Assembly (NCBI RefSeq): GCF_019311235.1
Contig: NZ_JAHWDF010000005.1
Coordinates: 1 to 64,000 of the forward strand
Direction of reading: 5' to 3'
Origin: Mesonia aestuariivivens
GTDB lineage: Bacteria > Bacteroidota > Bacteroidia > Flavobacteriales > Flavobacteriaceae
DNA length: 64,000 nt
The notes beneath the pieces were generated by a model. It made no database searches. It was not told the origin of the DNA and worked only from the letters and a program-made list of their open reading frames with translations. Every line of letters begins with the position of its first letter. Position 1 is the stretch's first letter. The position numbers and the translations under genes are program-made. This document shows, one piece after another, positions 1-64,000 of the stretch.

Positions 1-134
1 AACTGCTAACTGCTAACTGCTAACTGCTAACTGCTAACTGCTAACTGCTAACTGCTAACTGCTAACTGCTAACTGCTAACTGCTAACTGCTAACTGCTAA
101 CTGCTAACTGCTAACTGCTAACTGCTAACTGCTA
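1..134. repeat. Perfect heptanucleotide tandem array (AACTGCT x19)
   Basis: Nineteen uninterrupted copies of AACTGCT fill bases 1-133, and one more matching base follows. The array is cut by the left window edge, so its full length is unknown. Every copy is identical. On the minus strand the unit reads AGCAGTT and places a TAG in each of the three frames every 21 bases. The last TAG (132-134) is the stop codon of cysH. The period is not a multiple of three, so it cannot encode a protein repeat. Confidence 0.97.
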
Positions 135-824
135 CAAATGTAATCCGCATTCAGTTTTAGGGTTATTGTTCCAACGTCCAGCACGATCTTCACCAGGAAC
201 AGTACAATGCTTACAGCCTATAGAGTTGTAACCTTTAGCTACTAAGGGATGAAATGGAAGTTGGTGTTTTTCAATAAATAAATCTCTTTCTCCTTTGGTG
301 GTGTCTAAAAGCGGGTAAAATTTTAAAATGTCCCCACGTTCCTCAAAAATATTTAACGATGATCGGTGATCACTTTGCCATTGCATTAGACCACTTACCC
401 AAACAGAATATTTCTTTTTAATAGTTTCTAAGGGTCTTACTTTATTAATAGAACAACAAAAATCTGGGTTTTTACGCCAAGTTTCGTCTTTAGAAGTAAA
501 CACGTGTTCTTCTTTAATGGCTCCGATAGATTTTACATTTAAGCCATATTTACTAGTAAGTTCTTTTTTATATTTAATAGTTTCTTCAAAATGATAGCCA
601 GTATCAATAAAAAATACTTCCTGTTCTTTATTTACATCTGAAAATAATTTTAATAAAAATGCTGAAGTTGCTGCAAAAGAACTGGTAAGCATAACTTCTG
701 TCACCTCAAAATCGTGATATAATTCTTCAATTCTTTGTTGAATAGATAAGGGTTTATATTTTTTATTTAATGCTTTTATTTCTTCTTCTGTAAAAATTCT
801 TTTACTAACAGTTGTATCGTTCAT
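132..824 (-). CDS. cysH: Assimilatory APS/PAPS reductase (CysH), iron-sulfur type
   Basis: Reduces activated sulfate (APS or PAPS) to sulfite in the cytoplasm during sulfate assimilation. The 230 residues show the PAPS-reductase fold: a nucleotide-loop-like stretch near 47-60, FIDTGYHFEET near 72-82 and a substrate-binding WVSGLMQWQSDHR segment at 142-154. Cys123-Cys124 and Cys204-Cys207 are the four ligands typical of the [4Fe-4S] form, which usually uses APS. The C-terminal ECGLH motif carries the catalytic Cys226. Length is normal for the family. A minus-strand TATTTTTG box (875-882) lies about 50 bases upstream and is a probable -7 element. The stop codon TAG falls inside the heptamer array. 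Genes further along the operon lie outside the window, so the usual partners cysD and cysN cannot be checked. Confidence 0.93.
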   Translation of the reverse strand: MNDTTVSKRIFTEEEIKALNKKYKPLSIQQRIEELYHDFEVTEVMLTSSFAATSAFLLKLFSDVNKEQEVFFIDTGYHFEETIKYKKELTSKYGLNVKSIGAIKEEHVFTSKDETWRKNPDFCCSINKVRPLETIKKKYSVWVSGLMQWQSDHRSSLNIFEERGDILKFYPLLDTTKGERDLFIEKHQLPFHPLVAKGYNSIGCKHCTVPGEDRAGRWNNNPKTECGLHL

Positions 825-884
825 AAACCAAGTTTAGGTTCTTTTTAATAATGCGTGAGGAATATATTAAATTACAAAAATAAC

Positions 885-1127
885 TTAATCTTTTTGTTTT
901 GGAGGCATGGGGCCTCTTAGATGAATAACGAGTCCATTTAGAAAATTTCGTAGAAATTGATCTCCGCACTCTTGATATTTAGGGTGTCCTTCTTTTCTAA
1001 AAATGGCGCCTATTTCACTTTTGGTAACTTTAAAATCTACTAGCTTGAAGATACCGATAATATCGTCATCTCTAAGTTTATGTGCTACACGTAATTTTTT
1101 AAATATGTCGTTATTAGTTAATGCCAT
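885..1127 (-). CDS. DUF1456 (YehS-like) single-domain protein
   Basis: An 80-residue protein of unknown function. From memory it resembles the second half of E. coli YehS: an N-terminal NNDIFKKLRVA segment, then DDDIIGIF and the hallmark ECGDQFLRNFLNGL near residues 53-66. YehS carries two such domains, whereas this protein has one, apparently complete. The short basic tail ends in PPKQKD. It is the middle gene of three minus-strand genes, but gaps of about 45-60 bases on each side suggest separate promoters; the probable -7 box of cysH lies just below its stop codon. No enzymatic motif is visible. Confidence 0.8.
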   Translation of the reverse strand: MALTNNDIFKKLRVAHKLRDDDIIGIFKLVDFKVTKSEIGAIFRKEGHPKYQECGDQFLRNFLNGLVIHLRGPMPPKQKD

Positions 1128-1170
1128 AAGATGTTTGAATTGACTGCAAATTTAAAAAATCTTATCACAT

Positions 1171-2460
1171 TTACGCTATGCGCTCGTATATTGCTGTTAA
1201 TTTTTGTAAATCTCTATTGTTTTTAAGGGTTGTTTTTACATCTTCATAAAGGTTTTCTGCTTCAATTTTAATGGCATTATGGTAATTAGAATTTACGGTT
1301 TTTTGTTTTAGAAGAAAGTGAAACATTGTAAATAACTTTTGTACACAACTAAAATCGTTTTTGCAATAGGTACGGTAGGGTAAAATGAGTTGGTATATTA
1401 ATTCTTCAAAGCTAATAGTAGAGAGCCAAATAACGGGTTGGTTATTAGAATTACTTACAATTTCTTCTTCTTTTTTTAGTAATCTAAAAGCAAGCAGGTC
1501 TGTAAGATAGTCTATTGTGCTAATTGTGGTTGAGGGGTCGTTTATTGCGGGAGAAACTGCTCTAATTCCAATTTCTGTAATGTGTTTAAATCCTAAAACA
1601 TAATTGTCTTCTACAAATTCTCCTTCAGCAAAATTAAAATTACTTAAAATAGTTAGAGCTAAATCATCGTCAATTTCTTTGTTTACTTTAATGATGGTTG
1701 AGTTCTTAGCAATAAAGCTTCCTTTAATAGGTAAGATAGAGATTTGTAATTCGTTTTCTTTACAAATATTTTTAAGATTTTCTATCGATACATTTTGAAA
1801 ATATCCTGTGGTTGTGCTTTTATATGTATTCCAATTATTGGTGTTTGGAAAACTTAAATTTGGACTTTCTTTTTGAATATCAATTATAGTTTTTAATCTT
1901 TTTTTGGCTTTAGAATATTCACTAGTCAATATATTATTTACTTGAATAGATTGAGAAATAGAATGAATAAAATAAATGAAGGCTCCTAAGCATAAGATAG
2001 TTAATAAAACAGTAATAAAAATGGAGAAACTAGGGATCTTTATATTGTTATTTTCTGGGGCTTTTATAGCAATTGTAATAAATATGTTGTAGAGAATAGT
2101 GCCTAAATAAATACCTAAAACATATTGGTGATTTTTATTTGAAATAAGTCCAGGTAAAACTCTAGGAGAATAATTAGAGGAAGCTTGATTAAGTAAAACC
2201 ATTACCATCGAGAAGCTAAAAACCATAAGTGAAATAAGTCCGCCTGTTAAATAACTAATCATTGTTCTAGCAGTATCTCCGCTATCTATAATAAAACCAT
2301 CATAGAATGAGTCTAACCATTTAGATATTCCTATGTCTTCTAATGAAAGAGAAATTAACGATAAAAAAAGGCCTAAAAATGCAATGAGAGTAGGGTAAAA
2401 AGCAATTTTCCCCTGAATAGTATTAAAAAAGCTATAAATTTTATTGTAGATGTATTTCAT
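1171..2460 (-). CDS. DUF2254 family membrane protein
   Basis: A 429-residue predicted inner-membrane protein. Four hydrophobic segments lie in the N-terminal 170 residues (about 18-40, 64-90, 110-132 and 143-166). The sequence VLLNQASSNYSPRVL after the second segment matches the hallmark of DUF2254 as I recall it. The C-terminal 250 residues are soluble and contain GIRAVSPAINDPSTT near 295-310, also typical of the family. Function is unknown. It starts 36 bases after the DUF1456 stop, reading the minus strand, and its upstream side faces the hsp20 promoter divergently across about 195 bases. Confidence 0.85.
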   Translation of the reverse strand: MKYIYNKIYSFFNTIQGKIAFYPTLIAFLGLFLSLISLSLEDIGISKWLDSFYDGFIIDSGDTARTMISYLTGGLISLMVFSFSMVMVLLNQASSNYSPRVLPGLISNKNHQYVLGIYLGTILYNIFITIAIKAPENNNIKIPSFSIFITVLLTILCLGAFIYFIHSISQSIQVNNILTSEYSKAKKRLKTIIDIQKESPNLSFPNTNNWNTYKSTTTGYFQNVSIENLKNICKENELQISILPIKGSFIAKNSTIIKVNKEIDDDLALTILSNFNFAEGEFVEDNYVLGFKHITEIGIRAVSPAINDPSTTISTIDYLTDLLAFRLLKKEEEIVSNSNNQPVIWLSTISFEELIYQLILPYRTYCKNDFSCVQKLFTMFHFLLKQKTVNSNYHNAIKIEAENLYEDVKTTLKNNRDLQKLTAIYERIA

Positions 2461-2539
2461 GAAGTTGTCTTATAAATTCAAAAATAAAACTCTTAGCAGT
2501 GCAACTCTACTTTTTAACCATAATTTAACCGCTAAAAAT

Positions 2540-2582
2540 GACATAATGTCGTTTGTTTTTCACTACAAAGAGACATAATGTC
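2540..2582. promoter_or_regulatory. Twin palindromes GACATAATGTC upstream of hsp20
   Basis: The 11-base near-palindrome GACAT-A-ATGTC occurs at 2540-2550 and again, identically, at 2572-2582. The copies are 32 bases apart start to start, close to three helical turns, so two dimers could sit on the same face of the DNA. The pair lies 75-115 bases before the hsp20 start codon and within the space shared with the divergent DUF2254 gene. This looks like an operator for a dimeric regulator. The regulator itself is unknown. Confidence 0.6.
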
Positions 2583-2655
2583 TGTATTTTTACGATGGTC
2601 TTTAATTTGCTATTTACAGACTGTAAAATTGATAGTAACATTAAAAAATAAATTT

Positions 2656-3099
2656 ATGAGTTTAGTAAAAAGAACAACAGCAGACAATTGGTTACCATCT
2701 GTTATTGATGATATGTTTAGAGCAGATTGGTTAGGCGGAACCTCTAATATAAATAAAGTAGGGGTTAGTATACCGGCAGTAAATATCCAAGAAGAAGAAA
2801 ACAAATTTTTAATTGAAGTGGCAGCTCCAGGAAAAACTCGAGAAGAATTTAATATTGAATTGAATAATGATGTGCTAACCATATCTTCTGAAATTAAAAA
2901 CGAAAAAACCGAAGATCAAAAAAGTAAGTTTACAAGAAGAGAGTTTAGTTATCATGCTTTTAAAAGAGCGTTTAGTCTTCCTGAAAATGTAGATTATACA
3001 AAAATAACTGCTTCTTATGAAAATGGAATTTTAATGATTAATTTGCCTAAAAAAGAAGAAGAAAAAGAGCAAGCTAAAAGAGTGATTGAGATCTCTTAA
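2656..3099 (+). CDS. Small heat shock protein (Hsp20/alpha-crystallin)
   Basis: An ATP-independent holdase chaperone of the cytoplasm, 147 residues from the ATG at 2656. The alpha-crystallin domain runs from about residue 37 (VSIPAVNIQEEENKFLIEV) to the conserved A-x-x-x-N-G-x-L element seen as ASYENGILMINLPKK near 126-140. The C-terminal tail KRVIEIS contains the I-x-I motif used for oligomer contacts. A longer reading frame starts at 2578, but that ATG lies inside the second upstream palindrome and adds a non-homologous hydrophobic leader, so the downstream ATG is chosen. Expression is probably governed by the palindrome pair. The gene ends just before a strong bidirectional terminator. Confidence 0.93.
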   Translation: MSLVKRTTADNWLPSVIDDMFRADWLGGTSNINKVGVSIPAVNIQEEENKFLIEVAAPGKTREEFNIELNNDVLTISSEIKNEKTEDQKSKFTRREFSYHAFKRAFSLPENVDYTKITASYENGILMINLPKKEEEKEQAKRVIEIS

Positions 3100-3120
3100 T
3101 AGAGAAATTTATTTCACTAT

Positions 3121-3156
3121 AAAAGGTTCAAATTTTTAAAATTTGAACCTTTTTTG
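3121..3156. terminator. Bidirectional terminator between hsp20 and the beta-helix lipoprotein
   Basis: A 15-base-pair inverted repeat (arms 3121-3135 and 3139-3153) has an A-run on the left and a T-run on the right, so it works for both converging genes. Confidence 0.88.
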
Positions 3157-3162
3157 TTTTAA

Positions 3163-4698
3163 CTATTCTTCAGGAAAAATTATACTTTCGTAAGCTCCTG
3201 TATCGGGCTCGTTATTTCTTGGTTGGCCTAAAATATCTTGACTTGTAGCAGTTGATGGATTGGCTAAACTGTTAGCGGCAGACTCTTCATTAATCATGAA
3301 TAGATTTTTTGAAGCATCTAAAAAATTAGGATCTTCATTGATTATAGAATTAGGGAATAATGTTTCGTCTTCAAAATTATAACCTTCATTATTGCCAAAT
3401 CCAAATTTGTTAAACTTGATTAAGCAGTTCTCAAACTTGTAATTAAAAGCGACTTCTTCTAGCGGGTCTAAAATTAATTCTCGATTTTCGTTTCCATATA
3501 TAATGCAATTGTAAAAATTAGCTTCAATTAAATCTGAAGCAAATATTTCTTCAGCAGTTTCAAGGTAATTTTGAAGTAATACGGCAGGCAAACTTCTATA
3601 GCTACCTGTCCAATAATTAGCAAAAGTGCAATTGGTGAAATTATACGTTCCACCTAACGATAATTGTAATGCAGATTGTCCAGCATTGTTTATAACGAGG
3701 TTGCTGCCTTCTATATTTCCTGTTCTCGCTAAAAGACCTACATTAGAAGAATTGTAAATTTTAGAATTATTAATAGATAAAGTAGGGTTAGAAGTTCCGT
3801 CATTAGAATCCATTAAAACTCCTACGGTAGCATTTTTTATCGTTGTATAATTAATACTATTATTGGTGCTTCCTTGGGTTAGCCAAATTGCTCCCCATTG
3901 CCCTGGTGTGTCGCTGAAATTAGGTTCTTGGCGGTCGCTTTCAAAAATAACTTCTTTTTCTAAAGATTCTTGATCTGAACTTAATTCTCCGTTAACGTGA
4001 AGTGAGCCATTTTCGGCTACAATAATTCCGCTATTTTTATGAAAGTGAATTCTGGAGCCAGCATCTATAGTTAAAGTTCGGTTTCCTGGCACTGCGGCAT
4101 AACCGTATATAACGTAAGGTTTTTGGTTATTAAAGTTTAATTCAGAATCATCTAAAAAGAAACCTTCAATAAAAGTTTCGTTGCCCTCTTCATCTACACC
4201 AAAGGAAAGACTTTCGGTAGAGCCGTCATTAAATTTTTCAGGATAAAGAAAAATAGCATCTTTTAATAGCGTCACTAATTCTACTTTTTGTTGCTTTGCT
4301 CCAGTGTCAAATTGAATAGCATCGGTGTATAGATATTCATTTGTTGAAGAGAAATTGTCGATATTTGCCGTGGTTTCAATAAAAACATAAATGCTGTCTT
4401 TGGCTAAAATATCTATATTCTGAAAAGATTTACCTGGTAAACCATCTACATTTAAACGATATTTTGAATTTTCACCGTTGCTTAATTCTATTGAAGGAAT
4501 GGTGATATCTTCATCACTCTTATTATAAACCTTTAAGTTGTATGTGCTAGAAGCTATTCCTGTAAAAATAGTATCTAGGTAAACAGTATCTTTAGAAAAT
4601 TGAAGATTACCATTATTAGGTTTAGTTTCAAAGTCATTTCTGCAAGAACTCCATAATACGATAGAGCAGAGTAGAAGTAAGCTGTATAGGTGTCTCAT
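3163..4698 (-). CDS. Envelope lipoprotein with probable right-handed beta-helix
   Basis: A 511-residue lipoprotein. The N-terminal signal peptide ends at LWSSC, giving a lipidated Cys19. Residues 30-150 look like a beta-sandwich region (FSKDTVYLDTIFTG). From about 205 to 400 the sequence has the Asn- and Gly-rich spacing of a parallel beta-helix (GNRTLTIDAGSRIHFHKNSG, then INNSKIYNSSNVGL). The last third keeps similar repeats and ends with a QPRNNEPDTGAYES segment, often seen at the end of right-handed beta-helix proteins in Bacteroidota. No catalytic residues can be assigned. It lies 4 bases after the glutaminyl cyclase lipoprotein gene and is probably co-transcribed with it. Confidence 0.7.
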   Translation of the reverse strand: MRHLYSLLLLCSIVLWSSCRNDFETKPNNGNLQFSKDTVYLDTIFTGIASSTYNLKVYNKSDEDITIPSIELSNGENSKYRLNVDGLPGKSFQNIDILAKDSIYVFIETTANIDNFSSTNEYLYTDAIQFDTGAKQQKVELVTLLKDAIFLYPEKFNDGSTESLSFGVDEEGNETFIEGFFLDDSELNFNNQKPYVIYGYAAVPGNRTLTIDAGSRIHFHKNSGIIVAENGSLHVNGELSSDQESLEKEVIFESDRQEPNFSDTPGQWGAIWLTQGSTNNSINYTTIKNATVGVLMDSNDGTSNPTLSINNSKIYNSSNVGLLARTGNIEGSNLVINNAGQSALQLSLGGTYNFTNCTFANYWTGSYRSLPAVLLQNYLETAEEIFASDLIEANFYNCIIYGNENRELILDPLEEVAFNYKFENCLIKFNKFGFGNNEGYNFEDETLFPNSIINEDPNFLDASKNLFMINEESAANSLANPSTATSQDILGQPRNNEPDTGAYESIIFPEE

Positions 4699-4702
4699 TA
4701 AA

Positions 4703-5743
4703 TTATTTTTCTATAATTTTCACTTCAAAAAGTTTATCCCAGTTTTTTCCAGTTACATAAAGTTTTTTAGTAGTTGGGTTGTATGCTATGCCGTTAAAAA
4801 CATTTAAGTCTTTATGTTGTGTTACCTTTTCTCTTAGACCTCTAAAATCGATAATACCTTCAATAGCTCCAGTTTTAGGGTTTATAATAGCTACACCATC
4901 ACGTTGGTAAGTGTTTGCGTAAATTTTACCTTCTACCCATTCTAATTCATTTAATTTTGTAGAAGTAGATTTATGGGTAACGGGTTGTATGTAGCTTTTT
5001 TCTTCAAGAGTTTCAGGATCTAAAATCCAAATCTTTTCGGTTCCGTCGCTTTTGTAAAATTTGTTTTTGTCATGGCATAATCCCCAGCCTTCTTTACTTT
5101 GATTGAATTGAAAAATGTCTAATCGTTCAAAAGTATCAAGATCATAAATTAATCCGTCGCCAGAACGCCAAGTAAGTTGGTAGATTTTGTTCTTGAAAAT
5201 AGTTAAACCTTCACCAAAGTAATGAGAAGATAAGTCTATTTTTTTTAACACTTCACCTGTTTTGTAATCTACTTTTCTAAGGGATGATTTCCCGTTTAAC
5301 CCTGTGCTTTCGTATAATGTATCATTATGAAATTCTAAGCCTTGAGTGTACGCTTCAATATCATGAGGGTAGGTGTTTATAATTTTGTAAGTGTAAACTT
5401 TAGGAGATTTACTGCTATGAACTATTATTTCTTTATTTAAAGTGGTCATTTCTCCTTCACTGTAAATAGTTGCTGTAAAATTATTTTTGCCTAGAGGTAA
5501 ATCAAAAGTAATTTGGTTATTCTCTACTAGAACCTTTTGGCCGGCATATTTATAGAGTACCGAATCTATTTCTTGACTTCTTTTTTGTTCTAATTTTACG
5601 TTTATAGCGTCACCTCGCTGTATTTTTTTGTCTTTTTCTCCTAATTGTAAAGAAAAATTATTTGCTGAATTTTCTGTTTTTTCTCCACAAGAAAAAAAGA
5701 TAAGACTTAATAATAACAGCGTCAATAAGTTATGAATTCTCAT
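4703..5743 (-). CDS. Glutaminyl-peptide cyclotransferase, lipoprotein
   Basis: Predicted to convert N-terminal glutamine of peptides or proteins to pyroglutamate. The 346 residues start with a lipoprotein signal ending at FFSC (Cys19), which would place it on the periplasmic side of a membrane. The beta-propeller domain begins near 118 with YPHDIEAYTQGLEF, followed by LYESTGLNGKSSLRKVD and FGEGLTIFKNKIYQLTWRS, all characteristic of the bacterial and plant glutamine cyclotransferase family. Residues 25-110 form an extra N-terminal domain common in Bacteroidota homologues. It is the first gene of a two-gene minus-strand unit with the beta-helix lipoprotein (4-base gap). Confidence 0.88.
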   Translation of the reverse strand: MRIHNLLTLLLLSLIFFSCGEKTENSANNFSLQLGEKDKKIQRGDAINVKLEQKRSQEIDSVLYKYAGQKVLVENNQITFDLPLGKNNFTATIYSEGEMTTLNKEIIVHSSKSPKVYTYKIINTYPHDIEAYTQGLEFHNDTLYESTGLNGKSSLRKVDYKTGEVLKKIDLSSHYFGEGLTIFKNKIYQLTWRSGDGLIYDLDTFERLDIFQFNQSKEGWGLCHDKNKFYKSDGTEKIWILDPETLEEKSYIQPVTHKSTSTKLNELEWVEGKIYANTYQRDGVAIINPKTGAIEGIIDFRGLREKVTQHKDLNVFNGIAYNPTTKKLYVTGKNWDKLFEVKIIEK

Positions 5744-5796
5744 TAAATTGTTTTTTTTAACAGTGGCTAATTTAGTTATTTCTTGCTAAAAAATGC

Positions 5797-5826
5797 TTGC
5801 ATAAATAGATAAACCTTGTATATTTG
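5797..5826 (+). promoter_or_regulatory. Promoter of the SRP RNA gene
   Basis: A -33 TTG at 5797-5799 and a perfect -7 TATATTTG at 5819-5826 are separated by 19 bases, matching the Bacteroidota housekeeping sigma consensus TTG-N17-23-TAnnTTTG. The SRP RNA begins about 5 bases downstream. Confidence 0.9.
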
Positions 5827-5830
5827 CACT

Positions 5831-5931
5831 CGGCAAGTCCCACACAACCAGCTCCTGTCGAATTCCCCCAGGGCGGGAACGCAGCAAGGGTAGATGGTCG
5901 TAGCGGTGTGATGTGGGTAGCTTGCCTTTTT
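5831..5931 (+). ncRNA. ffs: Signal recognition particle RNA (4.5S type)
   Basis: A short bacterial SRP RNA of about 100 bases that binds Ffh for co-translational membrane targeting. The conserved helix 8 region is clear: AGGGCGGGAACGCAGCAAGG spans 5870-5889, with the GGAA loop and the asymmetric GCAGCAAGG side. The two ends pair as GGCAAG (5832-5837) with CTTGCC (5921-5926), extended by CCCACA with TGTGGG. A T-run follows the closing stem and acts as terminator. The promoter fits the transcript start exactly. Confidence 0.96.
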
Positions 5932-6028
5932 TTATACACTATTCTCAAATATTTTCACTTTTATTCTTAACGTTATATTTTAAGCTTTCTTATAAATAAG
6001 CGATATTTGTCATCCTATTTTAAAAGGT

Positions 6029-6835
6029 ATGATGAATAAAGTGGTGTTAATTACTGGAGCTTCTTCTGGTATTGGTAAATCTATAGGTGAATTTTTAGCT
6101 AAAAAAGGTTATAAAGTTTATGGCACAAGTAGAAAGCCTAAGGCTTCAGAATTAAATGGTATTCATTTTGTGGCTTTAGATGTTACAAAATTAGAAACTA
6201 TTACTGCAGCAGTGCAAATTATTATTGAAAAAGAAAGTAGAATAGATTTTCTAATAAATAATGCAGGAATGGGAATTACAGGTCCTATTGAAGAGACTCC
6301 GGATGAAGAGATTAAACGAGTATTCGATACCAATTATTTTGGTGTTATTAATGTAATTAAAGCTGTTTTGCCGTTTATGCGAGCGCAAGGTGAGGGTTTT
6401 ATTATAAATATAACCTCTATTGCTGGTTATATGGGATTGCCATACCGAGGAATTTATTCTGCAACAAAAGGAGCACTCGAGCTTACTACTGAGGCATTTA
6501 GGATGGAACTGAAAGAATTTAATATTAAAATGACGAATATAGCTCCTGGTGATTTTGCTACCAATATTGCAGCAGGAAGATATCATGCTCCAGTAAGAGA
6601 AGATTCTCCTTATAAAGAAAACTACGGGAATACCCTTAAACTGATGGATGAACATGTAGACAAGGGGCAAGATCCTATAAAAATGGCAGAAAAAGTGTAT
6701 GCGGTAATGCAGAAAAAAAAACCAACCATACACTATAAGGTAGGAGATACTTTACAGAAATTTAGTATCGCTTTAAAGCATATTTTGCCTGATAAATTAT
6801 ATGAAAAAATGCTTATGAATCATTATAAACTGTAA
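6029..6835 (+). CDS. Short-chain dehydrogenase/reductase
   Basis: An NAD(P)-dependent oxidoreductase of the classical SDR family, 268 residues. The nucleotide-binding TGASSGIG is at 9-16 and NNAG at 77-80. The catalytic set is Ser130, Tyr143 and Lys147 (YSATK). SRKPK after the second strand suggests NADP preference. The substrate is unknown; the C-terminal KKPTIHYKVGD resembles the group that acts on lipid-like or steroid-like alcohols, but this is only a guess. Two ATG codons stand in tandem at 6029 and 6032 and the true start is not decided. The transaldolase gene follows after 33 bases in the same direction. Confidence 0.9.
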   Translation: MMNKVVLITGASSGIGKSIGEFLAKKGYKVYGTSRKPKASELNGIHFVALDVTKLETITAAVQIIIEKESRIDFLINNAGMGITGPIEETPDEEIKRVFDTNYFGVINVIKAVLPFMRAQGEGFIINITSIAGYMGLPYRGIYSATKGALELTTEAFRMELKEFNIKMTNIAPGDFATNIAAGRYHAPVREDSPYKENYGNTLKLMDEHVDKGQDPIKMAEKVYAVMQKKKPTIHYKVGDTLQKFSIALKHILPDKLYEKMLMNHYKL

Positions 6836-6868
6836 CTTTACTTTATAAGCAAAACTAAAAATACGAAT

Positions 6869-7525
6869 ATGAAATTTTTTATAGATACAGCAAATTTAGA
6901 TCAAATTAAAGAAGCTCAAGAATTAGGTGTTCTTGATGGTGTGACTACAAATCCTTCATTAATGGCTAAAGAAGGAATTACAGGTAAAGAAAATATTATT
7001 GCGCATTACAAGAAAATATGTGATATTGTAGATGGTGATGTTAGTGCAGAAGTAATTGCCACTAATTATGACGATATCATAAAAGAGGGAGAAGAGTTAG
7101 CTGCTCTTCATAACCAAATTGTAGTGAAAGTACCTATGATAAAAGATGGTATTAAAGCTATAAAATATTTTAGTGATAAAGGAATTAAAACAAACTGTAC
7201 TTTAGTTTTTTCAGCAGGACAAGCTCTTTTAGCAGCAAAAGCAGGTGCTACTTATGTTTCTCCCTTTATAGGGAGATTAGATGATATTTCTACAGACGGC
7301 TTAAATTTAATTGCAGAAATTAGACATATTTATGATAATTACCATTTTGAAACAGAAATCTTAGCTGCTTCTGTGCGTCATACAATGCACGTCATAGATT
7401 GTGCTAAGATTGGGGCAGATGTAATGACAGGTCCTTTAAGTTCTATAGAAGGATTATTGAAACACCCATTAACAGATATTGGGTTAGAGAAATTCTTAGC
7501 TGATTACCGTAAGGGAAATAAATAA
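6869..7525 (+). CDS. tal: Transaldolase, small TalC/MipB type
   Basis: Transfers a dihydroxyacetone unit between sugar phosphates in the non-oxidative pentose phosphate pathway. The 218-residue single-domain barrel starts with [16 protein letters not shown] and GVTTNPSL. The Schiff-base lysine is Lys87 in VVKVPM. Residue 133 is Phe in SPFIGRLDD. In E. coli FsaA the corresponding residue is Tyr, and family knowledge links Phe here to transaldolase rather than fructose-6-phosphate aldolase activity. Length is normal. The gene lies 33 bases after the SDR gene and ends at a clear terminator. Confidence 0.92.
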
Positions 7526-7532
7526 AAGACAA

Positions 7533-7567
7533 CAAAAAAAACTTCTATTATTAGAAGTTTTTTTTTG
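7533..7567. terminator. Terminator after the transaldolase gene
   Basis: ACTTCTA (7541-7547) pairs with TAGAAGT (7552-7558), extended by an A-run and a nine-T run. It serves the plus-strand gene and probably also the converging minus-strand lipoprotein gene, whose stop codon begins at 7568. Confidence 0.85.
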
Positions 7568-8992
7568 TTAATTTAAATATTCTAATAAATATACTTCAAA
7601 GTTAGGATCGTAAATATTAAGGTTAGCTTTAGTGATAATTCCTTTTCTATTTATGAGTAGTATTTTGTTTATAAAGTTTTTGTAAACATCTATATCTTGC
7701 CCCCTAGCTCTAATTTTTACTTCAAAATCTTTGTCATAATCAAAGTTATCAAGCGATTTTATCCATAAATTATAAGATTCCTCACTATCTATGTTTACAC
7801 CTAAGAAATTAAACTCCGGATAGCGATTTCTTAACTCATTAATTCTATCATGTTGTCTAGTGTGGTTGCTAGAAGCGTAAATAGACCAAGTGAAAGTAAT
7901 AGTAGGCTTATTTAAAATATCTTTTAAAAGAATATTTTCATGTTCTGTAGATATTAATCTAGCTTTAGAAACATCGTTCCCTTCGAAATAATTTTTTTGA
8001 ATTTCCCCTAATTTTTTTAACTCTTCAAATTTTTTATCTGGGAAATTAAAACTTTTTAAAAGCTGTAGCGATGAATCTATTTGCTGATCGTTTCTTGAAT
8101 TATTAATTTGTTTACGAGCAAATGAACCAATAAATTTGTTTCTTAAGTTTTTAATTTTAAAAATACTATCAGCTATAATTAATCTATTTTTTAAATTCTG
8201 TACACTCTCAGTATTAAAGCAATTAGATGTATTTTTTTGTTTAGAGACGCATCTATCAATGGCTTTGTTTTTTAAATAATTATCGAGAAACCGTTGATAA
8301 ACGTAGTAAGACTGGAGTTCTTTATTGTTAAAATTTACTTCTTTTCTATAAGAAAAAAACTCTTTAGGTATTTTGTTTCTAAACTCATTAAAATATTTAT
8401 TAATTAAGTAAGCATAGCGCTCTCTTAAGTCATAATATTCATAATCGATAGTTTCGTTAGCAAGTAATAAGAAAGGTTTAGAGAAATTATTGTTTTCTTG
8501 TAGTTTTAATAAATCTTTTTTTCTTGATTTTTTTATCGAGTCGGTTTTTTGAGCAAACTTTTCTGGGCTAACTTTGTAATAAGAAAGAATAACATCATTA
8601 TCTTTTTCGTTCAAAAGATACATTTCCATTAAAAAGTTATTTTCCTTTGCTTTATTTCCAGTATACATTATTGACTCATCAAACTCTTTAGTGTTTACTC
8701 TGAGTAATAGACTGTCGTTTTTTTCTATATAAAAAACTTGTCCTTCTGGAGCATGTCTAAATGTATATAATCCTGATTTAAATTTTTCATCATCAAATTC
8801 ATAAGAAAATTTACCATTTTCATCTAAAGGAATAGAATCTATAAATTCTCCATCTTTTTCTAGGGTAATAAAATCTTCATTACTATTTACAATTTCACCA
8901 CCTACAAATGTAGATGAGCTTTTAGTTTTGTCTTGCTTACAAGACGAAAAAAATAATGTTAAAATTAGTGAAAGATATAAAAGATATCTCAT
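7568..8992 (-). CDS. Lipoprotein with thioredoxin-like domain lacking CxxC
   Basis: A 474-residue envelope lipoprotein starting at the ATG at 8992. A frame starting nine codons earlier is less likely because MRYLLYLSLILTLFFSSC is a complete lipoprotein signal. Residues 30-110 form a beta-rich N-terminal domain like those before TlpA-type thioredoxins in Bacteroidota (DUF4369-like). A charged helical middle follows. The C-terminal 120 residues keep the thioredoxin pattern (TITFTWSIYASSN, then FNFLGVNIDSE), but the WCxxC site is replaced by Y-A-S-S-N-H. It therefore cannot act as a dithiol oxidoreductase. Binding or scaffolding roles are possible. Divergent from the ABC-F gene. Confidence 0.72.
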   Translation of the reverse strand: MRYLLYLSLILTLFFSSCKQDKTKSSSTFVGGEIVNSNEDFITLEKDGEFIDSIPLDENGKFSYEFDDEKFKSGLYTFRHAPEGQVFYIEKNDSLLLRVNTKEFDESIMYTGNKAKENNFLMEMYLLNEKDNDVILSYYKVSPEKFAQKTDSIKKSRKKDLLKLQENNNFSKPFLLLANETIDYEYYDLRERYAYLINKYFNEFRNKIPKEFFSYRKEVNFNNKELQSYYVYQRFLDNYLKNKAIDRCVSKQKNTSNCFNTESVQNLKNRLIIADSIFKIKNLRNKFIGSFARKQINNSRNDQQIDSSLQLLKSFNFPDKKFEELKKLGEIQKNYFEGNDVSKARLISTEHENILLKDILNKPTITFTWSIYASSNHTRQHDRINELRNRYPEFNFLGVNIDSEESYNLWIKSLDNFDYDKDFEVKIRARGQDIDVYKNFINKILLINRKGIITKANLNIYDPNFEVYLLEYLN

Positions 8993-9083
8993 AGTTTTTT
9001 TAGCTGAATCATGCGTCAAATGTAAATGAAAGCCTAAGTTATTGTTGTTAATCTAGCGTTAAATAGAAAACTTAAAAAGTTAA

Positions 9084-10763
<1,680 letters not shown>

Positions 10764-10850
10764 CGTGTTTCCCTGCGGGTCGGGCTGTTCGCTATATCTT
10801 TTTTCGTTTTATAGAAAACAAAAAAAGGATGCCGCTGCCATCCCTAACAC
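10764..10850. repeat. Intergenic hairpin element (flavobacterial repeat family, recalled)
   Basis: GC-richer than its surroundings. It contains CCCTGCGGG, CGGGCTGTTCGCTATATC, a T-run, GTTTT-ATAG-AAAAC, an A-run and then GGATG-CCGCTGC-CATCC. The arms ATCTTTTTT and AAAAAAGGAT pair around the inner GTTTT/AAAAC stem, giving one long imperfect hairpin, with small hairpins at each end. I recall near-identical intergenic elements in other Flavobacteriia, usually just after stop codons as here. That recollection is unchecked. Confidence 0.55.
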
Positions 10851-10870
10851 AAAATTTACATTAAATAATA

Positions 10871-10902
10871 AAAACCTTTCTAATAGATTAGAAAGGTTTT
10901 TC
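10871..10902. terminator. Terminator between the ABC-F and MFS genes
   Basis: A perfect 14-base-pair stem (10871-10884 with 10887-10900) has a 2-base loop, and the 3' arm runs straight into a T-stretch. Confidence 0.85.
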
Positions 10903-10933
10903 TATTTTTAGCTTATCAATCAAAAACTAAAGT

Positions 10934-12253
10934 ATGCAAGCATTACCAAAAGGAAACAAAAAATTACTCAACGCTTGGGCATTTTATGATTGGGCAAACT
11001 CTGTATATAGCTTAGTAATTACTTCTGCAATATTTCCCATTTTCTATGGTGCTCTAACTATCGTTAAAGAAGATGGAGTAGTGGTAAGTGATACTGTAAA
11101 TTTTCTTGGTTTTGAGGGGATTAATAATGATACCTTAATAAGTTATGTAACCGCTTTGGCATTTCTAATAGTTTCTGTATTGAGCCCTTTCTTAAGTGGT
11201 ATTGCAGATTATGTAGGAAATAAAAAAAACTTTATGAAGTTTTTCTGCTACTTAGGGGCGGTTTCTTGTATTGGATTATTTTGGTTCAACTTAGAGCATT
11301 TGTGGTTTGGATTATTATGTTATTTTTTTGCTTTAATTGGTTTTTGGGGGAGTTTGGTGTTTTATAATTCTTATTTGCCAGATATTGCTTTTCCAGAGCA
11401 ACAAGATAAAATTAGCGCAAAAGGCTATTCTTTAGGATATATAGGTAGCGTTTTATTATTATTGGTTTGTTTAGCGATGATTTTAATGTACGACACCTTT
11501 GGTTTTGAAAATAAGGGCTTTCCTACACGTTTGTCTTTTGTTTTAACTGGTCTATGGTGGATTTTATTTAGTCAGTATACCTATTATTATTTACCAAAAG
11601 GAAATAAAACTAACCATAAGGTAACGAAAGATGTTTTGTTTAATGGTTTTCGAGAGCTAAAGAAAATATGGTTTAGAATTAATGAAAACTTGCAACTTAG
11701 AAGATATTTGTACGCATTTTTCTTATACAGCATGGCGGTCCAAACCATTATGCTTATTGCGACTTATTTTGGCATTAAAGAGTTAGAATGGGGGAATCAA
11801 GACTCTACCATAGGTTTAATTATAAGTATTTTGTTAATACAACTTGTAGCTATTTTAGGGGCTAATTTAACCTCTAAAGCGTCCGCTAAATTTGGTAATA
11901 TTCAAACCCTTATCGTGATTAATATTTTGTGGGTAGCAATTTGTTTGTATGCTTATTTTATCACCACGCCTTTTCAATTTTATATAGCCGCAGCGTTAGT
12001 AGGTTTAGTGATGGGAGGTATACAATCACTATCACGTTCTACTTATTCAAAATTATTACCAAAATACGCTATTGATACGGCTTCATATTTTAGTTTTTAC
12101 GATGTTTCAGAAAAAATAGGAATTGTTATAGGAATGGTGTCTTATGCATATATCTCTCAAAAAACAGATAGTAGAACAGCAATTTTATGTTTTATGATAT
12201 TCTTTATACTGGGAGTAATACTACTCTTAAGAGTGCCTAAAACAAAATTTTAG
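10934..12253 (+). CDS. MFS transporter, UMF1 (Atg22-like) family
   Basis: A 439-residue inner-membrane protein with about 12 hydrophobic segments. The opening NAWAFYDWANSVYSLVITSAIFP is typical of the UMF1/Atg22 group of the major facilitator superfamily. GIADYVGNKKNFMKFF near 94-110 matches the MFS loop 2-3 motif, and GGIQSLSRSTYSKLLPK near 362-378 is another group hallmark. The substrate is unknown in bacteria. The gene has its own space between a terminator upstream and the lipoprotein gene 48 bases downstream, which has a separate -7 box. Confidence 0.88.
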   Translation: MQALPKGNKKLLNAWAFYDWANSVYSLVITSAIFPIFYGALTIVKEDGVVVSDTVNFLGFEGINNDTLISYVTALAFLIVSVLSPFLSGIADYVGNKKNFMKFFCYLGAVSCIGLFWFNLEHLWFGLLCYFFALIGFWGSLVFYNSYLPDIAFPEQQDKISAKGYSLGYIGSVLLLLVCLAMILMYDTFGFENKGFPTRLSFVLTGLWWILFSQYTYYYLPKGNKTNHKVTKDVLFNGFRELKKIWFRINENLQLRRYLYAFFLYSMAVQTIMLIATYFGIKELEWGNQDSTIGLIISILLIQLVAILGANLTSKASAKFGNIQTLIVINILWVAICLYAYFITTPFQFYIAAALVGLVMGGIQSLSRSTYSKLLPKYAIDTASYFSFYDVSEKIGIVIGMVSYAYISQKTDSRTAILCFMIFFILGVILLLRVPKTKF

Positions 12254-12301
12254 GTTAACATAATTTTAATTAAGTTTGTGTAGACCAAATAAATAAAACT
12301 T

Positions 12302-13654
12302 ATGAAAAGAATTTTAACCCCTGTTTTTTTAACCTTATTTGCATTATTAATAGTTTCTTGTGACGATGAACCCTTAGATGAAGCTTTACAAGATGCAAAT
12401 GGCGATGCTGGAAGTGGAGAGGTGACACCAGGAGGAAATTTCACAGCAACGATAGATGGTAATTCTTTTGTTGCAGATGGTGCTATAGCTATAACTCTGT
12501 ATAATGGTGAAATCGTTCAGACTTCAATTTCTGGCTCAAATATTTCTGGAAATTCAATTTCTTTACAAATTTCAGATGAAGGTGTAGGATCATACACTCT
12601 ATCAGATCCAATTGACTCTGATAACCCTGGAGATGGTTTTGCTATGTATGCTCAATTATCAACAGAGTCTTTTCCTTATGTAACGAATATAAACTCGACA
12701 GGAACGTTAGAAATCACAGAATGGGATACTCAAAATTTGATGGTTTCAGGAACTTTTTCATTTGAAGCAGAAAGAGAAGTAGAGAACGAAGATGGAAGCG
12801 TAACTGTTGAAACAGTAAATATTACTGATGGTGAGTTTTCTAATGTTCCATTACAAATGCAAGGAGGAGAAGATCCGACAGATCCAGAAACTCCTGATGC
12901 TAATTTTGAAGTTGAGTTAGACGGAGATCTTTATACTGGAGATATACAGGCTGTGAATAATGAGGATGGCTTACAGATTGCTACTGAAAATGGTAACAAT
13001 TTATTCGCATTACAAGTATTTAATCCAGAAGTTGGTAGTTTTGATCTAGGTTCTGAAGATGAGGCTGTAGTTTATTATACAACAGATTCTGAAGATGAAA
13101 ATGCTCCATTATATATATCTACAAGTGGTTCGATAACCATAACAAGCATAAACTTTTCTAATAATACCGTTAGCGGTACATTTACTGGAACGCTTCAAGA
13201 TTCATTTACGGATCAAGAAATAGTAATGACTAATGGTGTCTTTGAAAATATTACATTTCAATCGATTGCTGGTTCAGATAGTGCTTCTGCTTTAATTAAT
13301 GGTGAAGATTTTGAAGCAAATACTTTTGCTGAAGGTTCTATCGTGGGTAGTGATCAAGTAAGTTTAAACTTTGTATCAGACTTAGATAATAGAATAGTTC
13401 TTAATATACCTTTAGACCCTGAAGTTGGTACGTACAGTATTAGTGAAAATCCACCATATTCTGCGAGTTATACTGCAGATGTAGATACAGATGCTGAGGT
13501 TACTTATGATGCTCAAGTAGGTTCAGGAGAAATTGTGATTACTTCTTTTGAGAATGATACGGTAATGGGAACTTTTAGTTTTACTGGTTTAGCAGATGAT
13601 GATAGTGGAGATACGGTAACTGTTACTCAAGGTGAATTTACCTACGAATTTTAA
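12302..13654 (+). CDS. Acidic lipoprotein of three repeated modules (DUF6252-like)
   Basis: A 450-residue, strongly acidic surface or periplasmic lipoprotein; the signal ends at LLIVSC (Cys20). Three modules of roughly 120-140 residues follow: about 47-185, 200-320 and 327-450. Each starts with a short strand carrying DG or NG (TATIDGNSF, VELDGDLY, ALINGEDF), has an E-V-G-S/T-Y/F turn (GVGSYTLSD, EVGSFDLGS, EVGTYSISE) and ends with a G-T-F strand (VSGTFSF, VSGTFTG, MGTFSF). This matches the DUF6252 domain as I recall it. Function is unknown; a beta-sandwich adhesin-like array is plausible. A TAAGTTTG -7 box lies at 12271-12278, giving a short leader. Confidence 0.75.
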   Translation: MKRILTPVFLTLFALLIVSCDDEPLDEALQDANGDAGSGEVTPGGNFTATIDGNSFVADGAIAITLYNGEIVQTSISGSNISGNSISLQISDEGVGSYTLSDPIDSDNPGDGFAMYAQLSTESFPYVTNINSTGTLEITEWDTQNLMVSGTFSFEAEREVENEDGSVTVETVNITDGEFSNVPLQMQGGEDPTDPETPDANFEVELDGDLYTGDIQAVNNEDGLQIATENGNNLFALQVFNPEVGSFDLGSEDEAVVYYTTDSEDENAPLYISTSGSITITSINFSNNTVSGTFTGTLQDSFTDQEIVMTNGVFENITFQSIAGSDSASALINGEDFEANTFAEGSIVGSDQVSLNFVSDLDNRIVLNIPLDPEVGTYSISENPPYSASYTADVDTDAEVTYDAQVGSGEIVITSFENDTVMGTFSFTGLADDDSGDTVTVTQGEFTYEF

Positions 13655-13680
13655 TTATTTAAACTTTACTGAATTTTTTA

Positions 13681-13715
13681 AAAAAACTCCCAAACTTTAG
13701 TTGGGAGTTTTTTTG
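13681..13715. terminator. Terminator after the three-module lipoprotein
   Basis: ACTCCCAA pairs with TTGGGAGT around a short loop, flanked by A- and T-runs. It can serve both converging genes. Confidence 0.87.
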
Positions 13716-13735
13716 TTAATACCTATATTGGAATT

Positions 13736-13972
13736 TTAAGCTTCAGGAAAAGTGGCTTTAACTATACTTAACGCTTCTTCTGCATGAGAGTTTTGAACTA
13801 AGAGTTGAACTTGTCCTGGCAGTCCTCCTCCAAATCCTGCTCGCAATCCAGATTCAAAATTATTTTTAACGATAGATTGAATTCCTGCTTTGTGAAGAAC
13901 TTCTTGCAAATATTGTATGTTTACCTCAGAACCGGTATATACATGTTCGTAAGTTGAATAATCTGTACTCAT
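13736..13972 (-). CDS. DUF2007 family small protein
   Basis: A 78-residue cytosolic protein of the DUF2007 group, often labelled a putative signal-transducing protein without proof. The pattern is EHVYTGSEVNIQYLQEVLHKAGI (residues 9-31), a glycine-rich turn GLRAGFGGGLPG, a strand VQLLVQ and a helix AEEALSIVKA. This is the small alpha-beta fold seen as a GlnB-like domain. It lies between lysA upstream and a convergent terminator downstream. The 59-base gap to the lysA stop leaves room for its own promoter, but none is clear. Confidence 0.8.
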   Translation of the reverse strand: MSTDYSTYEHVYTGSEVNIQYLQEVLHKAGIQSIVKNNFESGLRAGFGGGLPGQVQLLVQNSHAEEALSIVKATFPEA

Positions 13973-14031
13973 ATTGTTTTTATTTCAATTTAATCAATTT
14001 TAAAATTAAGAAATATAAATTTATGTTGAAA

Positions 14032-15240
14032 TTAACGTAAGTCAATTTTCACTTGATTGGCGATCAGATCTTCAAAGGTTTCTCTTTTTCTAATTAAGTG
14101 AGCTTGTTTATTATGCCATAAAACTTCAGCCGGTCTAAAACGAGAATTATAATTACTTGCCATAGAATAGCAATATGCTCCTGCATTTTTAAATGCTAAA
14201 ATATCACCTTCTGTGATTTCTGCGATGCGTTTATTGCTAGCAAAGGTGTCTGTCTCACAAATGTAACCCACGACAGAGTAAAAGCGTTTATTTTTATTAG
14301 GATGGCTTATGTTTACAACTTCGTGTTGAGTGCCATAAAGCATTGGACGAATTAAATGATTGAAACCAGAATTTACTTGAGCAAAAACAGTTGAAGTGGT
14401 TTGTTTTACACTATTCACTTTAACTAAGAAGTAACCAGATTCACTCACTAAAAACTTTCCGGGTTCAAAAGCTAGTGTTAATTCTTTGCCGTAACTTTTA
14501 CAAAAATCATTGAAACGTTTACTGAGTTTTTCTCCTAATTCTTCAATATTGGTTTCAATATCATTTTCGTGATACGGAACTTTAAAACCGCTACCAAAAT
14601 CTAAAAACTCTAATGCTTTAAAGTTTTTGGCGGCATCAAATAAAATTTCAGAGGCATATAGAAAAACTTCAATATCTAAAATATCACTTCCGGTATGCAT
14701 ATGAATACCGTTAATATTCATTCCTGTATTTTCTACAATACGAAGTAAATGTGGCATTTGGTGAATAGAAATGCCAAATTTGGAGTCTATATGTCCTACA
14801 GAAATATTAGTATTTCCGCCAGCCATTACGTGTGGGTTGATACGAATACAAACTGGAATTTCAGGATGTTTAGAACCAAATTGTTCTAAAATGGCTAAAT
14901 TGTCTATATTAATTTGAACTCCTAATTTAACAGCTTCTTCAATTTCTTGTATAGAAACTCCATTTGGAGTAAAAATGATTTTGTCTGCACTAACTCCTGC
15001 TTCTAAACCTAATTGTACTTCTTGAATAGAAACCGTGTCTAAACCGCTTCCGTAGTTATTTAGTAATTTTAAAATATTAATATTAGAAAGTGCTTTTACC
15101 GCATAATTAATTTTTAAATTTTTCACCTGTTTAAATGCTTTAGCTAAGCGTTTATATTGGCTTATAATTTTTTCACTATCATAAACGTAAATAGGATTGT
15201 CAAAATCTTCTGCAATTTGTAAAAGGTCTTTATTGTTCAT
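14032..15240 (-). CDS. lysA: Diaminopimelate decarboxylase
   Basis: Final step of lysine biosynthesis: PLP-dependent decarboxylation of meso-diaminopimelate. The 402 residues are a little short but complete. PLP binds Lys49 (NYAVKAL). Other family marks are HMHTGSDI near 180, the glycine loop LDFGSGFKVPY, and CETDTFASNK near 329, whose Cys acts across the dimer interface. It is transcribed alone on the minus strand, after the pheT terminator and before the DUF2007 gene. Confidence 0.95.
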   Translation of the reverse strand: MNNKDLLQIAEDFDNPIYVYDSEKIISQYKRLAKAFKQVKNLKINYAVKALSNINILKLLNNYGSGLDTVSIQEVQLGLEAGVSADKIIFTPNGVSIQEIEEAVKLGVQINIDNLAILEQFGSKHPEIPVCIRINPHVMAGGNTNISVGHIDSKFGISIHQMPHLLRIVENTGMNINGIHMHTGSDILDIEVFLYASEILFDAAKNFKALEFLDFGSGFKVPYHENDIETNIEELGEKLSKRFNDFCKSYGKELTLAFEPGKFLVSESGYFLVKVNSVKQTTSTVFAQVNSGFNHLIRPMLYGTQHEVVNISHPNKNKRFYSVVGYICETDTFASNKRIAEITEGDILAFKNAGAYCYSMASNYNSRFRPAEVLWHNKQAHLIRKRETFEDLIANQVKIDLR

Positions 15241-15334
15241 TTTTTAAATTCATTATAAAATATTAATACTTAAAAATACTTACTTTTTTCATACTTGTAG
15301 TTTATTTATTCAATTACAAATAGGTATAATAAGC

Positions 15335-15370
15335 AAAAAAGCCAGCTACAAATTTTGTAACTGGCTTTTT
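15335..15370. terminator. Terminator downstream of pheT
   Basis: A 17-base arm with one mismatch (15336-15352 with 15354-15370) is flanked by A- and T-runs. It separates pheT from lysA on the minus strand. Confidence 0.87.
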
Positions 15371-15387
15371 GATGCTTGAGTTTTAAA

Positions 15388-17817
15388 TTATCTTAAATTT
15401 GCGTCCAGTTGTTTTTCAAATTGTTGCTGTAGCTTATTCATAATTTTATCTACTTGCTTGTCGGTAAGTGTTTTGTTTTCATCTTGAAAGGTGAAGCTTA
15501 CGGCGTAACTCTTTTTGCCTTCAGGTAAATTTTCACCTTCATAAACATCAAAAAGTTCAATGTGTTTTAATACTTTCTTTTCTGTTTTTGTAGCAATGTC
15601 ATAAATATCATTAAAATTTACCTTTTCATCTAATAATAGTGCAAAATCTCTTCTTGAAGAAGGAAATTTTGGGATAGGTTGAAATTTAATTTTCTTGTTT
15701 TTCACCAATTCTATAATTAAATCCCAATTGAAATCTGCAAAAATTACTTCTTGGTCAATGTCAAATTTCTTTAAGATAGCTTTAGTGACTACTCCAAATT
15801 CTACTATTTTCTTTTTGTTTGAAATAATGCTTGTGCCTTCGGCTAAAATAGAATTAGTATTGGGGTGAAAGTTTAAGTTTTCAATCCCTAATTTTTCTAA
15901 AATAGCAGCTATAGCGCCTTTTGCAAAAAAGAAATCACTTTTTTGTGCTGGCGAATTCCAACGTTCTGCTTTTCTATTACCACTAATTAATAAACTTAAG
16001 TGTTTATGTTCTTCTCTACCTGAAGGAAAGTCATGATAAGTTTTTCCGAATTCAAAAAACTTTAGATTAGAATTTTTACGATTTATGTTATAAGAAACAG
16101 CTTCCAATCCACTAAATAATAAAGATTGGCGCATAACTGCTAAATCTTGACTAAGAGGATTAAGCATTTCTATATTATGTTCTTCTTTTAACTGGTCTGC
16201 TAATTCAATATAATCTTTTGTAGTTAAAGAGTTAGCCATCGTTTCATAAAAACCTTGACCTACTAACTGATCTGCAATTATATTTTGCAAGCGATAATCT
16301 TCAAATCTAGTTGAGTTAGAGATGGATGCATTTAATTTATCGTTAAACTCTACGTTGTTGTAGCCATACACACGTAAAATTTCTTCAATCACATCGACTT
16401 CACGTTGAACATCAACTCGGTATGCAGGAATTGTTAGTCCTAGACCGCTTTCAGTTACATTATTAACTCTAATTTCTAGAGAGGCTAAAATTGATTTTAT
16501 AGTATTTGGGTCTATTACTTGACCAATAAGGTTGTTAATCTTATCGAAAGTTAAAAAAACTTGAAAATCTTCAATTTTTTTCGGATAAATATCATCAAGG
16601 TCACTGGTAACTAATCCTCCAGCTGTTTTTTGAATAAGTAGAACTGCGCGTTTTAAAGCATATTCAGTAAAATTAGGGTCTATGCCTCTTTCAAAACGGA
16701 ATGAAGCATCTGTGTTTAAACCGTGACGTTTTGCAGTTTTACGTATACTTACTGGGTTGAAATAGGCGCTTTCTAAAAATATATTAGAAGTATTTTCTGT
16801 AACTCCAGAATTTAAACCGCCAAAAACTCCTGCGATGCATAAAGGTTTTTCTGCATCACAAATCATTAAATCTTCTTCGTGAAGTTCTCTTTCTACTTCA
16901 TCTAAAGTAGTGAATTTTGTCCCTGCAGGAAGTGTTTTTACTTTAATTTTATTATCTGTAATATTATCAGCATCAAATGCGTGAAGCGGTTGCCCTAATT
17001 CGTGAAGTACATAATTGGTAACATCTACAATATTATTTTTAGGCGCTATACCTATAGCTTTTAATCTATTTTTTAGCCATTGAGGTGATGGTCCTACTTT
17101 TACTCCAGATATGGTAACACCGCAATAACGAGGTGCTAAGTTGTAATCTTTAACTTCAATAGCAATTCTTCGGCTTCTGTTTTCAACGTGAAAACTACTT
17201 ACTGAAGGAGAGTCTAAAGGGGTGTTTATTTCTTTTTGAATAAAACCTGCTTTTAAATCTCTAGCAACACCGTAATGGCTCATCGCATCAGCTCTGTTAG
17301 GTGTGAGTCCTATTTCAAAAACTTGATCATTTTCTATTTCAAAAATTTCTTTAAGAGGTGTTCCAGGCTTTAAGTCTTCAGCTAAGACCATAATGCCGTC
17401 GTGACTTTCACCTATCCCCAATTCATCTTCAGCACAAATCATCCCTAAGCTTACTTCTCCTCTAATTTTTCCTTTTTTGATTTTCCAAGGTTCTTGGTTT
17501 TCATCATACAGCGTAGTACCAACAGTTGCTACAGGTACTTTTTGTCCTTTTGCAACATTTGGGGCTCCGCAAACTATTTGTACAGGTTCTTTCTCACCAA
17601 TATCTACAGTGGTCACTTTAAGACGATCAGCATTTTCATGAGGTTCGCAAGTTAGTACATGACCAACTATAATTCCTTCTAAACCGCCTTTTACAGATTC
17701 AAAATAATCTATACCTTCAACTTCTAAACCAAGATCGGTAAGAAGTTCTTCGGTTTGTTCTGCATTCCAGTCTGTCTTTATGAATTGTTTTACCCAATTA
17801 TAAGAAATCTTCATCAA
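15388..17817 (-). CDS. pheT: Phenylalanine--tRNA ligase beta subunit
   Basis: Partners with PheS to charge tRNA-Phe. The 809 residues follow the long bacterial layout: an N-terminal tRNA-binding OB domain (about 45-150, GIIVGHVLTCEPHENADRLK), B3/B4 editing region, B5 domain, the catalytic-like core and the C-terminal anticodon-binding FDX-ACB domain (FPSSRRDFALLLDEKVNF near 715-735). Two tandem Met codons open the frame; the second gives the usual MKISYNWVKQF. pheS is not adjacent, which is common in Bacteroidota. A strong terminator follows. Confidence 0.97.
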   Translation of the reverse strand: MMKISYNWVKQFIKTDWNAEQTEELLTDLGLEVEGIDYFESVKGGLEGIIVGHVLTCEPHENADRLKVTTVDIGEKEPVQIVCGAPNVAKGQKVPVATVGTTLYDENQEPWKIKKGKIRGEVSLGMICAEDELGIGESHDGIMVLAEDLKPGTPLKEIFEIENDQVFEIGLTPNRADAMSHYGVARDLKAGFIQKEINTPLDSPSVSSFHVENRSRRIAIEVKDYNLAPRYCGVTISGVKVGPSPQWLKNRLKAIGIAPKNNIVDVTNYVLHELGQPLHAFDADNITDNKIKVKTLPAGTKFTTLDEVERELHEEDLMICDAEKPLCIAGVFGGLNSGVTENTSNIFLESAYFNPVSIRKTAKRHGLNTDASFRFERGIDPNFTEYALKRAVLLIQKTAGGLVTSDLDDIYPKKIEDFQVFLTFDKINNLIGQVIDPNTIKSILASLEIRVNNVTESGLGLTIPAYRVDVQREVDVIEEILRVYGYNNVEFNDKLNASISNSTRFEDYRLQNIIADQLVGQGFYETMANSLTTKDYIELADQLKEEHNIEMLNPLSQDLAVMRQSLLFSGLEAVSYNINRKNSNLKFFEFGKTYHDFPSGREEHKHLSLLISGNRKAERWNSPAQKSDFFFAKGAIAAILEKLGIENLNFHPNTNSILAEGTSIISNKKKIVEFGVVTKAILKKFDIDQEVIFADFNWDLIIELVKNKKIKFQPIPKFPSSRRDFALLLDEKVNFNDIYDIATKTEKKVLKHIELFDVYEGENLPEGKKSYAVSFTFQDENKTLTDKQVDKIMNKLQQQFEKQLDANLR

Positions 17818-17978
17818 TAGCTTTTTTTATCTTGTAAAAAATAGTTAACGATTTTATATCAAAATAATCAATTATTTTTCAAAGTATACTGTTTTAAAGT
17901 GGACAAATATACTATTAATTTCAGCAAAATATAGACTTCTTTATGTAGTAAATTATCGATATTTTTTACAAATTTATG

Positions 17979-18881
17979 TTACAAAAACTTGATAATAAAA
18001 GACCAAATAAAGGTTGAAAAGAAACTAATAATAATTCCTACGCTTAAAATTAAATTAGCCAATTTAGGGTTTAATCCATATTGTGTTGCAATAATTGCAG
18101 GAGTTACCATAGGCGACATCGAAGCTTCAAAAACAGTAACTTTTCCCGTTAGAGAATCAATATTCAGTAGGAAAATTATTGAAAAAATTACAAGCGGAGC
18201 TAAAATTAATTTATAAATTAACGATAAAGTTAACAGTTTAAAGTCGCTTTTCCAGGCTTTAAGTTGAAGCTGTAAACCCACCGAAAATAAAGCCATTGGT
18301 ACTAATGTAGCACCTAAACTTTCTAGTAGTGAGTCTAAAGGTGATAGATCTAAAAACTGCGGAACAATAACTGCGATGATAAAAGCTAAAAAAGGAGGGA
18401 AGCTGAACACTTTTTTTAAAAGCGAAGAAAAATGAAATTTGCCTTGTGAACTTGCTTTAGCTGCGGTAATTACCCCCAAAGTTGAAACGACTAAAAAACA
18501 AGCTTGATCGCAGAGTATAGCAATTTCTAATCCGTCGTTTCCATAATAGGCTTCGGTAAGCGGAAACCCTAAAAATGATGTGTTGCCAAAACCGCTCAAT
18601 AAAATAAGAACAGCTTTTGTTGCCGTATTGAGTTGAATAAAACGAGCGATGATTTCAATAAATAAAAAACTCAATCCAAATACTAACAAAGGCATTAAAA
18701 AAGGAAGAATAAGTTCGGTACTCCAAGTGATTTTCGGAATGTAGGTTAATGCAATTGCAGGTAGGGCCACATAAATCACCCAAAAATTGACAGCAACGTA
18801 GCTATTCTCTGGAAGTTTTTTGTATTTGCGCGCTGCTACTCCGCTAAGAATAGCCAAAGCAATGAGTATGAAATTATTCAT
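17979..18881 (-). CDS. AEC family transporter
   Basis: A 300-residue inner-membrane carrier with about ten hydrophobic segments in two groups of five. This is the auxin-efflux-carrier fold used in bacteria for malate, malonate and similar organic acids. GFGNTSFLGFPLTEAYYG near 95-113 and SPMVTPAIIATQYGLNP near 257-273 are the broken-helix motifs of the two halves. The substrate is not predictable. Its ATG overlaps the recG stop codon by one base (TAATG), so translation is probably coupled to recG. Confidence 0.87.
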   Translation of the reverse strand: MNNFILIALAILSGVAARKYKKLPENSYVAVNFWVIYVALPAIALTYIPKITWSTELILPFLMPLLVFGLSFLFIEIIARFIQLNTATKAVLILLSGFGNTSFLGFPLTEAYYGNDGLEIAILCDQACFLVVSTLGVITAAKASSQGKFHFSSLLKKVFSFPPFLAFIIAVIVPQFLDLSPLDSLLESLGATLVPMALFSVGLQLQLKAWKSDFKLLTLSLIYKLILAPLVIFSIIFLLNIDSLTGKVTVFEASMSPMVTPAIIATQYGLNPKLANLILSVGIIISFFSTFIWSFIIKFL

Positions 18882-20986
18882 TAGCTAATGTAATTCCAAA
18901 TAGTTTTATGCTTAGCGATCTGCTGATAAGTATAATTTATAATTTTGTTTTCTTCTTTTTGTAATTGCGGATCATCTTTTAAAAGCTGCATAGCGTAGTA
19001 ACGAGCCGATTTTAAAATTTGATTATCTTTTACAATATCTGCAATCTGTAAATTAAGTACGCCACTTTGTTGCGTGCCCATTAAATCTCCCGGGCCACGA
19101 AGTTTTAAATCTACTTCAGCAATTTCAAAACCATCATTGGTTTGCGTCATCGTTTCTAATCGAGTTTTACTATTGCTAGAAAGTTTATGTCCAGTCATTA
19201 AAATACAGAAACTTTGTTCTGCACCACGCCCCACGCGGCCACGTAGCTGGTGTAATTGAGAAAGACCAAAACGTTCGGCACTTTCAATAATCATTACACT
19301 TGCGTTGGGAACGTTTACACCAACTTCAATAACGGTAGTAGCGACCATAATTTGTGTTTCACCTCTCACAAAACGGTTCATTTCGTAATCTTTATCGGCA
19401 GGTTTCATTTGCCCGTGTACAATTGAAATCTGAAATTCTGGCTGCGGAAATTCTCGAGCAATACTTTCGTAGCCATCCATCAAATCTTTATAATCCATTT
19501 TTTCAGATTCTTGTATTAACGGATAGACCACATAAATTTGTCGACCTTTTTTGACTTCATCTCGAATAAAAGCAAACACTTTTAACCGATTATTATCGTA
19601 GCGATGTACGGTTTTTATAGCTTTTCTTCCCGGAGGTAATTCATCTATAACAGAAATATCTAAATCTCCGTACAAACTCATTGCTAAAGTTCGAGGTATT
19701 GGCGTTGCCGTCATCACTAAGATGTGAGGCGGATTGGTATTTTTCTTCCATAATTTAGCACGCTGAGCAACGCCAAATCGATGTTGTTCATCAATAATCG
19801 CTAGGCCTAAGTTTTTAAACACTACTTTATCTTCTAACAAAGCGTGAGTTCCTATTAAAATATCAAGCTCTCCGTTTTGTAATTGCTCATGAATAAGTCT
19901 GCGCTCTTTAGTTTTACTAGAACCAGTCAATAAGGCAATTTTAATATTCATCTGTGCGCAAAGTTCAGAAAGGCCTTGAAAGTGCTGAATTGCCAAAATT
20001 TCTGTAGGCGCCATTAAACTTGCTTGAAAACCATTATCTAAAGCCAACAAGCAGCTCATAAGCGCTACAATAGTTTTGCCAGAACCCACATCACCTTGCA
20101 GTAATCTATTCATTTGTGCGCCGGTGCCTAAATCATTTCTAATTTCTTTAATTACCCTTTTCTGAGCATTGGTTAATTCAAAAGGAAGGTGTTTAGCGTA
20201 AAATTCGTTAAAATAATTGCCAACTTCAGTAAATGGAAATCCTTTTATTTTTTGTTTATTCAGCAAATTCTTCATTAATAATTGAAGCTGAACATAAAAT
20301 AATTCTTCAAATTTTAAACGGAACTCAGCACGAGCCAATAGTTCTGGCGACTGCGGAAAGTGAATGTTGAATAAAGCTTCGCTTTTAGAAATGAGCTTTA
20401 ATTCTTTACGTAGGTAATTTGGAATTGTTTCCATAAAACCCTTTTTATTTTCCATAAAAACCTGCTGAATCATCTTGATCACCGATCGGTTGGTAACGCC
20501 ACGTTTAGAAAGTGTTTCTGTAGAAGGGTAGAGCGGTTGCATCGCAATTTTCATTTGCTTTTGGTGCTCTTTTAAAACTTCCATATCGGGGTGAGGCATC
20601 GAAAACGTTCCGTTAAACCAGTTTACTTTACCGAATATTACGTAAGGTTCATTGAGTTTAATATTTTCTTTAATCCATTTATGACCACGAAACCAAACCA
20701 ATTCTATTTTTCCGGTCTCATCAACAAAATCAGCAACTAAGCGTTTTCCTCGTTTTTGATCAATTGTTTTTAGATGAATAATTTTACCAACCACTTGAAT
20801 TTCTGCCGAGTTACGCTGAATTTCATTGATTTTATAGAACCGAGTTTTATCGATGTATCGATTGGGAAAAAAATTAAGTAAATCTTGAAATGTATGAATT
20901 CCCACTTCCTTTCGAAGTAAATCGGCACGATTAGGTCCAACGCCTTTTAGATAATCTATGGGAGTTTGCAGTATGCTAGCATTCAT
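18881..20986 (-). CDS. recG: ATP-dependent DNA helicase RecG
   Basis: Remodels stalled replication forks and Holliday junctions. The 701 residues contain the N-terminal wedge OB domain (about 60-140), Walker A GDVGSGKT (298-305), the DEQH box (399-402), TATPIPRT in motif III, and the motif VI region with QLRGRVGRGAEQSFC near 605-620. Length is normal. The gene starts 85 bases from the divergent M1 peptidase gene and is translationally coupled to the AEC transporter gene by a one-base overlap. Confidence 0.97.
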   Translation of the reverse strand: MNASILQTPIDYLKGVGPNRADLLRKEVGIHTFQDLLNFFPNRYIDKTRFYKINEIQRNSAEIQVVGKIIHLKTIDQKRGKRLVADFVDETGKIELVWFRGHKWIKENIKLNEPYVIFGKVNWFNGTFSMPHPDMEVLKEHQKQMKIAMQPLYPSTETLSKRGVTNRSVIKMIQQVFMENKKGFMETIPNYLRKELKLISKSEALFNIHFPQSPELLARAEFRLKFEELFYVQLQLLMKNLLNKQKIKGFPFTEVGNYFNEFYAKHLPFELTNAQKRVIKEIRNDLGTGAQMNRLLQGDVGSGKTIVALMSCLLALDNGFQASLMAPTEILAIQHFQGLSELCAQMNIKIALLTGSSKTKERRLIHEQLQNGELDILIGTHALLEDKVVFKNLGLAIIDEQHRFGVAQRAKLWKKNTNPPHILVMTATPIPRTLAMSLYGDLDISVIDELPPGRKAIKTVHRYDNNRLKVFAFIRDEVKKGRQIYVVYPLIQESEKMDYKDLMDGYESIAREFPQPEFQISIVHGQMKPADKDYEMNRFVRGETQIMVATTVIEVGVNVPNASVMIIESAERFGLSQLHQLRGRVGRGAEQSFCILMTGHKLSSNSKTRLETMTQTNDGFEIAEVDLKLRGPGDLMGTQQSGVLNLQIADIVKDNQILKSARYYAMQLLKDDPQLQKEENKIINYTYQQIAKHKTIWNYIS

Positions 20987-21021
20987 AAAAGCGAAGATAT
21001 GAAATATTAAAAATTCACTCG

Positions 21022-21050
21022 TTTGTAGTTGAGCTTTTTTCGTATTTTCG
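21022..21050 (+). promoter_or_regulatory. Promoter of the M1 peptidase gene
   Basis: TTTG at 21022-21025, a 17-base spacer and TATTTTCG at 21043-21050. This is the same architecture as the ABC-F promoter. Confidence 0.7.
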
Positions 21051-21071
21051 ATATGAGAATCTAAATTACTT

Positions 21072-23156
21072 ATGCAAAAAATATTTTGGCTGCTGTTTTT
21101 GGCAAGTCCTTTTTTAATACAAGCACAACAAAACCAAATCTTAGATGTTCAACGAATTTCAGGAACAGTCCATTTGTTACCAGAAACCGAATCTGTAAAA
21201 GGTAAACTTCAGGTTGAATTTAAAATACTTCAGTCTACCGATACTATTTATTTAGATGCAGTAAAAATGAAGGTTGAGTTAGCTAAGAAATCAAAATTTA
21301 AACCAGAGCTTATTTCCGCAGCTAATAAAATTTATTTAATTGAAAATTTTAAAGCGGATAAAACGTACACAGTTGAATTTACTTATGAATCGAAACCTCA
21401 AAAAGCGCTATATTTTGTCGGTTGGGATAATGATGGAAGTAATCAAATATGGACACAAGGTCAGGGGAAATATACCTCAAATTGGCTGCCGAGTTTAGAT
21501 GATGTGAATGATAAAATTGAATTTGATCTTTCGTATCAAGTTCCAGAAAATTATGAGGTAGTCGCTAACGGAAAATTAACTTCAACAGAAAAGAAAGGTA
21601 AAGAGCAAGTTTGGAAGTTTGATATGCAACACCCAATGAGTAGTTATTTGGTAGCGGTGGCAGTAGGAGATTTTAAAGTAAAAGAAATTACTTCTGCCAG
21701 CGGCATACCTATTCAACTTTATTATGAAGCTCAAGATGAAAATAAAGTAGAATCAACCTACAAGCATACCCAACAAATTTTTGATTTTTTTGAAGAAGAA
21801 ATCGGTGTTGCCTTTCCTTGGCAAAATTATAAGCAAATTCCTGTGCGAGATTTTTTATATGCTGGGATGGAAAATACTACGGCTACCATTTTCTCTGATA
21901 TGTTTATGGTCGATCAAATTGGTTTTGTAGATAGAAACTATGTAAATGTAAATGCCCACGAACTTGCTCACCAGTGGTTTGGAGATATGGTAACCGAAAA
22001 GTCTGGAACTCATCATTGGTTACAAGAAGGCTTTGCTACCTACTATGCTTTATTAGCCGAACGTGAAATTTTTGGAGAAGATTACTTCTATTTTCAACTT
22101 TATCAAAATGCAGAAAAATTAAAAGATTTGAGTGATTCAGGTAAAGGAGAAGCGCTTAAAAACCCAAAAGCAAGCTCTCTTACTTTTTATCAAAAAGGAG
22201 CTTGGGCATTGCATATTTTAAGAGAAAAAATAGGAGATCAGGCTTTTAAAAGTGGAGTGAAAAATTATTTAAATAAATATGCGTTTAAAAATGTAGAAAC
22301 CGAAGATTTTCTTTCTGAAATGGAAAAAGTTAGCGGAATGGATCTTATTCAATTTAAAGAAGATTGGTTAGAGCAATCTGCTTTTAAATCTTCGCAAGCC
22401 TTAGCTTCTTTACGTAAGTCTGAATTTATTAATGAATACCTTTCGCTAATTGCATTACGAAGTTATTCTATAGATGAAAAATATGAAAGTTTAAATAAGG
22501 CTTTAGATTTTCCTGTGAATGAATATTTAGGACAAGAAGTGGTAGCGCAACTCTCTAAAGAAAAAACAGAAGAAGTGATTCAGCTTTATCGAAAAGCATT
22601 TAACACTAATAATTTGTTGGTACGACAGGCTATTTCAACCTATTTAAAAGAAATTCCGCAGAGTTTGCAAAAGAAATATGAGACTCTACTAAATGATAGA
22701 TCTTATTTAACTTTAGAGCAAGCTTTGTTTAATCTGTGGCAAAATTTCCCAGAACAACGATCAGAATATTTAGAAAAATTAAAAAACATTGAAGGTTTTA
22801 GTAATAAAAATGTTCGCTTGTTATGGTTAACCTTAAGTTTAGTGACTCCAGAATTTCAACCTGAAAATAATAGCAAGCTTTACCAAGAGCTTTCGGGATA
22901 TACGACATCTAAATATGCTTATGAAATACGACAAAACACTTTTGGTTTTCTTTATCAAATTGAATCGTTTACCAAGCAAAACTATCTAGATTTAATGCAA
23001 GGTTCTGTGCATCCAGTTTGGCGATTTAGAAATTTTTGTAGAGAACTTTTAACTAAACTCGCGAGCAAAGAAAAGCACCGTGCCATTTTATATAGCTTAA
23101 AAAATAAAGCTTCAGCAAAACAAGAAAAAATATTGACTAAAATTTTAGAAGAATGA
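21072..23156 (+). CDS. M1 family zinc aminopeptidase, exported
   Basis: A gluzincin aminopeptidase that trims N-terminal residues from peptides. The 694 residues start with a cleavable signal peptide ending AQQ near residue 20, so it is probably periplasmic. The exopeptidase motif GMEN is at 265-268, the zinc site HELAH at 296-300, and the third zinc ligand is Glu319 in WLQEGFA. The C-terminal 250 residues are helical, as in leukotriene-A4-hydrolase-like M1 enzymes. The stop codon overlaps the patatin start by four bases. Confidence 0.94.
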   Translation: MQKIFWLLFLASPFLIQAQQNQILDVQRISGTVHLLPETESVKGKLQVEFKILQSTDTIYLDAVKMKVELAKKSKFKPELISAANKIYLIENFKADKTYTVEFTYESKPQKALYFVGWDNDGSNQIWTQGQGKYTSNWLPSLDDVNDKIEFDLSYQVPENYEVVANGKLTSTEKKGKEQVWKFDMQHPMSSYLVAVAVGDFKVKEITSASGIPIQLYYEAQDENKVESTYKHTQQIFDFFEEEIGVAFPWQNYKQIPVRDFLYAGMENTTATIFSDMFMVDQIGFVDRNYVNVNAHELAHQWFGDMVTEKSGTHHWLQEGFATYYALLAEREIFGEDYFYFQLYQNAEKLKDLSDSGKGEALKNPKASSLTFYQKGAWALHILREKIGDQAFKSGVKNYLNKYAFKNVETEDFLSEMEKVSGMDLIQFKEDWLEQSAFKSSQALASLRKSEFINEYLSLIALRSYSIDEKYESLNKALDFPVNEYLGQEVVAQLSKEKTEEVIQLYRKAFNTNNLLVRQAISTYLKEIPQSLQKKYETLLNDRSYLTLEQALFNLWQNFPEQRSEYLEKLKNIEGFSNKNVRLLWLTLSLVTPEFQPENNSKLYQELSGYTTSKYAYEIRQNTFGFLYQIESFTKQNYLDLMQGSVHPVWRFRNFCRELLTKLASKEKHRAILYSLKNKASAKQEKILTKILEE

Positions 23157-24058
23157 GAGCCTTAGTGATTTCAGGAGGAGGAAGTAAAGGAGCTTATGCT
23201 GGTGGTGTAGCCGCTCATTTAATGAAAGTGCAACACCGAGAGTATGATATTTTTGTAGGCTCTTCTACAGGAAGTTTATTGCTTACCCATTTGGCTATTG
23301 GTAAAGTAAATAAACTTCATGAGGTGTATACCAATGTGAATCAAAAAAGTATTTTTAGTTTAAATCCGTTTAAGGTTAAAAAGAAAGATAACCGTGAATA
23401 TGTAACTATTAATTACATCAACACCATCTTACAGTTTGTGAAAAAGAAACGAACATTTGGTGAAAGTAAAAATTTAAGAAAGCTCATAAACGCCAAAATT
23501 ACCAAGGAAGAGTTTTTAGAAGCTAAAAAGAATGGAAAAGAGGTGGTGGTGACCGTGTCTAACTTAACTAAAAATCAAGTAGAATATAAATCTATTCAAG
23601 ATTTTGATTACGAAGAATTTTGTGATTGGATTTGGATTTCTTGTAACTACATTCCTTTTATGAGTTTAGTGAAGAAAGATGGTTTTGAATATGCTGATGG
23701 TGGCTTTGGGAGTATGGTGCCTATACGAGAAGCAATACGTCGCGGTGCTACAGAAATAGATGCTATTATTTTAGAATCTGAGAATATGGAGCATAATAAA
23801 ATTTTGGGTAAAAATCCGTTTTCGTTAATGGTGAATCTATTTGGTTTTATGTTAGATCAGGTAGAACGTAGTAATATTATTGAGGGTAAACTTGCCGCAA
23901 TTAATAAAGATGTGGTCTTAAATTTATATTATACACCCAGCAAGCTTACTGAAAATTCATTAGTATTCAACAAAAAATTAATGACATCTTGGTGGGATCA
24001 AGGCTTTAAATACGCTAATGATAAAGCGATTAATGTAGAAGAAAATCCGTTGAAATAA
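23153..24058 (+). CDS. Patatin-like phospholipase
   Basis: A cytosolic acyl hydrolase of the patatin group, 301 residues. The oxyanion loop GGGSKG is at 8-13, the nucleophile elbow GSSTG at 36-40 (Ser38), and the catalytic Asp182 in ADGG. No signal peptide or membrane segment is visible. It overlaps the M1 peptidase gene by four bases (ATGA), so the two are probably translationally coupled although one product is exported. The gene ends 4 bases before the convergent membrane-protein gene, with no terminator between. Confidence 0.92.
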   Translation: MRALVISGGGSKGAYAGGVAAHLMKVQHREYDIFVGSSTGSLLLTHLAIGKVNKLHEVYTNVNQKSIFSLNPFKVKKKDNREYVTINYINTILQFVKKKRTFGESKNLRKLINAKITKEEFLEAKKNGKEVVVTVSNLTKNQVEYKSIQDFDYEEFCDWIWISCNYIPFMSLVKKDGFEYADGGFGSMVPIREAIRRGATEIDAIILESENMEHNKILGKNPFSLMVNLFGFMLDQVERSNIIEGKLAAINKDVVLNLYYTPSKLTENSLVFNKKLMTSWWDQGFKYANDKAINVEENPLK

Positions 24059-24061
24059 AAC

Positions 24062-24583
24062 TTACCAAATTTCTCTTACTTCATTCTTTAAATAGGCTAA
24101 ACCAGTTTCGCTAGGAGCTTTTCTGTCAACTAAATCAGATAGAATTACTTCTCTTAATTTATCTGGAGATTCTACTTTATCGCTCATATTGGTTTGTCTA
24201 ATAAGAGAAATGGTCGCATTTTTAGTAGCTCTAATTGCTCCCCAACATTTATCGCTAACATAGATTTGTTGCGCTAAATTGTGTTCAAACTCTTGCTCTA
24301 TAGTTTTAATTAATAAATTTTCGTAATCGTTTTTATTTTCATTTAAAGGTTTTACTCTAATTAACAAGCTACCCGGGTTTATGCGTTCTAAAAACAACGT
24401 CATACGCTCTAATGCTTGAAGACGCTGAGGTAAAGCATTTTTAGAATTTTCTCTTTTGAGTTCGAAGATTCTTCGGTTATTTTCATTGGTCATATAACTA
24501 CTATAAAAATAGTAAGAAATTAAACCGATAATTAACGCTGGTAAAAGGTTGAAAAATAGTTGTAAAAAATTAATGTCTTCCAT
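24062..24583 (-). CDS. Conserved single-pass membrane protein (DUF7935-like)
   Basis: A 173-residue protein with one N-terminal membrane helix (about 9-28, LFFNLLPALIIGLISYYFYS) followed by a charged cytosolic region. ENSKNALPQRLQALERMTLFLERINP (residues 45-70) is a strongly conserved segment in Bacteroidota; I recall it under DUF7935. Function is unknown. It follows the FMN-dependent glutamate-synthase-like gene after 6 bases and is probably its operon partner. Both are single-pass membrane proteins with most of the chain on one side. Confidence 0.7.
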   Translation of the reverse strand: MEDINFLQLFFNLLPALIIGLISYYFYSSYMTNENNRRIFELKRENSKNALPQRLQALERMTLFLERINPGSLLIRVKPLNENKNDYENLLIKTIEQEFEHNLAQQIYVSDKCWGAIRATKNATISLIRQTNMSDKVESPDKLREVILSDLVDRKAPSETGLAYLKNEVREIW

Positions 24584-24589
24584 AACTAA

Positions 24590-26194
24590 TTAATAGCGAA
24601 CGTCATCTTTTTCAAAAGAACTTTCAGACGCCTGTTTATTATAATTTCCGCCAAGATACTTACAATTTTGTAAAGAAGAAACTCCTTCAAAAGGAACTTT
24701 TACCTTGTGGTATTCATATGAAGCTGCTAATGTTTTGGTGAAATCTTGATCGCTAAGGTTAATGTCTACATCATCCATCGTAAATTGGCAAGGATGCTCA
24801 TAACCTGATGCGTGAGTCACTTCTATAAATTCTTTTCTGAAATTTTTAAAATAATAATTTACACGTTCAGCTTTATCTTTTACGTCAATACCTGCTTGTA
24901 ACCATTTACTTTGTGTCGCAATACCTGTTGGGCAGGTGTTAGTATGGCAAGATTTTGCTTGAATGCAACCCACACTTAGCATAGCTTCGCGGGCAACATT
25001 TATACAATCTGCGCCCATCGCAAAAGCCATCGCTGCTTTTGACGGAAAACCTAATTTTCCGCTGCCAATAAAGACTATTTTATCACTTAATTCTTGTTCT
25101 TTAAAAATTTTGTAAATATTTCTAAACGCATAAACCCAAGGCACAGAAACATGATCTGCAAAACTAGGAGGAGCTGCCCCAGTACCACCTTCGCCACCAT
25201 CTATAGTAATAAAATCTGGCCCTTTATTTTGACTTTTCATTAAACTCGCGAATTTTTGCCAATCATCTAATTTTCCGATTGCAGCTTTAACTCCGACAGG
25301 TAAACCTGTTCTTTCTGCTATTTTTTCAATAAAGTCTATTAAACCTTGATTGCCTTCAAAAGCCGTGTGGTAAGGAGGTGAAACTACATCTTTATTTAAC
25401 GGAACTTTTCTAATATCGGCAATTTCTTTGGTAATTTTAGAAGCCGGTAAAACACCACCTTTTCCTGGTTTTGCACCTTGTGATAGTTTTATTTCTATCG
25501 CTCTAACACACGGGTTCTCTTCAACAAGTTTAACCAAATGATCTAATGAGAAATTTCCGTTCTCATCTCTTATTCCGAAGTAACCAGTACCTACTTGAAA
25601 AATTATATCTCCGCCACGTTTATGGTAAGGCGATAAACCACCTTCGCCCGTATTGTGGTAAGCGTAAGCTTTTTTTACTCCTTCATTTAAAGAAGAAATA
25701 GCTCTTGCCGAAAGACTCCCAAAACTCATGGCAGAAACATTAATCACAGAAGCGGGGCGGTAAGGTTTTCTTCGTTTATGATGTAAACCCATCACTTTTG
25801 CACAAGGTAAAAAATAAGGATCTTCATGATTTGGATGCTTTTCGGGAAGTCTAAAAGGTATCATTGCATTATTTATAAAAATATAATTAGATTGAAATAT
25901 ATCTTGATCTGTACCAAAACCTTCATAGTTATTAGCGTTTTTAGCAGAAGCGTAAATCCAACCACGCTCAATTCTATTAAACGGAAGTTCTTCACGGTTG
26001 TTAGCTACAATATATTGCCTTAATTCTGGACCAATACTTTCGAGCATATATCTAAAATGTCCAACTACCGGAAAATTATGCTTGATAATATGTTTCTTGT
26101 TGAAAAAAATATCTCTAATAGCGATTAAAATAATAACAATAAGAAGCCATTGCCACCAAGAAATTGCTGACAAAAAGTTAAGAAAAGCGTCCAT
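24590..26194 (-). CDS. FMN-binding glutamate synthase family protein, membrane-anchored
   Basis: A 534-residue relative of the glutamate synthase synthase-domain. The N-terminal helix (about 15-32) anchors it to the membrane. The central barrel has the FMN-site pattern (GGDIIFQVGTGYFG, IEIKLSQGAKPGKGG, TIDGGEGGTGAAP, GADCINVAREAMLS). CIQAKSCHTNTCPTGIATQ near 403-421 supplies the C-x5-C-x4-C ligands of the [3Fe-4S] cluster. The glutaminase domain of true GltB is missing, so ammonia or another partner must serve, and the physiological reaction is unknown. It is the first gene of a two-gene unit with the DUF7935-like protein. Confidence 0.88.
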   Translation of the reverse strand: MDAFLNFLSAISWWQWLLIVIILIAIRDIFFNKKHIIKHNFPVVGHFRYMLESIGPELRQYIVANNREELPFNRIERGWIYASAKNANNYEGFGTDQDIFQSNYIFINNAMIPFRLPEKHPNHEDPYFLPCAKVMGLHHKRRKPYRPASVINVSAMSFGSLSARAISSLNEGVKKAYAYHNTGEGGLSPYHKRGGDIIFQVGTGYFGIRDENGNFSLDHLVKLVEENPCVRAIEIKLSQGAKPGKGGVLPASKITKEIADIRKVPLNKDVVSPPYHTAFEGNQGLIDFIEKIAERTGLPVGVKAAIGKLDDWQKFASLMKSQNKGPDFITIDGGEGGTGAAPPSFADHVSVPWVYAFRNIYKIFKEQELSDKIVFIGSGKLGFPSKAAMAFAMGADCINVAREAMLSVGCIQAKSCHTNTCPTGIATQSKWLQAGIDVKDKAERVNYYFKNFRKEFIEVTHASGYEHPCQFTMDDVDINLSDQDFTKTLAASYEYHKVKVPFEGVSSLQNCKYLGGNYNKQASESSFEKDDVRY

Positions 26195-26283
26195 AAAATT
26201 TAAAAATCAATTTGTATTCGACTAATTTATTCAAATAAAAAAAGAAGTAGTAATTATTTGTAGATTTTTGTTTATAATTAACC

Positions 26284-26316
26284 TTTGATGTGCAACTCAC
26301 ATTTTATCTATTTTTG
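26284..26316 (+). promoter_or_regulatory. Promoter of the pcrA gene
   Basis: TTTG at 26284-26287, a 21-base spacer and TATTTTTG at 26309-26316, a perfect -7 element. The leader is only about 20-25 bases. Confidence 0.78.
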
Positions 26317-26338
26317 GTAAATTTGCCCCCTTAAAATT

Positions 26339-28669
26339 TTGAAGAAATTGGAAAATTACTTAGCTGAATTGAATGATGCCCAACGAGCTCCCGTTTTACA
26401 AAAAGACGGAGCAATGATTGTAATTGCCGGTGCGGGCTCCGGTAAAACCAGAGTTCTTACCTACCGTATTGCTTATTTAATGAGCAAAGGGGTAGATCCA
26501 TTTAATATCTTATCACTAACCTTTACTAATAAAGCGGCACGTGAGATGCAACATCGTATCTCTAGTATTGTAGGAAGAAGTGAAGCTAAGAGTTTATGGA
26601 TGGGAACATTTCATTCTATTTTTGCTAAAATACTTAGAATGGAAGCTAGTAAATTAGGCTATCCTTCTAATTTCACTATTTATGATACACAAGATTCACA
26701 AAGTGTGTTGAGAGCCATTATTAAAGAAATGGGACTCGATAAAGATGTTTACAAGTATAAGCAAGTATATTCTAGAATTTCTTCATTTAAGAACAGCTTG
26801 ATTACGGTGAAAGCTTATTTTCAAGATGGTGAATTACAAGAGGCAGATGCAATGTCTAAAAAGCCGCGTATGGGAGAAATTTACCAAGAATATGTAGATC
26901 GGTGTTTTAAAGCCGGAGCGATGGATTTTGATGATTTACTATTAAAAACCAATGAGCTTTTAAATAGATTTCCTGAAGTATTACAAAAATATCAAAACAG
27001 ATTTAGATATATTTTGGTAGATGAGTATCAAGATACCAATCATTCTCAGTACTTAATTGTAAAAGCATTGAGTGATAAATTTCAAAATATTTGTGTGGTA
27101 GGTGATGATGCGCAGAGTATTTACGCATTTCGAGGAGCAAATATCAACAATATTTTGAATTTTCAACGTGATTACGAAAATGTAGAAATGTATCGCCTCG
27201 AGCAAAATTATAGATCTACTAAAAATATTGTTGAAGCAGCAAACTCGGTTATCGATAAAAATAAAACCAAACTTGAAAAAGTAGTTTGGACAGCGAATGA
27301 TGACGGTCCAAAGATTGTCGTAAATCGTTTAATAAATGATGGAGAAGAAGGACGCTTTGTAGCGAGTTCTATTTTTGAAAATAAAATGGAACACCAAATG
27401 AAAAACGGTGATTTTGCCATTTTATACAGAACCAATGCACAAAGTCGTGCAATGGAAGATGCGTTGCGTAAAAAAGATATTCCGTATAGAATTTATGGCG
27501 GACTTTCATTTTACCAACGTAAAGAAATTAAAGATGTACTTTCTTATTTGCGTTTAATCGTGAATCCAAAAGATGAAGAAGCTTTAAAACGAGTAATTAA
27601 TTTTCCTGCTCGTGGTATTGGGTCTACCACTATGGATAAACTTACTTTAGCTGCAAATCATTACAAACGTTCTATTTTTGAGGTGATTGAAAATATTGAA
27701 AAAATAGACCTGAACATTAACAAAGGCACGCAAACCAAGCTGAAAAACTTTACCAATATGATAAAGAGTTTTCAGATTATGGCAAGTAATGAAAATGCCT
27801 TTACACTTGCTGAAGCGGTAGCTAAGAAAACCGGTTTAGTGCAAGAGTTAAAGAAAGATGGTACACCAGAAGGTGTTGCGCGTATAGAAAATGTTGAAGA
27901 ATTACTTAATGGTATTCAAGATTTTGTAGATGGGCAAAAAGAGATAGCAGATGCAGACGGTTCTATTGCAGAGTTTTTAGAAGATGTAGCTTTAATGACA
28001 GATTTAGACCAAGAAACGCCAGATGAAGATCGCGTGGCTTTAATGACTATTCACTTAGCAAAAGGTTTAGAATTTCCGCATGTGTACATTGTAGGGTTAG
28101 AAGAAGATTTATTTCCTTCAGGAATGAGTATGAATACACGTTCTGAGTTAGAAGAAGAGCGAAGATTATTTTATGTAGCTCTAACACGGGCAGAGAAAAA
28201 AGCTTATTTAACTTACGTGCAATCCCGTTTTCGTTGGGGTAAATTAATAGACGCTGAGCCTAGTAGATTTATAGATGAAATAAATGATGAGTATCTAGAT
28301 TATATGATTCCGCAAGATGATTATAAATATAAACCTCTAGTAGATCGAGATATTTTTGGTGATGTAGATAAAAGCAAATTACGACAAAATAAACCTACCA
28401 AAGGTACACCGCCACCAGCCCACAAGCCTACAGAGGATGAGCTTAGAAAACTAAGAAGATTGCGACCCACTAATGCTGGTGAAACTACCAAAGCAGACTT
28501 ACCACTTCAATTAGAAAAAGGGCAAATAGTAGAGCATATGAGATTTGGTAAGGGACAAGTGCTAAGCATAGAAGGAGTAGGACAAGATAAAAAAGCCGAG
28601 ATAGATTTTGAAACTGGCGGAATGAAAAAGCTTCTTCTTCGTTTTGCTAAGCTTAAAATTCTTTCTTAA
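26339..28669 (+). CDS. pcrA: UvrD/PcrA-type superfamily 1 DNA helicase
   Basis: A 3'-5' DNA helicase for repair and replication restart, 776 residues. Motifs: Walker A AGAGSGKT (near 30-37), TFTNKAAREM (Ia), VDEYQDTN (II), VVGDDAQSIYAFRGA (III), RLEQNYRST (IV), TIHLAKGLEFPHVYIVGL (V) and VALTRAEKKAYLTY (VI). The C-terminal KGQIVEHMRFGKGQVLSIEG is the tudor-like domain of PcrA that contacts RNA polymerase. There is no ATG at the 5' end: TTG codons at 26339 and 26348 are the candidates. The second gives the family-like start ENYLAELNDAQR. The next ATG lies too far inside. Confidence 0.95.
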   Translation: MKKLENYLAELNDAQRAPVLQKDGAMIVIAGAGSGKTRVLTYRIAYLMSKGVDPFNILSLTFTNKAAREMQHRISSIVGRSEAKSLWMGTFHSIFAKILRMEASKLGYPSNFTIYDTQDSQSVLRAIIKEMGLDKDVYKYKQVYSRISSFKNSLITVKAYFQDGELQEADAMSKKPRMGEIYQEYVDRCFKAGAMDFDDLLLKTNELLNRFPEVLQKYQNRFRYILVDEYQDTNHSQYLIVKALSDKFQNICVVGDDAQSIYAFRGANINNILNFQRDYENVEMYRLEQNYRSTKNIVEAANSVIDKNKTKLEKVVWTANDDGPKIVVNRLINDGEEGRFVASSIFENKMEHQMKNGDFAILYRTNAQSRAMEDALRKKDIPYRIYGGLSFYQRKEIKDVLSYLRLIVNPKDEEALKRVINFPARGIGSTTMDKLTLAANHYKRSIFEVIENIEKIDLNINKGTQTKLKNFTNMIKSFQIMASNENAFTLAEAVAKKTGLVQELKKDGTPEGVARIENVEELLNGIQDFVDGQKEIADADGSIAEFLEDVALMTDLDQETPDEDRVALMTIHLAKGLEFPHVYIVGLEEDLFPSGMSMNTRSELEEERRLFYVALTRAEKKAYLTYVQSRFRWGKLIDAEPSRFIDEINDEYLDYMIPQDDYKYKPLVDRDIFGDVDKSKLRQNKPTKGTPPPAHKPTEDELRKLRRLRPTNAGETTKADLPLQLEKGQIVEHMRFGKGQVLSIEGVGQDKKAEIDFETGGMKKLLLRFAKLKILS

Positions 28670-28733
28670 AACGTTAAAATACTGTTATCCAATTATTTTT
28701 AAAGAAATTACTAGCTAAATTTCCTTAAAAATT

Positions 28734-28943
28734 ATGATCAAACAGGGGAGTGAAGTAAAATGGAAATGGGGGAGCTGTACAGCAAAAGGTAAAGTTGAAG
28801 AAACCTATGTTAAAGAAATTACCAAAACCATTAATGGAACCAAAGTGACCAGAAAAGGTGAATCGGGAAATAAAGCTTTGTTTATCAAACAAAAAGACGG
28901 GACAACCGTTCTTAAATTAGAACAGGAAGTAGAAAAAATATAA
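28734..28943 (+). CDS. DUF2945 (HVA1/TUDOR-like) small protein
   Basis: A 69-residue basic protein. GSEVKWKWGSCTAKGKVEE (5-23) and GNKALFIKQKDGTTVLKLEQEV (46-67) match the DUF2945 family, a small beta-barrel related to fungal hypervirulence-associated proteins. Its function in bacteria is unknown. It lies 64 bases after pcrA and is followed by a terminator, so it may ride on the pcrA transcript. Confidence 0.8.
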   Translation: MIKQGSEVKWKWGSCTAKGKVEETYVKEITKTINGTKVTRKGESGNKALFIKQKDGTTVLKLEQEVEKI

Positions 28944-28963
28944 TTCTTATTTTTATTAAATAA

Positions 28964-28999
28964 ATTCCTTTTATTAAATTTTTGATAAAAGGATTTTTT
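28964..28999 (+). terminator. Terminator after the DUF2945 gene
   Basis: TCCTTTTAT and the pairing arm ATAAAAGGA enclose an AT-rich loop and are followed by six T residues. It isolates the downstream TetR operon. Confidence 0.78.
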
Positions 29000-29023
29000 A
29001 TATCTTTAATTAAAATGAAAGTA

Positions 29024-29045
29024 TTACTTTTGCTTTTGTAAGTAA
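29024..29045 (+). promoter_or_regulatory. TetR operon -7 element within an inverted repeat
   Basis: TACTTTTG at 29025-29032 is a good -7 box; the -33 box is weak (TTTA at 29005-29008). The inverted repeat TTACTT-N10-AAGTAA (29024-29029 with 29040-29045) covers this box and the expected transcript start, 12 bases before the TetR start codon. It is a candidate autoregulatory operator. Confidence 0.5.
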
Positions 29046-29056
29046 AAATTTTATAG

Positions 29057-29734
29057 ATGAACATACCACTTTCAAACCTAACCTTAAAAATACCAGAGAA
29101 TATCTATATTAAAGATCCTCAATCTTCAAAATTGGGAAGAAGAATTTTAGAATATTCAATACAAATTATAAGACAAGAAGGTTTAGAGAAGTTTACATTT
29201 AAAAAATTAGCAGATGAGATAAGTTCTAACGAGAGTTCAGTTTATCGCTATTTTGAAAATAAACATATGCTTATGCTTTATCTAATTTCTTGGTATTGGG
29301 GATGGTTAGAATATAAATTAGTATTTAGAATAAACAACATAGAATATAAAGAAGAAGTTTTAAAGCGTGCCATTACTGTAATTACAGAAACTCCTCAAAA
29401 AGATGAAACCTTCGGGTTTATAAATGAAGAAGAGCTGCACCATATCATTGTACAAGAATATTCTAAAGCTTTTCATACCATAGATATTGATGAGGAAAAT
29501 AAAAATGGATATTTTGCCGTTTACCGAAGATTGGTAGAGCGTTTAGGTGAAATTATTTCAGCATATAACGAAGAGTATGCTTATCCGCTCACTTTAGCAA
29601 ATACAGTACTTCAAGGAGCTTTAAAACAAAATTTCTTAAATCAACATTTTAAACATCTTTCAGACTTTAAATCTTCTGATGAAGAACCGATTACTCAATT
29701 TTTTCAGCATTTAATTTTTAAATCACTTAATTAA
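29057..29734 (+). CDS. TetR/AcrR family transcriptional regulator
   Basis: A 225-residue repressor-like regulator. The DNA-binding domain spans about 26-75: RILEYSIQIIRQEGLEKFTFK, the helix-turn-helix LADEISSNESSVYRYFENKHMLMLYL, and the TetR hallmark YRYF. The remaining 150 residues are a helical ligand-binding domain of no recognised subtype. It is the first gene of a tightly spaced plus-strand run; the ABC-like gene starts 4 bases after its stop. An inverted repeat over the promoter suggests autoregulation. Its ligand may relate to whatever the downstream envelope complex handles. Confidence 0.88.
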   Translation: MNIPLSNLTLKIPENIYIKDPQSSKLGRRILEYSIQIIRQEGLEKFTFKKLADEISSNESSVYRYFENKHMLMLYLISWYWGWLEYKLVFRINNIEYKEEVLKRAITVITETPQKDETFGFINEEELHHIIVQEYSKAFHTIDIDEENKNGYFAVYRRLVERLGEIISAYNEEYAYPLTLANTVLQGALKQNFLNQHFKHLSDFKSSDEEPITQFFQHLIFKSLN

Positions 29735-29738
29735 CTAC

Positions 29739-31340
29739 ATGAGTTCACCAAATCAAATTTCTCCTTGGTCAAAACTCTTCAACCTTCTTAAATTAGAGCG
29801 AAGAGATATTTTACAAGTACTTTATTACGCCATTTTTGCAGGGGCAATAAGTTTAACACTTCCGTTGGGCATTCAGGCAATTATAAATCTTTTGCAAGGA
29901 GCGCAAATTTCTACTTCTTGGATTTTACTAACTGTTTTAGTAACAGTTGCTGTAGGTTTTTTTGGAGTTTTACAATTATTACAGTTAGATATTGTAGAGA
30001 ATATTCAAGAAAAAATATTTGCAAGAGCTTCTTTTGAATTTATTTACAAGTTTCCGAAAATTAGAGTAAGTGAATTAGAAGGTAAGTATCCGCCAGAGCT
30101 TTCTAATCGGTTTTTTGATGTAATAACCTTACAAAAAGGAATGGAGAAACTTCTATTAGATTTTCCTGCAGCGGTCATTCAAATTGTATTTGGTTTAATA
30201 TTACTTTCAGTTTACCACCCTTTCTTTATAGGAATGGGAATTGTGTTGGTGATTCTTCTTTATATTTTTTTCAAAATAAGTTTAGAAAAAGCTGTAAGTA
30301 CAAGCATTCAAGAATCTAAAGCTAAGTATCAAACAGTTTTTTGGATACAGCAAGTGGCTGCAAATTTTAAGACTTTTAAAAATACGCCTAATGAATATGA
30401 ACAAGAACGAAATAATGAATATGTAGAAAAGTATTTAAATTATCGTCAAAAGCACTTTAAGGTAGTTAAAAATCAATTTAAACAATTGGTCGTTTTTAAA
30501 GTAATTCTCACACTAGGTTTATTGCTAATTGGTGGTTTATTGGTACTCAATCAGCAAATGAATATTGGGCAGTTTGTGGCCTCAGAAATTATTATTGTTC
30601 TTATTATTAATTCTATAGATAAAATAGGTTTTAGTTTAGAAACTATTTACGATGTGGTTACTGCAGTTGAAAAAATAGATGAGGTTAGTTCAAAAAAAAT
30701 AGATAGAAAGGCTCCCGTAAACACCACAAGTTTAACAATTTTCCCTATTGAAACTGAAGACTTAGAAATTAACCACAAGCCAATTAATAATATTAGAGTA
30801 GAAAAAGGCGATTTATTAAATATAGTTGGTAACCATCTTCAAATTTATGATCTTTTTCATTTTTTTGGAGGAATGAAAAGAGTTTCAAATGGAAAAATAT
30901 ACCTAGACCGTAAAGAAATTTCGAGCATTAATTTAGATAGCTATAGAAGAAAAATAGGTTTAGTTTTAAATTCTAATTACTTGTTTGAAGGTACGATCTG
31001 GCAAAATTTAACTTTAAACAACCATTCACTTACAGAAGATGAGGTGTATGATTTATTAGAAAATTTTGGAGTTTTAGAAGAAATTAAACACCTGCCAGAA
31101 ACAATAAATACCTACGTATTTTCAGGAACAAAAATGTTAAGTCATGTGCTTACGCAAAAAATTTGCTTAATTAGGGTTTTATTAAAATTACCAGAATTAC
31201 TATTAATTGAAGAAGAATTTATTTTCTCTAATGAAGATATTAACACCTTGATGAAGTTTGCAGAAAGAACTAAAATGACCGTACTTTTAGCCAGCAAAGA
31301 GAAAATGAATAGTGAGTTAAAAGAAGTAGAATTAAACTAA
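29739..31340 (+). CDS. ABC-exporter-like membrane protein with degenerate ATPase domain
   Basis: A 533-residue protein with the fold plan of a type I ABC exporter. Six membrane helices lie at about 27-50, 61-83, 143-160, 163-180, 252-271 and 279-297, followed by a nucleotide-binding-like domain at 340-533. The ATPase motifs are lost. The Walker A place reads VGNHLQIYD (363-371), with no GKS/T. The Q-loop VPQ is VLN (409-411). The signature place is FSGTK (461-465). Walker B ends LLLIEE (487-492), with Glu for Asp. The H-loop His is Ser519. The fold-level pattern (GKIYLDRKEISSINLDSYRRKIGLVL and LFEGTIWQNL) is still clear and the frame is intact, so it is not a recent frameshift. No peptidase C39 domain is present. 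It probably acts with the HlyD and TolC proteins encoded next to it. Confidence 0.85.
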   Translation: MSSPNQISPWSKLFNLLKLERRDILQVLYYAIFAGAISLTLPLGIQAIINLLQGAQISTSWILLTVLVTVAVGFFGVLQLLQLDIVENIQEKIFARASFEFIYKFPKIRVSELEGKYPPELSNRFFDVITLQKGMEKLLLDFPAAVIQIVFGLILLSVYHPFFIGMGIVLVILLYIFFKISLEKAVSTSIQESKAKYQTVFWIQQVAANFKTFKNTPNEYEQERNNEYVEKYLNYRQKHFKVVKNQFKQLVVFKVILTLGLLLIGGLLVLNQQMNIGQFVASEIIIVLIINSIDKIGFSLETIYDVVTAVEKIDEVSSKKIDRKAPVNTTSLTIFPIETEDLEINHKPINNIRVEKGDLLNIVGNHLQIYDLFHFFGGMKRVSNGKIYLDRKEISSINLDSYRRKIGLVLNSNYLFEGTIWQNLTLNNHSLTEDEVYDLLENFGVLEEIKHLPETINTYVFSGTKMLSHVLTQKICLIRVLLKLPELLLIEEEFIFSNEDINTLMKFAERTKMTVLLASKEKMNSELKEVELN

Positions 31341-31350
31341 AGAAATTACA

Positions 31351-32709
31351 ATGTTAAATTTATCAAATAGTGAAACAGATGGCAATGTAAACTTCTCGAA
31401 GTTTAAAGCTTATTCTTCTATTGTAAATAAAAGTGTGCACCGTTTACTTTCTAAAATCTTATTAGTTTTTAGTATTTTCTTGATTATATTATTGTTTTTC
31501 CCATGGACGCAGACCATAGAAAGTAAAGGGTATGTAACTACTTTAAGACCGGGACAACGACCACAAACCCTTCAATCTCCAATCCCAGGAAAAATTGAAG
31601 AATGGTATGTGAGCGAAGGAGATTATGTAGAAAAAGGAGATACTATTTTACGAATTTCAGAAGTGAAAGATCAATATTTTGATCCCAAGTTATTAGAAAG
31701 AACTGGAGATCAGATTAATTCTAAAGCTAACTCGGTAAAAGCTTATGAGCAAAAAACAGAAGCCTTAAGAGATCAATTAGCTTCTGCTAGACAAGAAAGA
31801 GTTTTGAAATTAGAACAGACAAAAAATAAATTGAAGCAGGCTAAACTTAAAATTGTAAGTGATAGTATTTCTCTCAAAGCTTCTGAGGTTAATCTGAGTA
31901 TTGCTATTAAACAATATGACCGTATAAAAGAGTTATATGAAGAAGGCTTAAAATCTAGATTAGATTATGAGACCAAGCAATCTAAGCTTCAAGAAACTCA
32001 AGCCAAAGTAATAGATCTAGAAAGCAAATTATTAACCAGTAAAAATGAACTGCTTAATGCACGTATGGAGGTAAATCGTATTGAAGCAGAATACGCTAAT
32101 AAAATAAGTAAAATTGAAAGTGATATTTCAACCACAATTTCTACTCGATTAGACACACAAGTACAGGTAAGTAAGCTTGAAAATTCGTTAAGCAATTACG
32201 AAATTAGACGCGGACTTTACTTTATACAAGCTCCATTAGACGGTTATATAAATAAAGCAATCATCTCTGGGATAGGAGAAACCTTTAAAGAAGGAGAGAA
32301 GTTAGTAAATATTATGCCAAAATCTTTTGAGATTGCTGTAGAAACTTATGTAGATCCTATAGATCTGCCATTATTAGGAGTAGGAGATCACATACGCGTA
32401 CAGTTTGATGGTTGGCCTGCAATTGTATTTAGTGGTTGGCCAAATGCCTCTTATGGTACGTATGGTGGTAAAGTTGTAGCTATAGAAAATTTTATTAGCG
32501 ATAATGGGAAATATAGAATTCTCTTAGCTCCAGATCCTGAAAACGAACATGATTGGCCAGATGCATTAAGAGTAGGTTCTGGAGCGAGAACCATGGCGCT
32601 TTTAGAAGACGTTCCTATTTGGTATGAACTCTGGAGAAAATTAAATGGTTTTCCTCCTAATTATTACCCTAAGTCACAACAAAAAGAAACTGACAAAAAA
32701 TCGAAATAG
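31351..32709 (+). CDS. HlyD-family periplasmic adaptor protein
   Basis: A 452-residue membrane fusion protein. One inner-membrane helix is at about 32-52. A lipoyl half-domain follows (SPIPGKIEEWYVSEGDYVEKGDTIL, near 76-100), then a long coiled-coil hairpin (about 125-270) that would reach the TolC tip. The second lipoyl half (YFIQAPLDGYINKAI) and a beta-barrel region with DPIDLPLLGVGDHIRVQFDGWP come next. It would bridge the inner-membrane ABC-like protein and the outer-membrane channel. It starts 10 bases after the ABC-like gene and ends 3 bases before the TolC-like gene. Confidence 0.92.
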   Translation: MLNLSNSETDGNVNFSKFKAYSSIVNKSVHRLLSKILLVFSIFLIILLFFPWTQTIESKGYVTTLRPGQRPQTLQSPIPGKIEEWYVSEGDYVEKGDTILRISEVKDQYFDPKLLERTGDQINSKANSVKAYEQKTEALRDQLASARQERVLKLEQTKNKLKQAKLKIVSDSISLKASEVNLSIAIKQYDRIKELYEEGLKSRLDYETKQSKLQETQAKVIDLESKLLTSKNELLNARMEVNRIEAEYANKISKIESDISTTISTRLDTQVQVSKLENSLSNYEIRRGLYFIQAPLDGYINKAIISGIGETFKEGEKLVNIMPKSFEIAVETYVDPIDLPLLGVGDHIRVQFDGWPAIVFSGWPNASYGTYGGKVVAIENFISDNGKYRILLAPDPENEHDWPDALRVGSGARTMALLEDVPIWYELWRKLNGFPPNYYPKSQQKETDKKSK

Positions 32710-32712
32710 AAT

Positions 32713-34134
32713 ATGATGAAATATTTTAATTTATTTTTATACATACTCTTACCGTTTTTTTGTTTTGCCCAAGAAGCTAATACCTTAGAAAAAGCAGAGC
32801 ATATTTTTTCTTTAGAAGAATTTTTGGCGATGGTGAAAAAACATCATCCGGTGGTCGCTCAGGCTAATCTTAAAATCTCTGAAGCCGAAGCAAAATTATT
32901 AAAAGCAAGAGGTTCTTTCGATCCTAAATTAGAAGGAGGGGTGAAAGAAAAAAATTATAATGGTACCGAGTATTATTCATTGTGGAATGGAAGTTTTACA
33001 ATACCTACTTGGTATGGGATAGATGTAAAAGCAGATTACGAACAAAATGAAGGTTATTATTTAAACGGCCAAAATACAACACCAGAAGATGGTATTTTTA
33101 GTGCAGGAGTAAGTGTTAGTGTTCTAAAAGGTCTACTTTATAACGACAGAATGAACTCGGTAAGACAAGCAAAAATACTTCAAAATCAAAATGAAGTAGA
33201 GCGCGATATTTTAGTGAATTCAATTTTAACTGAAGCAACCAAAGCTTATGCAGATTGGAAGCTTTATTATGAAAATAAAACTGTCTTTGAAGATTTTTTA
33301 AATAACGCTCAAATACGCTTTAATGGAATTTCTAGGTCTAGTGAACTAGGCGAGACGAGAGCTATAGATACGGTAGAAACAAAAATATTTTTACGTTCGC
33401 GAGAATTAGATTTAAAACAGGCTAATCTTCAACTTCAGAAAGCAAAACTAAATTTATCTAATTATTTATGGGTAGACAAACTACCAGTAGAACTAGAAAA
33501 TAATCTCATTCCGCAGATTTCAGAAGAAAATATGTTGGCTAATTTAGGGATAGATAGTTATTTTGGAAATGCAGAAAACCTATCCAATCATCCAGAATTA
33601 CGTTCTCTAGAATACGATTTGCAATCATACGATTTAGATATCAAGTTAGGTAAAAATAACCTTATGCCAACTTTAGATGTGGAGTATAGGTTTCTAACAG
33701 AAAATGTAGATCGGGCTAACTCTTTAAATACCAATAATTATAAAGCAGGCGTAAAATTGAAGTTTCCTTTGTTTTTACGTAAAGAGCGAGGAGATTTACG
33801 CATAGCAAAAATAAAAAGAGAAAATACAGAATATAAATTTGATCAAAAAAAGTGGACACTTAAAAATAAAATTAAAGCTACAGAGCAAGAAATTATAAGT
33901 TTAAAAGAGCAATTAGAAATCATTGAAAATATTGTGGCAGATAGCCAAACGATGGTGGTTTCTGAACGCCGTTTGTTTGATTTGGGAGAAAGCTCCATAT
34001 TTTTAATTAATTCAAGAGAAAATAAACTTATAGATGTGCAGTTGAAGCAAAACAAGATTCAGAATACCTATTTTAAAGCAGCAGCAAAACTCTTTGAAAA
34101 TCTTCGCCTGAATTTATTAGATGAAGCGGAATAA
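32713..34134 (+). CDS. TolC-family outer-membrane protein
   Basis: A 473-residue outer-membrane efflux protein. The signal peptide is about 20 residues, ending near CFAQEA. Two repeats of the TolC helical and beta-strand pattern follow: LEEFLAMVKKHHPVVAQANLKISEAEAKLLKARGSFDPKL at the start of repeat one, and NHPELRSLEYDLQSYDLDIKLGKNNLMPTLDVEY at the start of repeat two. Two ATG codons stand in tandem (32713 and 32716). It is the last gene of the TetR/ABC-like/HlyD/TolC run; the gap to the next gene is 42 bases, with a T-run but no hairpin. Confidence 0.91.
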   Translation: MMKYFNLFLYILLPFFCFAQEANTLEKAEHIFSLEEFLAMVKKHHPVVAQANLKISEAEAKLLKARGSFDPKLEGGVKEKNYNGTEYYSLWNGSFTIPTWYGIDVKADYEQNEGYYLNGQNTTPEDGIFSAGVSVSVLKGLLYNDRMNSVRQAKILQNQNEVERDILVNSILTEATKAYADWKLYYENKTVFEDFLNNAQIRFNGISRSSELGETRAIDTVETKIFLRSRELDLKQANLQLQKAKLNLSNYLWVDKLPVELENNLIPQISEENMLANLGIDSYFGNAENLSNHPELRSLEYDLQSYDLDIKLGKNNLMPTLDVEYRFLTENVDRANSLNTNNYKAGVKLKFPLFLRKERGDLRIAKIKRENTEYKFDQKKWTLKNKIKATEQEIISLKEQLEIIENIVADSQTMVVSERRLFDLGESSIFLINSRENKLIDVQLKQNKIQNTYFKAAAKLFENLRLNLLDEAE

Positions 34135-34176
34135 CTGCATTTTTTTTTGTAAATTTTCACTGAAAAAATAACTGTT

Positions 34177-34794
34177 ATGGCAGAACTTATAAAAATTTAC
34201 GAAGAAAACCCAAACCCTAAAGAAATTGAAAAAATTGTAAAAGTATTAAAGAAAGGTGGACTTATTATTTACCCTACTGATACGGTTTATGGTTTAGGTT
34301 GTGATATTAATAATCACACAGCATTAGAGAAAATCGCTCAAATTAAAGGCATTAAATTAGAAAACGCTAATTTATCATTTATTTGCGAAAACCTGAGTAA
34401 TCTTTCAGAATACGCGAAGCAAATAGATAATAACACGTTTAAAATTTTAAAAAGAAATTTACCAGGACCCTACACATTTATTTTACATGGGAGTAATAAT
34501 TTACCTTCTGTCTTTAAAAAGAAAAAAACAGTAGGTATTCGTGTTCCTAATAATTCTATTTGTCAGGCTATTGTAAGTAAATTGGGCAATCCAATTGTTT
34601 CTACCTCTATTAAAGATGAAGATGAAGTGGTAGAATATACAACAGACCCAGAGTTAATTGCAGAAAAGTGGGATAAATTAGTGGATATTGTTGTAGATGG
34701 TGGTTTTGGAGATAACGTTGCCTCTACAGTGATTGATTTAACTGAGGGAGAACCTGAAGTAATAAGAGAAGGAAAAGGAGACTTAACTTTGTAA
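34177..34794 (+). CDS. YciO/YrdC/Sua5-family protein
   Basis: A 205-residue single-domain member of the Sua5/YrdC/YciO superfamily, whose best-known members make threonylcarbamoyl-AMP for t6A in tRNA. IIYPTDTVYGLGCDI (25-39) opens the domain; PGPYTFIL, VGIRVPNNSICQAI and GNPIVSTSI follow. The region after KGIK lacks the usual R-P-x-x-x-P-L-S of TsaC and resembles the YciO branch. In E. coli YciO does not replace TsaC, so this may not be the housekeeping t6A enzyme. It may share the preceding operon's transcript. The gene ends at a bidirectional terminator. Confidence 0.83.
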   Translation: MAELIKIYEENPNPKEIEKIVKVLKKGGLIIYPTDTVYGLGCDINNHTALEKIAQIKGIKLENANLSFICENLSNLSEYAKQIDNNTFKILKRNLPGPYTFILHGSNNLPSVFKKKKTVGIRVPNNSICQAIVSKLGNPIVSTSIKDEDEVVEYTTDPELIAEKWDKLVDIVVDGGFGDNVASTVIDLTEGEPEVIREGKGDLTL

Positions 34795-34815
34795 GCTCAT
34801 CTCCTTTTTAATATA

Positions 34816-34860
34816 AATAATGGATAATTTGATTATACCGAATTATCCATTATTTTTTTT
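34816..34860. terminator. Bidirectional terminator overlapping the acs 3' end
   Basis: A perfect 14-base-pair stem (34816-34829 with 34841-34854) with an 11-base loop is followed by a T-run. The acs stop codon (34833-34835) sits in the loop and the last codons of acs form the right arm, so the hairpin doubles as coding sequence. Confidence 0.85.
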
Positions 34861-36746
34861 ACAGTATCACCATTTTCTAAAGTAGAAATATCACCTAAAT
34901 CATTGTTTTGATGCGCTGCAATTTTTCTTAAAATACGACGCATAATCTTACCGCTTCTCGTTTTAGGAAGATCCGATACAAACTGAATTTTTTCTGGTTT
35001 AGCAATGGGACCAACAACATTGGCAATTTGCTTTTTTATTTGTTTTTTTAATTTTTCGGAAGCATCATTTTTATTAAATAAAGTAACAAAAGCATATAAA
35101 GCGTTACCTTTTATATCGTGCGGAAAAGTTACGATGGCGCTTTCTGCGACTTTTTCATGATCGTTAATAGCGTTCTCGATAGTGGCTGTACCCAGATTAT
35201 AACCAGAAACAATAACCACATCATCAACGCGACCAGTTATTCTATAATTTCCAGAAGCATCTCGGTAGGCGGCATCACCAGTAAAATACATCCCTTCATA
35301 TAGAGAAAAATATATCTTTTTATAAAGTTCGTGATTATTCCAAATTGTTCTGGCTATAGCAGGCCAAGGTGATTTAATAGCTAATTTCCCTTCTGCTGGT
35401 TGATTGTTAAATTCAATTTCATTTCCCTCTTCGTCCATCAAAGCAGTTTGCACACCTGGCAATGGTAAGGTAGCAAAAGTTGGGCGAGTAGCGGTTACTC
35501 CTGCAATGGGCGAAATCATTATCGTTCCTGTTTCGGTTTGCCACCACGTGTCTACAATGGGGCAATTCCCTTTTCCTATATGATCATTAAACCAATGCCA
35601 AGCTTCAGCATTAATAGGTTCTCCCACAGACCCCAAAACTTTTAAAGAGCTAATATCATGCTTTTCTATATGAGAAACAGATTGTTTTGCTAATGCCCTG
35701 ATAGCGGTGGGCACAGTATAAAATTGAGTGATTTTATATTTTTCTATAATTTCCCAAAACCGATTATAATCTGGATAACTGGGAACTCCCTCAAACATAA
35801 TAGTCGTTGCTCCTGCAGCTAACGGACCGTAAACTACATAAGAGTGACCGGTGATCCAACCAATATCAGCAGAGCACCAGTAAATATCATCTTTACTTGG
35901 TTGAAATACATTTTGAAAACTAAATGCTGTTCCTACCATATAACCGCCAGTAGTATGTACCATCCCTTTTGGTTTTCCTGTAGCGCCAGAAGTATATAAA
36001 ATAAATAAAGGATCTTCAGCATCCATTACCTCTGCCTCATGATCACTATAAGCATGTTGAAGTTCATCAAACCAAAATTTATCTCGACCTTCTTTCATAG
36101 GCGTAGGGTTTAGTGTTCTTCGGTATACAATTACGGTTTCTATAGTCGTGGTTTCTTGTAAAGCTTGATCACAAATTTCTTTTAATTCTACAGATTTTCT
36201 TCCGCGGTAATAATTATTAGCTGTAATAAGCATTTTACATTCAGCATCATTAATTCTACTGGCTAATGCATGACTAGAAAAGCCTGCAAATACAATAGAG
36301 TGAATAGCGCCTATTCTAGCGCAAGCTAACATAGCCACGGTAAGCTCGGGAATCATAGGCATGTAAATACAAACACGATCTCCTTTTTTTATCCCATTAT
36401 TTTGCAATACGTTCGCAAATTGACAAACCTTTACATGTAATTGTTTGTAAGTGATATGTCGAGATTCTTCATTAGGGTCATTTGGTTCCCAAATAATAGC
36501 ATCTTTGTTAGATTGTTTTTCTAAGTGCCTGTCTAAACAGTTTTCTGTAATATTTAGTTTTCCACCTTGAAACCATTTTACTTCAGGTTTTTTAAAATCC
36601 CAACTTAACGTGTGATTCCATTTTTCTTTCCAAATAAAATGATTAGCGACTTGAGACCAAAATTTTTCTGGATTTTCAAGACTTTCTTGATAAGCTTTTT
36701 TGTAGTCGGCAAAAGATTTTATTTGTAGGTTTTCATTAAAATTCAT
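34833..36746 (-). CDS. acs: Acetyl-CoA synthetase
   Basis: Activates acetate to acetyl-CoA through acetyl-AMP. The 637 residues are full length. FILYTSGATGKPKGMVHTTG near 246-265 is the P-loop of adenylate-forming enzymes, VDTWWQTETG near 395-404 gives the acetyl-pocket Trp, YFTGDAA near 488 the ribose Asp, and PKTRSGKIMRRILR near 602-615 the C-terminal catalytic Lys that is acetylated in regulated enzymes. No acetyltransferase gene is adjacent. The last codons fold into a terminator. Confidence 0.96.
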   Translation of the reverse strand: MNFNENLQIKSFADYKKAYQESLENPEKFWSQVANHFIWKEKWNHTLSWDFKKPEVKWFQGGKLNITENCLDRHLEKQSNKDAIIWEPNDPNEESRHITYKQLHVKVCQFANVLQNNGIKKGDRVCIYMPMIPELTVAMLACARIGAIHSIVFAGFSSHALASRINDAECKMLITANNYYRGRKSVELKEICDQALQETTTIETVIVYRRTLNPTPMKEGRDKFWFDELQHAYSDHEAEVMDAEDPLFILYTSGATGKPKGMVHTTGGYMVGTAFSFQNVFQPSKDDIYWCSADIGWITGHSYVVYGPLAAGATTIMFEGVPSYPDYNRFWEIIEKYKITQFYTVPTAIRALAKQSVSHIEKHDISSLKVLGSVGEPINAEAWHWFNDHIGKGNCPIVDTWWQTETGTIMISPIAGVTATRPTFATLPLPGVQTALMDEEGNEIEFNNQPAEGKLAIKSPWPAIARTIWNNHELYKKIYFSLYEGMYFTGDAAYRDASGNYRITGRVDDVVIVSGYNLGTATIENAINDHEKVAESAIVTFPHDIKGNALYAFVTLFNKNDASEKLKKQIKKQIANVVGPIAKPEKIQFVSDLPKTRSGKIMRRILRKIAAHQNNDLGDISTLENGDTVKKIMDNSV

Positions 36747-36865
36747 GAATCACTAGTTTAATCATTTATTTTCTTTCAATTTAAATAAATGAAACCTGCT
36801 TTGCTGTTAAATAAATATAAAAGTTGAAAAGGTTTTTGCTATAGAAAATGCATTTTCTCTTAACA

Positions 36866-37783
36866 TTATAATTCAGATTCTTTGCCCCAGTCTAAGATAT
36901 CTTGTTTTGTCCATAAGAAAGGAAAGAATTTTCGTTGCTGAAATTTAGGGTGAAGGTATTTTTTCCATTGAGAACCACCAGTTGCTGCTTTATTTTCACC
37001 TTTTTTATCTAAATAATGCTCTGCGGTTTTTAAATGAATTAGCGGCCATTCTACATTGTAGCAATGATCGAAATCTCGCATAGCTGTTTTTAAATTTTCA
37101 GAAGGATTTTTAAAAGCAGAAAATTTATCGGCTAAAGTTTTTCCTTTTATTTTTTTAGCAAGCTGAATAAAACTCTCTAAATATTTTTCTTCAAATAATT
37201 GTAGGGTGAGGGTGCTTTTTCCTGTCTCTCGGTTATAACCAGCATCACGCCAATAAATATTTTCAAAATATTCTTCGACGCTAGGTTTTTCACTTAAATG
37301 CTTTTTTCCTTCTTCATTAATGAGATTAATAAGTGGGGTGGTAAAAATTTCTAAATATCTAAATTGCGCACTTTGAAAACCGCTTGCAGGTGCTAGGGTA
37401 GATCTAAATGTATTATATTCGTCATAATCCATCCCGAAACGCATCACGTCAAAAGAATTCATGAGCATGCCCGTATATCTTTTTAATCGAGATACTTTAT
37501 TAATGATGATTTCTTCGGTAAGATTATTGTTACCCGTAAGTTGTTTAAGTTCGTGAATCATCAATTTCAGGAATAATTCGGTAATTTGATGATACATGAT
37601 AAAGATTTCCTCATCAGGGTAATCTGTTCTTGGTTTTTGTAATGAAAGTAAAGAATCGACTTCAATATAATCCCAGTAATTTAGAGGTTTTGCTTGAAGA
37701 AGACCTTTAAGGTAAATTTCAGGCTTTTCACCTAAGTCGTTATATTTCTCTTCAAGTTTCGAGATTAATTCGTCTTTATTCAT
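36866..37783 (-). CDS. kynA: Tryptophan 2,3-dioxygenase
   Basis: Heme enzyme that opens the indole ring of tryptophan, the first step of the kynurenine pathway. The 305 residues contain MYHQITELFLKLMIHEL (63-79), with the active-site His65, FRSTLAPASGFQSAQFR near 127-143, and IHLKTAEHYL near 254-263, whose first His is the expected heme ligand. ATGGSQWKKYLHP follows. A minus-strand TAAATTTG -7 box lies at 37801-37808. Other kynurenine genes are not in the window. Confidence 0.92.
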   Translation of the reverse strand: MNKDELISKLEEKYNDLGEKPEIYLKGLLQAKPLNYWDYIEVDSLLSLQKPRTDYPDEEIFIMYHQITELFLKLMIHELKQLTGNNNLTEEIIINKVSRLKRYTGMLMNSFDVMRFGMDYDEYNTFRSTLAPASGFQSAQFRYLEIFTTPLINLINEEGKKHLSEKPSVEEYFENIYWRDAGYNRETGKSTLTLQLFEEKYLESFIQLAKKIKGKTLADKFSAFKNPSENLKTAMRDFDHCYNVEWPLIHLKTAEHYLDKKGENKAATGGSQWKKYLHPKFQQRKFFPFLWTKQDILDWGKESEL

Positions 37784-37962
37784 ATAATAGGTTTTTACAG
37801 CAAATTTACCAAAATATTAAATTTTATAAGTGGAAGTTATAATTTTATCCAAGATGCATATTATTCATCATTACAGCTTATACTCAAATCAAAACTCTTC
37901 ATCATTTTTGTTAGAAAAACTTTAAGAAACTTGTTACTTTTGTAATTCTTAAATAGATAATT

Positions 37963-38934
37963 ATGGCAGACGATAAGTTAGAAAGAATAAAATGTTTAAT
38001 CATTGGTTCTGGACCCGCAGGATATACTGCAGCAATATATGCTTCAAGAGCAGATTTAAAACCAGTAATGTATACTGGTATGGAGCCAGGAGGGCAGCTT
38101 ACTACGACGACAGAAGTAGATAATTTCCCAGGTTACCCAGAAGGAATCGATGGACCAACTATGATGGTGCAGTTGCAACAACAAGCAGAACGTTTTGGGA
38201 CGCAAGTGAGAATAGGCATGGTGACCGAAGTGCAGTTTGCTGAAGAAGTGGGAGGTATTCATAAAGCTTGTATCGATAACGCTACTTGGGTTGAAGCAGA
38301 AACCGTAATTATTTCTACAGGAGCAACAGCTAAATATTTAGGTTTACCTAGTGAACAGCGTTTACGTGGTGGTGGAGTTTCAGCTTGTGCGGTTTGCGAT
38401 GGTTTCTTCTACAAAGGTCAAGAAGTTGCTATTGTTGGTGGAGGTGATACTGCTGCAGAAGAAGCTACCTACTTAGCAAATATTTGTTCTAAAGTTACAA
38501 TGTTGGTGAGAAAAGATGAAATGAAAGCTTCTAAAGCCATGCAACACCGTGTAATTAATACTAAAAATATTGATTTACGCTATAACTCTGAAGTAGATGA
38601 AGTACTAGGAGAGCAGGTAGTAGAAGGTTTACGTATTTTAAATAATGAAACTGGTGAGAAAGAAGATATTAATATCACAGGATTATTCATCGCTATTGGT
38701 CATAAACCGAATACAGGTATTTTCAAAGGTCAATTAGAGATGCATGACGACGGTTATTTAATAACTCAAGGTAAATCTACAAAAACCAATATCCCCGGAG
38801 TTTTTGCAAGTGGTGATGTTCAAGATAAAGAATATAGACAAGCAATTACTGCCGCAGGAACAGGATGTATGGCTGCCTTAGATGCAGAACGTTATTTGGC
38901 TACAATAGAAACTGAAGAAGAAGTTTCTGCTTAA
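37963..38934 (+). CDS. trxB: Thioredoxin reductase
   Basis: FAD-dependent reduction of thioredoxin by NADPH. In the 323 residues, the FAD loop GSGPAG is at 15-20, the redox pair Cys142-x-x-Cys145 in SACAVCDGFF, the NADPH loop GGGDTAAEEA near 160, and the second FAD motif GVFASGDVQD near 282. Length and order are canonical for the low-molecular-weight type. A TACTTTTG -7 box is at 37935-37942, with TTTG 24 bases before it. It ends at a hairpin terminator. Confidence 0.97.
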   Translation: MADDKLERIKCLIIGSGPAGYTAAIYASRADLKPVMYTGMEPGGQLTTTTEVDNFPGYPEGIDGPTMMVQLQQQAERFGTQVRIGMVTEVQFAEEVGGIHKACIDNATWVEAETVIISTGATAKYLGLPSEQRLRGGGVSACAVCDGFFYKGQEVAIVGGGDTAAEEATYLANICSKVTMLVRKDEMKASKAMQHRVINTKNIDLRYNSEVDEVLGEQVVEGLRILNNETGEKEDINITGLFIAIGHKPNTGIFKGQLEMHDDGYLITQGKSTKTNIPGVFASGDVQDKEYRQAITAAGTGCMAALDAERYLATIETEEEVSA

Positions 38935-38953
38935 TATAATTTATTACTAGATT

Positions 38954-38986
38954 AAAAAAAGTCACCCATTTGGGTGGCTTTTTTTA
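38954..38986. terminator. Terminator after trxB
   Basis: GTCACCC (38961-38967) pairs with GGGTGGC (38972-38978), with one G-T pair, flanked by A- and T-runs. Confidence 0.85.
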
Positions 38987-39013
38987 TAATATAATGTTAG
39001 GCTAGTAATTAAA

Positions 39014-39442
39014 TTAATCTTCTATAAAATCTTTATAACTTAAAAAGAAGCTTTCAAATTTAGGCATTTGTGTATTAAAAAAATCAAATATTTCTGGCCA
39101 AGTCTTTTTGTTATGAATGCTTACTTCTTGTTTTTCAAGATAAATATAACTTAAAATTTCACCAATTTCAGTTTCGTAGAATTCTTCAAGCACAATTTCA
39201 TTATTTATTTCTTCTTTAATTAATGCTTTTAGATTTGTAAACTTTTCAAAATAGTATGGTTTAAGTATTTCATCTTCCGTAGTAATTAAAAAACCTAAAG
39301 AGGCTTTTTTGTTATCGAAATGAAACTTTAAACTAACTTCTTTGATCTTGGTGTTGTATAATATCCATTTCTTACGACTTTGTTTTCCAAACTCGGTCCA
39401 AAATTGTTCTCGTATTCTTTTAGAATCTTCTCTGCTAAACAT
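39014..39442 (-). CDS. DUF4268 family protein
   Basis: A 142-residue cytosolic protein. FSREDSKRIREQFWTEFGKQ at the start and WPEIFDFFNTQMPKFESFF near the end match the DUF4268 family as I recall it, a fold sometimes linked to restriction-like proteins but without assigned activity when alone. No catalytic PD-(D/E)xK motif is visible. It is the last of three closely spaced minus-strand genes (methyltransferase, ZIP, DUF4268) with gaps of 4 and 9 bases. Confidence 0.78.
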   Translation of the reverse strand: MFSREDSKRIREQFWTEFGKQSRKKWILYNTKIKEVSLKFHFDNKKASLGFLITTEDEILKPYYFEKFTNLKALIKEEINNEIVLEEFYETEIGEILSYIYLEKQEVSIHNKKTWPEIFDFFNTQMPKFESFFLSYKDFIED

Positions 39443-39451
39443 AATTATTAA

Positions 39452-40117
39452 TTAAAGAAGGTAAGCAATAAAAACTCCAAATATAATCACTACAATTTTA
39501 GAAAGATTGAACTGATGATTCTTAGAAGATTCAAATAAAATAGTAGTAGAAATATGAAGAAAAATACCAATCACTACGGCATTAATGTACTTTTCAATTG
39601 CTTGAAGAGCTACAAAATTTTCTTGTAAAAAACTACCTAAAGGAGTCATTAAAGCAAAAAGAAGTAAAAATATACCAATTTTAGTTTTGCTTAGTTTAGA
39701 ATTTAGTAAAAATGAAGAAATAATAATAGCAATGGGTATTTTGTGAATCACCACTCCAATAAGTAAATGTTCGTTATGCTGAATGGGAGAACCTTCTAAA
39801 AGGGAATGAATGCATAAACTAATGAATAAAGCAAAAGGAAAATTAGTTCTGCTTTCATTTAAATGTAAATGACCATGTTCTGCGCCTTTAGAAAGAAATT
39901 CTAAAAATATTTGCAAGAGAATACCGCCCATAATAAGCAAACCAATAGATTTATTATAGTTAAGGTAAACTTCGGGTAAAAACTCAAATACGGTAATAGA
40001 AAGTAAAAAAGCACCACTAAAAGAAAGTAATAGTTTTATTGCTGTACTACTCGCTTTAATAAAATAGGCAACAATAAAGCCTAAAATAACAGCGATAATG
40101 GGTAAAATTATATTCAT
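39452..40117 (-). CDS. ZIP-family metal transporter
   Basis: A 221-residue inner-membrane carrier for divalent metals such as zinc, with about eight hydrophobic segments. The metal path is visible: CIHSLLEG in helix 4 (His and Glu) and VVIHKIPIA in helix 5 (His-Lys-Ile-Pro). The cytosolic loop is His-rich (EHGHLHLNES), as usual in ZIPs. It follows the methyltransferase gene by 4 bases. No metal-responsive operator is recognisable. Confidence 0.88.
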   Translation of the reverse strand: MNIILPIIAVILGFIVAYFIKASSTAIKLLLSFSGAFLLSITVFEFLPEVYLNYNKSIGLLIMGGILLQIFLEFLSKGAEHGHLHLNESRTNFPFALFISLCIHSLLEGSPIQHNEHLLIGVVIHKIPIAIIISSFLLNSKLSKTKIGIFLLLFALMTPLGSFLQENFVALQAIEKYINAVVIGIFLHISTTILFESSKNHQFNLSKIVVIIFGVFIAYLL

Positions 40118-40121
40118 TGAT

Positions 40122-40853
40122 TTATTGAAAAATTAAAATAAGTCTATCAGATTTTTCTTCATCAAAATCTTGTAAATGATAGTCTCCAAAAACGTTTATG
40201 AGTTGAATGCCTGCTTTGTCGAAATAATTCTTAAAATCTTTCAAAGTAACGGCTCTTACCCGTTCGATAAATAAAAAATCTTCTTTATGGTCTTTAAAAT
40301 CAATTTGTTTGAAGATAAAATTATTTTCTACCCAACGTTGAAGATGAAATTCTATTCCCTCAACAGTTTTAGTGTTTTTAGCGACTAAGTTTTTAATAAC
40401 TTTATGAACATTCATAAAATCTATTACACCGTAGCCTCCTGGTTCTAATTCTGCTTTAATCGCTTTTAGTGTGTCTAGGTTATTTTCTTCATTTTCAAAA
40501 TAACCAAAACTGGTAAATAAATTAAATACCGCATGAAACTTTTCATCTAAGGCTTGGCTCATATCTTGTACTCTAAATGCTAAGCCAGGTTGTTCGTGTT
40601 GTTTTGCAAATTCAATACTATTTTTAGATAAATCTGTATCCAGCACTTCAAAACCTAATTTATGAAGATAAATAGAATGTCTTCCTCTACCGCAAGCTAA
40701 GTCTAAAACCTTGGCATTATTTTCTAAGTCTAAAAAATTAGCTAAGTTTTTCATGAAAAGTTGTGCCTCTTCGTAGTCTCTATCTTTATATAGAATGTGG
40801 TAATACTTGGTGTCAAACCATTGTGCATACCATTTTAAATTTCTCTTTGTCAT
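40122..40853 (-). CDS. Class I SAM-dependent methyltransferase
   Basis: A 243-residue soluble methyltransferase. Motif I reads VLDLACGRGRHSIYL, followed by VLDTDLSKNSIEFAK. FHAVFNLFTSFGYFE corresponds to motif IV. The substrate is unknown; the MTKRNLKWYAQWFDTKYYHILY start is common in Bacteroidota homologues. The frame could begin earlier at 40916, but that would overlap the start of the divergent THUMP methyltransferase gene, so ATG 40853 is chosen. It heads a three-gene unit with the ZIP and DUF4268 genes. Confidence 0.85.
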   Translation of the reverse strand: MTKRNLKWYAQWFDTKYYHILYKDRDYEEAQLFMKNLANFLDLENNAKVLDLACGRGRHSIYLHKLGFEVLDTDLSKNSIEFAKQHEQPGLAFRVQDMSQALDEKFHAVFNLFTSFGYFENEENNLDTLKAIKAELEPGGYGVIDFMNVHKVIKNLVAKNTKTVEGIEFHLQRWVENNFIFKQIDFKDHKEDFLFIERVRAVTLKDFKNYFDKAGIQLINVFGDYHLQDFDEEKSDRLILIFQ

Positions 40854-40898
40854 AACCAGCAAAATTAATGTATTTTTGCGGCTAAGAGAACTTCTATA

Positions 40899-42059
40899 AT
40901 GGGAAATAATTATCAAATGGTAGCCAAAACCTTATTTGGTTTTGAAGCAATACTAGAAAAAGAATTAAAAAATTTAGGCGCTATGGATATAAAGCCAGGC
41001 GTAAGAAATGTGAGTTTTTATGGCGACAAAGGTTTTATGTACAAAGCGAACCTATGTTTAAGAACTGCAATTAAAATCTTAAAGCCTATAAAATCTTTTA
41101 AAATTTTTTCTGAAGAAGATCTTTACAAAAAAATATATGCTATCGATTGGAGTGAGTATTTAAATGCTACAGACTCAATTGCGATTGATGCTACGGTACA
41201 TTCTCAACGTTTTACCCACAGTAAATTTATCGCTTTAAAAACTAAAGATGCTATTGTCGATTATTTTAGAGACAGTACAGGAAAAAGACCCGATGTAGAT
41301 TTAGACTTTCCTCATTTAAGAATTAATATTCATATTGAAGATGTTAATTGTACAGTTTCTTTAGATAGCTCTGGACAATCTTTACATAAACGTGGTTATA
41401 AAACGGCCACTAATATAGCACCTATAAATGAAGTTCTTGCAGCGGGAATGCTATTGATGTCTGGATGGGATGGAAGATCAGATTTTTTAGACCCAATGTG
41501 TGGTAGTGGAACTATTTTAGCTGAAGCTGCTATGATTGCGTGTAACATTCCTCCAAATCTAAATAAAAAAGAATTTGGTTTTGAAAAATGGAAAGATTGG
41601 GATGTGGATTTATTTGAAAAAATAGAGGAATCTGCTTTGAGTAAAATACGCGGTTTTCAGCATAAAATTATAGGTTATGATAAAGCGCCTTCAGCCATAG
41701 CTAAAGCGCAAGATAATATTAGTAATGCTAACTTAGAAGAATTTGTATGTATTGAGCAAAACGATTTTTTTAAAACCGAAAAGTATACAGGTAAGCACTT
41801 ACACATGGTTTTTAATCCGCCTTATGGTGAGCGTTTAGAGCTTTTAAATTTAGAAGAATTCTATAAAAATATAGGAGATACCTTAAAGCAAAGTTATCCT
41901 GGTACGCAAGCTTGGTTTATCGTTTCTAACTTAGATGCTATTAAAAATGTAGGCTTAAGACCTTCTAGAAAAATTAAACTTTTTAATGGAAAGTTAGAAT
42001 CTAGATTATTAAAATATGAGATATACGAAGGAACTAAAAAGGTGCATAAGTTAGCTTAG
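40899..42059 (+). CDS. THUMP-domain RNA N2-guanine methyltransferase (RlmL-like)
   Basis: A 386-residue RNA methyltransferase. The N-terminal THUMP domain (about 45-155) binds RNA. The catalytic domain has FLDPMCGSGTILAEAA near 197-212 (motif I), IIGYDKAPSAIAKAQDN and FNPPYGERL (motif IV, the N2-guanine N/D-P-P-Y type). It is the short form equal to the N-terminal half of E. coli RlmL; the fused RlmK half is absent. Target is probably 23S rRNA by analogy. It is convergent with the DUF6048-like gene, with only 3 bases between the stop codons. Confidence 0.9.
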   Translation: MGNNYQMVAKTLFGFEAILEKELKNLGAMDIKPGVRNVSFYGDKGFMYKANLCLRTAIKILKPIKSFKIFSEEDLYKKIYAIDWSEYLNATDSIAIDATVHSQRFTHSKFIALKTKDAIVDYFRDSTGKRPDVDLDFPHLRINIHIEDVNCTVSLDSSGQSLHKRGYKTATNIAPINEVLAAGMLLMSGWDGRSDFLDPMCGSGTILAEAAMIACNIPPNLNKKEFGFEKWKDWDVDLFEKIEESALSKIRGFQHKIIGYDKAPSAIAKAQDNISNANLEEFVCIEQNDFFKTEKYTGKHLHMVFNPPYGERLELLNLEEFYKNIGDTLKQSYPGTQAWFIVSNLDAIKNVGLRPSRKIKLFNGKLESRLLKYEIYEGTKKVHKLA

Positions 42060-42062
42060 CAC

Positions 42063-42794
42063 TTAATTAGCTACTTTTTGTTTTCTTTCTTTTTTTGAAA
42101 CTGGTATCATGTAAGAAATTCCATAACCCCAGCCTACACCAATACTGTTATCTTGGTAAGTTCTATGAAAACCGGGAATGTAAAGGTTTTCAAAACCATC
42201 GAGTTCGTTACTGGTAAAAGAGTTTTTTAACTGAATATGTGCAGATAAAAATAGGTTGTTAAAAATTTCAGTCTTAATGCCTAATTGAAACTCAACCCAA
42301 GTTGAAGATTGGTTGTCATAATTTTTGTTTATCACTCTAATATCATCATTAAAGTAATCATCAGAAGTATATACTTTATATTTTTCGAGTTTATGGCTAA
42401 AACTAGCAAAACCAATACGCACTCCTGCATATAATTCATTTTGCATACCTAACCAGTTATCGTAAAAATTATAATTACCTCCAGCTTTAAGATAACTTCC
42501 AGAGGTATTGGCTACTAAAAAAGGTTCAGAATAACTGTAATCTTCATTTCCTAATTCTGCAGCGATATAATAGTTTTTATAAATTCTATAATCACCCATA
42601 ACCTCAAAACCTTTATAGTTATCATCAAGAACAGATTGTGTAACTTTTACAAAATCTACCCCAAAACGTATACCGTATTTATCTTTATAAGTAAAGGTCG
42701 TATCTATGGTTTCATTATTTTCTTGACTGTAAGTTTTTACAGAAAATAGAACCATGAAATTAATGATAAATATAAATATGTGCGTCTTCTTCAT
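42063..42794 (-). CDS. Outer-membrane beta-barrel-like protein (DUF6048-like)
   Basis: A 243-residue exported protein. A signal peptide (about 1-24, ending TYSQ) precedes alternating strands rich in Tyr and Gly (GYRI-like turns, YIAAELGNEDYSYSE, YAGVRIGFASFSHKLEKY, GVGWGYGISYMIP), consistent with a small outer-membrane barrel. I recall it as DUF6048, typically found downstream of a DUF6452 lipoprotein, as here. Its start overlaps the DUF6452-like gene by 35 bases. The function of the pair is unknown. Confidence 0.7.
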   Translation of the reverse strand: MKKTHIFIFIINFMVLFSVKTYSQENNETIDTTFTYKDKYGIRFGVDFVKVTQSVLDDNYKGFEVMGDYRIYKNYYIAAELGNEDYSYSEPFLVANTSGSYLKAGGNYNFYDNWLGMQNELYAGVRIGFASFSHKLEKYKVYTSDDYFNDDIRVINKNYDNQSSTWVEFQLGIKTEIFNNLFLSAHIQLKNSFTSNELDGFENLYIPGFHRTYQDNSIGVGWGYGISYMIPVSKKERKQKVAN

Positions 42795-43275
42795 TTAAAA
42801 TATTATTAGGTTGCCTCACCTCAATTCCTTTAATCCAGTTGCTAGAATTACTTTCGCTTACCAAAACTGCATTTAGATTTAAAAATTCTGCTTTATATCC
42901 GCAAGCTCTGCTTACATATGATAAGTTTACGGCATAGGTAAATTTTATTTCATCGATATTAGAAACTAAATCACTATCTATTGGAAGGTTACTATTTCTA
43001 ATGAATTTATAAGTTGTGAAATTTTCTGTAGTGTTTAATGGAATAGTTATAGAAGATTTATCTTCTGAAACTTCAAAATAATCTTCATATATGCCATCTG
43101 CAAAAACATTGATTCTAGGCACAGATTTAGGCTGTTCTGGAAATTCAATATCGTAAAACTCAATCACCAATTTTGGTGTTGTTTGTGTGTTTTCGGGACA
43201 GATATCATCTCTTGTACAGCTATTTGTAAAACAAAAAATAGCCGCAACAAGAGCTAGAATAAAGTATTTTTTCAT
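42760..43275 (-). CDS. Lipoprotein (DUF6452-like)
   Basis: A 171-residue lipoprotein; the signal ends at FTNSC (Cys20), followed by TRDDICPENTQTTPKLVIEFYD, the signature region of the family I recall as DUF6452. A second conserved part is DEIKFTYAVNLSYVSRACGYKAEF near 106-129, with a Cys that could pair with Cys26. It overlaps rlmD by 4 bases at its start and the barrel-protein gene by 35 bases at its end, so the three are one operon. Confidence 0.72.
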   Translation of the reverse strand: MKKYFILALVAAIFCFTNSCTRDDICPENTQTTPKLVIEFYDIEFPEQPKSVPRINVFADGIYEDYFEVSEDKSSITIPLNTTENFTTYKFIRNSNLPIDSDLVSNIDEIKFTYAVNLSYVSRACGYKAEFLNLNAVLVSESNSSNWIKGIEVRQPNNILNEEDAHIYIYH

Positions 43276-44687
43276 GATCTTAATTCTAATCGAACTACAT
43301 TTTCAACGTGGTGTGTTTGCGGAAACATATCTACCGGTTGAATTTTAGTTACTTTATAATGTTCATCTAAAAGTGATAAATCTCTAGCTTGTGTAGCTGA
43401 ATTACAACTTACATAAACTATTTTTTTTGGCAAAATACTAATAATTTGTGCCACTACATCTTTATGCATACCATCTCGCGGCGGATCTGTAATAATAACA
43501 TCTGGTTGCCCATGTGTGTTGATAAAATCTTGGGTAAATACTTTTTTCATATCTCCCACATAAAACTCAACGTTTTCAATTTGATTTAATTGTGCGTTCT
43601 TTTTAGCATCTTCTATAGCTTCAGGAACGGCTTCAACCCCAATTACTTTTTTTGCTTTTTTAGCCACAAATTGTGCGATGGTTCCCGTACCGGTATATAA
43701 ATCATACACCAAATCATTTTTATTTAAATCGGCAAACTCACGTGTAATTTTATACAATTCGTAGGCTTGATCTGAATTGGTTTGGTAGAAAGATTTTGCA
43801 TTTATTTTAAATTTTAAGCCTTCCATAGCTTCAAAAATATGATCTCTTCCTTTAAAACAAATCACTTCTTGGTCGTAAATAGTATCGTTTCCTTTACCAT
43901 TCACCACATATTGAAGCGAGGTAATTTCAGGAAAACGTTCTGCCATAAAATTCAGCAGTAATTCTCGATTTTCTTTATCTTCATAGAAAAACTGAACCAA
44001 GACCATTATCTCTTCTGTAGAAGAAGTTCTAATCATTAAGGTTCTTAATAGTCCTTCTTGTTTTCTAGCATTAAAAAACGGAATGTTGTTTTTAGAGGCG
44101 AAATCTCTCACTTCATTTCTAATCGCATTGCTAGGATCTGCTTGAAGATGACATTTTTTAATGTTTAAAATTTTATCCCACATTCCTGGAATATGAAAAC
44201 CAAGTGCATTTTTATCTTCTATATCTACGCCACTTTTAATTTCATCTAAAGTTAACCAGCGGCTATCGCTAAATGAAAATTCCATTTTGTTTCTATAAAA
44301 GTAAATTTCTTTACTTCCTGCAATGGGTGTGGTTTCAGGTAAATCAATTTTACCTAATCGTCTTAAATTATTTTCAACTTCTTGCTGTTTGTAGAAAAGT
44401 TGATACTTATAATCCATATTCTGCCACTTGCAACCACCGCAAGTTCCAAAATGTTGACATTCAGGTTCTGTTCTTTTATCTGAGTAAGAAATGTAATTCT
44501 CTACCTTACCTTGATAATAAGATTTTCTTTTTTTGTACGTCTGTATATCTGCCACATCTCCAGGGACAGCGTTGTCTATAAATACAACTTTACCATCTGG
44601 TGCTTTTGCAATTGCTTTTCCTTTTGCACCAGCATCGGTTACCTCTAAAGCGGTAAAAACCTTCTTCTTATTATTTTTTCTTGCCAT
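43272..44687 (-). CDS. rlmD: 23S rRNA (uracil-C5)-methyltransferase RlmD
   Basis: Methylates a uracil of 23S rRNA. The product has 471 residues from ATG 44687. An N-terminal TRAM domain (about 12-70) precedes the iron-sulfur region CQHFGTCGGCKWQ, with a fourth Cys in KKCHLQ. The methyltransferase core has LVYDLYTGTGTIAQFVA and VIITDPPRDGMH, and the nucleophile Cys in VYVSCNSATQARDL. The frame extends 60 codons upstream, but that part is hydrophobic, unlike the family, and overlaps the divergent rocD start, so MARKNNKKK is the start. The stop overlaps the next gene by 4 bases (ATGA). Confidence 0.93.
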   Translation of the reverse strand: MARKNNKKKVFTALEVTDAGAKGKAIAKAPDGKVVFIDNAVPGDVADIQTYKKRKSYYQGKVENYISYSDKRTEPECQHFGTCGGCKWQNMDYKYQLFYKQQEVENNLRRLGKIDLPETTPIAGSKEIYFYRNKMEFSFSDSRWLTLDEIKSGVDIEDKNALGFHIPGMWDKILNIKKCHLQADPSNAIRNEVRDFASKNNIPFFNARKQEGLLRTLMIRTSSTEEIMVLVQFFYEDKENRELLLNFMAERFPEITSLQYVVNGKGNDTIYDQEVICFKGRDHIFEAMEGLKFKINAKSFYQTNSDQAYELYKITREFADLNKNDLVYDLYTGTGTIAQFVAKKAKKVIGVEAVPEAIEDAKKNAQLNQIENVEFYVGDMKKVFTQDFINTHGQPDVIITDPPRDGMHKDVVAQIISILPKKIVYVSCNSATQARDLSLLDEHYKVTKIQPVDMFPQTHHVENVVRLELRS

Positions 44688-44830
44688 AACTGCAAAAGTA
44701 ACAAGATTTATTAAGCTGAAGAGTTTAGTTTTAAAGAAAGATTTCTTATTTTGCCAAGAAGCATTTTTGGGATGATTTCTCTCCCTATCTAAGAAGGAAT
44801 CAATGATGTAAAATTGAAAAAGAAAAACAA

Positions 44831-46081
44831 ATGTCAGTTGTAGAAATTTCTTCATCAGAAGAAGCAATTAAATTAGAAGATAAATATGGGGCTCATAACT
44901 ATCACCCACTTCCTGCAGTATTAACTAGAGGAGAGGGTGTTTTTATGTGGGATGTAGAAGGTAAAAAATATTATGATTTTTTAGCCGCTTATTCTGCGGT
45001 GAATCAAGGTCATTGTCATCCAAAAATTGTAGATGCAATGAAGAAACAAGCAGAAACACTTTCGCTTACCTCTCGTGCATTTTATAACGATATGTTAGGG
45101 AAGTTTGAGAAATTTGCTTGTGAATTTTTTGGATATGATAAGCTTTTACCTATGAATACGGGAGCAGAAGCTGTAGAAACCGCTATCAAAATTTGTAGAA
45201 AGTGGGCTTACGAGAAAAAAGGAATTAAAGAAGCTGAAGCACAAATTATAGTTTGTGAGAATAACTTTCACGGAAGAACCACTACTATTATTTCTTTTAG
45301 TAACGATGAAGACGCTCGTAAGAACTTTGGACCTTATACCCCAGGGTTTTTAAAAATACCTTATGACGATACCGACGCTTTAGAAAAAATATTAGAAGAA
45401 AATGATAATGTTGCTGGTTTCTTAGTAGAGCCTATACAAGGCGAAGCTGGTGTCTATGTACCCTCTGAAGGCTATTTAAAAAGAGCAAAAGAATTGTGCG
45501 AAAAGCATAATGTTCTTTTTATTGCAGATGAAATACAAAGTGGTATCGCTAGAACTGGTAAGTTATTAGCGGTAGATTATGAAGATGTAAAACCAGATAT
45601 GGTGACTTTAGGAAAAGCGATTTCTGGAGGAGTTTATCCTGTTTCTGCAGTATTGGCAAGAGAAGAGGTGATGAATGTAATTAAGCCAGGGCAACATGGT
45701 TCTACTTTTGGAGGTAATCCTGTAGCTGCTGCCGTAGCTATCGCTTCATTAGAAGTAATTAGAAATGAAAAATTAGCTGAAAATTCTTATAAACTAGGTA
45801 ATTTATTCAGAAAAGAATTGAACGATTACATTAAAACTTCTAAAGTGATCGATCGCGTTAGAGGTAAAGGTTTAATGAATGCAATTATTATTAATGATAC
45901 AGAAAATAGTAAAACCGCTTGGAATATCTGTGTAGCTTTAAAAGAAAACGGATTGCTAGCAAAACCAACTCACGGTAATATTATTAGATTTACACCACCG
46001 TTAGTAATTACTGAAGAGCAAATTATGGATTGTGTTTCTATTATAAAAAATACCATAGCAACTTTTGAAGATAAATTTTAA
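44831..46081 (+). CDS. rocD: Ornithine aminotransferase
   Basis: PLP enzyme moving the delta-amino group of ornithine to 2-oxoglutarate, giving glutamate semialdehyde. In the 416 residues, LPMNTGAEAVETAIKICRKWAY near 108-129 binds PLP phosphate, NNFHGRTTTIISFS near 151-164 stacks the ring, IADEIQSGIARTG holds the Asp, and MVTLGKAISGGVYP contains the Schiff-base Lys. GQHGSTFGGNPVA follows. Length and motifs match ornithine-oxo-acid transaminase well. It is divergent from rlmD and ends at a perfect hairpin terminator. Confidence 0.95.
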   Translation: MSVVEISSSEEAIKLEDKYGAHNYHPLPAVLTRGEGVFMWDVEGKKYYDFLAAYSAVNQGHCHPKIVDAMKKQAETLSLTSRAFYNDMLGKFEKFACEFFGYDKLLPMNTGAEAVETAIKICRKWAYEKKGIKEAEAQIIVCENNFHGRTTTIISFSNDEDARKNFGPYTPGFLKIPYDDTDALEKILEENDNVAGFLVEPIQGEAGVYVPSEGYLKRAKELCEKHNVLFIADEIQSGIARTGKLLAVDYEDVKPDMVTLGKAISGGVYPVSAVLAREEVMNVIKPGQHGSTFGGNPVAAAVAIASLEVIRNEKLAENSYKLGNLFRKELNDYIKTSKVIDRVRGKGLMNAIIINDTENSKTAWNICVALKENGLLAKPTHGNIIRFTPPLVITEEQIMDCVSIIKNTIATFEDKF

Positions 46082-46103
46082 GAATGTTATAGTTATAGTA
46101 TAA

Positions 46104-46136
46104 AAAAAGCCCGATGAAATTTCATCGGGCTTTTTA
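46104..46136. terminator. Terminator after rocD
   Basis: AAAAAGCCCGATGAAA is followed at once by its exact complement, forming a 32-base perfect palindrome with a T-run at the end. It is strong and bidirectional, serving the converging CCC-motif gene too. Confidence 0.92.
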
Positions 46137-46153
46137 GTGTTTTATATTAACTA

Positions 46154-46492
46154 TTATAGGTTTTGTTGTCTCTCCATTTCACGCTGAAATTCTTCTAAAA
46201 AAGTATCATAAGCTTCCATCCCTCCAAAGAATACAAAATTCACAATTGTGTAAATCAAGAACACACAAGAGATGACTAAAGCTATAATAGCTACCGTTCT
46301 TGCTGTATTTGCTTGCTTGTAATTGCTATATAACTCGGGGTTTTCTTCATATTTCTTTTTGTCTTTATTGGCTAAATAAAGAGCAATTCCTGCTGGTATT
46401 ATACCTCCAATACCAAAGCAGCAGCAGCCTAAAAATGCTACTATAGCTAAAACTAAAGCAACGGTAGTATTAGGTAATTTTTGTTGTTCCAT
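46154..46492 (-). CDS. CCC-motif small membrane protein
   Basis: A 112-residue inner-membrane protein with two helices (about 8-40 and 65-88). The first helix carries FLGCCCFGIGGIIPAGIALYLA, the consecutive cysteines that give the family its name in Bacteroidota. A charged loop with YEENPELYSNYKQANTAR links the helices. Function unknown. It follows the DUF2752 gene by about 44 bases on the same strand, and the two may share a transcript. Confidence 0.8.
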   Translation of the reverse strand: MEQQKLPNTTVALVLAIVAFLGCCCFGIGGIIPAGIALYLANKDKKKYEENPELYSNYKQANTARTVAIIALVISCVFLIYTIVNFVFFGGMEAYDTFLEEFQREMERQQNL

Positions 46493-46536
46493 AATTATGA
46501 TAGTTAAGTTAATTGTTTGTCAAATATAAAAAAAAC

Positions 46537-46815
46537 TTATAGAATGAATTGTTTTAAAATATAACTGATTACGATTGTGGTTATGCTAACAATAGTTAAA
46601 ATTGAAACTAATTTAGAGTAGTATTTTAAAGGAAATAATAAATTGGTAAATATGCTTAGTGCTAGTAAAACTAATGGATAAATTGCCGGGTACATTAGAA
46701 AAGCATCTACAAAATCACCTTTTATAAGCATTAAAAAAGCTCTTTGCCCACCACAACCTGGACATTCGAAACCGAATATTTTTTTATGTAAACAAGTAAG
46801 CATATATTTTTCCAT
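46537..46815 (-). CDS. DUF2752 membrane protein
   Basis: A small membrane protein of 92 residues if read from ATG 46815. The frame extends to an ATG at 46863 (108 residues), but the family usually begins close to the motif, as here with MEKYMLTCLHKKIFGFECPGCGGQRA. The ECPGCGGQRA segment is the hallmark of DUF2752. Two hydrophobic helices follow. Function unknown. The start choice is uncertain. Confidence 0.8.
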   Translation of the reverse strand: MEKYMLTCLHKKIFGFECPGCGGQRAFLMLIKGDFVDAFLMYPAIYPLVLLALSIFTNLLFPLKYYSKLVSILTIVSITTIVISYILKQFIL

Positions 46816-46966
46816 ACTTTTATTTTCAGGGTAATTTACATTTTCAAAAATACAGAATTTCATTTTGTTTATTCATAGTAGATTTTATTCAGAAAAAAAT
46901 ACTTTTGCATAAACAAGTAAATGGTTAACTGTAATTTTAGTTATTTTACTTTTTAAACAAACAAAA

Positions 46967-47161
46967 ATGAGTACAAAAAAACAATTATTTTCTACACTTT
47001 TAATTTTAATAGGAGGAGGGTTATTATTATATACAATGATTTCAGAAAATGCAATCGTTTATTTTAAAATAGCAGGGATTGTGATTTTGATGTTTGGTTT
47101 GTTTAGAGCCACTCGCGTTTGGGTAGATGATAATAAAACAACTAGAGAAGATGAACAATAA
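46967..47161 (+). CDS. Small two-helix membrane protein
   Basis: A 64-residue protein with two hydrophobic stretches (about 7-25 and 30-48) and a charged tail TRVWVDDNKTTREDEQ. No family recognised. A TACTTTTG -7 box at 46900-46907 lies about 60 bases upstream. The 3' end overlaps the Smr-protein start by 11 bases, which suggests co-expression and supports it being real. Confidence 0.65.
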   Translation: MSTKKQLFSTLLILIGGGLLLYTMISENAIVYFKIAGIVILMFGLFRATRVWVDDNKTTREDEQ

Positions 47162-47705
47162 TTTTAAGGTTAATGATCGGGTAGAGGTTTTAGATGAGCC
47201 TATTATTGGTAGAGTAACAGGTTTTAATGATACTTTAGTGGTGATTGAAACTATCGATGGTTTTTTATTAGAATTTTCACCAGAAGAGTTGGTTCAATCT
47301 TTTGAAGATGAGATTGATATTGTAGTGAAATATGATGATGTGAAAGCGGCTTTACAAGAAGATAAGTCTTTAAAATCTAAAAAAAGAACTTCTGTGAAAC
47401 GTAAAAAAGTAATTCCGCCAATGGAGGTAGATTTACATATTCATCATTTAGTAAATAGCACTAAAAGCTTATCTAATTTTGAAATGCTAAATATTCAACT
47501 TGATACGGCAAGACGACAACTTGAGTTTGCTATAAATAAAAGAATACAGCGTATTGTTTTTATTCATGGAGTTGGTCAAGGTGTACTCAAAGCAGAATTA
47601 GAAACTTTGTTTAGCCGGTATGTAAATGTGAAATTTTATGAAGCAGATTACAAAGAATATGGCTTAGGTGCTACTGAGGTTTATGTATTTCAGAGTGTTT
47701 GTTAG
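47151..47705 (+). CDS. Smr-domain protein
   Basis: A 184-residue protein starting at ATG 47151. The N-terminal 60 residues are a small beta domain (NDRVEVLDEPIIGRVTGFND) like those before Smr in Bacteroidota MutS2-related proteins. The C-terminal Smr domain (about 100-184) shows VDLHIHHL and IHGVGQGVLKAEL, the usual D-L-H and H-G-x-G-x-G motifs of a possible nicking nuclease. It overlaps the preceding small membrane protein gene by 11 bases. The next gene converges with 4 bases between stop codons. Confidence 0.88.
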   Translation: MNNNFKVNDRVEVLDEPIIGRVTGFNDTLVVIETIDGFLLEFSPEELVQSFEDEIDIVVKYDDVKAALQEDKSLKSKKRTSVKRKKVIPPMEVDLHIHHLVNSTKSLSNFEMLNIQLDTARRQLEFAINKRIQRIVFIHGVGQGVLKAELETLFSRYVNVKFYEADYKEYGLGATEVYVFQSVC

Positions 47706-47709
47706 ATTG

Positions 47710-48726
47710 TTAATTTGCTTTTAAATTCTGAGAAACGCTAATAGAAAAAGACCCTAGTTCTAAAGTTTCAATAGATATTTGATCATTTCCGTTTACATTA
47801 TTCAGTGTAATATTATTGACTATTACCGTAGTTTTAAATGTTCTGGAGATAATATTGTTTCGATAAAGATTAATTGCCAATTCTTCTGTAGAATTATTAT
47901 CTAAATAATTTGGGACACCGTTGCTGTTGCTGTCGTCATCTGTTGGGTTAAGAATGACGTTTTCATTATCAAATGCATTTAAATCTTCATTTCTAGTTAA
48001 TATCCCATCACCATCATCATCTCCATCTAAATAATTTAAAATTCCGTCTTGGTCGGTGTCTGGTAGCCCTGTTTCAGGATCTCTATAACCTTCAATATTG
48101 TCACTAATTTCTATAGAAGTAGGTACATTATCATTATCATCATCTACATCTAAAAAGTTAGGTATGCCGTCACCATCTGTGTCAAAATTATCATCTTCAG
48201 GATCTGTCGTTTCATAAGGGCCATTGTAACCCTCTGGAGCATTAGCTAGTGTAGGAACGCCATCATTATCATCTTGCTTGGTAACTTGTGTAAAAAAAGT
48301 AATGCTTCCGCCATTTACACTTACATATTCTTGAGAAACTCCAGGAGAACTTGGCGGAATATTTTGACAGTAATAATCTGATGGAATCTCACTATTAAAC
48401 TTTCTATATACAATTTTATTGGTATTAGATAAATTGATGGTAATTGTGGTGTCTAATTTTATAGCCGCAAGGTTATCATTTAAAACGCTATTAAATGTAC
48501 CTGTAAAACCACTTCTATTAAAATTTAAAACAATACCTTCTTGAGAATCATTATTAATATTATAAATTTGGATGTCATTGGTGAGGTTAATGGTATCTAA
48601 AGCTCCTGCGCAATAACTTAATTGAGTTTCATTATCATAATCAAAATTGGTAACAATAACATCTCCATCGTCACAAGAAGTAATAAATAGAGTGATTACC
48701 AGTAAGAAAAATATATGTTTAATCAT
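47710..48726 (-). CDS. Lipoprotein with calcium-binding (thrombospondin type 3-like) repeats
   Basis: A 338-residue lipoprotein starting at the second Met (48726); the signal ends at LFITSC. An N-terminal beta-rich domain of about 130 residues holds a few cysteines. The middle (about 160-270) has acidic repeats such as DTDGDGIPNFLDVDDDND and DTDQDGILNYLDGDDDGDGI, the thrombospondin type 3 calcium-binding pattern common in Bacteroidota surface proteins. The C-terminus is a short beta region. Function unknown. It stands alone between the Smr gene and the divergent cysteine desulfurase gene. Confidence 0.78.
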   Translation of the reverse strand: MIKHIFFLLVITLFITSCDDGDVIVTNFDYDNETQLSYCAGALDTINLTNDIQIYNINNDSQEGIVLNFNRSGFTGTFNSVLNDNLAAIKLDTTITINLSNTNKIVYRKFNSEIPSDYYCQNIPPSSPGVSQEYVSVNGGSITFFTQVTKQDDNDGVPTLANAPEGYNGPYETTDPEDDNFDTDGDGIPNFLDVDDDNDNVPTSIEISDNIEGYRDPETGLPDTDQDGILNYLDGDDDGDGILTRNEDLNAFDNENVILNPTDDDSNSNGVPNYLDNNSTEELAINLYRNNIISRTFKTTVIVNNITLNNVNGNDQISIETLELGSFSISVSQNLKAN

Positions 48727-48834
48727 TGCATTCATTTTTTACAAAAATAATTCAATTGCTTATTTATAATGCTTAATCGATTAAATAATTTTAAAAGTTT
48801 TATTTTTGCCAGCATTAAATAAAATTACACCCCC

Positions 48835-49980
48835 ATGAAAAACGTTTATTTAGACAGTGCAGCTACAACGCAAATTAGAGATGAAGTAATTTCTAAAATG
48901 ACAGAGGTAATGAAGATTTATGGCAATCCTTCTTCAACACATACTTTTGGAAGAACAGCAAAATCTTTAATAGAAAATGCGCGTAAAGCCGTAGCTAATT
49001 ATTTAAACGTTCAAGCTAAAGAAATTGTATTTACTTCAGGTGGCACAGAAGCAGATAACCTAATTTTAAATAGTGCGGTAAGAGATTTAGGAGTAAAACG
49101 TATTATTACTTCAAAAATAGAACATCATGCCGTGTTGCATTGTGTAGATCAATTAAAAGATTGTTTTGATGTAGAAGTAGCTTATGTAAATTTAGATGAA
49201 AATGGAAATGTAAACACCAGCCATCTTAAAGAATTATTAGAAAATTCAGATCAAAAAACAATCGTGAGTTTAATGCATGTAAACAATGAAATAGGGAATA
49301 TACTTGATCTTGAAAAAGTAGGAAACCTTTGTCACGAGCATCAAGCACTTTTTCATAGTGATACGGTGCAATCTATAGGGCATTATACGTTAGATTTAAA
49401 TGAGTTGCCTGTAGATTTTGCTGCGGTCAGTGCACATAAATTTCATGGACCAAAAGGTATTGGTTTTGCTTATATTAAAAGTAATAGCGGGTTAAAATCT
49501 TTAATTTTTGGGGGTTCACAAGAACGTGGTGTGAGAGCAGGAACAGAATCTGTACATAATATTGTAGGTTTAGAAGAAGCTTTAAAATTTGCTTACGATC
49601 ATCTAGAAGATGATAAAAAATATACCAATTCGCTAAAAAATCATTTTATTGAAAAATTGCGAAAAGAAATACCAGGTATCAAATTTAATGGTATGTGTTC
49701 TGATGTAGAAAACTCTACCTATACATTGGTAAATATTTGTTTACCTATTCCTGCAGATAAAGCGTTAATGTTGTTGTTTCAATTAGATTTAAAAGGAATC
49801 GCATGTTCTAAAGGAAGTGCTTGCCAAAGCGGAAGCGATAAAGGTTCTCATGTACTTACAGAAATACTTTCTGAAGAAGATTTAAATAAACCTTCTATTA
49901 GATTTTCTTTTTCAAAATATAATACCAAAGAAGAATTGGACTATGTAGTTGAAGTTTTAAAAGACTTTATTAAAAAATAA
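48835..49980 (+). CDS. Cysteine desulfurase (NifS/IscS-like)
   Basis: PLP enzyme that takes sulfur from cysteine for Fe-S clusters or tRNA thiolation. The 381 residues show SGGTEADN at 68-75, the PLP lysine Lys202 in SAHKFHGPKG, RAGTESVH near 234-241, and the sulfur-carrying Cys330 in KGSACQSGS. This pattern fits the NifS/IscS group (class I) rather than SufS. Whether it serves Fe-S clusters or tRNA cannot be decided, since no isc or mnm genes are adjacent. A perfect TATTTTTG -7 box is at 48801-48808. Confidence 0.92.
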   Translation: MKNVYLDSAATTQIRDEVISKMTEVMKIYGNPSSTHTFGRTAKSLIENARKAVANYLNVQAKEIVFTSGGTEADNLILNSAVRDLGVKRIITSKIEHHAVLHCVDQLKDCFDVEVAYVNLDENGNVNTSHLKELLENSDQKTIVSLMHVNNEIGNILDLEKVGNLCHEHQALFHSDTVQSIGHYTLDLNELPVDFAAVSAHKFHGPKGIGFAYIKSNSGLKSLIFGGSQERGVRAGTESVHNIVGLEEALKFAYDHLEDDKKYTNSLKNHFIEKLRKEIPGIKFNGMCSDVENSTYTLVNICLPIPADKALMLLFQLDLKGIACSKGSACQSGSDKGSHVLTEILSEEDLNKPSIRFSFSKYNTKEELDYVVEVLKDFIKK

Positions 49981-49992
49981 TTTATTTTATTT

Positions 49993-50235
49993 ATGATTGA
50001 AAATTTATTGCTTAAACGCCTAACAAAAAAAGGTGTTATTTGTTATTTTGTAGGAGTAGTTTTGGGCTTTGCTTTATTAGCTTATTATATTTTTGGATTA
50101 AAAAATTACTCGTTAGATGATGGTCAAGAAATATTTATTATAGGCATGGTGATTGTCAATGTATTTTGGGCTGGAGTTTCTTATTTATGTTGGAAAAAGC
50201 CTAAAGAAGAAAATGAAATCATCACTAAAGAATAA
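49993..50235 (+). CDS. Small two-helix membrane protein
   Basis: An 80-residue protein with two membrane helices (about 14-33 and 47-66) and a charged C-terminal tail KKPKEENEIITKE. No family recognised. It starts 12 bases after the cysteine desulfurase stop and is probably on the same transcript, which ends at the hairpin near 50390. Confidence 0.6.
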   Translation: MIENLLLKRLTKKGVICYFVGVVLGFALLAYYIFGLKNYSLDDGQEIFIIGMVIVNVFWAGVSYLCWKKPKEENEIITKE

Positions 50236-50375
50236 TATTTAAAGACTTAAGTGTAGATAAAACAAAGCAAAAAACAATTTAATAGAGATTATGATGTGGT
50301 TTTTTTGCTGAAAATATCATAATTCAAAAAATGTAAAAAAACTAATAATTAGAAGTTAGTTTTACTTATAAAGAG

Positions 50376-50398
50376 GGTGTTTATTAAACACCTTTTTT
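50376..50398 (+). terminator. Terminator after the desulfurase unit
   Basis: GGTGTT (50376-50381) and AACACC (50387-50392) pair around a 5-base loop, and six T residues follow. The rest of the 175-base gap from 50236 is AT-rich, with nothing recognisable. Confidence 0.75.
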
Positions 50399-50410
50399 AT
50401 TGCATTCATT

Positions 50411-52876
50411 TTAAAACTTCATTGCAAATTTTAAATTAAAAACTCGTGGTGATAAATAATTAGGCACTGCATATAAACTTTTGGTATACACATCTCTCAC
50501 AAAAGTATTGGTGATAGAATTTTGATTGTCAAATAAATTAAAAATCTCAAAACCAATACTCAATTCTTTAAAACGATGCAACCAATGTCCTGCTGGATAT
50601 TGATTGTCTCTATCGGCTAAAACATAAGAGAATCCCGCATCAGCTCTACGATAATCTCTTAATCTTGTTTGGTAGTTATAAGGGTCTGCATAACTAGGTG
50701 AGCCTCCAGGTAAGCCAGTGTTGTAAACCATATTTAAATAAAATTTTAAAGCAGGTATTGCGGGCACATAATCTTGAAATAGCACGGCAAATTTTAATCG
50801 CTGATCGGTAGGTCTAGCAATATAACCTCTATTATTAATGTTTTCTTCGGTTTTCATATAACCAAAACTTACCCAACTTTCAGTTCCTGGTACAAACTCT
50901 CCATTAAGCCTTAAATCTAATCCGTAGGCGTAAGCTTCGGCATTATTTCTAGCTCTATACCTTATTCTTACATTTTCAATTGTATAAGGGTTAACATCTG
51001 TAATCGCTTTGTAATAAGCTTCAGATACCAAAGTGAAAGGTCTTCCTCCTAATTTAAAAATGTAATCGTTACCAAGAACAATATGGGTAGATTTTTGTGC
51101 TTTTACCTGTGGTCTGACCAATCCTGTAGAATCTCTTAATGCTCGGTAAAATGGGGGTTGATAATATAAGCCGCCAGAAATTCTAAAAATCATATCTTTT
51201 TCCCAGTTAGGCTTTATCGCAAATTGGGCTCGCGGACTAAATACTTGCTGGGTTTTACTTTTAATTTGGTCACCACTTATATTCCAAGTGTGACTTCTAA
51301 CACCTGCATTAAACCAAGCTTCAGATTCGCCTACTAAAGTTTTATAACTCCATTGTGCAAAAGCTTGAAACCTATCAATTTTTGTGCTGTTAAATGCTTT
51401 GATATTGTTATAGGGTGCGATGGGCGCATTGTACGGATTATAAGGTTGATTGTTTTGAAAACCATCTAACGGAGGCCGAATAGAAAATCCAGCAGAGTCA
51501 ATAATTTCATATTCATTTACTCGGTCTCTAATATCTTCATGGGTGTATTTTAGTCCGTAATCAATCTGATGTTTATTGGCTTTTATTGTTCCTAAATGCT
51601 GAATATTAATGATTAAGGCATCTAAATCGTTTCTAGCATGTGTAAGTTGTGAACCTACGCCCTCACTAAATTCAACTTCTCCAACATCTTCACTACCTAT
51701 ATCTGTGTTCACTTCTCCTAAACGGTATTGTGCTAAAATATCAAAATGTTCTTGTTCTTGCGTATTGTATGCTGAAGCGATTAATTTGGCTGAATAATTT
51801 TCTGAAACTTTATAGGTAGCTTTGAATGCTCCAAAATAAGTTTCGTATTGATCTTTTTCTTGCCCTTCATAATAAATTAATAAAGCTTTCGGGTCTGAGA
51901 GTGTTCCGAAATTAGTTTGACGAGTAAGCGGTTCATAATCATATTTATTAATGGCTACGTTACCTAGAAAACTTAGTTCGAATTTATTATTAAATTGATA
52001 CGTAAGGTAAGTTTGTGCATCGGCAAAACGAGGTTTAAATTTGGTTTCGGTTTCTTTAGCGTTTACAAATAAACTATTGTCACGATAACGAATTCCTGCA
52101 ATTCCTGAAAATTTACCATTTTTAGAAACATCTTCTACCGAAACACTTCCCCCTAAAAAACTTAAATCTAATGAAGCTCCAAAATCTACAGGCCTTCGGT
52201 AGCTAATATCTAATACCGAAGAAAGTTTATCGCCGTATTTTGCTTGAAAACCTCCAGCAGAAAATTCAACATTCCTTACTAGATCTGTATTAACAAAGCT
52301 TAAGCCTTCTTGCTGACCTGAACGTATTAAAAAAGGACGGTAAATTTGTATTTCATTTACGTATACTAAGTTTTCGTCATAATTACCACCTCTAACAGCA
52401 TACTGTGAACTTAGTTCGTTGTTTGAGGTTACTCCAGGTAAGGTTTTCAGTAAATTTTCTACTCCCGCATTGGCTCCAGGTATTTTTCTAATTGTTTCTG
52501 GACTAATGGTCGTAACACCTTCTACGCGAGTGTTTCTCTTGCTGTCAATAATTACAACACCAATTTCTTCAACATCGGTTTTTAAAACAAAATTGAGTTC
52601 TTCTTGTTGTCCGGCTTCGAGCGCAGGAATGGTTAATTCTATTTTTTTTAAACCTATGTAAGTAATTTTTAAAACCACTTCTTTACCTACAGGAAGTGGT
52701 AAAGAATAGTATCCATTCTCATTGGTTTGTGTACCTCCTTCAGCATAACTAAGATTTGCGCCAGGAATAGGGGTGTCGTTTTTATCTAAAACAATGCCTT
52801 GAATTTTTGCCGATTGTGAATGAACATGAATTGATAGTAATAGAAACAGTGGAAGTAAAAAAGAAATATTTCTCAA
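50411..52876 (-). CDS. TonB-dependent outer-membrane receptor
   Basis: An 821-residue outer-membrane transporter. The signal peptide ends near VHSQS. A carboxypeptidase-like regulatory domain (about 23-105, IQGIVLDKNDTPIPGANLSY) precedes the plug (about 120-225, with AGVENLLKTLPGVTSNNELSSQYAVRGG). The barrel then runs to the end and closes with RVFNLKFAMKF, a typical aromatic last strand. The substrate is unknown; no SusD-like partner is present, so a SusC role is unlikely. It follows the M23 peptidase gene after 11 bases on the same strand. Confidence 0.93.
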   Translation of the reverse strand: MRNISFLLPLFLLLSIHVHSQSAKIQGIVLDKNDTPIPGANLSYAEGGTQTNENGYYSLPLPVGKEVVLKITYIGLKKIELTIPALEAGQQEELNFVLKTDVEEIGVVIIDSKRNTRVEGVTTISPETIRKIPGANAGVENLLKTLPGVTSNNELSSQYAVRGGNYDENLVYVNEIQIYRPFLIRSGQQEGLSFVNTDLVRNVEFSAGGFQAKYGDKLSSVLDISYRRPVDFGASLDLSFLGGSVSVEDVSKNGKFSGIAGIRYRDNSLFVNAKETETKFKPRFADAQTYLTYQFNNKFELSFLGNVAINKYDYEPLTRQTNFGTLSDPKALLIYYEGQEKDQYETYFGAFKATYKVSENYSAKLIASAYNTQEQEHFDILAQYRLGEVNTDIGSEDVGEVEFSEGVGSQLTHARNDLDALIINIQHLGTIKANKHQIDYGLKYTHEDIRDRVNEYEIIDSAGFSIRPPLDGFQNNQPYNPYNAPIAPYNNIKAFNSTKIDRFQAFAQWSYKTLVGESEAWFNAGVRSHTWNISGDQIKSKTQQVFSPRAQFAIKPNWEKDMIFRISGGLYYQPPFYRALRDSTGLVRPQVKAQKSTHIVLGNDYIFKLGGRPFTLVSEAYYKAITDVNPYTIENVRIRYRARNNAEAYAYGLDLRLNGEFVPGTESWVSFGYMKTEENINNRGYIARPTDQRLKFAVLFQDYVPAIPALKFYLNMVYNTGLPGGSPSYADPYNYQTRLRDYRRADAGFSYVLADRDNQYPAGHWLHRFKELSIGFEIFNLFDNQNSITNTFVRDVYTKSLYAVPNYLSPRVFNLKFAMKF

Positions 52877-52887
52877 GAGAATGTGCT

Positions 52888-54591
52888 TTAATTTTTTCTG
52901 AAAAATGTACCTTCAAATGTAGTACTATTTCCTACATTATCAAGTACAATAATCTTCAAATTATTTTCTGTTTCATCTGTAATTATATTGTCATTAAAAT
53001 CATAGACCAGCATATTGGTTTTGTAATCATATTCCATGAGTATAAATTTTCCGTTAATAGTGGCACGGTAACTACTAATGCCAGATAAATCATCAGAAAT
53101 TTTAAATTTCAAGTAACGATAGTTTGACATCCATTTTTTATCTTTAAAATTAATCGCTTGTATAAGCGGTGGGGTATTGTCTATCGCTAATTTATAAGTT
53201 CCAAAATATTTGGTATTGGTAGTAAAACGGTTGGCTTTCTTGTAGGTGGTCGAATAATACGGTCTTCCCCAAGAACTCATTCTTGCTATAAATATTTTTT
53301 CTTTGTCTTCTTCATTGTATTTACTAACATCAAACCCGATGGTCATGTTTTTGTGGAGTGCTGTAGAAGATTCGTGAACTTTTATTTGTTCTCCATCTGT
53401 TTGTATATCTAAGTATTGGTCTTTATAAAGTGCATTTCTAGGAATGTACACATCAAAGCCGTCTTCATCAAAAGCAGTGGCTTCGTTAGCTTTTACAAAA
53501 TAATTAGTTTTTATTTCTTCTTCTTTTCCAACCTCTTCAGGAAGTACCTTCATTGGTTTTACAGGTATTCTTACTATTGTTGTGTTCCCTTCGTAATCTT
53601 TAATTTCAATTTTATAGTTGTAATCTAAACTATCTTTTACTGTAATATAGCCTTGATCGTCTTCCCATTTAAAAATACTTAATGGGTTATTATTGTCTAT
53701 AAACAATTTCTGAACGGTTTGTTTTTTGGTATCTTTTAACTCATAATCAATAAAATCATTAATGTATCTAGATTCTGCGAAAGAAAATTTATTAAAATCT
53801 ATACTTAATAATTTTTTACCGTTTAAATAAGTTTCTATTGTATTTACTCCGTTTTTATTGGCAGCGTAATCTAAAAGGTCTACACTATTTATTCCGAAAC
53901 CTATTTTGCCATAAGCATTAAAGTTTTCTGTTTTATAAACGCCATTTTCAATAGGGATAACTCTAAGTTTTTGTCTTTTTACGCTTTTATCTATGTGGGC
54001 ATCGTCTCCTATTGGATAAGCATAAACTCCTTTTACAATCGGGAAATGCGTGTCTTTTATTTGAATACCAAACTGCATAGGATTCATAGGTCTAGCTTGG
54101 CTATCTCTAATTTCGAAGTGTAGATGCGGGCCACCGCTACCGCCACTATTTCCGCTGTAAGCCACAAGTTCACCTTGATTTACAGGAATTTCATTGCCTT
54201 TAGGGAAGACTTCAATTTCATAACTTTCTTTGGCATATTGTCTTTCTTTAATATAAGCTTCTATTTCTGGAGCAAATTCTTTTAAATGTGCATAAACAGA
54301 AGTATAACCATTTGGGTGTTGTATGTATAAAGCTTTACCGTAGCCAAAATGCGAGACTTTAATTCTGCTCACATAACCTGTTGCTGAAGCAAGTACAGAT
54401 AAACCAGTTTGTTGGTGAGTTTTAATATCCATCCCGCTATGAAAATGATTAGACCTTAATTCTCCAAAAGTTCCTGATAGAATTAAAGGGATTTCAAGCG
54501 GGCTTTCAAAGTAGTTTTGTGGTAAATTATCTTGAGAAAAACTGAATAGGTTACAAACAAGAGTAAAAAATATAAAAAAATAAGATCGCAT
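52888..54591 (-). CDS. M23 family metallopeptidase (LytM domain)
   Basis: A 567-residue exported peptidase that probably cuts peptidoglycan cross-links or regulates such enzymes. After a signal peptide (1-19) the LytM domain spans about 45-175, with zinc ligands in HFHSGMDIKT and the HLHFEIRD motif near 154-161, so the metal site appears intact. The long C-terminal part is beta-rich with Ig-like strands (PLIQAINFKDKKW, LDNVGNSTTF). It is the first gene of a two-gene unit with the TonB receptor and lies divergent from the zap operon. Confidence 0.92.
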   Translation of the reverse strand: MRSYFFIFFTLVCNLFSFSQDNLPQNYFESPLEIPLILSGTFGELRSNHFHSGMDIKTHQQTGLSVLASATGYVSRIKVSHFGYGKALYIQHPNGYTSVYAHLKEFAPEIEAYIKERQYAKESYEIEVFPKGNEIPVNQGELVAYSGNSGGSGGPHLHFEIRDSQARPMNPMQFGIQIKDTHFPIVKGVYAYPIGDDAHIDKSVKRQKLRVIPIENGVYKTENFNAYGKIGFGINSVDLLDYAANKNGVNTIETYLNGKKLLSIDFNKFSFAESRYINDFIDYELKDTKKQTVQKLFIDNNNPLSIFKWEDDQGYITVKDSLDYNYKIEIKDYEGNTTIVRIPVKPMKVLPEEVGKEEEIKTNYFVKANEATAFDEDGFDVYIPRNALYKDQYLDIQTDGEQIKVHESSTALHKNMTIGFDVSKYNEEDKEKIFIARMSSWGRPYYSTTYKKANRFTTNTKYFGTYKLAIDNTPPLIQAINFKDKKWMSNYRYLKFKISDDLSGISSYRATINGKFILMEYDYKTNMLVYDFNDNIITDETENNLKIIVLDNVGNSTTFEGTFFRKN

Positions 54592-54700
54592 AAATTACGT
54601 GTTAGAATTGTAAGGGGCTGGGGCTTAAATATAAAAACTTCTATTTAATCTAGAAACTCTATTCTCTATCAATTTAGTATAAAAATTAGAAAGAAAACTG

Positions 54701-54731
54701 TTGGCATATTGGTAAAGGTATGTTAACTTTG
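54701..54731 (+). promoter_or_regulatory. Promoter of the zap/rny operon
   Basis: TTG at 54701-54703, a 20-base spacer and a perfect TAACTTTG at 54724-54731. This supports ATG 54758 as the first start, with a leader of about 20 bases. Confidence 0.8.
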
Positions 54732-54757
54732 TGTACTAAGTATTACGTGAAGTGCAG

Positions 54758-55048
54758 ATGAGTAAATTGGTAGAAACAGTTGATTCACTAGAGAATAAGA
54801 TTAGTAAATTATTACATAAATACGAGATTTTAAAACGACTTAATTTAGAATTAGAAGAAAATTTAAACCTCGAAAAAGAAAATAATCAGGCACTAACTTT
54901 AAAAATTAGTTCTTTAGAAGATCAAACCAAGACGCTTAAAGCTGCAAACGCAATGCTAGGCAGTAATGAATATAAGAGAGAAACAAAACTCAAAATAAAC
55001 AGCTTAATACGGGAAATAGATCAATGTATTGTTCAATTAACCGAATAA
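54758..55048 (+). CDS. Coiled-coil protein, probable ZapB-like division factor
   Basis: A 96-residue protein that is almost entirely one coiled coil (heptads from MSKLVETVDSLENKISKLL through LKAANAMLG), ending with NSLIREIDQCIVQLTE. Size and place directly before zapA suggest a ZapB-like or SlyX-like partner acting at the Z-ring. The homology to E. coli ZapB is not certain because coiled coils resemble one another. ATG 54758 is preferred over ATG 54752. The zapA gene follows after 9 bases. Confidence 0.72.
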   Translation: MSKLVETVDSLENKISKLLHKYEILKRLNLELEENLNLEKENNQALTLKISSLEDQTKTLKAANAMLGSNEYKRETKLKINSLIREIDQCIVQLTE

Positions 55049-55057
55049 ACGTTCTTT

Positions 55058-55354
55058 ATGCAGAATGAGAAGTTGAAAATTAAATTGTCGATTGCAGACA
55101 GGGTTTACCCTTTAACTGTATTTCCTCATCAGGAAGAAGGTTTGCGCAAAGCGGCAAAAGAAATTGAAAGAGCAATTAAGCAGTTTGAGCAGAGTTATGC
55201 TGTTCGTGATAAGCAAGATGTATTGGCGATGTGTGCGCTACAATTTGCGGCAAAAAACGAACAGAAATCTATAAATAATAGCAATCAAGTAAATGAAGCA
55301 GAACAAAAGCTTAATGCTTTAAATGAACTGTTGAATGAATTCTTGGGAAATTAA
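55058..55354 (+). CDS. zapA: Cell division protein ZapA
   Basis: Binds and bundles FtsZ filaments at mid-cell. In the 98 residues, KIKLSIADRVYPLTVFPHQEEGLRKAAKEI (residues 6-35) is the ZapA head domain, followed by a helical part with DVLAMCALQFAAKNEQ (near 54-69) and a C-terminal coiled coil. It is second in the operon with the ZapB-like gene. The 6S RNA gene and rny follow. Confidence 0.9.
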   Translation: MQNEKLKIKLSIADRVYPLTVFPHQEEGLRKAAKEIERAIKQFEQSYAVRDKQDVLAMCALQFAAKNEQKSINNSNQVNEAEQKLNALNELLNEFLGN

Positions 55355-55383
55355 AAAACGTTCTTTAAAATAAATAAAGGTTT

Positions 55384-55557
55384 ACTGCCTGTATTAGTCA
55401 TTACCAATTTGATAAACTCAACAATTATCAATTAAAAAGGGTGAGTCTAAGTTGTAAAAGCAAGCCGTCTTTGAACGGATCCTTGATCAGCTTGTTAGCC
55501 CTAAACCTGTTTTATACGGAGTTTATACAATAATGAATGCTAATACAGGCTTTTTTT
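55384..55557 (+). ncRNA. ssrS: 6S RNA (SsrS), Bacteroidota type
   Basis: A transcript of about 170 bases between zapA and rny. The closing stem GCCTGTATTAG (55387-55397) pairs perfectly with CTAATACAGGC (55540-55550), followed by seven T residues. Inside, further partly complementary arms flank an AT-rich central part that would form the open bubble mimicking a promoter. The position between zapA and RNase Y is the one I recall for Bacteroidota 6S RNA (earlier found as structured RNA motifs without function). It may be processed from the zap transcript, because no clear own promoter is seen. Confidence 0.78.
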
Positions 55558-55579
55558 ATATATATACATTTTAAAAATT

Positions 55580-57151
55580 ATGGAAATTATAACTATAGTC
55601 ATTGGTATTGTTGCATTAATAATTGGTCTTGTCGTAGGCTATTTTGTTTCTAAAAATTTAGAACAAAAAAGAGCAGATTCAGTCATTAAACAAGCTGAAA
55701 AAGAAGCTAAAACCATTATAAAGGATGCAACAGCTGATGGAGAAAGTAAGAAAAAAGATAAAATTCTTCAAGCTAAAGAAAAATTTATAGAGCTTAAATC
55801 TGAACACGAAAAAGTGATCTTATCAAGAGATAAGAAAATTGCTGATGCCGAAAAAAGAACCAGAGATAAAGAGTCTCAAGTTTCTAGTGAATTATCTAAA
55901 AACAAAAAGCTAAATAAAGATCTTGATGAAAAAGTCAAAGATTATAAGTTTAGAAATGAATATTTAGAAAAGAAGCAAGAAGAGATCGATAAACTTCTAG
56001 ATAGTAAAGTAAAACAGTTAGAAGTAATAAGTGGTTTAAGTGCAGAAGAAGCTAAAGATCAATTAGTAGAATCTTTAAAAGAGTCTGCCAAAACAGATGC
56101 AATGGCACTTATTCAAGACACGATAGAAGAAGCTAAACTTACTGCTCAACAAGAAGCGAAAAAGATTGTCATTAATACCATTCAGAGAATTGGTACAGAA
56201 GAAGCGGTAGAAAATTGTGTATCTGTATTCAATTTAGAGAGTGATGATGTAAAAGGTAGAATTATTGGTCGTGAAGGTCGTAACATTCGAGCGATAGAAT
56301 CTGCTACTGGAGTAGAGATTATTGTAGACGATACACCAGAAGCTATTATTCTTTCTTGTTTTGATTCAGTTAGACGTGAAGTTGCTAGATTATCACTACA
56401 TAAATTAGTAACCGATGGTAGAATTCACCCTGCAAGAATTGAAGAAGTGGTGAAGAAAACGCGTAAACAAATCGATGAAGAAATTATCGATATAGGAAAA
56501 CGAACCGTAATCGATTTAGGGATTCACGGTCTTCATCCAGAGTTAATAAAAACGGTAGGTAGAATGAAATATCGTTCTTCTTACGGTCAAAACTTATTAC
56601 AACACTCAAGAGAAGTAGCTAAGCTTTGTGGCGTAATGGCTGCAGAATTAGGCCTAAACCCTAAATTAGCAAAACGTGCCGGTCTTTTACACGATATAGG
56701 TAAAGTGCCTGATACAGAAACTGAAGTGCCTCACGCAATTTTAGGAATGCAATGGGCAGAAAAGTATGGTGAAAAAGAAGATGTTTGTAATGCAATTGGA
56801 GCTCACCACGATGAGGTAGAGATGACATCACTACTTTCTCCTATTATTCAGGTTTGTGATGCGATTAGTGGAGCGAGACCTGGAGCAAGACGTCAAGTGT
56901 TAGATTCTTACATTCAGCGTTTAAAAGATTTGGAAGATATTGCTTTTGGTTTTGGAGGAGTCAAAAAAGCTTACGCAATTCAAGCGGGTAGAGAATTACG
57001 TGTGATTGTAGAAAGTGAAAAAGTAACCGATGATAGAGCTAACAATTTATCTTTCGAAATCTCTCAGAAAATACAAACAGATATGACTTATCCTGGTCAA
57101 GTAAAAGTTACGGTAATTAGAGAAACCCGTGCGGTGAACATTGCTAAGTAA
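55580..57151 (+). CDS. rny: Ribonuclease Y
   Basis: Membrane-bound endoribonuclease that starts mRNA decay. The 523 residues begin with an N-terminal anchor (about 3-24), a long charged coiled coil to about 180, a KH domain with [20 protein letters not shown] (near 228-247), and the HD domain, with the HD pair in [11 protein letters not shown] near 370. The C-terminal helix bundle ends [14 protein letters not shown] as usual. Full length and canonical. It follows the 6S RNA gene in the same direction and ends at a strong terminator. Confidence 0.97.
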
Positions 57152-57168
57152 TTTTTAGTGAAATACAT

Positions 57169-57202
57169 AAAAAAAGCCACGATTTATTTCGTGGCTTTTT
57201 TA
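57169..57202. terminator. Bidirectional terminator between rny and sbcC
   Basis: AAAAAAGCCACGA pairs with its complement ending in TTTTTT around a 5-base loop. It serves both converging genes. Confidence 0.9.
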
Positions 57203-57204
57203 GT

Positions 57205-60200
57205 TTATATAATCGTTAAACTACTATAACCCTGTCCGTTTTGGGTGAGTTGTATTTGCGTAGCAATACGTTCTTTTAAACTTTCTACGTGACTAATTAT
57301 ACCAATCATTTTAGAAGATTCGGTTTGTAAGATTTCTAGCGTGTCTAAAGTTTGGTCTAAAGTTTCTGGATCTAAGGTTCCAAAACCTTCATCAATAAAT
57401 AAACTATTAATTTCAATATTTCGAGAAGCCAAGTCAGAAAGGGCTAGAGCAAGTGCTAAACTCAAAATAAAAGTTTCACCCCCAGAAAGTGTTTTAATAG
57501 ATCTACGCTGACCGCCCATATGTTCGTCGATCGCTACCAAACTATCATCTTCATCATCGGTTGGTTGGTCGATACGGTAACGATCACTTAAATTTTCTAA
57601 ACGTTTATTGGCAAGTTGTAGCAATTGTGCTAAGGTTAAATCTTGTGCAAAGTCATTAAATTTATTTCCTGTTTTATCACCAATCAAATCGTTTAAAACT
57701 TTCCAATGTTCCGATTGTTCTAATTCTTTTCCCACCTCATTTTGTAGCTTTTCAATTTGTTTTAAATTCTCTTCTTGATTTTTTAGTAAGCGTAAAAGTT
57801 CGTTAAAATCATTTTCTTTTTGTGTCAATGTTTTGTTTTCTTGCAGAAGTAATTCTTTTAATTGCTCTAAAGTTGTTTCACTTTCTTTTTCAGATAATAC
57901 CTCAATATCTTCTTTTAATTTTTGCTGAAGTGTTTCTAGTTTTATCTTATTATTTTTAAGCTGTTCTTGGTCTTCTAGCCATTGCTGAGCTTCGGTTGCA
58001 GAAAGCTTTAGCGACAACGCTTTTTCAACGCTCGAATATCCTTTTGCTTGAAGCTGATCTAGCAGAGTTTCGTTCAACTCCTTAAATTTTTCTTCAACTT
58101 TTACTAGAATCTTTTCTGTAGTTATTAGCAATTCTTTTTGCTGTGAAATGTTTTGTTCATTACGATTCCAAGAAGTTTCAATCTCCCCAATTTCTTTTTC
58201 AAAATCAGTTCCTTTAAAAAGAAATTCAATAGCTTCACTTTTTGCTTTTCCGTTGGTAATTAATGCTGCTAATTCTTTTGCTTTTTGAGCGAGTTCTTTT
58301 AATTTTTCTAAGTCTTCTTGAAGTTGTTTTGCGTGGTTTAATTCGTTTAATTCAGCTTCAAGTTTTGTTTCCATTGCAGAAAACGATTGTTCTTGTTTTT
58401 TGGGAAGTATAGACGTAAACTTTTCTTTAAAAACTTGTTGATGCTTTAAAAATTTTAACTCATTCAGCCTAAATTGCTCTTGTGTTTGCTTTTGCAGATT
58501 TTGAGAATTTTCAAGTTGTGTTTCTTCTCTAGTTAACTCAGTTTGTAATTGCTGAATTTCTTTTATAAGTTGTTCTACTTCCTTTTTTAAATTATTTTCT
58601 GATTGCGGATGTTCTGAAGCAAAAGGATGATGAACAGAACCACAAAGTGGGCAAGCTTCATTTTCCTTTAATTCATTTCGATAATCTTCCAGTTTTTTTT
58701 GTAATTGTTCAACTTCTAAGGTTTTTTGTTTTGCTTCAAGTTGAATTTTTTTTAATGTCAAATTTTGCTGGAGCTGATTAATTTTTTGAGGTGAATTTTT
58801 TAAAGAATTTTCTAATTTTTCAAGTTCGTTTTTCTTTTGCTGAATTTCTTTTTGAAGTTGATCTAACTGAAATTCTTCTTTTTCAGCTGCCCGAATCATT
58901 TTTAATTGCTCTTGAATTTCTTCTTCCCAACTAAATATAGATTTATTTTGAAGCTGAAATTTTTCGTTCAACTTTTCAAAAACTGAAGACTTTTCGGTTT
59001 GTTTTTCTTTTAATTCTTGTTGAAATAAATTAGCGTTAAAAGGTTTAGCATTAAATTGAAAATCTTTCACCAAACCTGAAATATTATGTTCTAAGGTTTT
59101 GTAAATAGATAACAATTCACTGCGTTCACTAATTAGTTTTCTAATTTTCTCTTTATAAGTTGTAATGTTTGAAGAAGCATTTTCAGGGTTAATTTCTAAT
59201 TGAAAATGAGATGAAAATTCAGTCTGTAATTGGGTTTGCTTTTCTTTAAAACCCTTTATAGTAAGCTTTGTATTGCTAATCTCTTCGACTTTATTTTTCT
59301 GCTCTTGTTGTAGGTTTTGCCAAGCGTTAAAATCATCTGTAAAGAATAGAACTTCTTGGTGCTGTTGAAGTTTTTTTCCTTTTTCTTTTTCAAACTCAGT
59401 ATTTTTTAAATTAACTTGTTCAATTTCTTTTTCGGTAGTCGTTAATTGCTGTTGTTGTTCTTTCAGCTTTTCTTTTAACTGAATTGCTTCGCTGTTTTTT
59501 TCTATAGAAAGTTTTAGGTTTTTCTTTTCTAGTTGAAGTGTTTCCGCTTTTGTTTTCTTTTCAAAATAAATTTCTTCGGCTAATAATTGCTCTTTGAAGT
59601 TTTCAATTTTTATTCGTTTCCCATCAATTTGATTACCTATTTCTTTATATTTTAAAAATGCTTGTTGTCCTATTTGACGATAAATTTGAGTGCCAGTTAT
59701 TTTTTCTAAAAGTGCGCCACGTTCTTTTTTGGGGACTTTTAAAAATTTAGCAAATTCACCTTGAGCTAAAACCACAGATTTTATAAATTGATCGTAGTTT
59801 AAGCCTATTAACTCTTCATTTTTTGATGGAACGTCAGATTTTTTTAAATCTAAATGTCCGCTTTCTAAATTCACCAATTCCATATGGTAATCTCTAAGAT
59901 TACCAGTTCTAGCGGTAGAAATTTCCCAAGTAGAACTAAAAACGCCTTCTTTGCACTCGTATGTAACTTTAGTGTAAGCTTCTTTTTGATTTCGTGTAAG
60001 AATGGCTCCTTTTTTTAAAACCTCAGTGGTGCTCAATTTTCCCAATCGCGGAACTTGGTTAAATAATGCTAATGAAATCACATCTAGAATGGTGGTTTTT
60101 CCGCTTCCAGTAGGTCCGGTTATCGCGAATAAGCTGTTTTGTGAAAATGGTTCTTTTGTAAAATCTATAAAATGCTCGCCACGAAGCGAGTTAATATTTT

Positions 60201-60225
60201 TAAAAGCTATTTTTAATATTTTCAT
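57205..60225 (-). CDS. sbcC: Nuclease subunit SbcC (Rad50-like ATPase)
   Basis: The 1006-residue ATPase of the SbcCD nuclease that opens hairpins and processes DNA ends. Walker A is ITGPTGSGKTTILD (near 35-48). Long coiled coils flank the zinc hook CPLCGS near 525. The C-terminal lobe has the ABC signature LSGGETFILSLALALALS and Walker B NSLFIDEGFGTLD. Start MKILKIAFKNINSLRG is standard. It lies downstream of sbcD on the same strand with a 122-base gap that holds a repeat-like element, longer than is usual for this pair. Confidence 0.95.
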   Translation of the reverse strand: MKILKIAFKNINSLRGEHFIDFTKEPFSQNSLFAITGPTGSGKTTILDVISLALFNQVPRLGKLSTTEVLKKGAILTRNQKEAYTKVTYECKEGVFSSTWEISTARTGNLRDYHMELVNLESGHLDLKKSDVPSKNEELIGLNYDQFIKSVVLAQGEFAKFLKVPKKERGALLEKITGTQIYRQIGQQAFLKYKEIGNQIDGKRIKIENFKEQLLAEEIYFEKKTKAETLQLEKKNLKLSIEKNSEAIQLKEKLKEQQQQLTTTEKEIEQVNLKNTEFEKEKGKKLQQHQEVLFFTDDFNAWQNLQQEQKNKVEEISNTKLTIKGFKEKQTQLQTEFSSHFQLEINPENASSNITTYKEKIRKLISERSELLSIYKTLEHNISGLVKDFQFNAKPFNANLFQQELKEKQTEKSSVFEKLNEKFQLQNKSIFSWEEEIQEQLKMIRAAEKEEFQLDQLQKEIQQKKNELEKLENSLKNSPQKINQLQQNLTLKKIQLEAKQKTLEVEQLQKKLEDYRNELKENEACPLCGSVHHPFASEHPQSENNLKKEVEQLIKEIQQLQTELTREETQLENSQNLQKQTQEQFRLNELKFLKHQQVFKEKFTSILPKKQEQSFSAMETKLEAELNELNHAKQLQEDLEKLKELAQKAKELAALITNGKAKSEAIEFLFKGTDFEKEIGEIETSWNRNEQNISQQKELLITTEKILVKVEEKFKELNETLLDQLQAKGYSSVEKALSLKLSATEAQQWLEDQEQLKNNKIKLETLQQKLKEDIEVLSEKESETTLEQLKELLLQENKTLTQKENDFNELLRLLKNQEENLKQIEKLQNEVGKELEQSEHWKVLNDLIGDKTGNKFNDFAQDLTLAQLLQLANKRLENLSDRYRIDQPTDDEDDSLVAIDEHMGGQRRSIKTLSGGETFILSLALALALSDLASRNIEINSLFIDEGFGTLDPETLDQTLDTLEILQTESSKMIGIISHVESLKERIATQIQLTQNGQGYSSLTII

Positions 60226-60301
60226 TCAAGTTAATTTATATCTTGACTTTATAGCGTCGGCTTAATTTATTTCAGTATCTCATCAAAACTATTTATGCTT
60301 A

Positions 60302-60338
60302 AGATGAGAACCTGAATCAAGTTCAGGGTGACGAAAAA
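60302..60338. repeat. REP-like short palindromic element
   Basis: GAACCTGAATCAAGTTCAGGGTGACG contains the inverted pair CCTGAA and TTCAGG around TCAAG. I recall closely similar short palindromes scattered between genes in many Bacteroidota. A degenerate copy (TTCTGAA with TTCAGGGAGAC) occurs at 62497-62522. It lies between sbcD and sbcC. Confidence 0.5.
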
Positions 60339-60347
60339 TTTTAATTA

Positions 60348-61559
60348 TTAATATTTAGAATTTACTTCTTCTACTAATTCTTGAAAAGCAAGGCTTACTT
60401 TTGCTTTTAATTCTTCAGAATAGCTATGTTGGGCTACTAATTTTTCAAAGACTTCTTGCGGTTTTAAATCTTCTAAATGCTGATGATTTGCAAATAATTT
60501 TCCGCTTTCTCTCAATTGATTTTTAAAGGTTGCACGATGCTTCACGATTTCTAAATTAGGTTTCTCGAAATTGGTGACTAGCTCATCTAGTTGTGCAATT
60601 AAATTTGCATCATAATTCTCCTCTTTCAGTTCTACTTCAATTAAATTAGTCAACTCTCCTTTAGGTTGAACTTTTGCTAAATTTTCTTGAATTTCAGAAA
60701 TACTGCCACTAATGCGAATTAATTTTCTGAAGGCAGGAATAGCGATGCTTTCTGGCTCAAACCCTTTTTCAGTATCAATTAACAATAATCGTTTTTCATC
60801 TTTGCGTTCGCTAAACGAAAGTGGGAGCGGAGAGCCACTGTAAAATGTAGGAATTTGAGCGCTTACGCGTTGTGGTCTATGAATATGACCTAAAGCCACA
60901 TAACTAAATAAGTCTCCAAACTGGCTGGCTTGAAAAGCGGCTTGATTTCCTATTTGAATATCACGCTCGCTATCTGAAGATTCTATACCAGCAGCATATA
61001 AATGCCCCATCGCAATGATAGGGATTTCGGGATAAAGTATATTGCTTTTTTCGGCAGCTTTTAAGAATGTAGTTTCAATACCTTTTCTAATGGCTTCAAT
61101 GCGATTTTCGTAAATTACATTTTCTTCAACAGGACGTAAATCGCTATCTCGTAAAAATGGAATGGCAGCAACGACCACCTCATTTTTTCCATTTTTTTGT
61201 TGAAGTGGAATAAGACAATCTTCTACGTTAGCAGGCATTCCACCAACAATAGTAACCTCTAATTCTTTTAAAATTTCTTTTGGGGCATCGAGCATACTGG
61301 GAGAATCGTGATTGCCGCCAGTGATAATAAGTTGACAATTAGTTTTTCTAAGTTGCAATAGCGCACGGTAATATTGCTTTCTAGCTTCTGCAGACGGATT
61401 TGCCAGATCAAATACATCTCCAGATATTAAAACTACCTCAATATGTTGAGTTTTTATAAAGGAAATTAGCCAATTTAGAAACAAGTTGAAGTCTTCATAT
61501 AAATAATGTTTGTGCAGTTTTTTGCCAATATGCCAATCGGCTGTATGTAGTATTTTCAT
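60348..61559 (-). CDS. sbcD: Exonuclease subunit SbcD (Mre11-like)
   Basis: The metallophosphoesterase half of the SbcCD nuclease, 403 residues. The dimetal motifs are in order: HTADWHIG (5-12), SGDVFD near 46-51, GGNHDSP near 81-87, a GHLYAAG segment and GHIHRPQ near 225-231. The C-terminal capping domain follows. Full length for the family. It is the first gene of the sbcD-sbcC unit on the minus strand. The 196 bases upstream hold no other recognisable signal. Confidence 0.95.
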   Translation of the reverse strand: MKILHTADWHIGKKLHKHYLYEDFNLFLNWLISFIKTQHIEVVLISGDVFDLANPSAEARKQYYRALLQLRKTNCQLIITGGNHDSPSMLDAPKEILKELEVTIVGGMPANVEDCLIPLQQKNGKNEVVVAAIPFLRDSDLRPVEENVIYENRIEAIRKGIETTFLKAAEKSNILYPEIPIIAMGHLYAAGIESSDSERDIQIGNQAAFQASQFGDLFSYVALGHIHRPQRVSAQIPTFYSGSPLPLSFSERKDEKRLLLIDTEKGFEPESIAIPAFRKLIRISGSISEIQENLAKVQPKGELTNLIEVELKEENYDANLIAQLDELVTNFEKPNLEIVKHRATFKNQLRESGKLFANHQHLEDLKPQEVFEKLVAQHSYSEELKAKVSLAFQELVEEVNSKY

Positions 61560-61755
61560 AAAATTGAACGATCAAGAAAAAAAGAAAGTTCAATTTACGA
61601 AGTAAAGCGAAGCTATAAAAGAGTGTTGATAAGCTTTTATAAACAAAATTTATTTCGTTTTAAAATTAAATAAAATTAGTGAAAGGAAGACATCTCGATT
61701 GAATACCAAGACGAGACTAATTGTAAAATTTTTATCTTCGTATAAAAATAATTAA

Positions 61756-61911
61756 ATGGCAAAGTCTGGCGCTCAAAAAAATACAAAAAATAAAGCGAAA
61801 CACGCTAAGTTAATGGATCGCAAAAAGAATAAACTTCGCCAAGAAAAAGAAAACCGAAAGTCTAAATTAAAAGAATTAACCGCAAAAATGAAGATGAAGA
61901 AAGAAGATTAA
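61756..61911 (+). CDS. Small lysine-rich protein (51 residues)
   Basis: A short ORF with a clear start and stop that encodes MAKSGAQKNTKNKAKHAK followed by a basic helical stretch (KKNKLRQEKENRK) and ending KMKMKKED. About half of the residues are Lys, Arg or other charged ones, suggesting nucleic-acid or ribosome contact. No family recognised. The base composition and codons look like those of neighbours. Its last four bases overlap the end that the convergent acyltransferase reading frame would have had. The region upstream (61560-61755) shows only a weak TATCTTCG box at 61733-61740. Confidence 0.6.
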   Translation: MAKSGAQKNTKNKAKHAKLMDRKKNKLRQEKENRKSKLKELTAKMKMKKED

Positions 61912-62433
61912 AGATCTGTTTTGCCTTTACTGTTTTTATAAAAAAAGTTGAAGTGATTTTTGATCTTTATCGTAATTTGAGGTAGGATAAAATGATTGTC
62001 CAATTTTTACTACTTTTCTACTATAATCGAATGCTACAGGAATAATAGGAACTTTCGCTAAAACGGCAATCCAATAAAAACCACTTTTCCATTGTGTTAC
62101 TTTCTTTCTTGTACCTTCTGGAGCTAATGCTAATCTAAATTCTTCTTTTTGCTGAAACAGTTTTGCTATAGCTTCTACTTTATTTTGATTTCCAGATCTA
62201 TCTAAAGGTGTTCCGCCTATCCACTTAAAATAATCGCCAAAAGGCCAGCGGAATAATTCTTTCTTACCAATAAAGTGCATCGGTGATTTTACAATACTTC
62301 TTGTAAAAACACCTATATAAAAGTCATGCCAGCTCGTATGAGGTACGACAATAATCACACATTTTTTTATGGAGATATTAAACTTCCCTTAAACATTCCA
62401 GCCTAATAATTTATGAAAAATGAATTTTGACAT
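61908..62433 (-). pseudogene. PlsC-like acyltransferase, disrupted by a stop and a frameshift
   Basis: An acyltransferase of the 1-acylglycerol-phosphate type. The intact middle part has the HTSWHD (H-x4-D) motif, then APEGTR, the second catalytic block, and VPIIPVAF. The frame upstream of it reads MSKFIFHKLLGWNV, then TAA (62389-62391), then GKFNISIKKCVIIVVPHTSWHD in the same frame. Related proteins, as I recall them, have Glu at that place, so one G-to-T change from GAA would explain it. At the other end a run of seven A (61940-61946) looks one base too long: removing one base gives a tail LFYKNSKGKTDL and a stop at 61908-61910. Both lesions spare the active-site core, so a fragment of about 140 residues from GTG 62358 is possible. 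Loss of function, programmed change and assembly error all remain open. Confidence 0.72.
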
Positions 62434-62464
62434 CTTTTTGTTTAATCCAGTAAAAATAAGAAAT

Positions 62465-62546
62465 AAAAAAAGCTACCTAAAAATTATCTGTAAGTCATTC
62501 TGAAAAATAAATTCAGGGAGACAATAATTCAGGTAGCTTTTTTTTG
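62465..62546. terminator. Terminator with a long loop downstream of clpB
   Basis: The outer arms AAAAAAGCTACCT (62465-62477) and AGGTAGCTTTTTT (62531-62543) pair perfectly. The 53-base loop contains a smaller inverted repeat CTGAA/TTCAG like the element near 60310, as if a REP-like unit lies inside a terminator hairpin. It serves clpB on the minus strand. Confidence 0.75.
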
Positions 62547-62565
62547 TTTATACAATTAACGCTCT

Positions 62566-64000
62566 TCAGTCTGTATTCACTACAGTGTCACTTTCGTTTC
62601 TAAAAACCAATTGATCGTCAAAAGCATCTAGTAAAATGATACTATCGGTAGTAATTTCTCCAGATAGAATTTCTTTAGAAAGCTGATTTAAAACTTCTTT
62701 TTGTATAGTTCTTTTTACTGGTCTGGCTCCAAATTGCGGATCAAAACCTTGTTTAGCTAAATGTTTAATTGCTTCTGGTGTAGCATCTAATGTAATGTTT
62801 TGCTCATTCAGCATTTTGGTCACGCCTTTTAGTTGTAAACCTACAATTTGTGAAATATTTGCTTGCGTGAGCGGAGTAAACATTACAATATCATCAATTC
62901 TGTTTAAAAATTCTGGTCTGACTTGTTGTTTTAGCAAACCAAGAACTTCTACTTTCGCACCTTCCATAGCAGTTTCAGGATCTTTTATCGCTTCAAATTT
63001 CTCTTGAATAATATCACTTCCCATATTAGAAGTCATAATAATAATAGTGTTTCTAAAATCTGCTAAACGTCCTTTATTATCTGTTAATCTTCCTTCATCT
63101 AAAACTTGTAGCAGAATATTAAATGTGTCTGGATGTGCTTTTTCAATTTCATCTAGTAAAACTACAGAATAAGGTTTTCTTCTTACTGCTTCAGTTAACT
63201 GTCCGCCTTCATCATAACCTACATATCCTGGAGGCGCTCCAACCAATCTACTCACACTGTGTCTTTCTTGATATTCGCTCATATCGATACGCGTCATCGC
63301 ATTATCATCGTCAAAGAGGTATTCTGCTAAAGCTTTAGCGAGTTCTGTTTTACCAACTCCGGTAGTACCTAAGAATAAGAAAGAACCAATTGGTTTTTTC
63401 TGATCTTGTAAACCAGCGCGACTTCTTCTAATGGCATCACTTACGGCTTGAATAGCTTCTTCTTGCCCGACTACACGTTTGTGTAATTCGTCTTCAAGTT
63501 GAAGTAATTTTTCACGCTCGCTTTGTAGCATTTTAGCGACTGGAATTCCTGTCCATTTAGCTACTACTTCAGCAATATCATCATTTGTTACTTCCTCTTG
63601 AATTAGCGATTTTTTGCCTTCATTTTTTTGAGCTTCTACTTCTTTTTGCAGTTGTTCTAATTTTTCTTGGGCTTCTTTTATTTTACCGTAACGCAGCTCG
63701 GCTACTTTACCGTAATCGCCATCACGTTCTGCACGCTCTGCTTCAAGTTTAAAATTTTCAATATCTGTTTTTGCCTGCTGAATATTATCTACTACTCCTT
63801 TTTCATTTTGCCATTGTGCACTTAATTCTGCACGTTCTTCTTTAAGGTTTGCTAAATCTGCTTTTAGAGATTTAAGTTTTGTTTCGTCTTTTTCACGCTT
63901 AATGGCTTCAAGTTCTATCTCTAACTGCATAATTTTACGATCTAGCACGTCTAGTTCTTCAGGTTTAGAATTAATTTCCATCCTTAATTTTGAAGCTGCT
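62566..64000 (-). CDS. clpB: ATP-dependent chaperone ClpB, C-terminal part (5' end outside the window)
   Basis: Hsp100 disaggregase that works with DnaK to resolve aggregates. Only the last 478 or so residues are inside; the frame continues to the right edge without a start, the last visible residues reading AASKLRMEINSKPEELD. Visible parts are the coiled-coil middle domain (first 120 residues), the second AAA+ domain with Walker A GTTGVGKTELA, Walker B VLLDEIEKAH, the arginine-finger region, and the small C-terminal D2 domain ending NTD. The internal Met at 63981 is not the start. A hairpin terminator follows the stop. Confidence 0.96.
   Translation of the reverse strand, partial: AASKLRMEINSKPEELDVLDRKIMQLEIELEAIKREKDETKLKSLKADLANLKEERAELSAQWQNEKGVVDNIQQAKTDIENFKLEAERAERDGDYGKVAELRYGKIKEAQEKLEQLQKEVEAQKNEGKKSLIQEEVTNDDIAEVVAKWTGIPVAKMLQSEREKLLQLEDELHKRVVGQEEAIQAVSDAIRRSRAGLQDQKKPIGSFLFLGTTGVGKTELAKALAEYLFDDDNAMTRIDMSEYQERHSVSRLVGAPPGYVGYDEGGQLTEAVRRKPYSVVLLDEIEKAHPDTFNILLQVLDEGRLTDNKGRLADFRNTIIIMTSNMGSDIIQEKFEAIKDPETAMEGAKVEVLGLLKQQVRPEFLNRIDDIVMFTPLTQANISQIVGLQLKGVTKMLNEQNITLDATPEAIKHLAKQGFDPQFGARPVKRTIQKEVLNQLSKEILSGEITTDSIILLDAFDDQLVFRNESDTVVNTD

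Follow-up and report, generated by a model that had tools for sequence, protein, structure and literature searches.

Can an exporter of the ABC type keep its periplasmic adaptor and outer-membrane channel after losing its ATPase motifs, and what would then drive it? The question is raised by positions 29,057 to 34,134 of the window, a 64,000-nucleotide stretch of contig NZ_JAHWDF010000005.1 of Mesonia aestuariivivens (GCF_019311235.1). ATP hydrolysis is the defining feature of ABC exporters, and the mode of energization (ABC, RND or MFS) is the basis on which tripartite pumps are classified. In the first-pass annotation, the ABC-like protein has six membrane helices and an ATPase-domain fold but carries other residues at Walker A, the Q-loop, the signature, the Walker B Asp and the H-loop His. 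A tripartite complex with no ATP hydrolysis of its own would, in that proposal, be powered in some other way or serve as a gate, sensor or scaffold.

The locus consists of four open reading frames on the forward strand, encoding TetR, ABC-like, HlyD and TolC/OEP proteins and separated by 4, 10 and 3 bp (Table 1). Each of the four assignments was backed by Pfam matches, and the adaptor matched TIGR01843 with an E-value of 6.2e-26, under the cut-off of that model. As annotated at first pass, the ABC-like frame is intact beside an intact adaptor and channel, and no second ATPase gene lies in the operon; nor does the operon encode a second exporter half.

Table 1. Genes, domains and residue sites of the locus, in window coordinates.
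Feature	Coordinates	Strand	Basis
TetR-family regulator, 225 aa, heading the operon	29057..29734	+	PF00440, E 2.8e-6
ABC-exporter-like inner-membrane protein with motif-less NBD, 533 aa	29739..31340	+	PF00664, partial PF00005, AlphaFold2, Foldseek
Transmembrane domain, residues 1-317, with a short elbow-like helix at the N terminus and then six long helices	29739..30689	+	DSSP of AlphaFold2 model
Glu283 in TM6, family-invariant	30585..30587	+	alignment
Degenerate NBD-like domain, residues 346-533	30774..31337	+	AlphaFold2 model
Former Walker A site, G364 onward (GNHLQIYD), without GK[S/T]	30828..30851	+	alignment
Former Q-loop Gln site, now N411	30969..30971	+	alignment
Former LSGGQ site, residues 467-471, now LSHVL	31137..31151	+	alignment
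Former Walker B Asp, now E491; catalytic Glu position E492 still Glu	31209..31214	+	alignment
Former H-loop His site, now K520	31296..31298	+	alignment
HlyD-type periplasmic adaptor, 452 aa	31351..32709	+	PF13437, PF13533
TolC-family outer-membrane channel, 473 aa	32713..34134	+	PF02321, E 8.4e-40

The ABC-like protein was matched by the Pfam model ABC_membrane over residues 30-291 and by ABC_tran with a match that begins no earlier than residue 374, beyond the P-loop. An AlphaFold2 model (mean pLDDT 77.9) showed an NBD-like domain at the C terminus preceded by six long helices, with DSSP helices at residues 9-18, 21-55, 60-107, 118-159, 162-208, 219-270 and 276-317, and was aligned over its full length with PCAT1, TM287/288 and HlyB by Foldseek. 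These results bear out the six membrane helices and the ATPase-domain fold. The model has the features of a type IV ABC exporter, with six long TM helices carrying predicted cytoplasmic extensions, an elbow helix and the NBD-like domain.

Motif columns were read from a family alignment. The family set excluded the protein itself and its paralogues (L081-L084), and the alignment omitted six duplicate loci (L155-157, L185, L186, L215) and retained twins L115-L120; a copy on a truncated contig (L170) was excluded from the counts. Seventeen ordinary ABC exporters, 14 from weak search matches and three paralogues from the window genome, served as controls in the same columns. All 17 carry GK[S/T], the Q-loop Gln and the Walker B Asp, 15 the catalytic Glu and 16 the H-loop His; the signature is LSGGQ in 13 and ISQGQ, ISGGQ or LSSGQ in 4. 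An alignment artefact was ruled out because nearly all motifs are kept by these controls, and the five replacements in the window protein were confirmed.

All five losses are common to 11 relatives at 52-91% identity, so that neither chance nor decay explains them. Among the 137 other NBD-bearing members, LSGGQ is present in none, the H-loop His in 2, the Q-loop Gln in 17, the Walker B Asp in 13 and the catalytic Glu in 25. Homologues with intact D-E motifs, which would speak against the earlier reading, amount to two (Asp-Glu pair, 2/137). GK[S/T] is present in 131/137; nucleotide binding without hydrolysis may persist in those relatives. Most relatives at 42-47% identity have an intact Walker A, and the loss of this motif is therefore peculiar to the window clade and a few others. 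It is absent from all 12 window-clade rows, a loss with one origin (support 100/100) in a tree that included six of the 12; a quick tree placed all 12 together, again with one origin. The supported tree comprised 93 of 249 available rows (235 + 14), and the trees excluded a locus with a broken 5' part (L153). Walker A was also lost in one Bacteroidota genome (L133), in Aureibacter (L248) and in the sphingomonads (10/10 rows), whose branch length is compatible with one or two origins, so that the ATPase loss there may be independent.

The persistence of GK[S/T] in relatives whose hydrolysis motifs are gone is what a nucleotide-gated, non-hydrolytic switch would leave, Walker A members binding ATP structurally or for regulation and the window and NBD-less clades having dispensed with it. 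This reading is improbable: Walker A has been lost in several separate lineages and the whole NBD in 68 loci, so nucleotide binding cannot be essential to the core function, and in the window protein a P-loop of the usual kind is no longer there to serve such a switch.

The gene order is kept in homologues. Across the 80 nearest loci, TetR lies immediately upstream on the same strand in 68, HlyD is the next gene in 79, TolC is third in a complete ABC-like, HlyD and TolC order in 76, and all four genes are in order in 65, so that the window copy is not a singleton. All 80 reading frames are intact as extracted. Type I secretion systems often have the gene for their polypeptide cargo close by; when ORFs of at least 100 aa were clustered at 120 loci, no recurring neighbour family that could be a cargo or partner was found beyond the operon (next best 12/120).

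The transmembrane domain (TMD) is strongly conserved across the family, and dN of the NBD is about twice that of the TMD. Since dS is saturated (0.88 or higher, mostly >1, several undefined), low dN alone was used and no omega values were taken. The faster NBD is the kind of signal that a decaying gene would give, and one Sphingopyxis copy (L249) is indeed interrupted, with an IS3 transposase gene adjoining the break. Decay or sequencing error is nevertheless next to negligible as an explanation and was ruled out: the losses are shared by related species with intact frames, dN is low against saturated dS, the operon is conserved and HlyD is kept even where the NBD is gone. At the second coupling-helix tip the window clade shows no extra relaxation (0.548 versus 0.55 in other degenerate rows, bin 0.65-0.8). 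As its NBD is still modelled as a folded domain and its sequence is under constraint, the domain probably keeps some role.

A nested clade has no ATPase domain. All 68 loci read encode a membrane domain of 329-385 aa followed directly by HlyD, whose start lies between -52 and +119 bp relative to the stop of the membrane-domain gene; a gene split in two, with the NBD encoded in the following frame, was thereby ruled out. An NBD was absent from the ~4 kb stretch at every one of these loci (68/68), and TolC is also retained at all six examined with wide flanks. The 15 of 68 rows included in the tree form one clade (support 100/99), and the NBD-less form occurs in 15/121, 32/101 and 23/100 genomes of three families.

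A relocated NBD was sought in 21 NBD-less genomes with the NBD of L132 as probe. The best match was at the generic ABC level in all 21 (E 1e-23 to 1e-29), as against 4.9e-62 for the control G186. Among the matches listed, each sits in an ORF of at least 576 aa and none is a detached or family-level NBD, with the reservation that the probe could miss a strongly diverged copy. No linked ATPase gene was present in the 68 short stretches. Among the six wide loci, an ABC ATPase gene occurs at L115 alone, downstream of the membrane-domain gene by ~4.3 kb and of TolC by 1.3 kb; it was judged unrelated from this location and from the membrane-like and GntR-like genes (by eye) that follow it. A weak match at L116 (E 3.6e-5) looks by eye like another ATPase.

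These searches bear on the proposal that the complex is driven in trans by an ATPase that is encoded elsewhere in the genome and binds to the coupling helices. Some ABC importers share ATPases, and a non-homologous or strongly diverged ATPase may escape a homology search. The coupling helices themselves point in two directions. The second tip (residues 206-226), taken as the main NBD contact, is relaxed: at matched TMD identity of 0.55-0.65 its conservation is 0.50 in the outgroup, 0.41 in degenerate and 0.34 in NBD-less members. The first region (residues 105-122) is not relaxed and is still well conserved in NBD-less members (0.61 versus 0.50 degenerate and 0.56 outgroup), so something may still bind there. 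With only generic ABC matches among those listed for the 21 genomes, no linked gene judged related and the main contact relaxed, an ATPase in trans is very improbable.

The window protein could instead be the degenerate half of a heterodimer of the TM287/288 or TmrAB kind, with the gene for its active half at another place in the genome. Some exporters that work as heterodimers contain degenerate NBDs (PMC8277102, in the available part of the text), and TM287/288 was among the Foldseek matches. The chance of this appears remote: the operon provides no second half, the closest paralogues in the window genome are just 21-23% identical, with ORFs of 590-611 aa and largely canonical motifs, and half-transporters do not usually consist of a membrane domain alone.

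The motifs have been lost, and in one clade the whole domain, yet the genes stay adjacent; another power source or a gate is therefore probable. Independence from ATP is well supported, and the earlier proposal of a tripartite complex without its own hydrolysis gains its strongest support from the deletion of the NBD with HlyD kept in 68/68 loci. The reading that we favour, and consider somewhat probable, is that an ABC exporter has become a tripartite exporter independent of ATP hydrolysis and most likely driven by the proton gradient. Its ancestor would be an ABC exporter, similar to those of type I secretion, in which ATP hydrolysis was abandoned, so that the ATPase domain would no longer be the engine. 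In most relatives the NBD may still bind nucleotide at Walker A; in the window clade it cannot do so in the usual way and may have a scaffolding or regulatory part. One branch has lost the domain by deletion. The protein would work as a homodimer, assemble with HlyD and TolC, and export a small substrate sensed by TetR.

The proton gradient would act through charged residues of the TMD, as in SbmA and the membrane domain of MsbA, the candidate coupling residues being Glu283 (TM6), Lys133 and Asp141 (TM3) and His239 (TM5). Glu283 is present in 234/234 family rows and 14/14 plasmid rows, and in 0/17 ordinary exporter controls. E283, K133 and H239 are just as invariant in the 17 outgroup rows, where Walker A and B are intact; they were therefore not acquired with the loss of ATPase function and need not be a proton path. 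An alternative without energy coupling is a regulated conduit, in which the ABC-fold dimer, HlyD and TolC let the substrate exit down its gradient. Motif loss and NBD deletion would then need no replacement energy source, and TetR control would curb leakage. The charge network of the TMD, however, is invariant even in NBD-less members, beyond what a simple pore would seem to need, and tripartite pumps are described with energized inner-membrane transporters (PMC8277102, as far as its accessible text goes). A passive gate is accordingly unlikely, and choosing between it and proton-driven transport is more than sequence alone can do.

No published description of the family was found among the literature matches listed, which do not extend to subscription papers or preprints. 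Nine annotated plasmid entries are named 'ABC transporter ATP-binding protein' or 'ABC transporter transmembrane domain-containing protein'; automated annotation of this kind conceals the system and may credit genomes with an ATPase that is absent. The family is of interest as an ABC exporter, adaptor and channel maintained across many genera after loss, even deletion, of the ATPase. It may represent an energy class of its own among tripartite envelope exporters: a proton-driven secondary transporter of ABC fold, with its own HlyD and TolC, that evolved stepwise in nature from an ATP-driven ancestor and whose intermediate stages all survive in related bacteria; we regard the case for this as evenly balanced. 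The living stages, on the same reading, would be an altered signature only, Walker A only, no motifs and no domain. Such a natural series bears on how a primary pump becomes a secondary one, a question that the cited papers approach with SbmA and engineered MsbA.

The nearest known systems can be compared in turn. HlyB/PCAT type I secretion shares the fold (Foldseek 8dck HlyB TMq 0.85; PCAT1 core 0.84), the partners and the three-gene order, and differs in having an ATPase with Walker A/B, LSGGQ and H-loop, motifs lost here; this family also has no recurring neighbour of at least 100 aa and one clade with the NBD deleted. The best NCBIfam matches of the window protein are the NHLP/NHLM bacteriocin ABC subunits TIGR03796 (E 1.3e-28) and TIGR03797 (E 1.2e-26), but the scores lie far under the cut-offs (99.6 of 853.3 and 93.5 of 709.4 bits) and both models are named as ATPase subunits, unlike this protein. 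TM287/288 and TmrAB likewise carry a degenerate NBD in a type IV exporter; one site stays active there, whereas this family has no nearby active partner and the domain is missing from one clade.

SbmA is an NBD-less, proton-driven transporter of ABC fold (PMC13316013, in the text available). According to the same partial text, the SbmA/BacA-like SLiPTs resemble this family in an ABC-exporter TMD without a working NBD, a proposed descent from full ABC transporters and conserved acidic residues; unlike it, SbmA imports peptides, and SLiPTs have TM0 helices and lost coupling helices, which this family kept. A partnership with HlyD and TolC is not mentioned for SLiPTs in the accessible portion of PMC13316013, and both partners are present here. 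SLiPTs combine loss of the NBD and coupling helices with gain of TM0a/b; here the NBD is lost in one clade only, and an alignment of six NBD-less proteins kept the loop lengths and left no room for extra N-terminal helices (TM0a/b). The same six matched PF00664 and had no SbmA_BacA Pfam match at E 0.01 or E 1, by which membership of SbmA/BacA by sequence was ruled out. The SLiPT proton drive runs through a glutamate ladder; conserved acidic residues are present in this family as well, and a comparable role for them would be a prediction.

MsbA from which the NBD was removed uses delta-pH to expel ethidium, and in cells full-length MsbA lacking the Walker A Lys was a poor transporter where the truncated form was active (both from the available text of PMC4979069); a dead NBD is thus not automatically compatible with transport. 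The engineered MsbA TMD is, like the NBD-less clade, a type IV TMD without NBD, and it transports with delta-pH (PMC4979069, same portion). That form is a laboratory truncation, whereas the NBD-less clade is natural, conserved and part of a tripartite operon.

Four genes lie head to tail in the window, with gaps of 4, 10 and 3 bp between the reading frames. A frame read by eye as a UvrD-like helicase ends 387 bp before the first gene, and a TsaC/Sua5-type enzyme gene follows the operon.

Genes of the operon and the basis of their assignment
Feature	Position	Strand	Basis
TetR-family regulator	29057-29734	+	Pfam
ABC-exporter-like protein, 533 aa	29739-31340	+	Pfam
HlyD-type adaptor	31351-32709	+	Pfam
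TolC-family channel	32713-34134	+	Pfam

The ABC-like protein was modelled with AlphaFold2 from 32 input sequences (mean pLDDT 77.9), giving a short helix at the N terminus, then six long ones and a domain resembling an ATPase domain (NBD). Whole-length Foldseek matches were type IV ABC exporters, with TM-scores of 0.85 for HlyB (8dck_A), 0.84 for the PCAT1 core and up to 0.84 for TM287/288. Five motif sites carry other residues (P-loop, Q-loop Gln, LSGGQ, Walker B Asp and H-loop His); the catalytic Glu position is still Glu. Model, structural matches and motif columns thus bear out the first-pass annotation, which had described six helices and an ATPase-like fold with replaced motifs.

The best 80 of 399 related stretches from a genome scan were taken as loci. 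The five losses are common to 11 of these (Mesonia, Zunongwangia and one record labelled Salegentibacter; 52-91% identity). The remaining 69, at 42-47% identity, have lost most other motifs and usually keep Walker A. Conservation of the losses, a point raised by the first-pass annotation together with gene order, therefore holds for all five motifs in the 11 loci and fails for Walker A in most others. The gene order is kept: HlyD is next in 79 loci, TolC is in order in 76, TetR is directly upstream in 68 and all four genes are present in 65/80, contig ends accounting for some misses. In three Zunongwangia loci (L007-L009) ABC, HlyD and TolC are arranged as in Mesonia, and within the 17.5-kb stretch no TetR was recognised upstream and both the UvrD-like and Sua5 neighbours were unmatched. 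In Salegentibacter sp. oa5 (L038) a TolC-like gene lies ∼2.7 kb past HlyD, not directly behind it, and the P-loop Lys is Arg.

A match at 1e-40 was found in 180 of 392 genomes drawn from the phylum. The weakest-match group resembles ordinary ABC exporters, and in 14 members taken as controls almost every motif is intact. Relatives with mostly lost ATPase motifs (the degenerate family) were counted by score in 73/392 genomes, comprising 67 NBD-bearing (E 1e-157 or better, including the window's own) and six NBD-less; motif presence or absence was read in 54 of the 73. Across 137 NBD-bearing degenerate rows outside the window's clade, leaving out truncated L170, LSGGQ occurs in 0, the H-loop His in 2, the Q-loop Gln in 17, the Walker B Asp in 13 and the catalytic Glu in 25 (both of the latter in 2). 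Strict GK[S/T] is present in 131; five of the six exceptions are one-letter departures, and in L133 the P-loop is gone. The 17 outgroup rows retain Walker A (17), Walker B Asp (17), catalytic Glu (16) and H-loop His (12), with LSGGQ and Q-loop Gln in 0. The outgroup is therefore already unusual, and loss of the ATPase motifs seems to have been stepwise. Many relatives (L130, L131, L132, L245, L257; outgroup L138, L139, L141-L149, L154) carry an extra region of ∼100-270 aa, by total length, ahead of the membrane domain (TMD); the four scanned (L130, L132, L138, L144) gave no Pfam match to it at E 0.01.

Trees were built on the TMD alone (quick, 150 rows; careful, 93 rows) and midpoint-rooted, with long branches on several rows. 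The degenerate Bacteroidota family forms one side of a 100/99 branch. Inside it the NBD-less genes form one clade (100/99; 15 of 68 rows in the tree), and the window's clade lacking Walker A is also single (100/100; 6 of 12 rows in the tree). Walker A is further lost in L133, Aureibacter (L248) and each of the 10 plasmid copies read from sphingomonads. The sphingomonad branch has a length of 2.95, so ATPase loss there may be a second origin or may share the first. ABC-like, HlyD (or biotin/lipoyl-binding) and TolC genes are annotated in a row in 7/10 sphingomonad records; two carry no annotation and one is interrupted. The interrupted ABC-like gene (L249, Sphingopyxis sp. 113P3 plasmid) has an annotated IS3-family transposase gene beside it (5292-6655). 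On two Sphingomonas plasmids (L253, L255) TetR is replaced by a divergent upstream gene annotated as a LysR-family or hydrogen peroxide-inducible genes activator.

The six NBD-less sample loci encode a TMD alone (332-339 aa), then HlyD and TolC. With these six as queries, NBD-less genes were found in 15/121, 32/101 and 23/100 genomes of three families, counting short open frames; one family is probably Sphingobacteriaceae, as L171 adjoins a Pedobacter in the tree. HlyD is immediately downstream in 68/68 loci read, starting -52 to +119 bp from the TMD stop, and no NBD was found in the ∼4 kb fetched for each. The NBD of L132, a near NBD-bearing relative, served as a probe for a detached NBD and was run against 21 genomes with NBD-less genes and against two controls. 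Among the matches listed, the 21 genomes gave only generic ABC matches (best E 1e-23 to 1e-29), every one in a frame of at least 576 aa; the controls gave E 4.9e-62 (G186) and a self match (G190). Two NBD-less operons (L119, L120) adjoin RND-like efflux genes (by eye; frames of 1443 and 1050 aa). Genome G563 holds three family copies, one of 577 aa and two in frames too short to hold an NBD. A member at G602:C1:3908950-3911724 is split into frames of 298 and 430 aa and may be a decayed copy.

In comparisons of the seven closest species, dN was 0.05-0.33 for the NBD and 0.03-0.13 for the TMD, with dS mostly saturated. Divergence of the NBD outpaces that of the TMD yet stays constrained, an argument for a residual role of the domain in the window's clade. 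Coupling helices were compared in sequence pairs, not independent of one another, matched by TMD identity (bin 0.55-0.65). Conservation of the second tip was 0.34 in NBD-less, 0.41 in degenerate and 0.50 in outgroup rows, a relaxation that fits loss of an NBD contact; the first region (0.61, 0.50 and 0.56) showed no relaxation and does not fit.

Glu283 (TM6), Lys133 (TM3) and His239 (TM5) are invariant in 234/234 rows. In plasmid rows Glu283 and Lys133 occur in 14/14 and His239 in 8/14, with Tyr in the other six. Each is found in 0/17 controls (the 14 above and three paralogues from the window's genome), where the TMD alignment is less sure at such distance than that of the NBD; in ComA the Glu283 position is occupied by Asn. 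All three candidate coupling residues also occur in the outgroup and thus predate the ATPase loss.

Most likely, an ABC-fold dimer, adaptor and channel would form an export path without ATP hydrolysis. The proton gradient would be the likeliest energy source on two precedents: PMC4979069 describes ethidium transport by the isolated MsbA TMD with a delta-pH, and PMC13316013 describes SbmA as an NBD-less, proton-driven ABC-fold transporter, proposed to descend from full ABC proteins. Full-length MsbA lacking the Lys of Walker A was a poor transporter in cells (PMC4979069), which weighs against simple transfer of the MsbA precedent; the main rival to proton-driven export is a passive gate. The TetR regulator and the lack of any recurring neighbour gene of at least 100 aa in the neighbourhood comparison would point to a small molecule more than a protein as the putative substrate.

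The family appears undescribed among the full-text literature matches listed, which include PMC13316013, PMC8277102 and PMC4979069. Compared with SbmA, the degenerate family retains loops, lacks the TM0 helices and has HlyD and TolC partners. SbmA already exemplifies ABC-fold transport without an NBD, and type I secretion has the same partners and fold.
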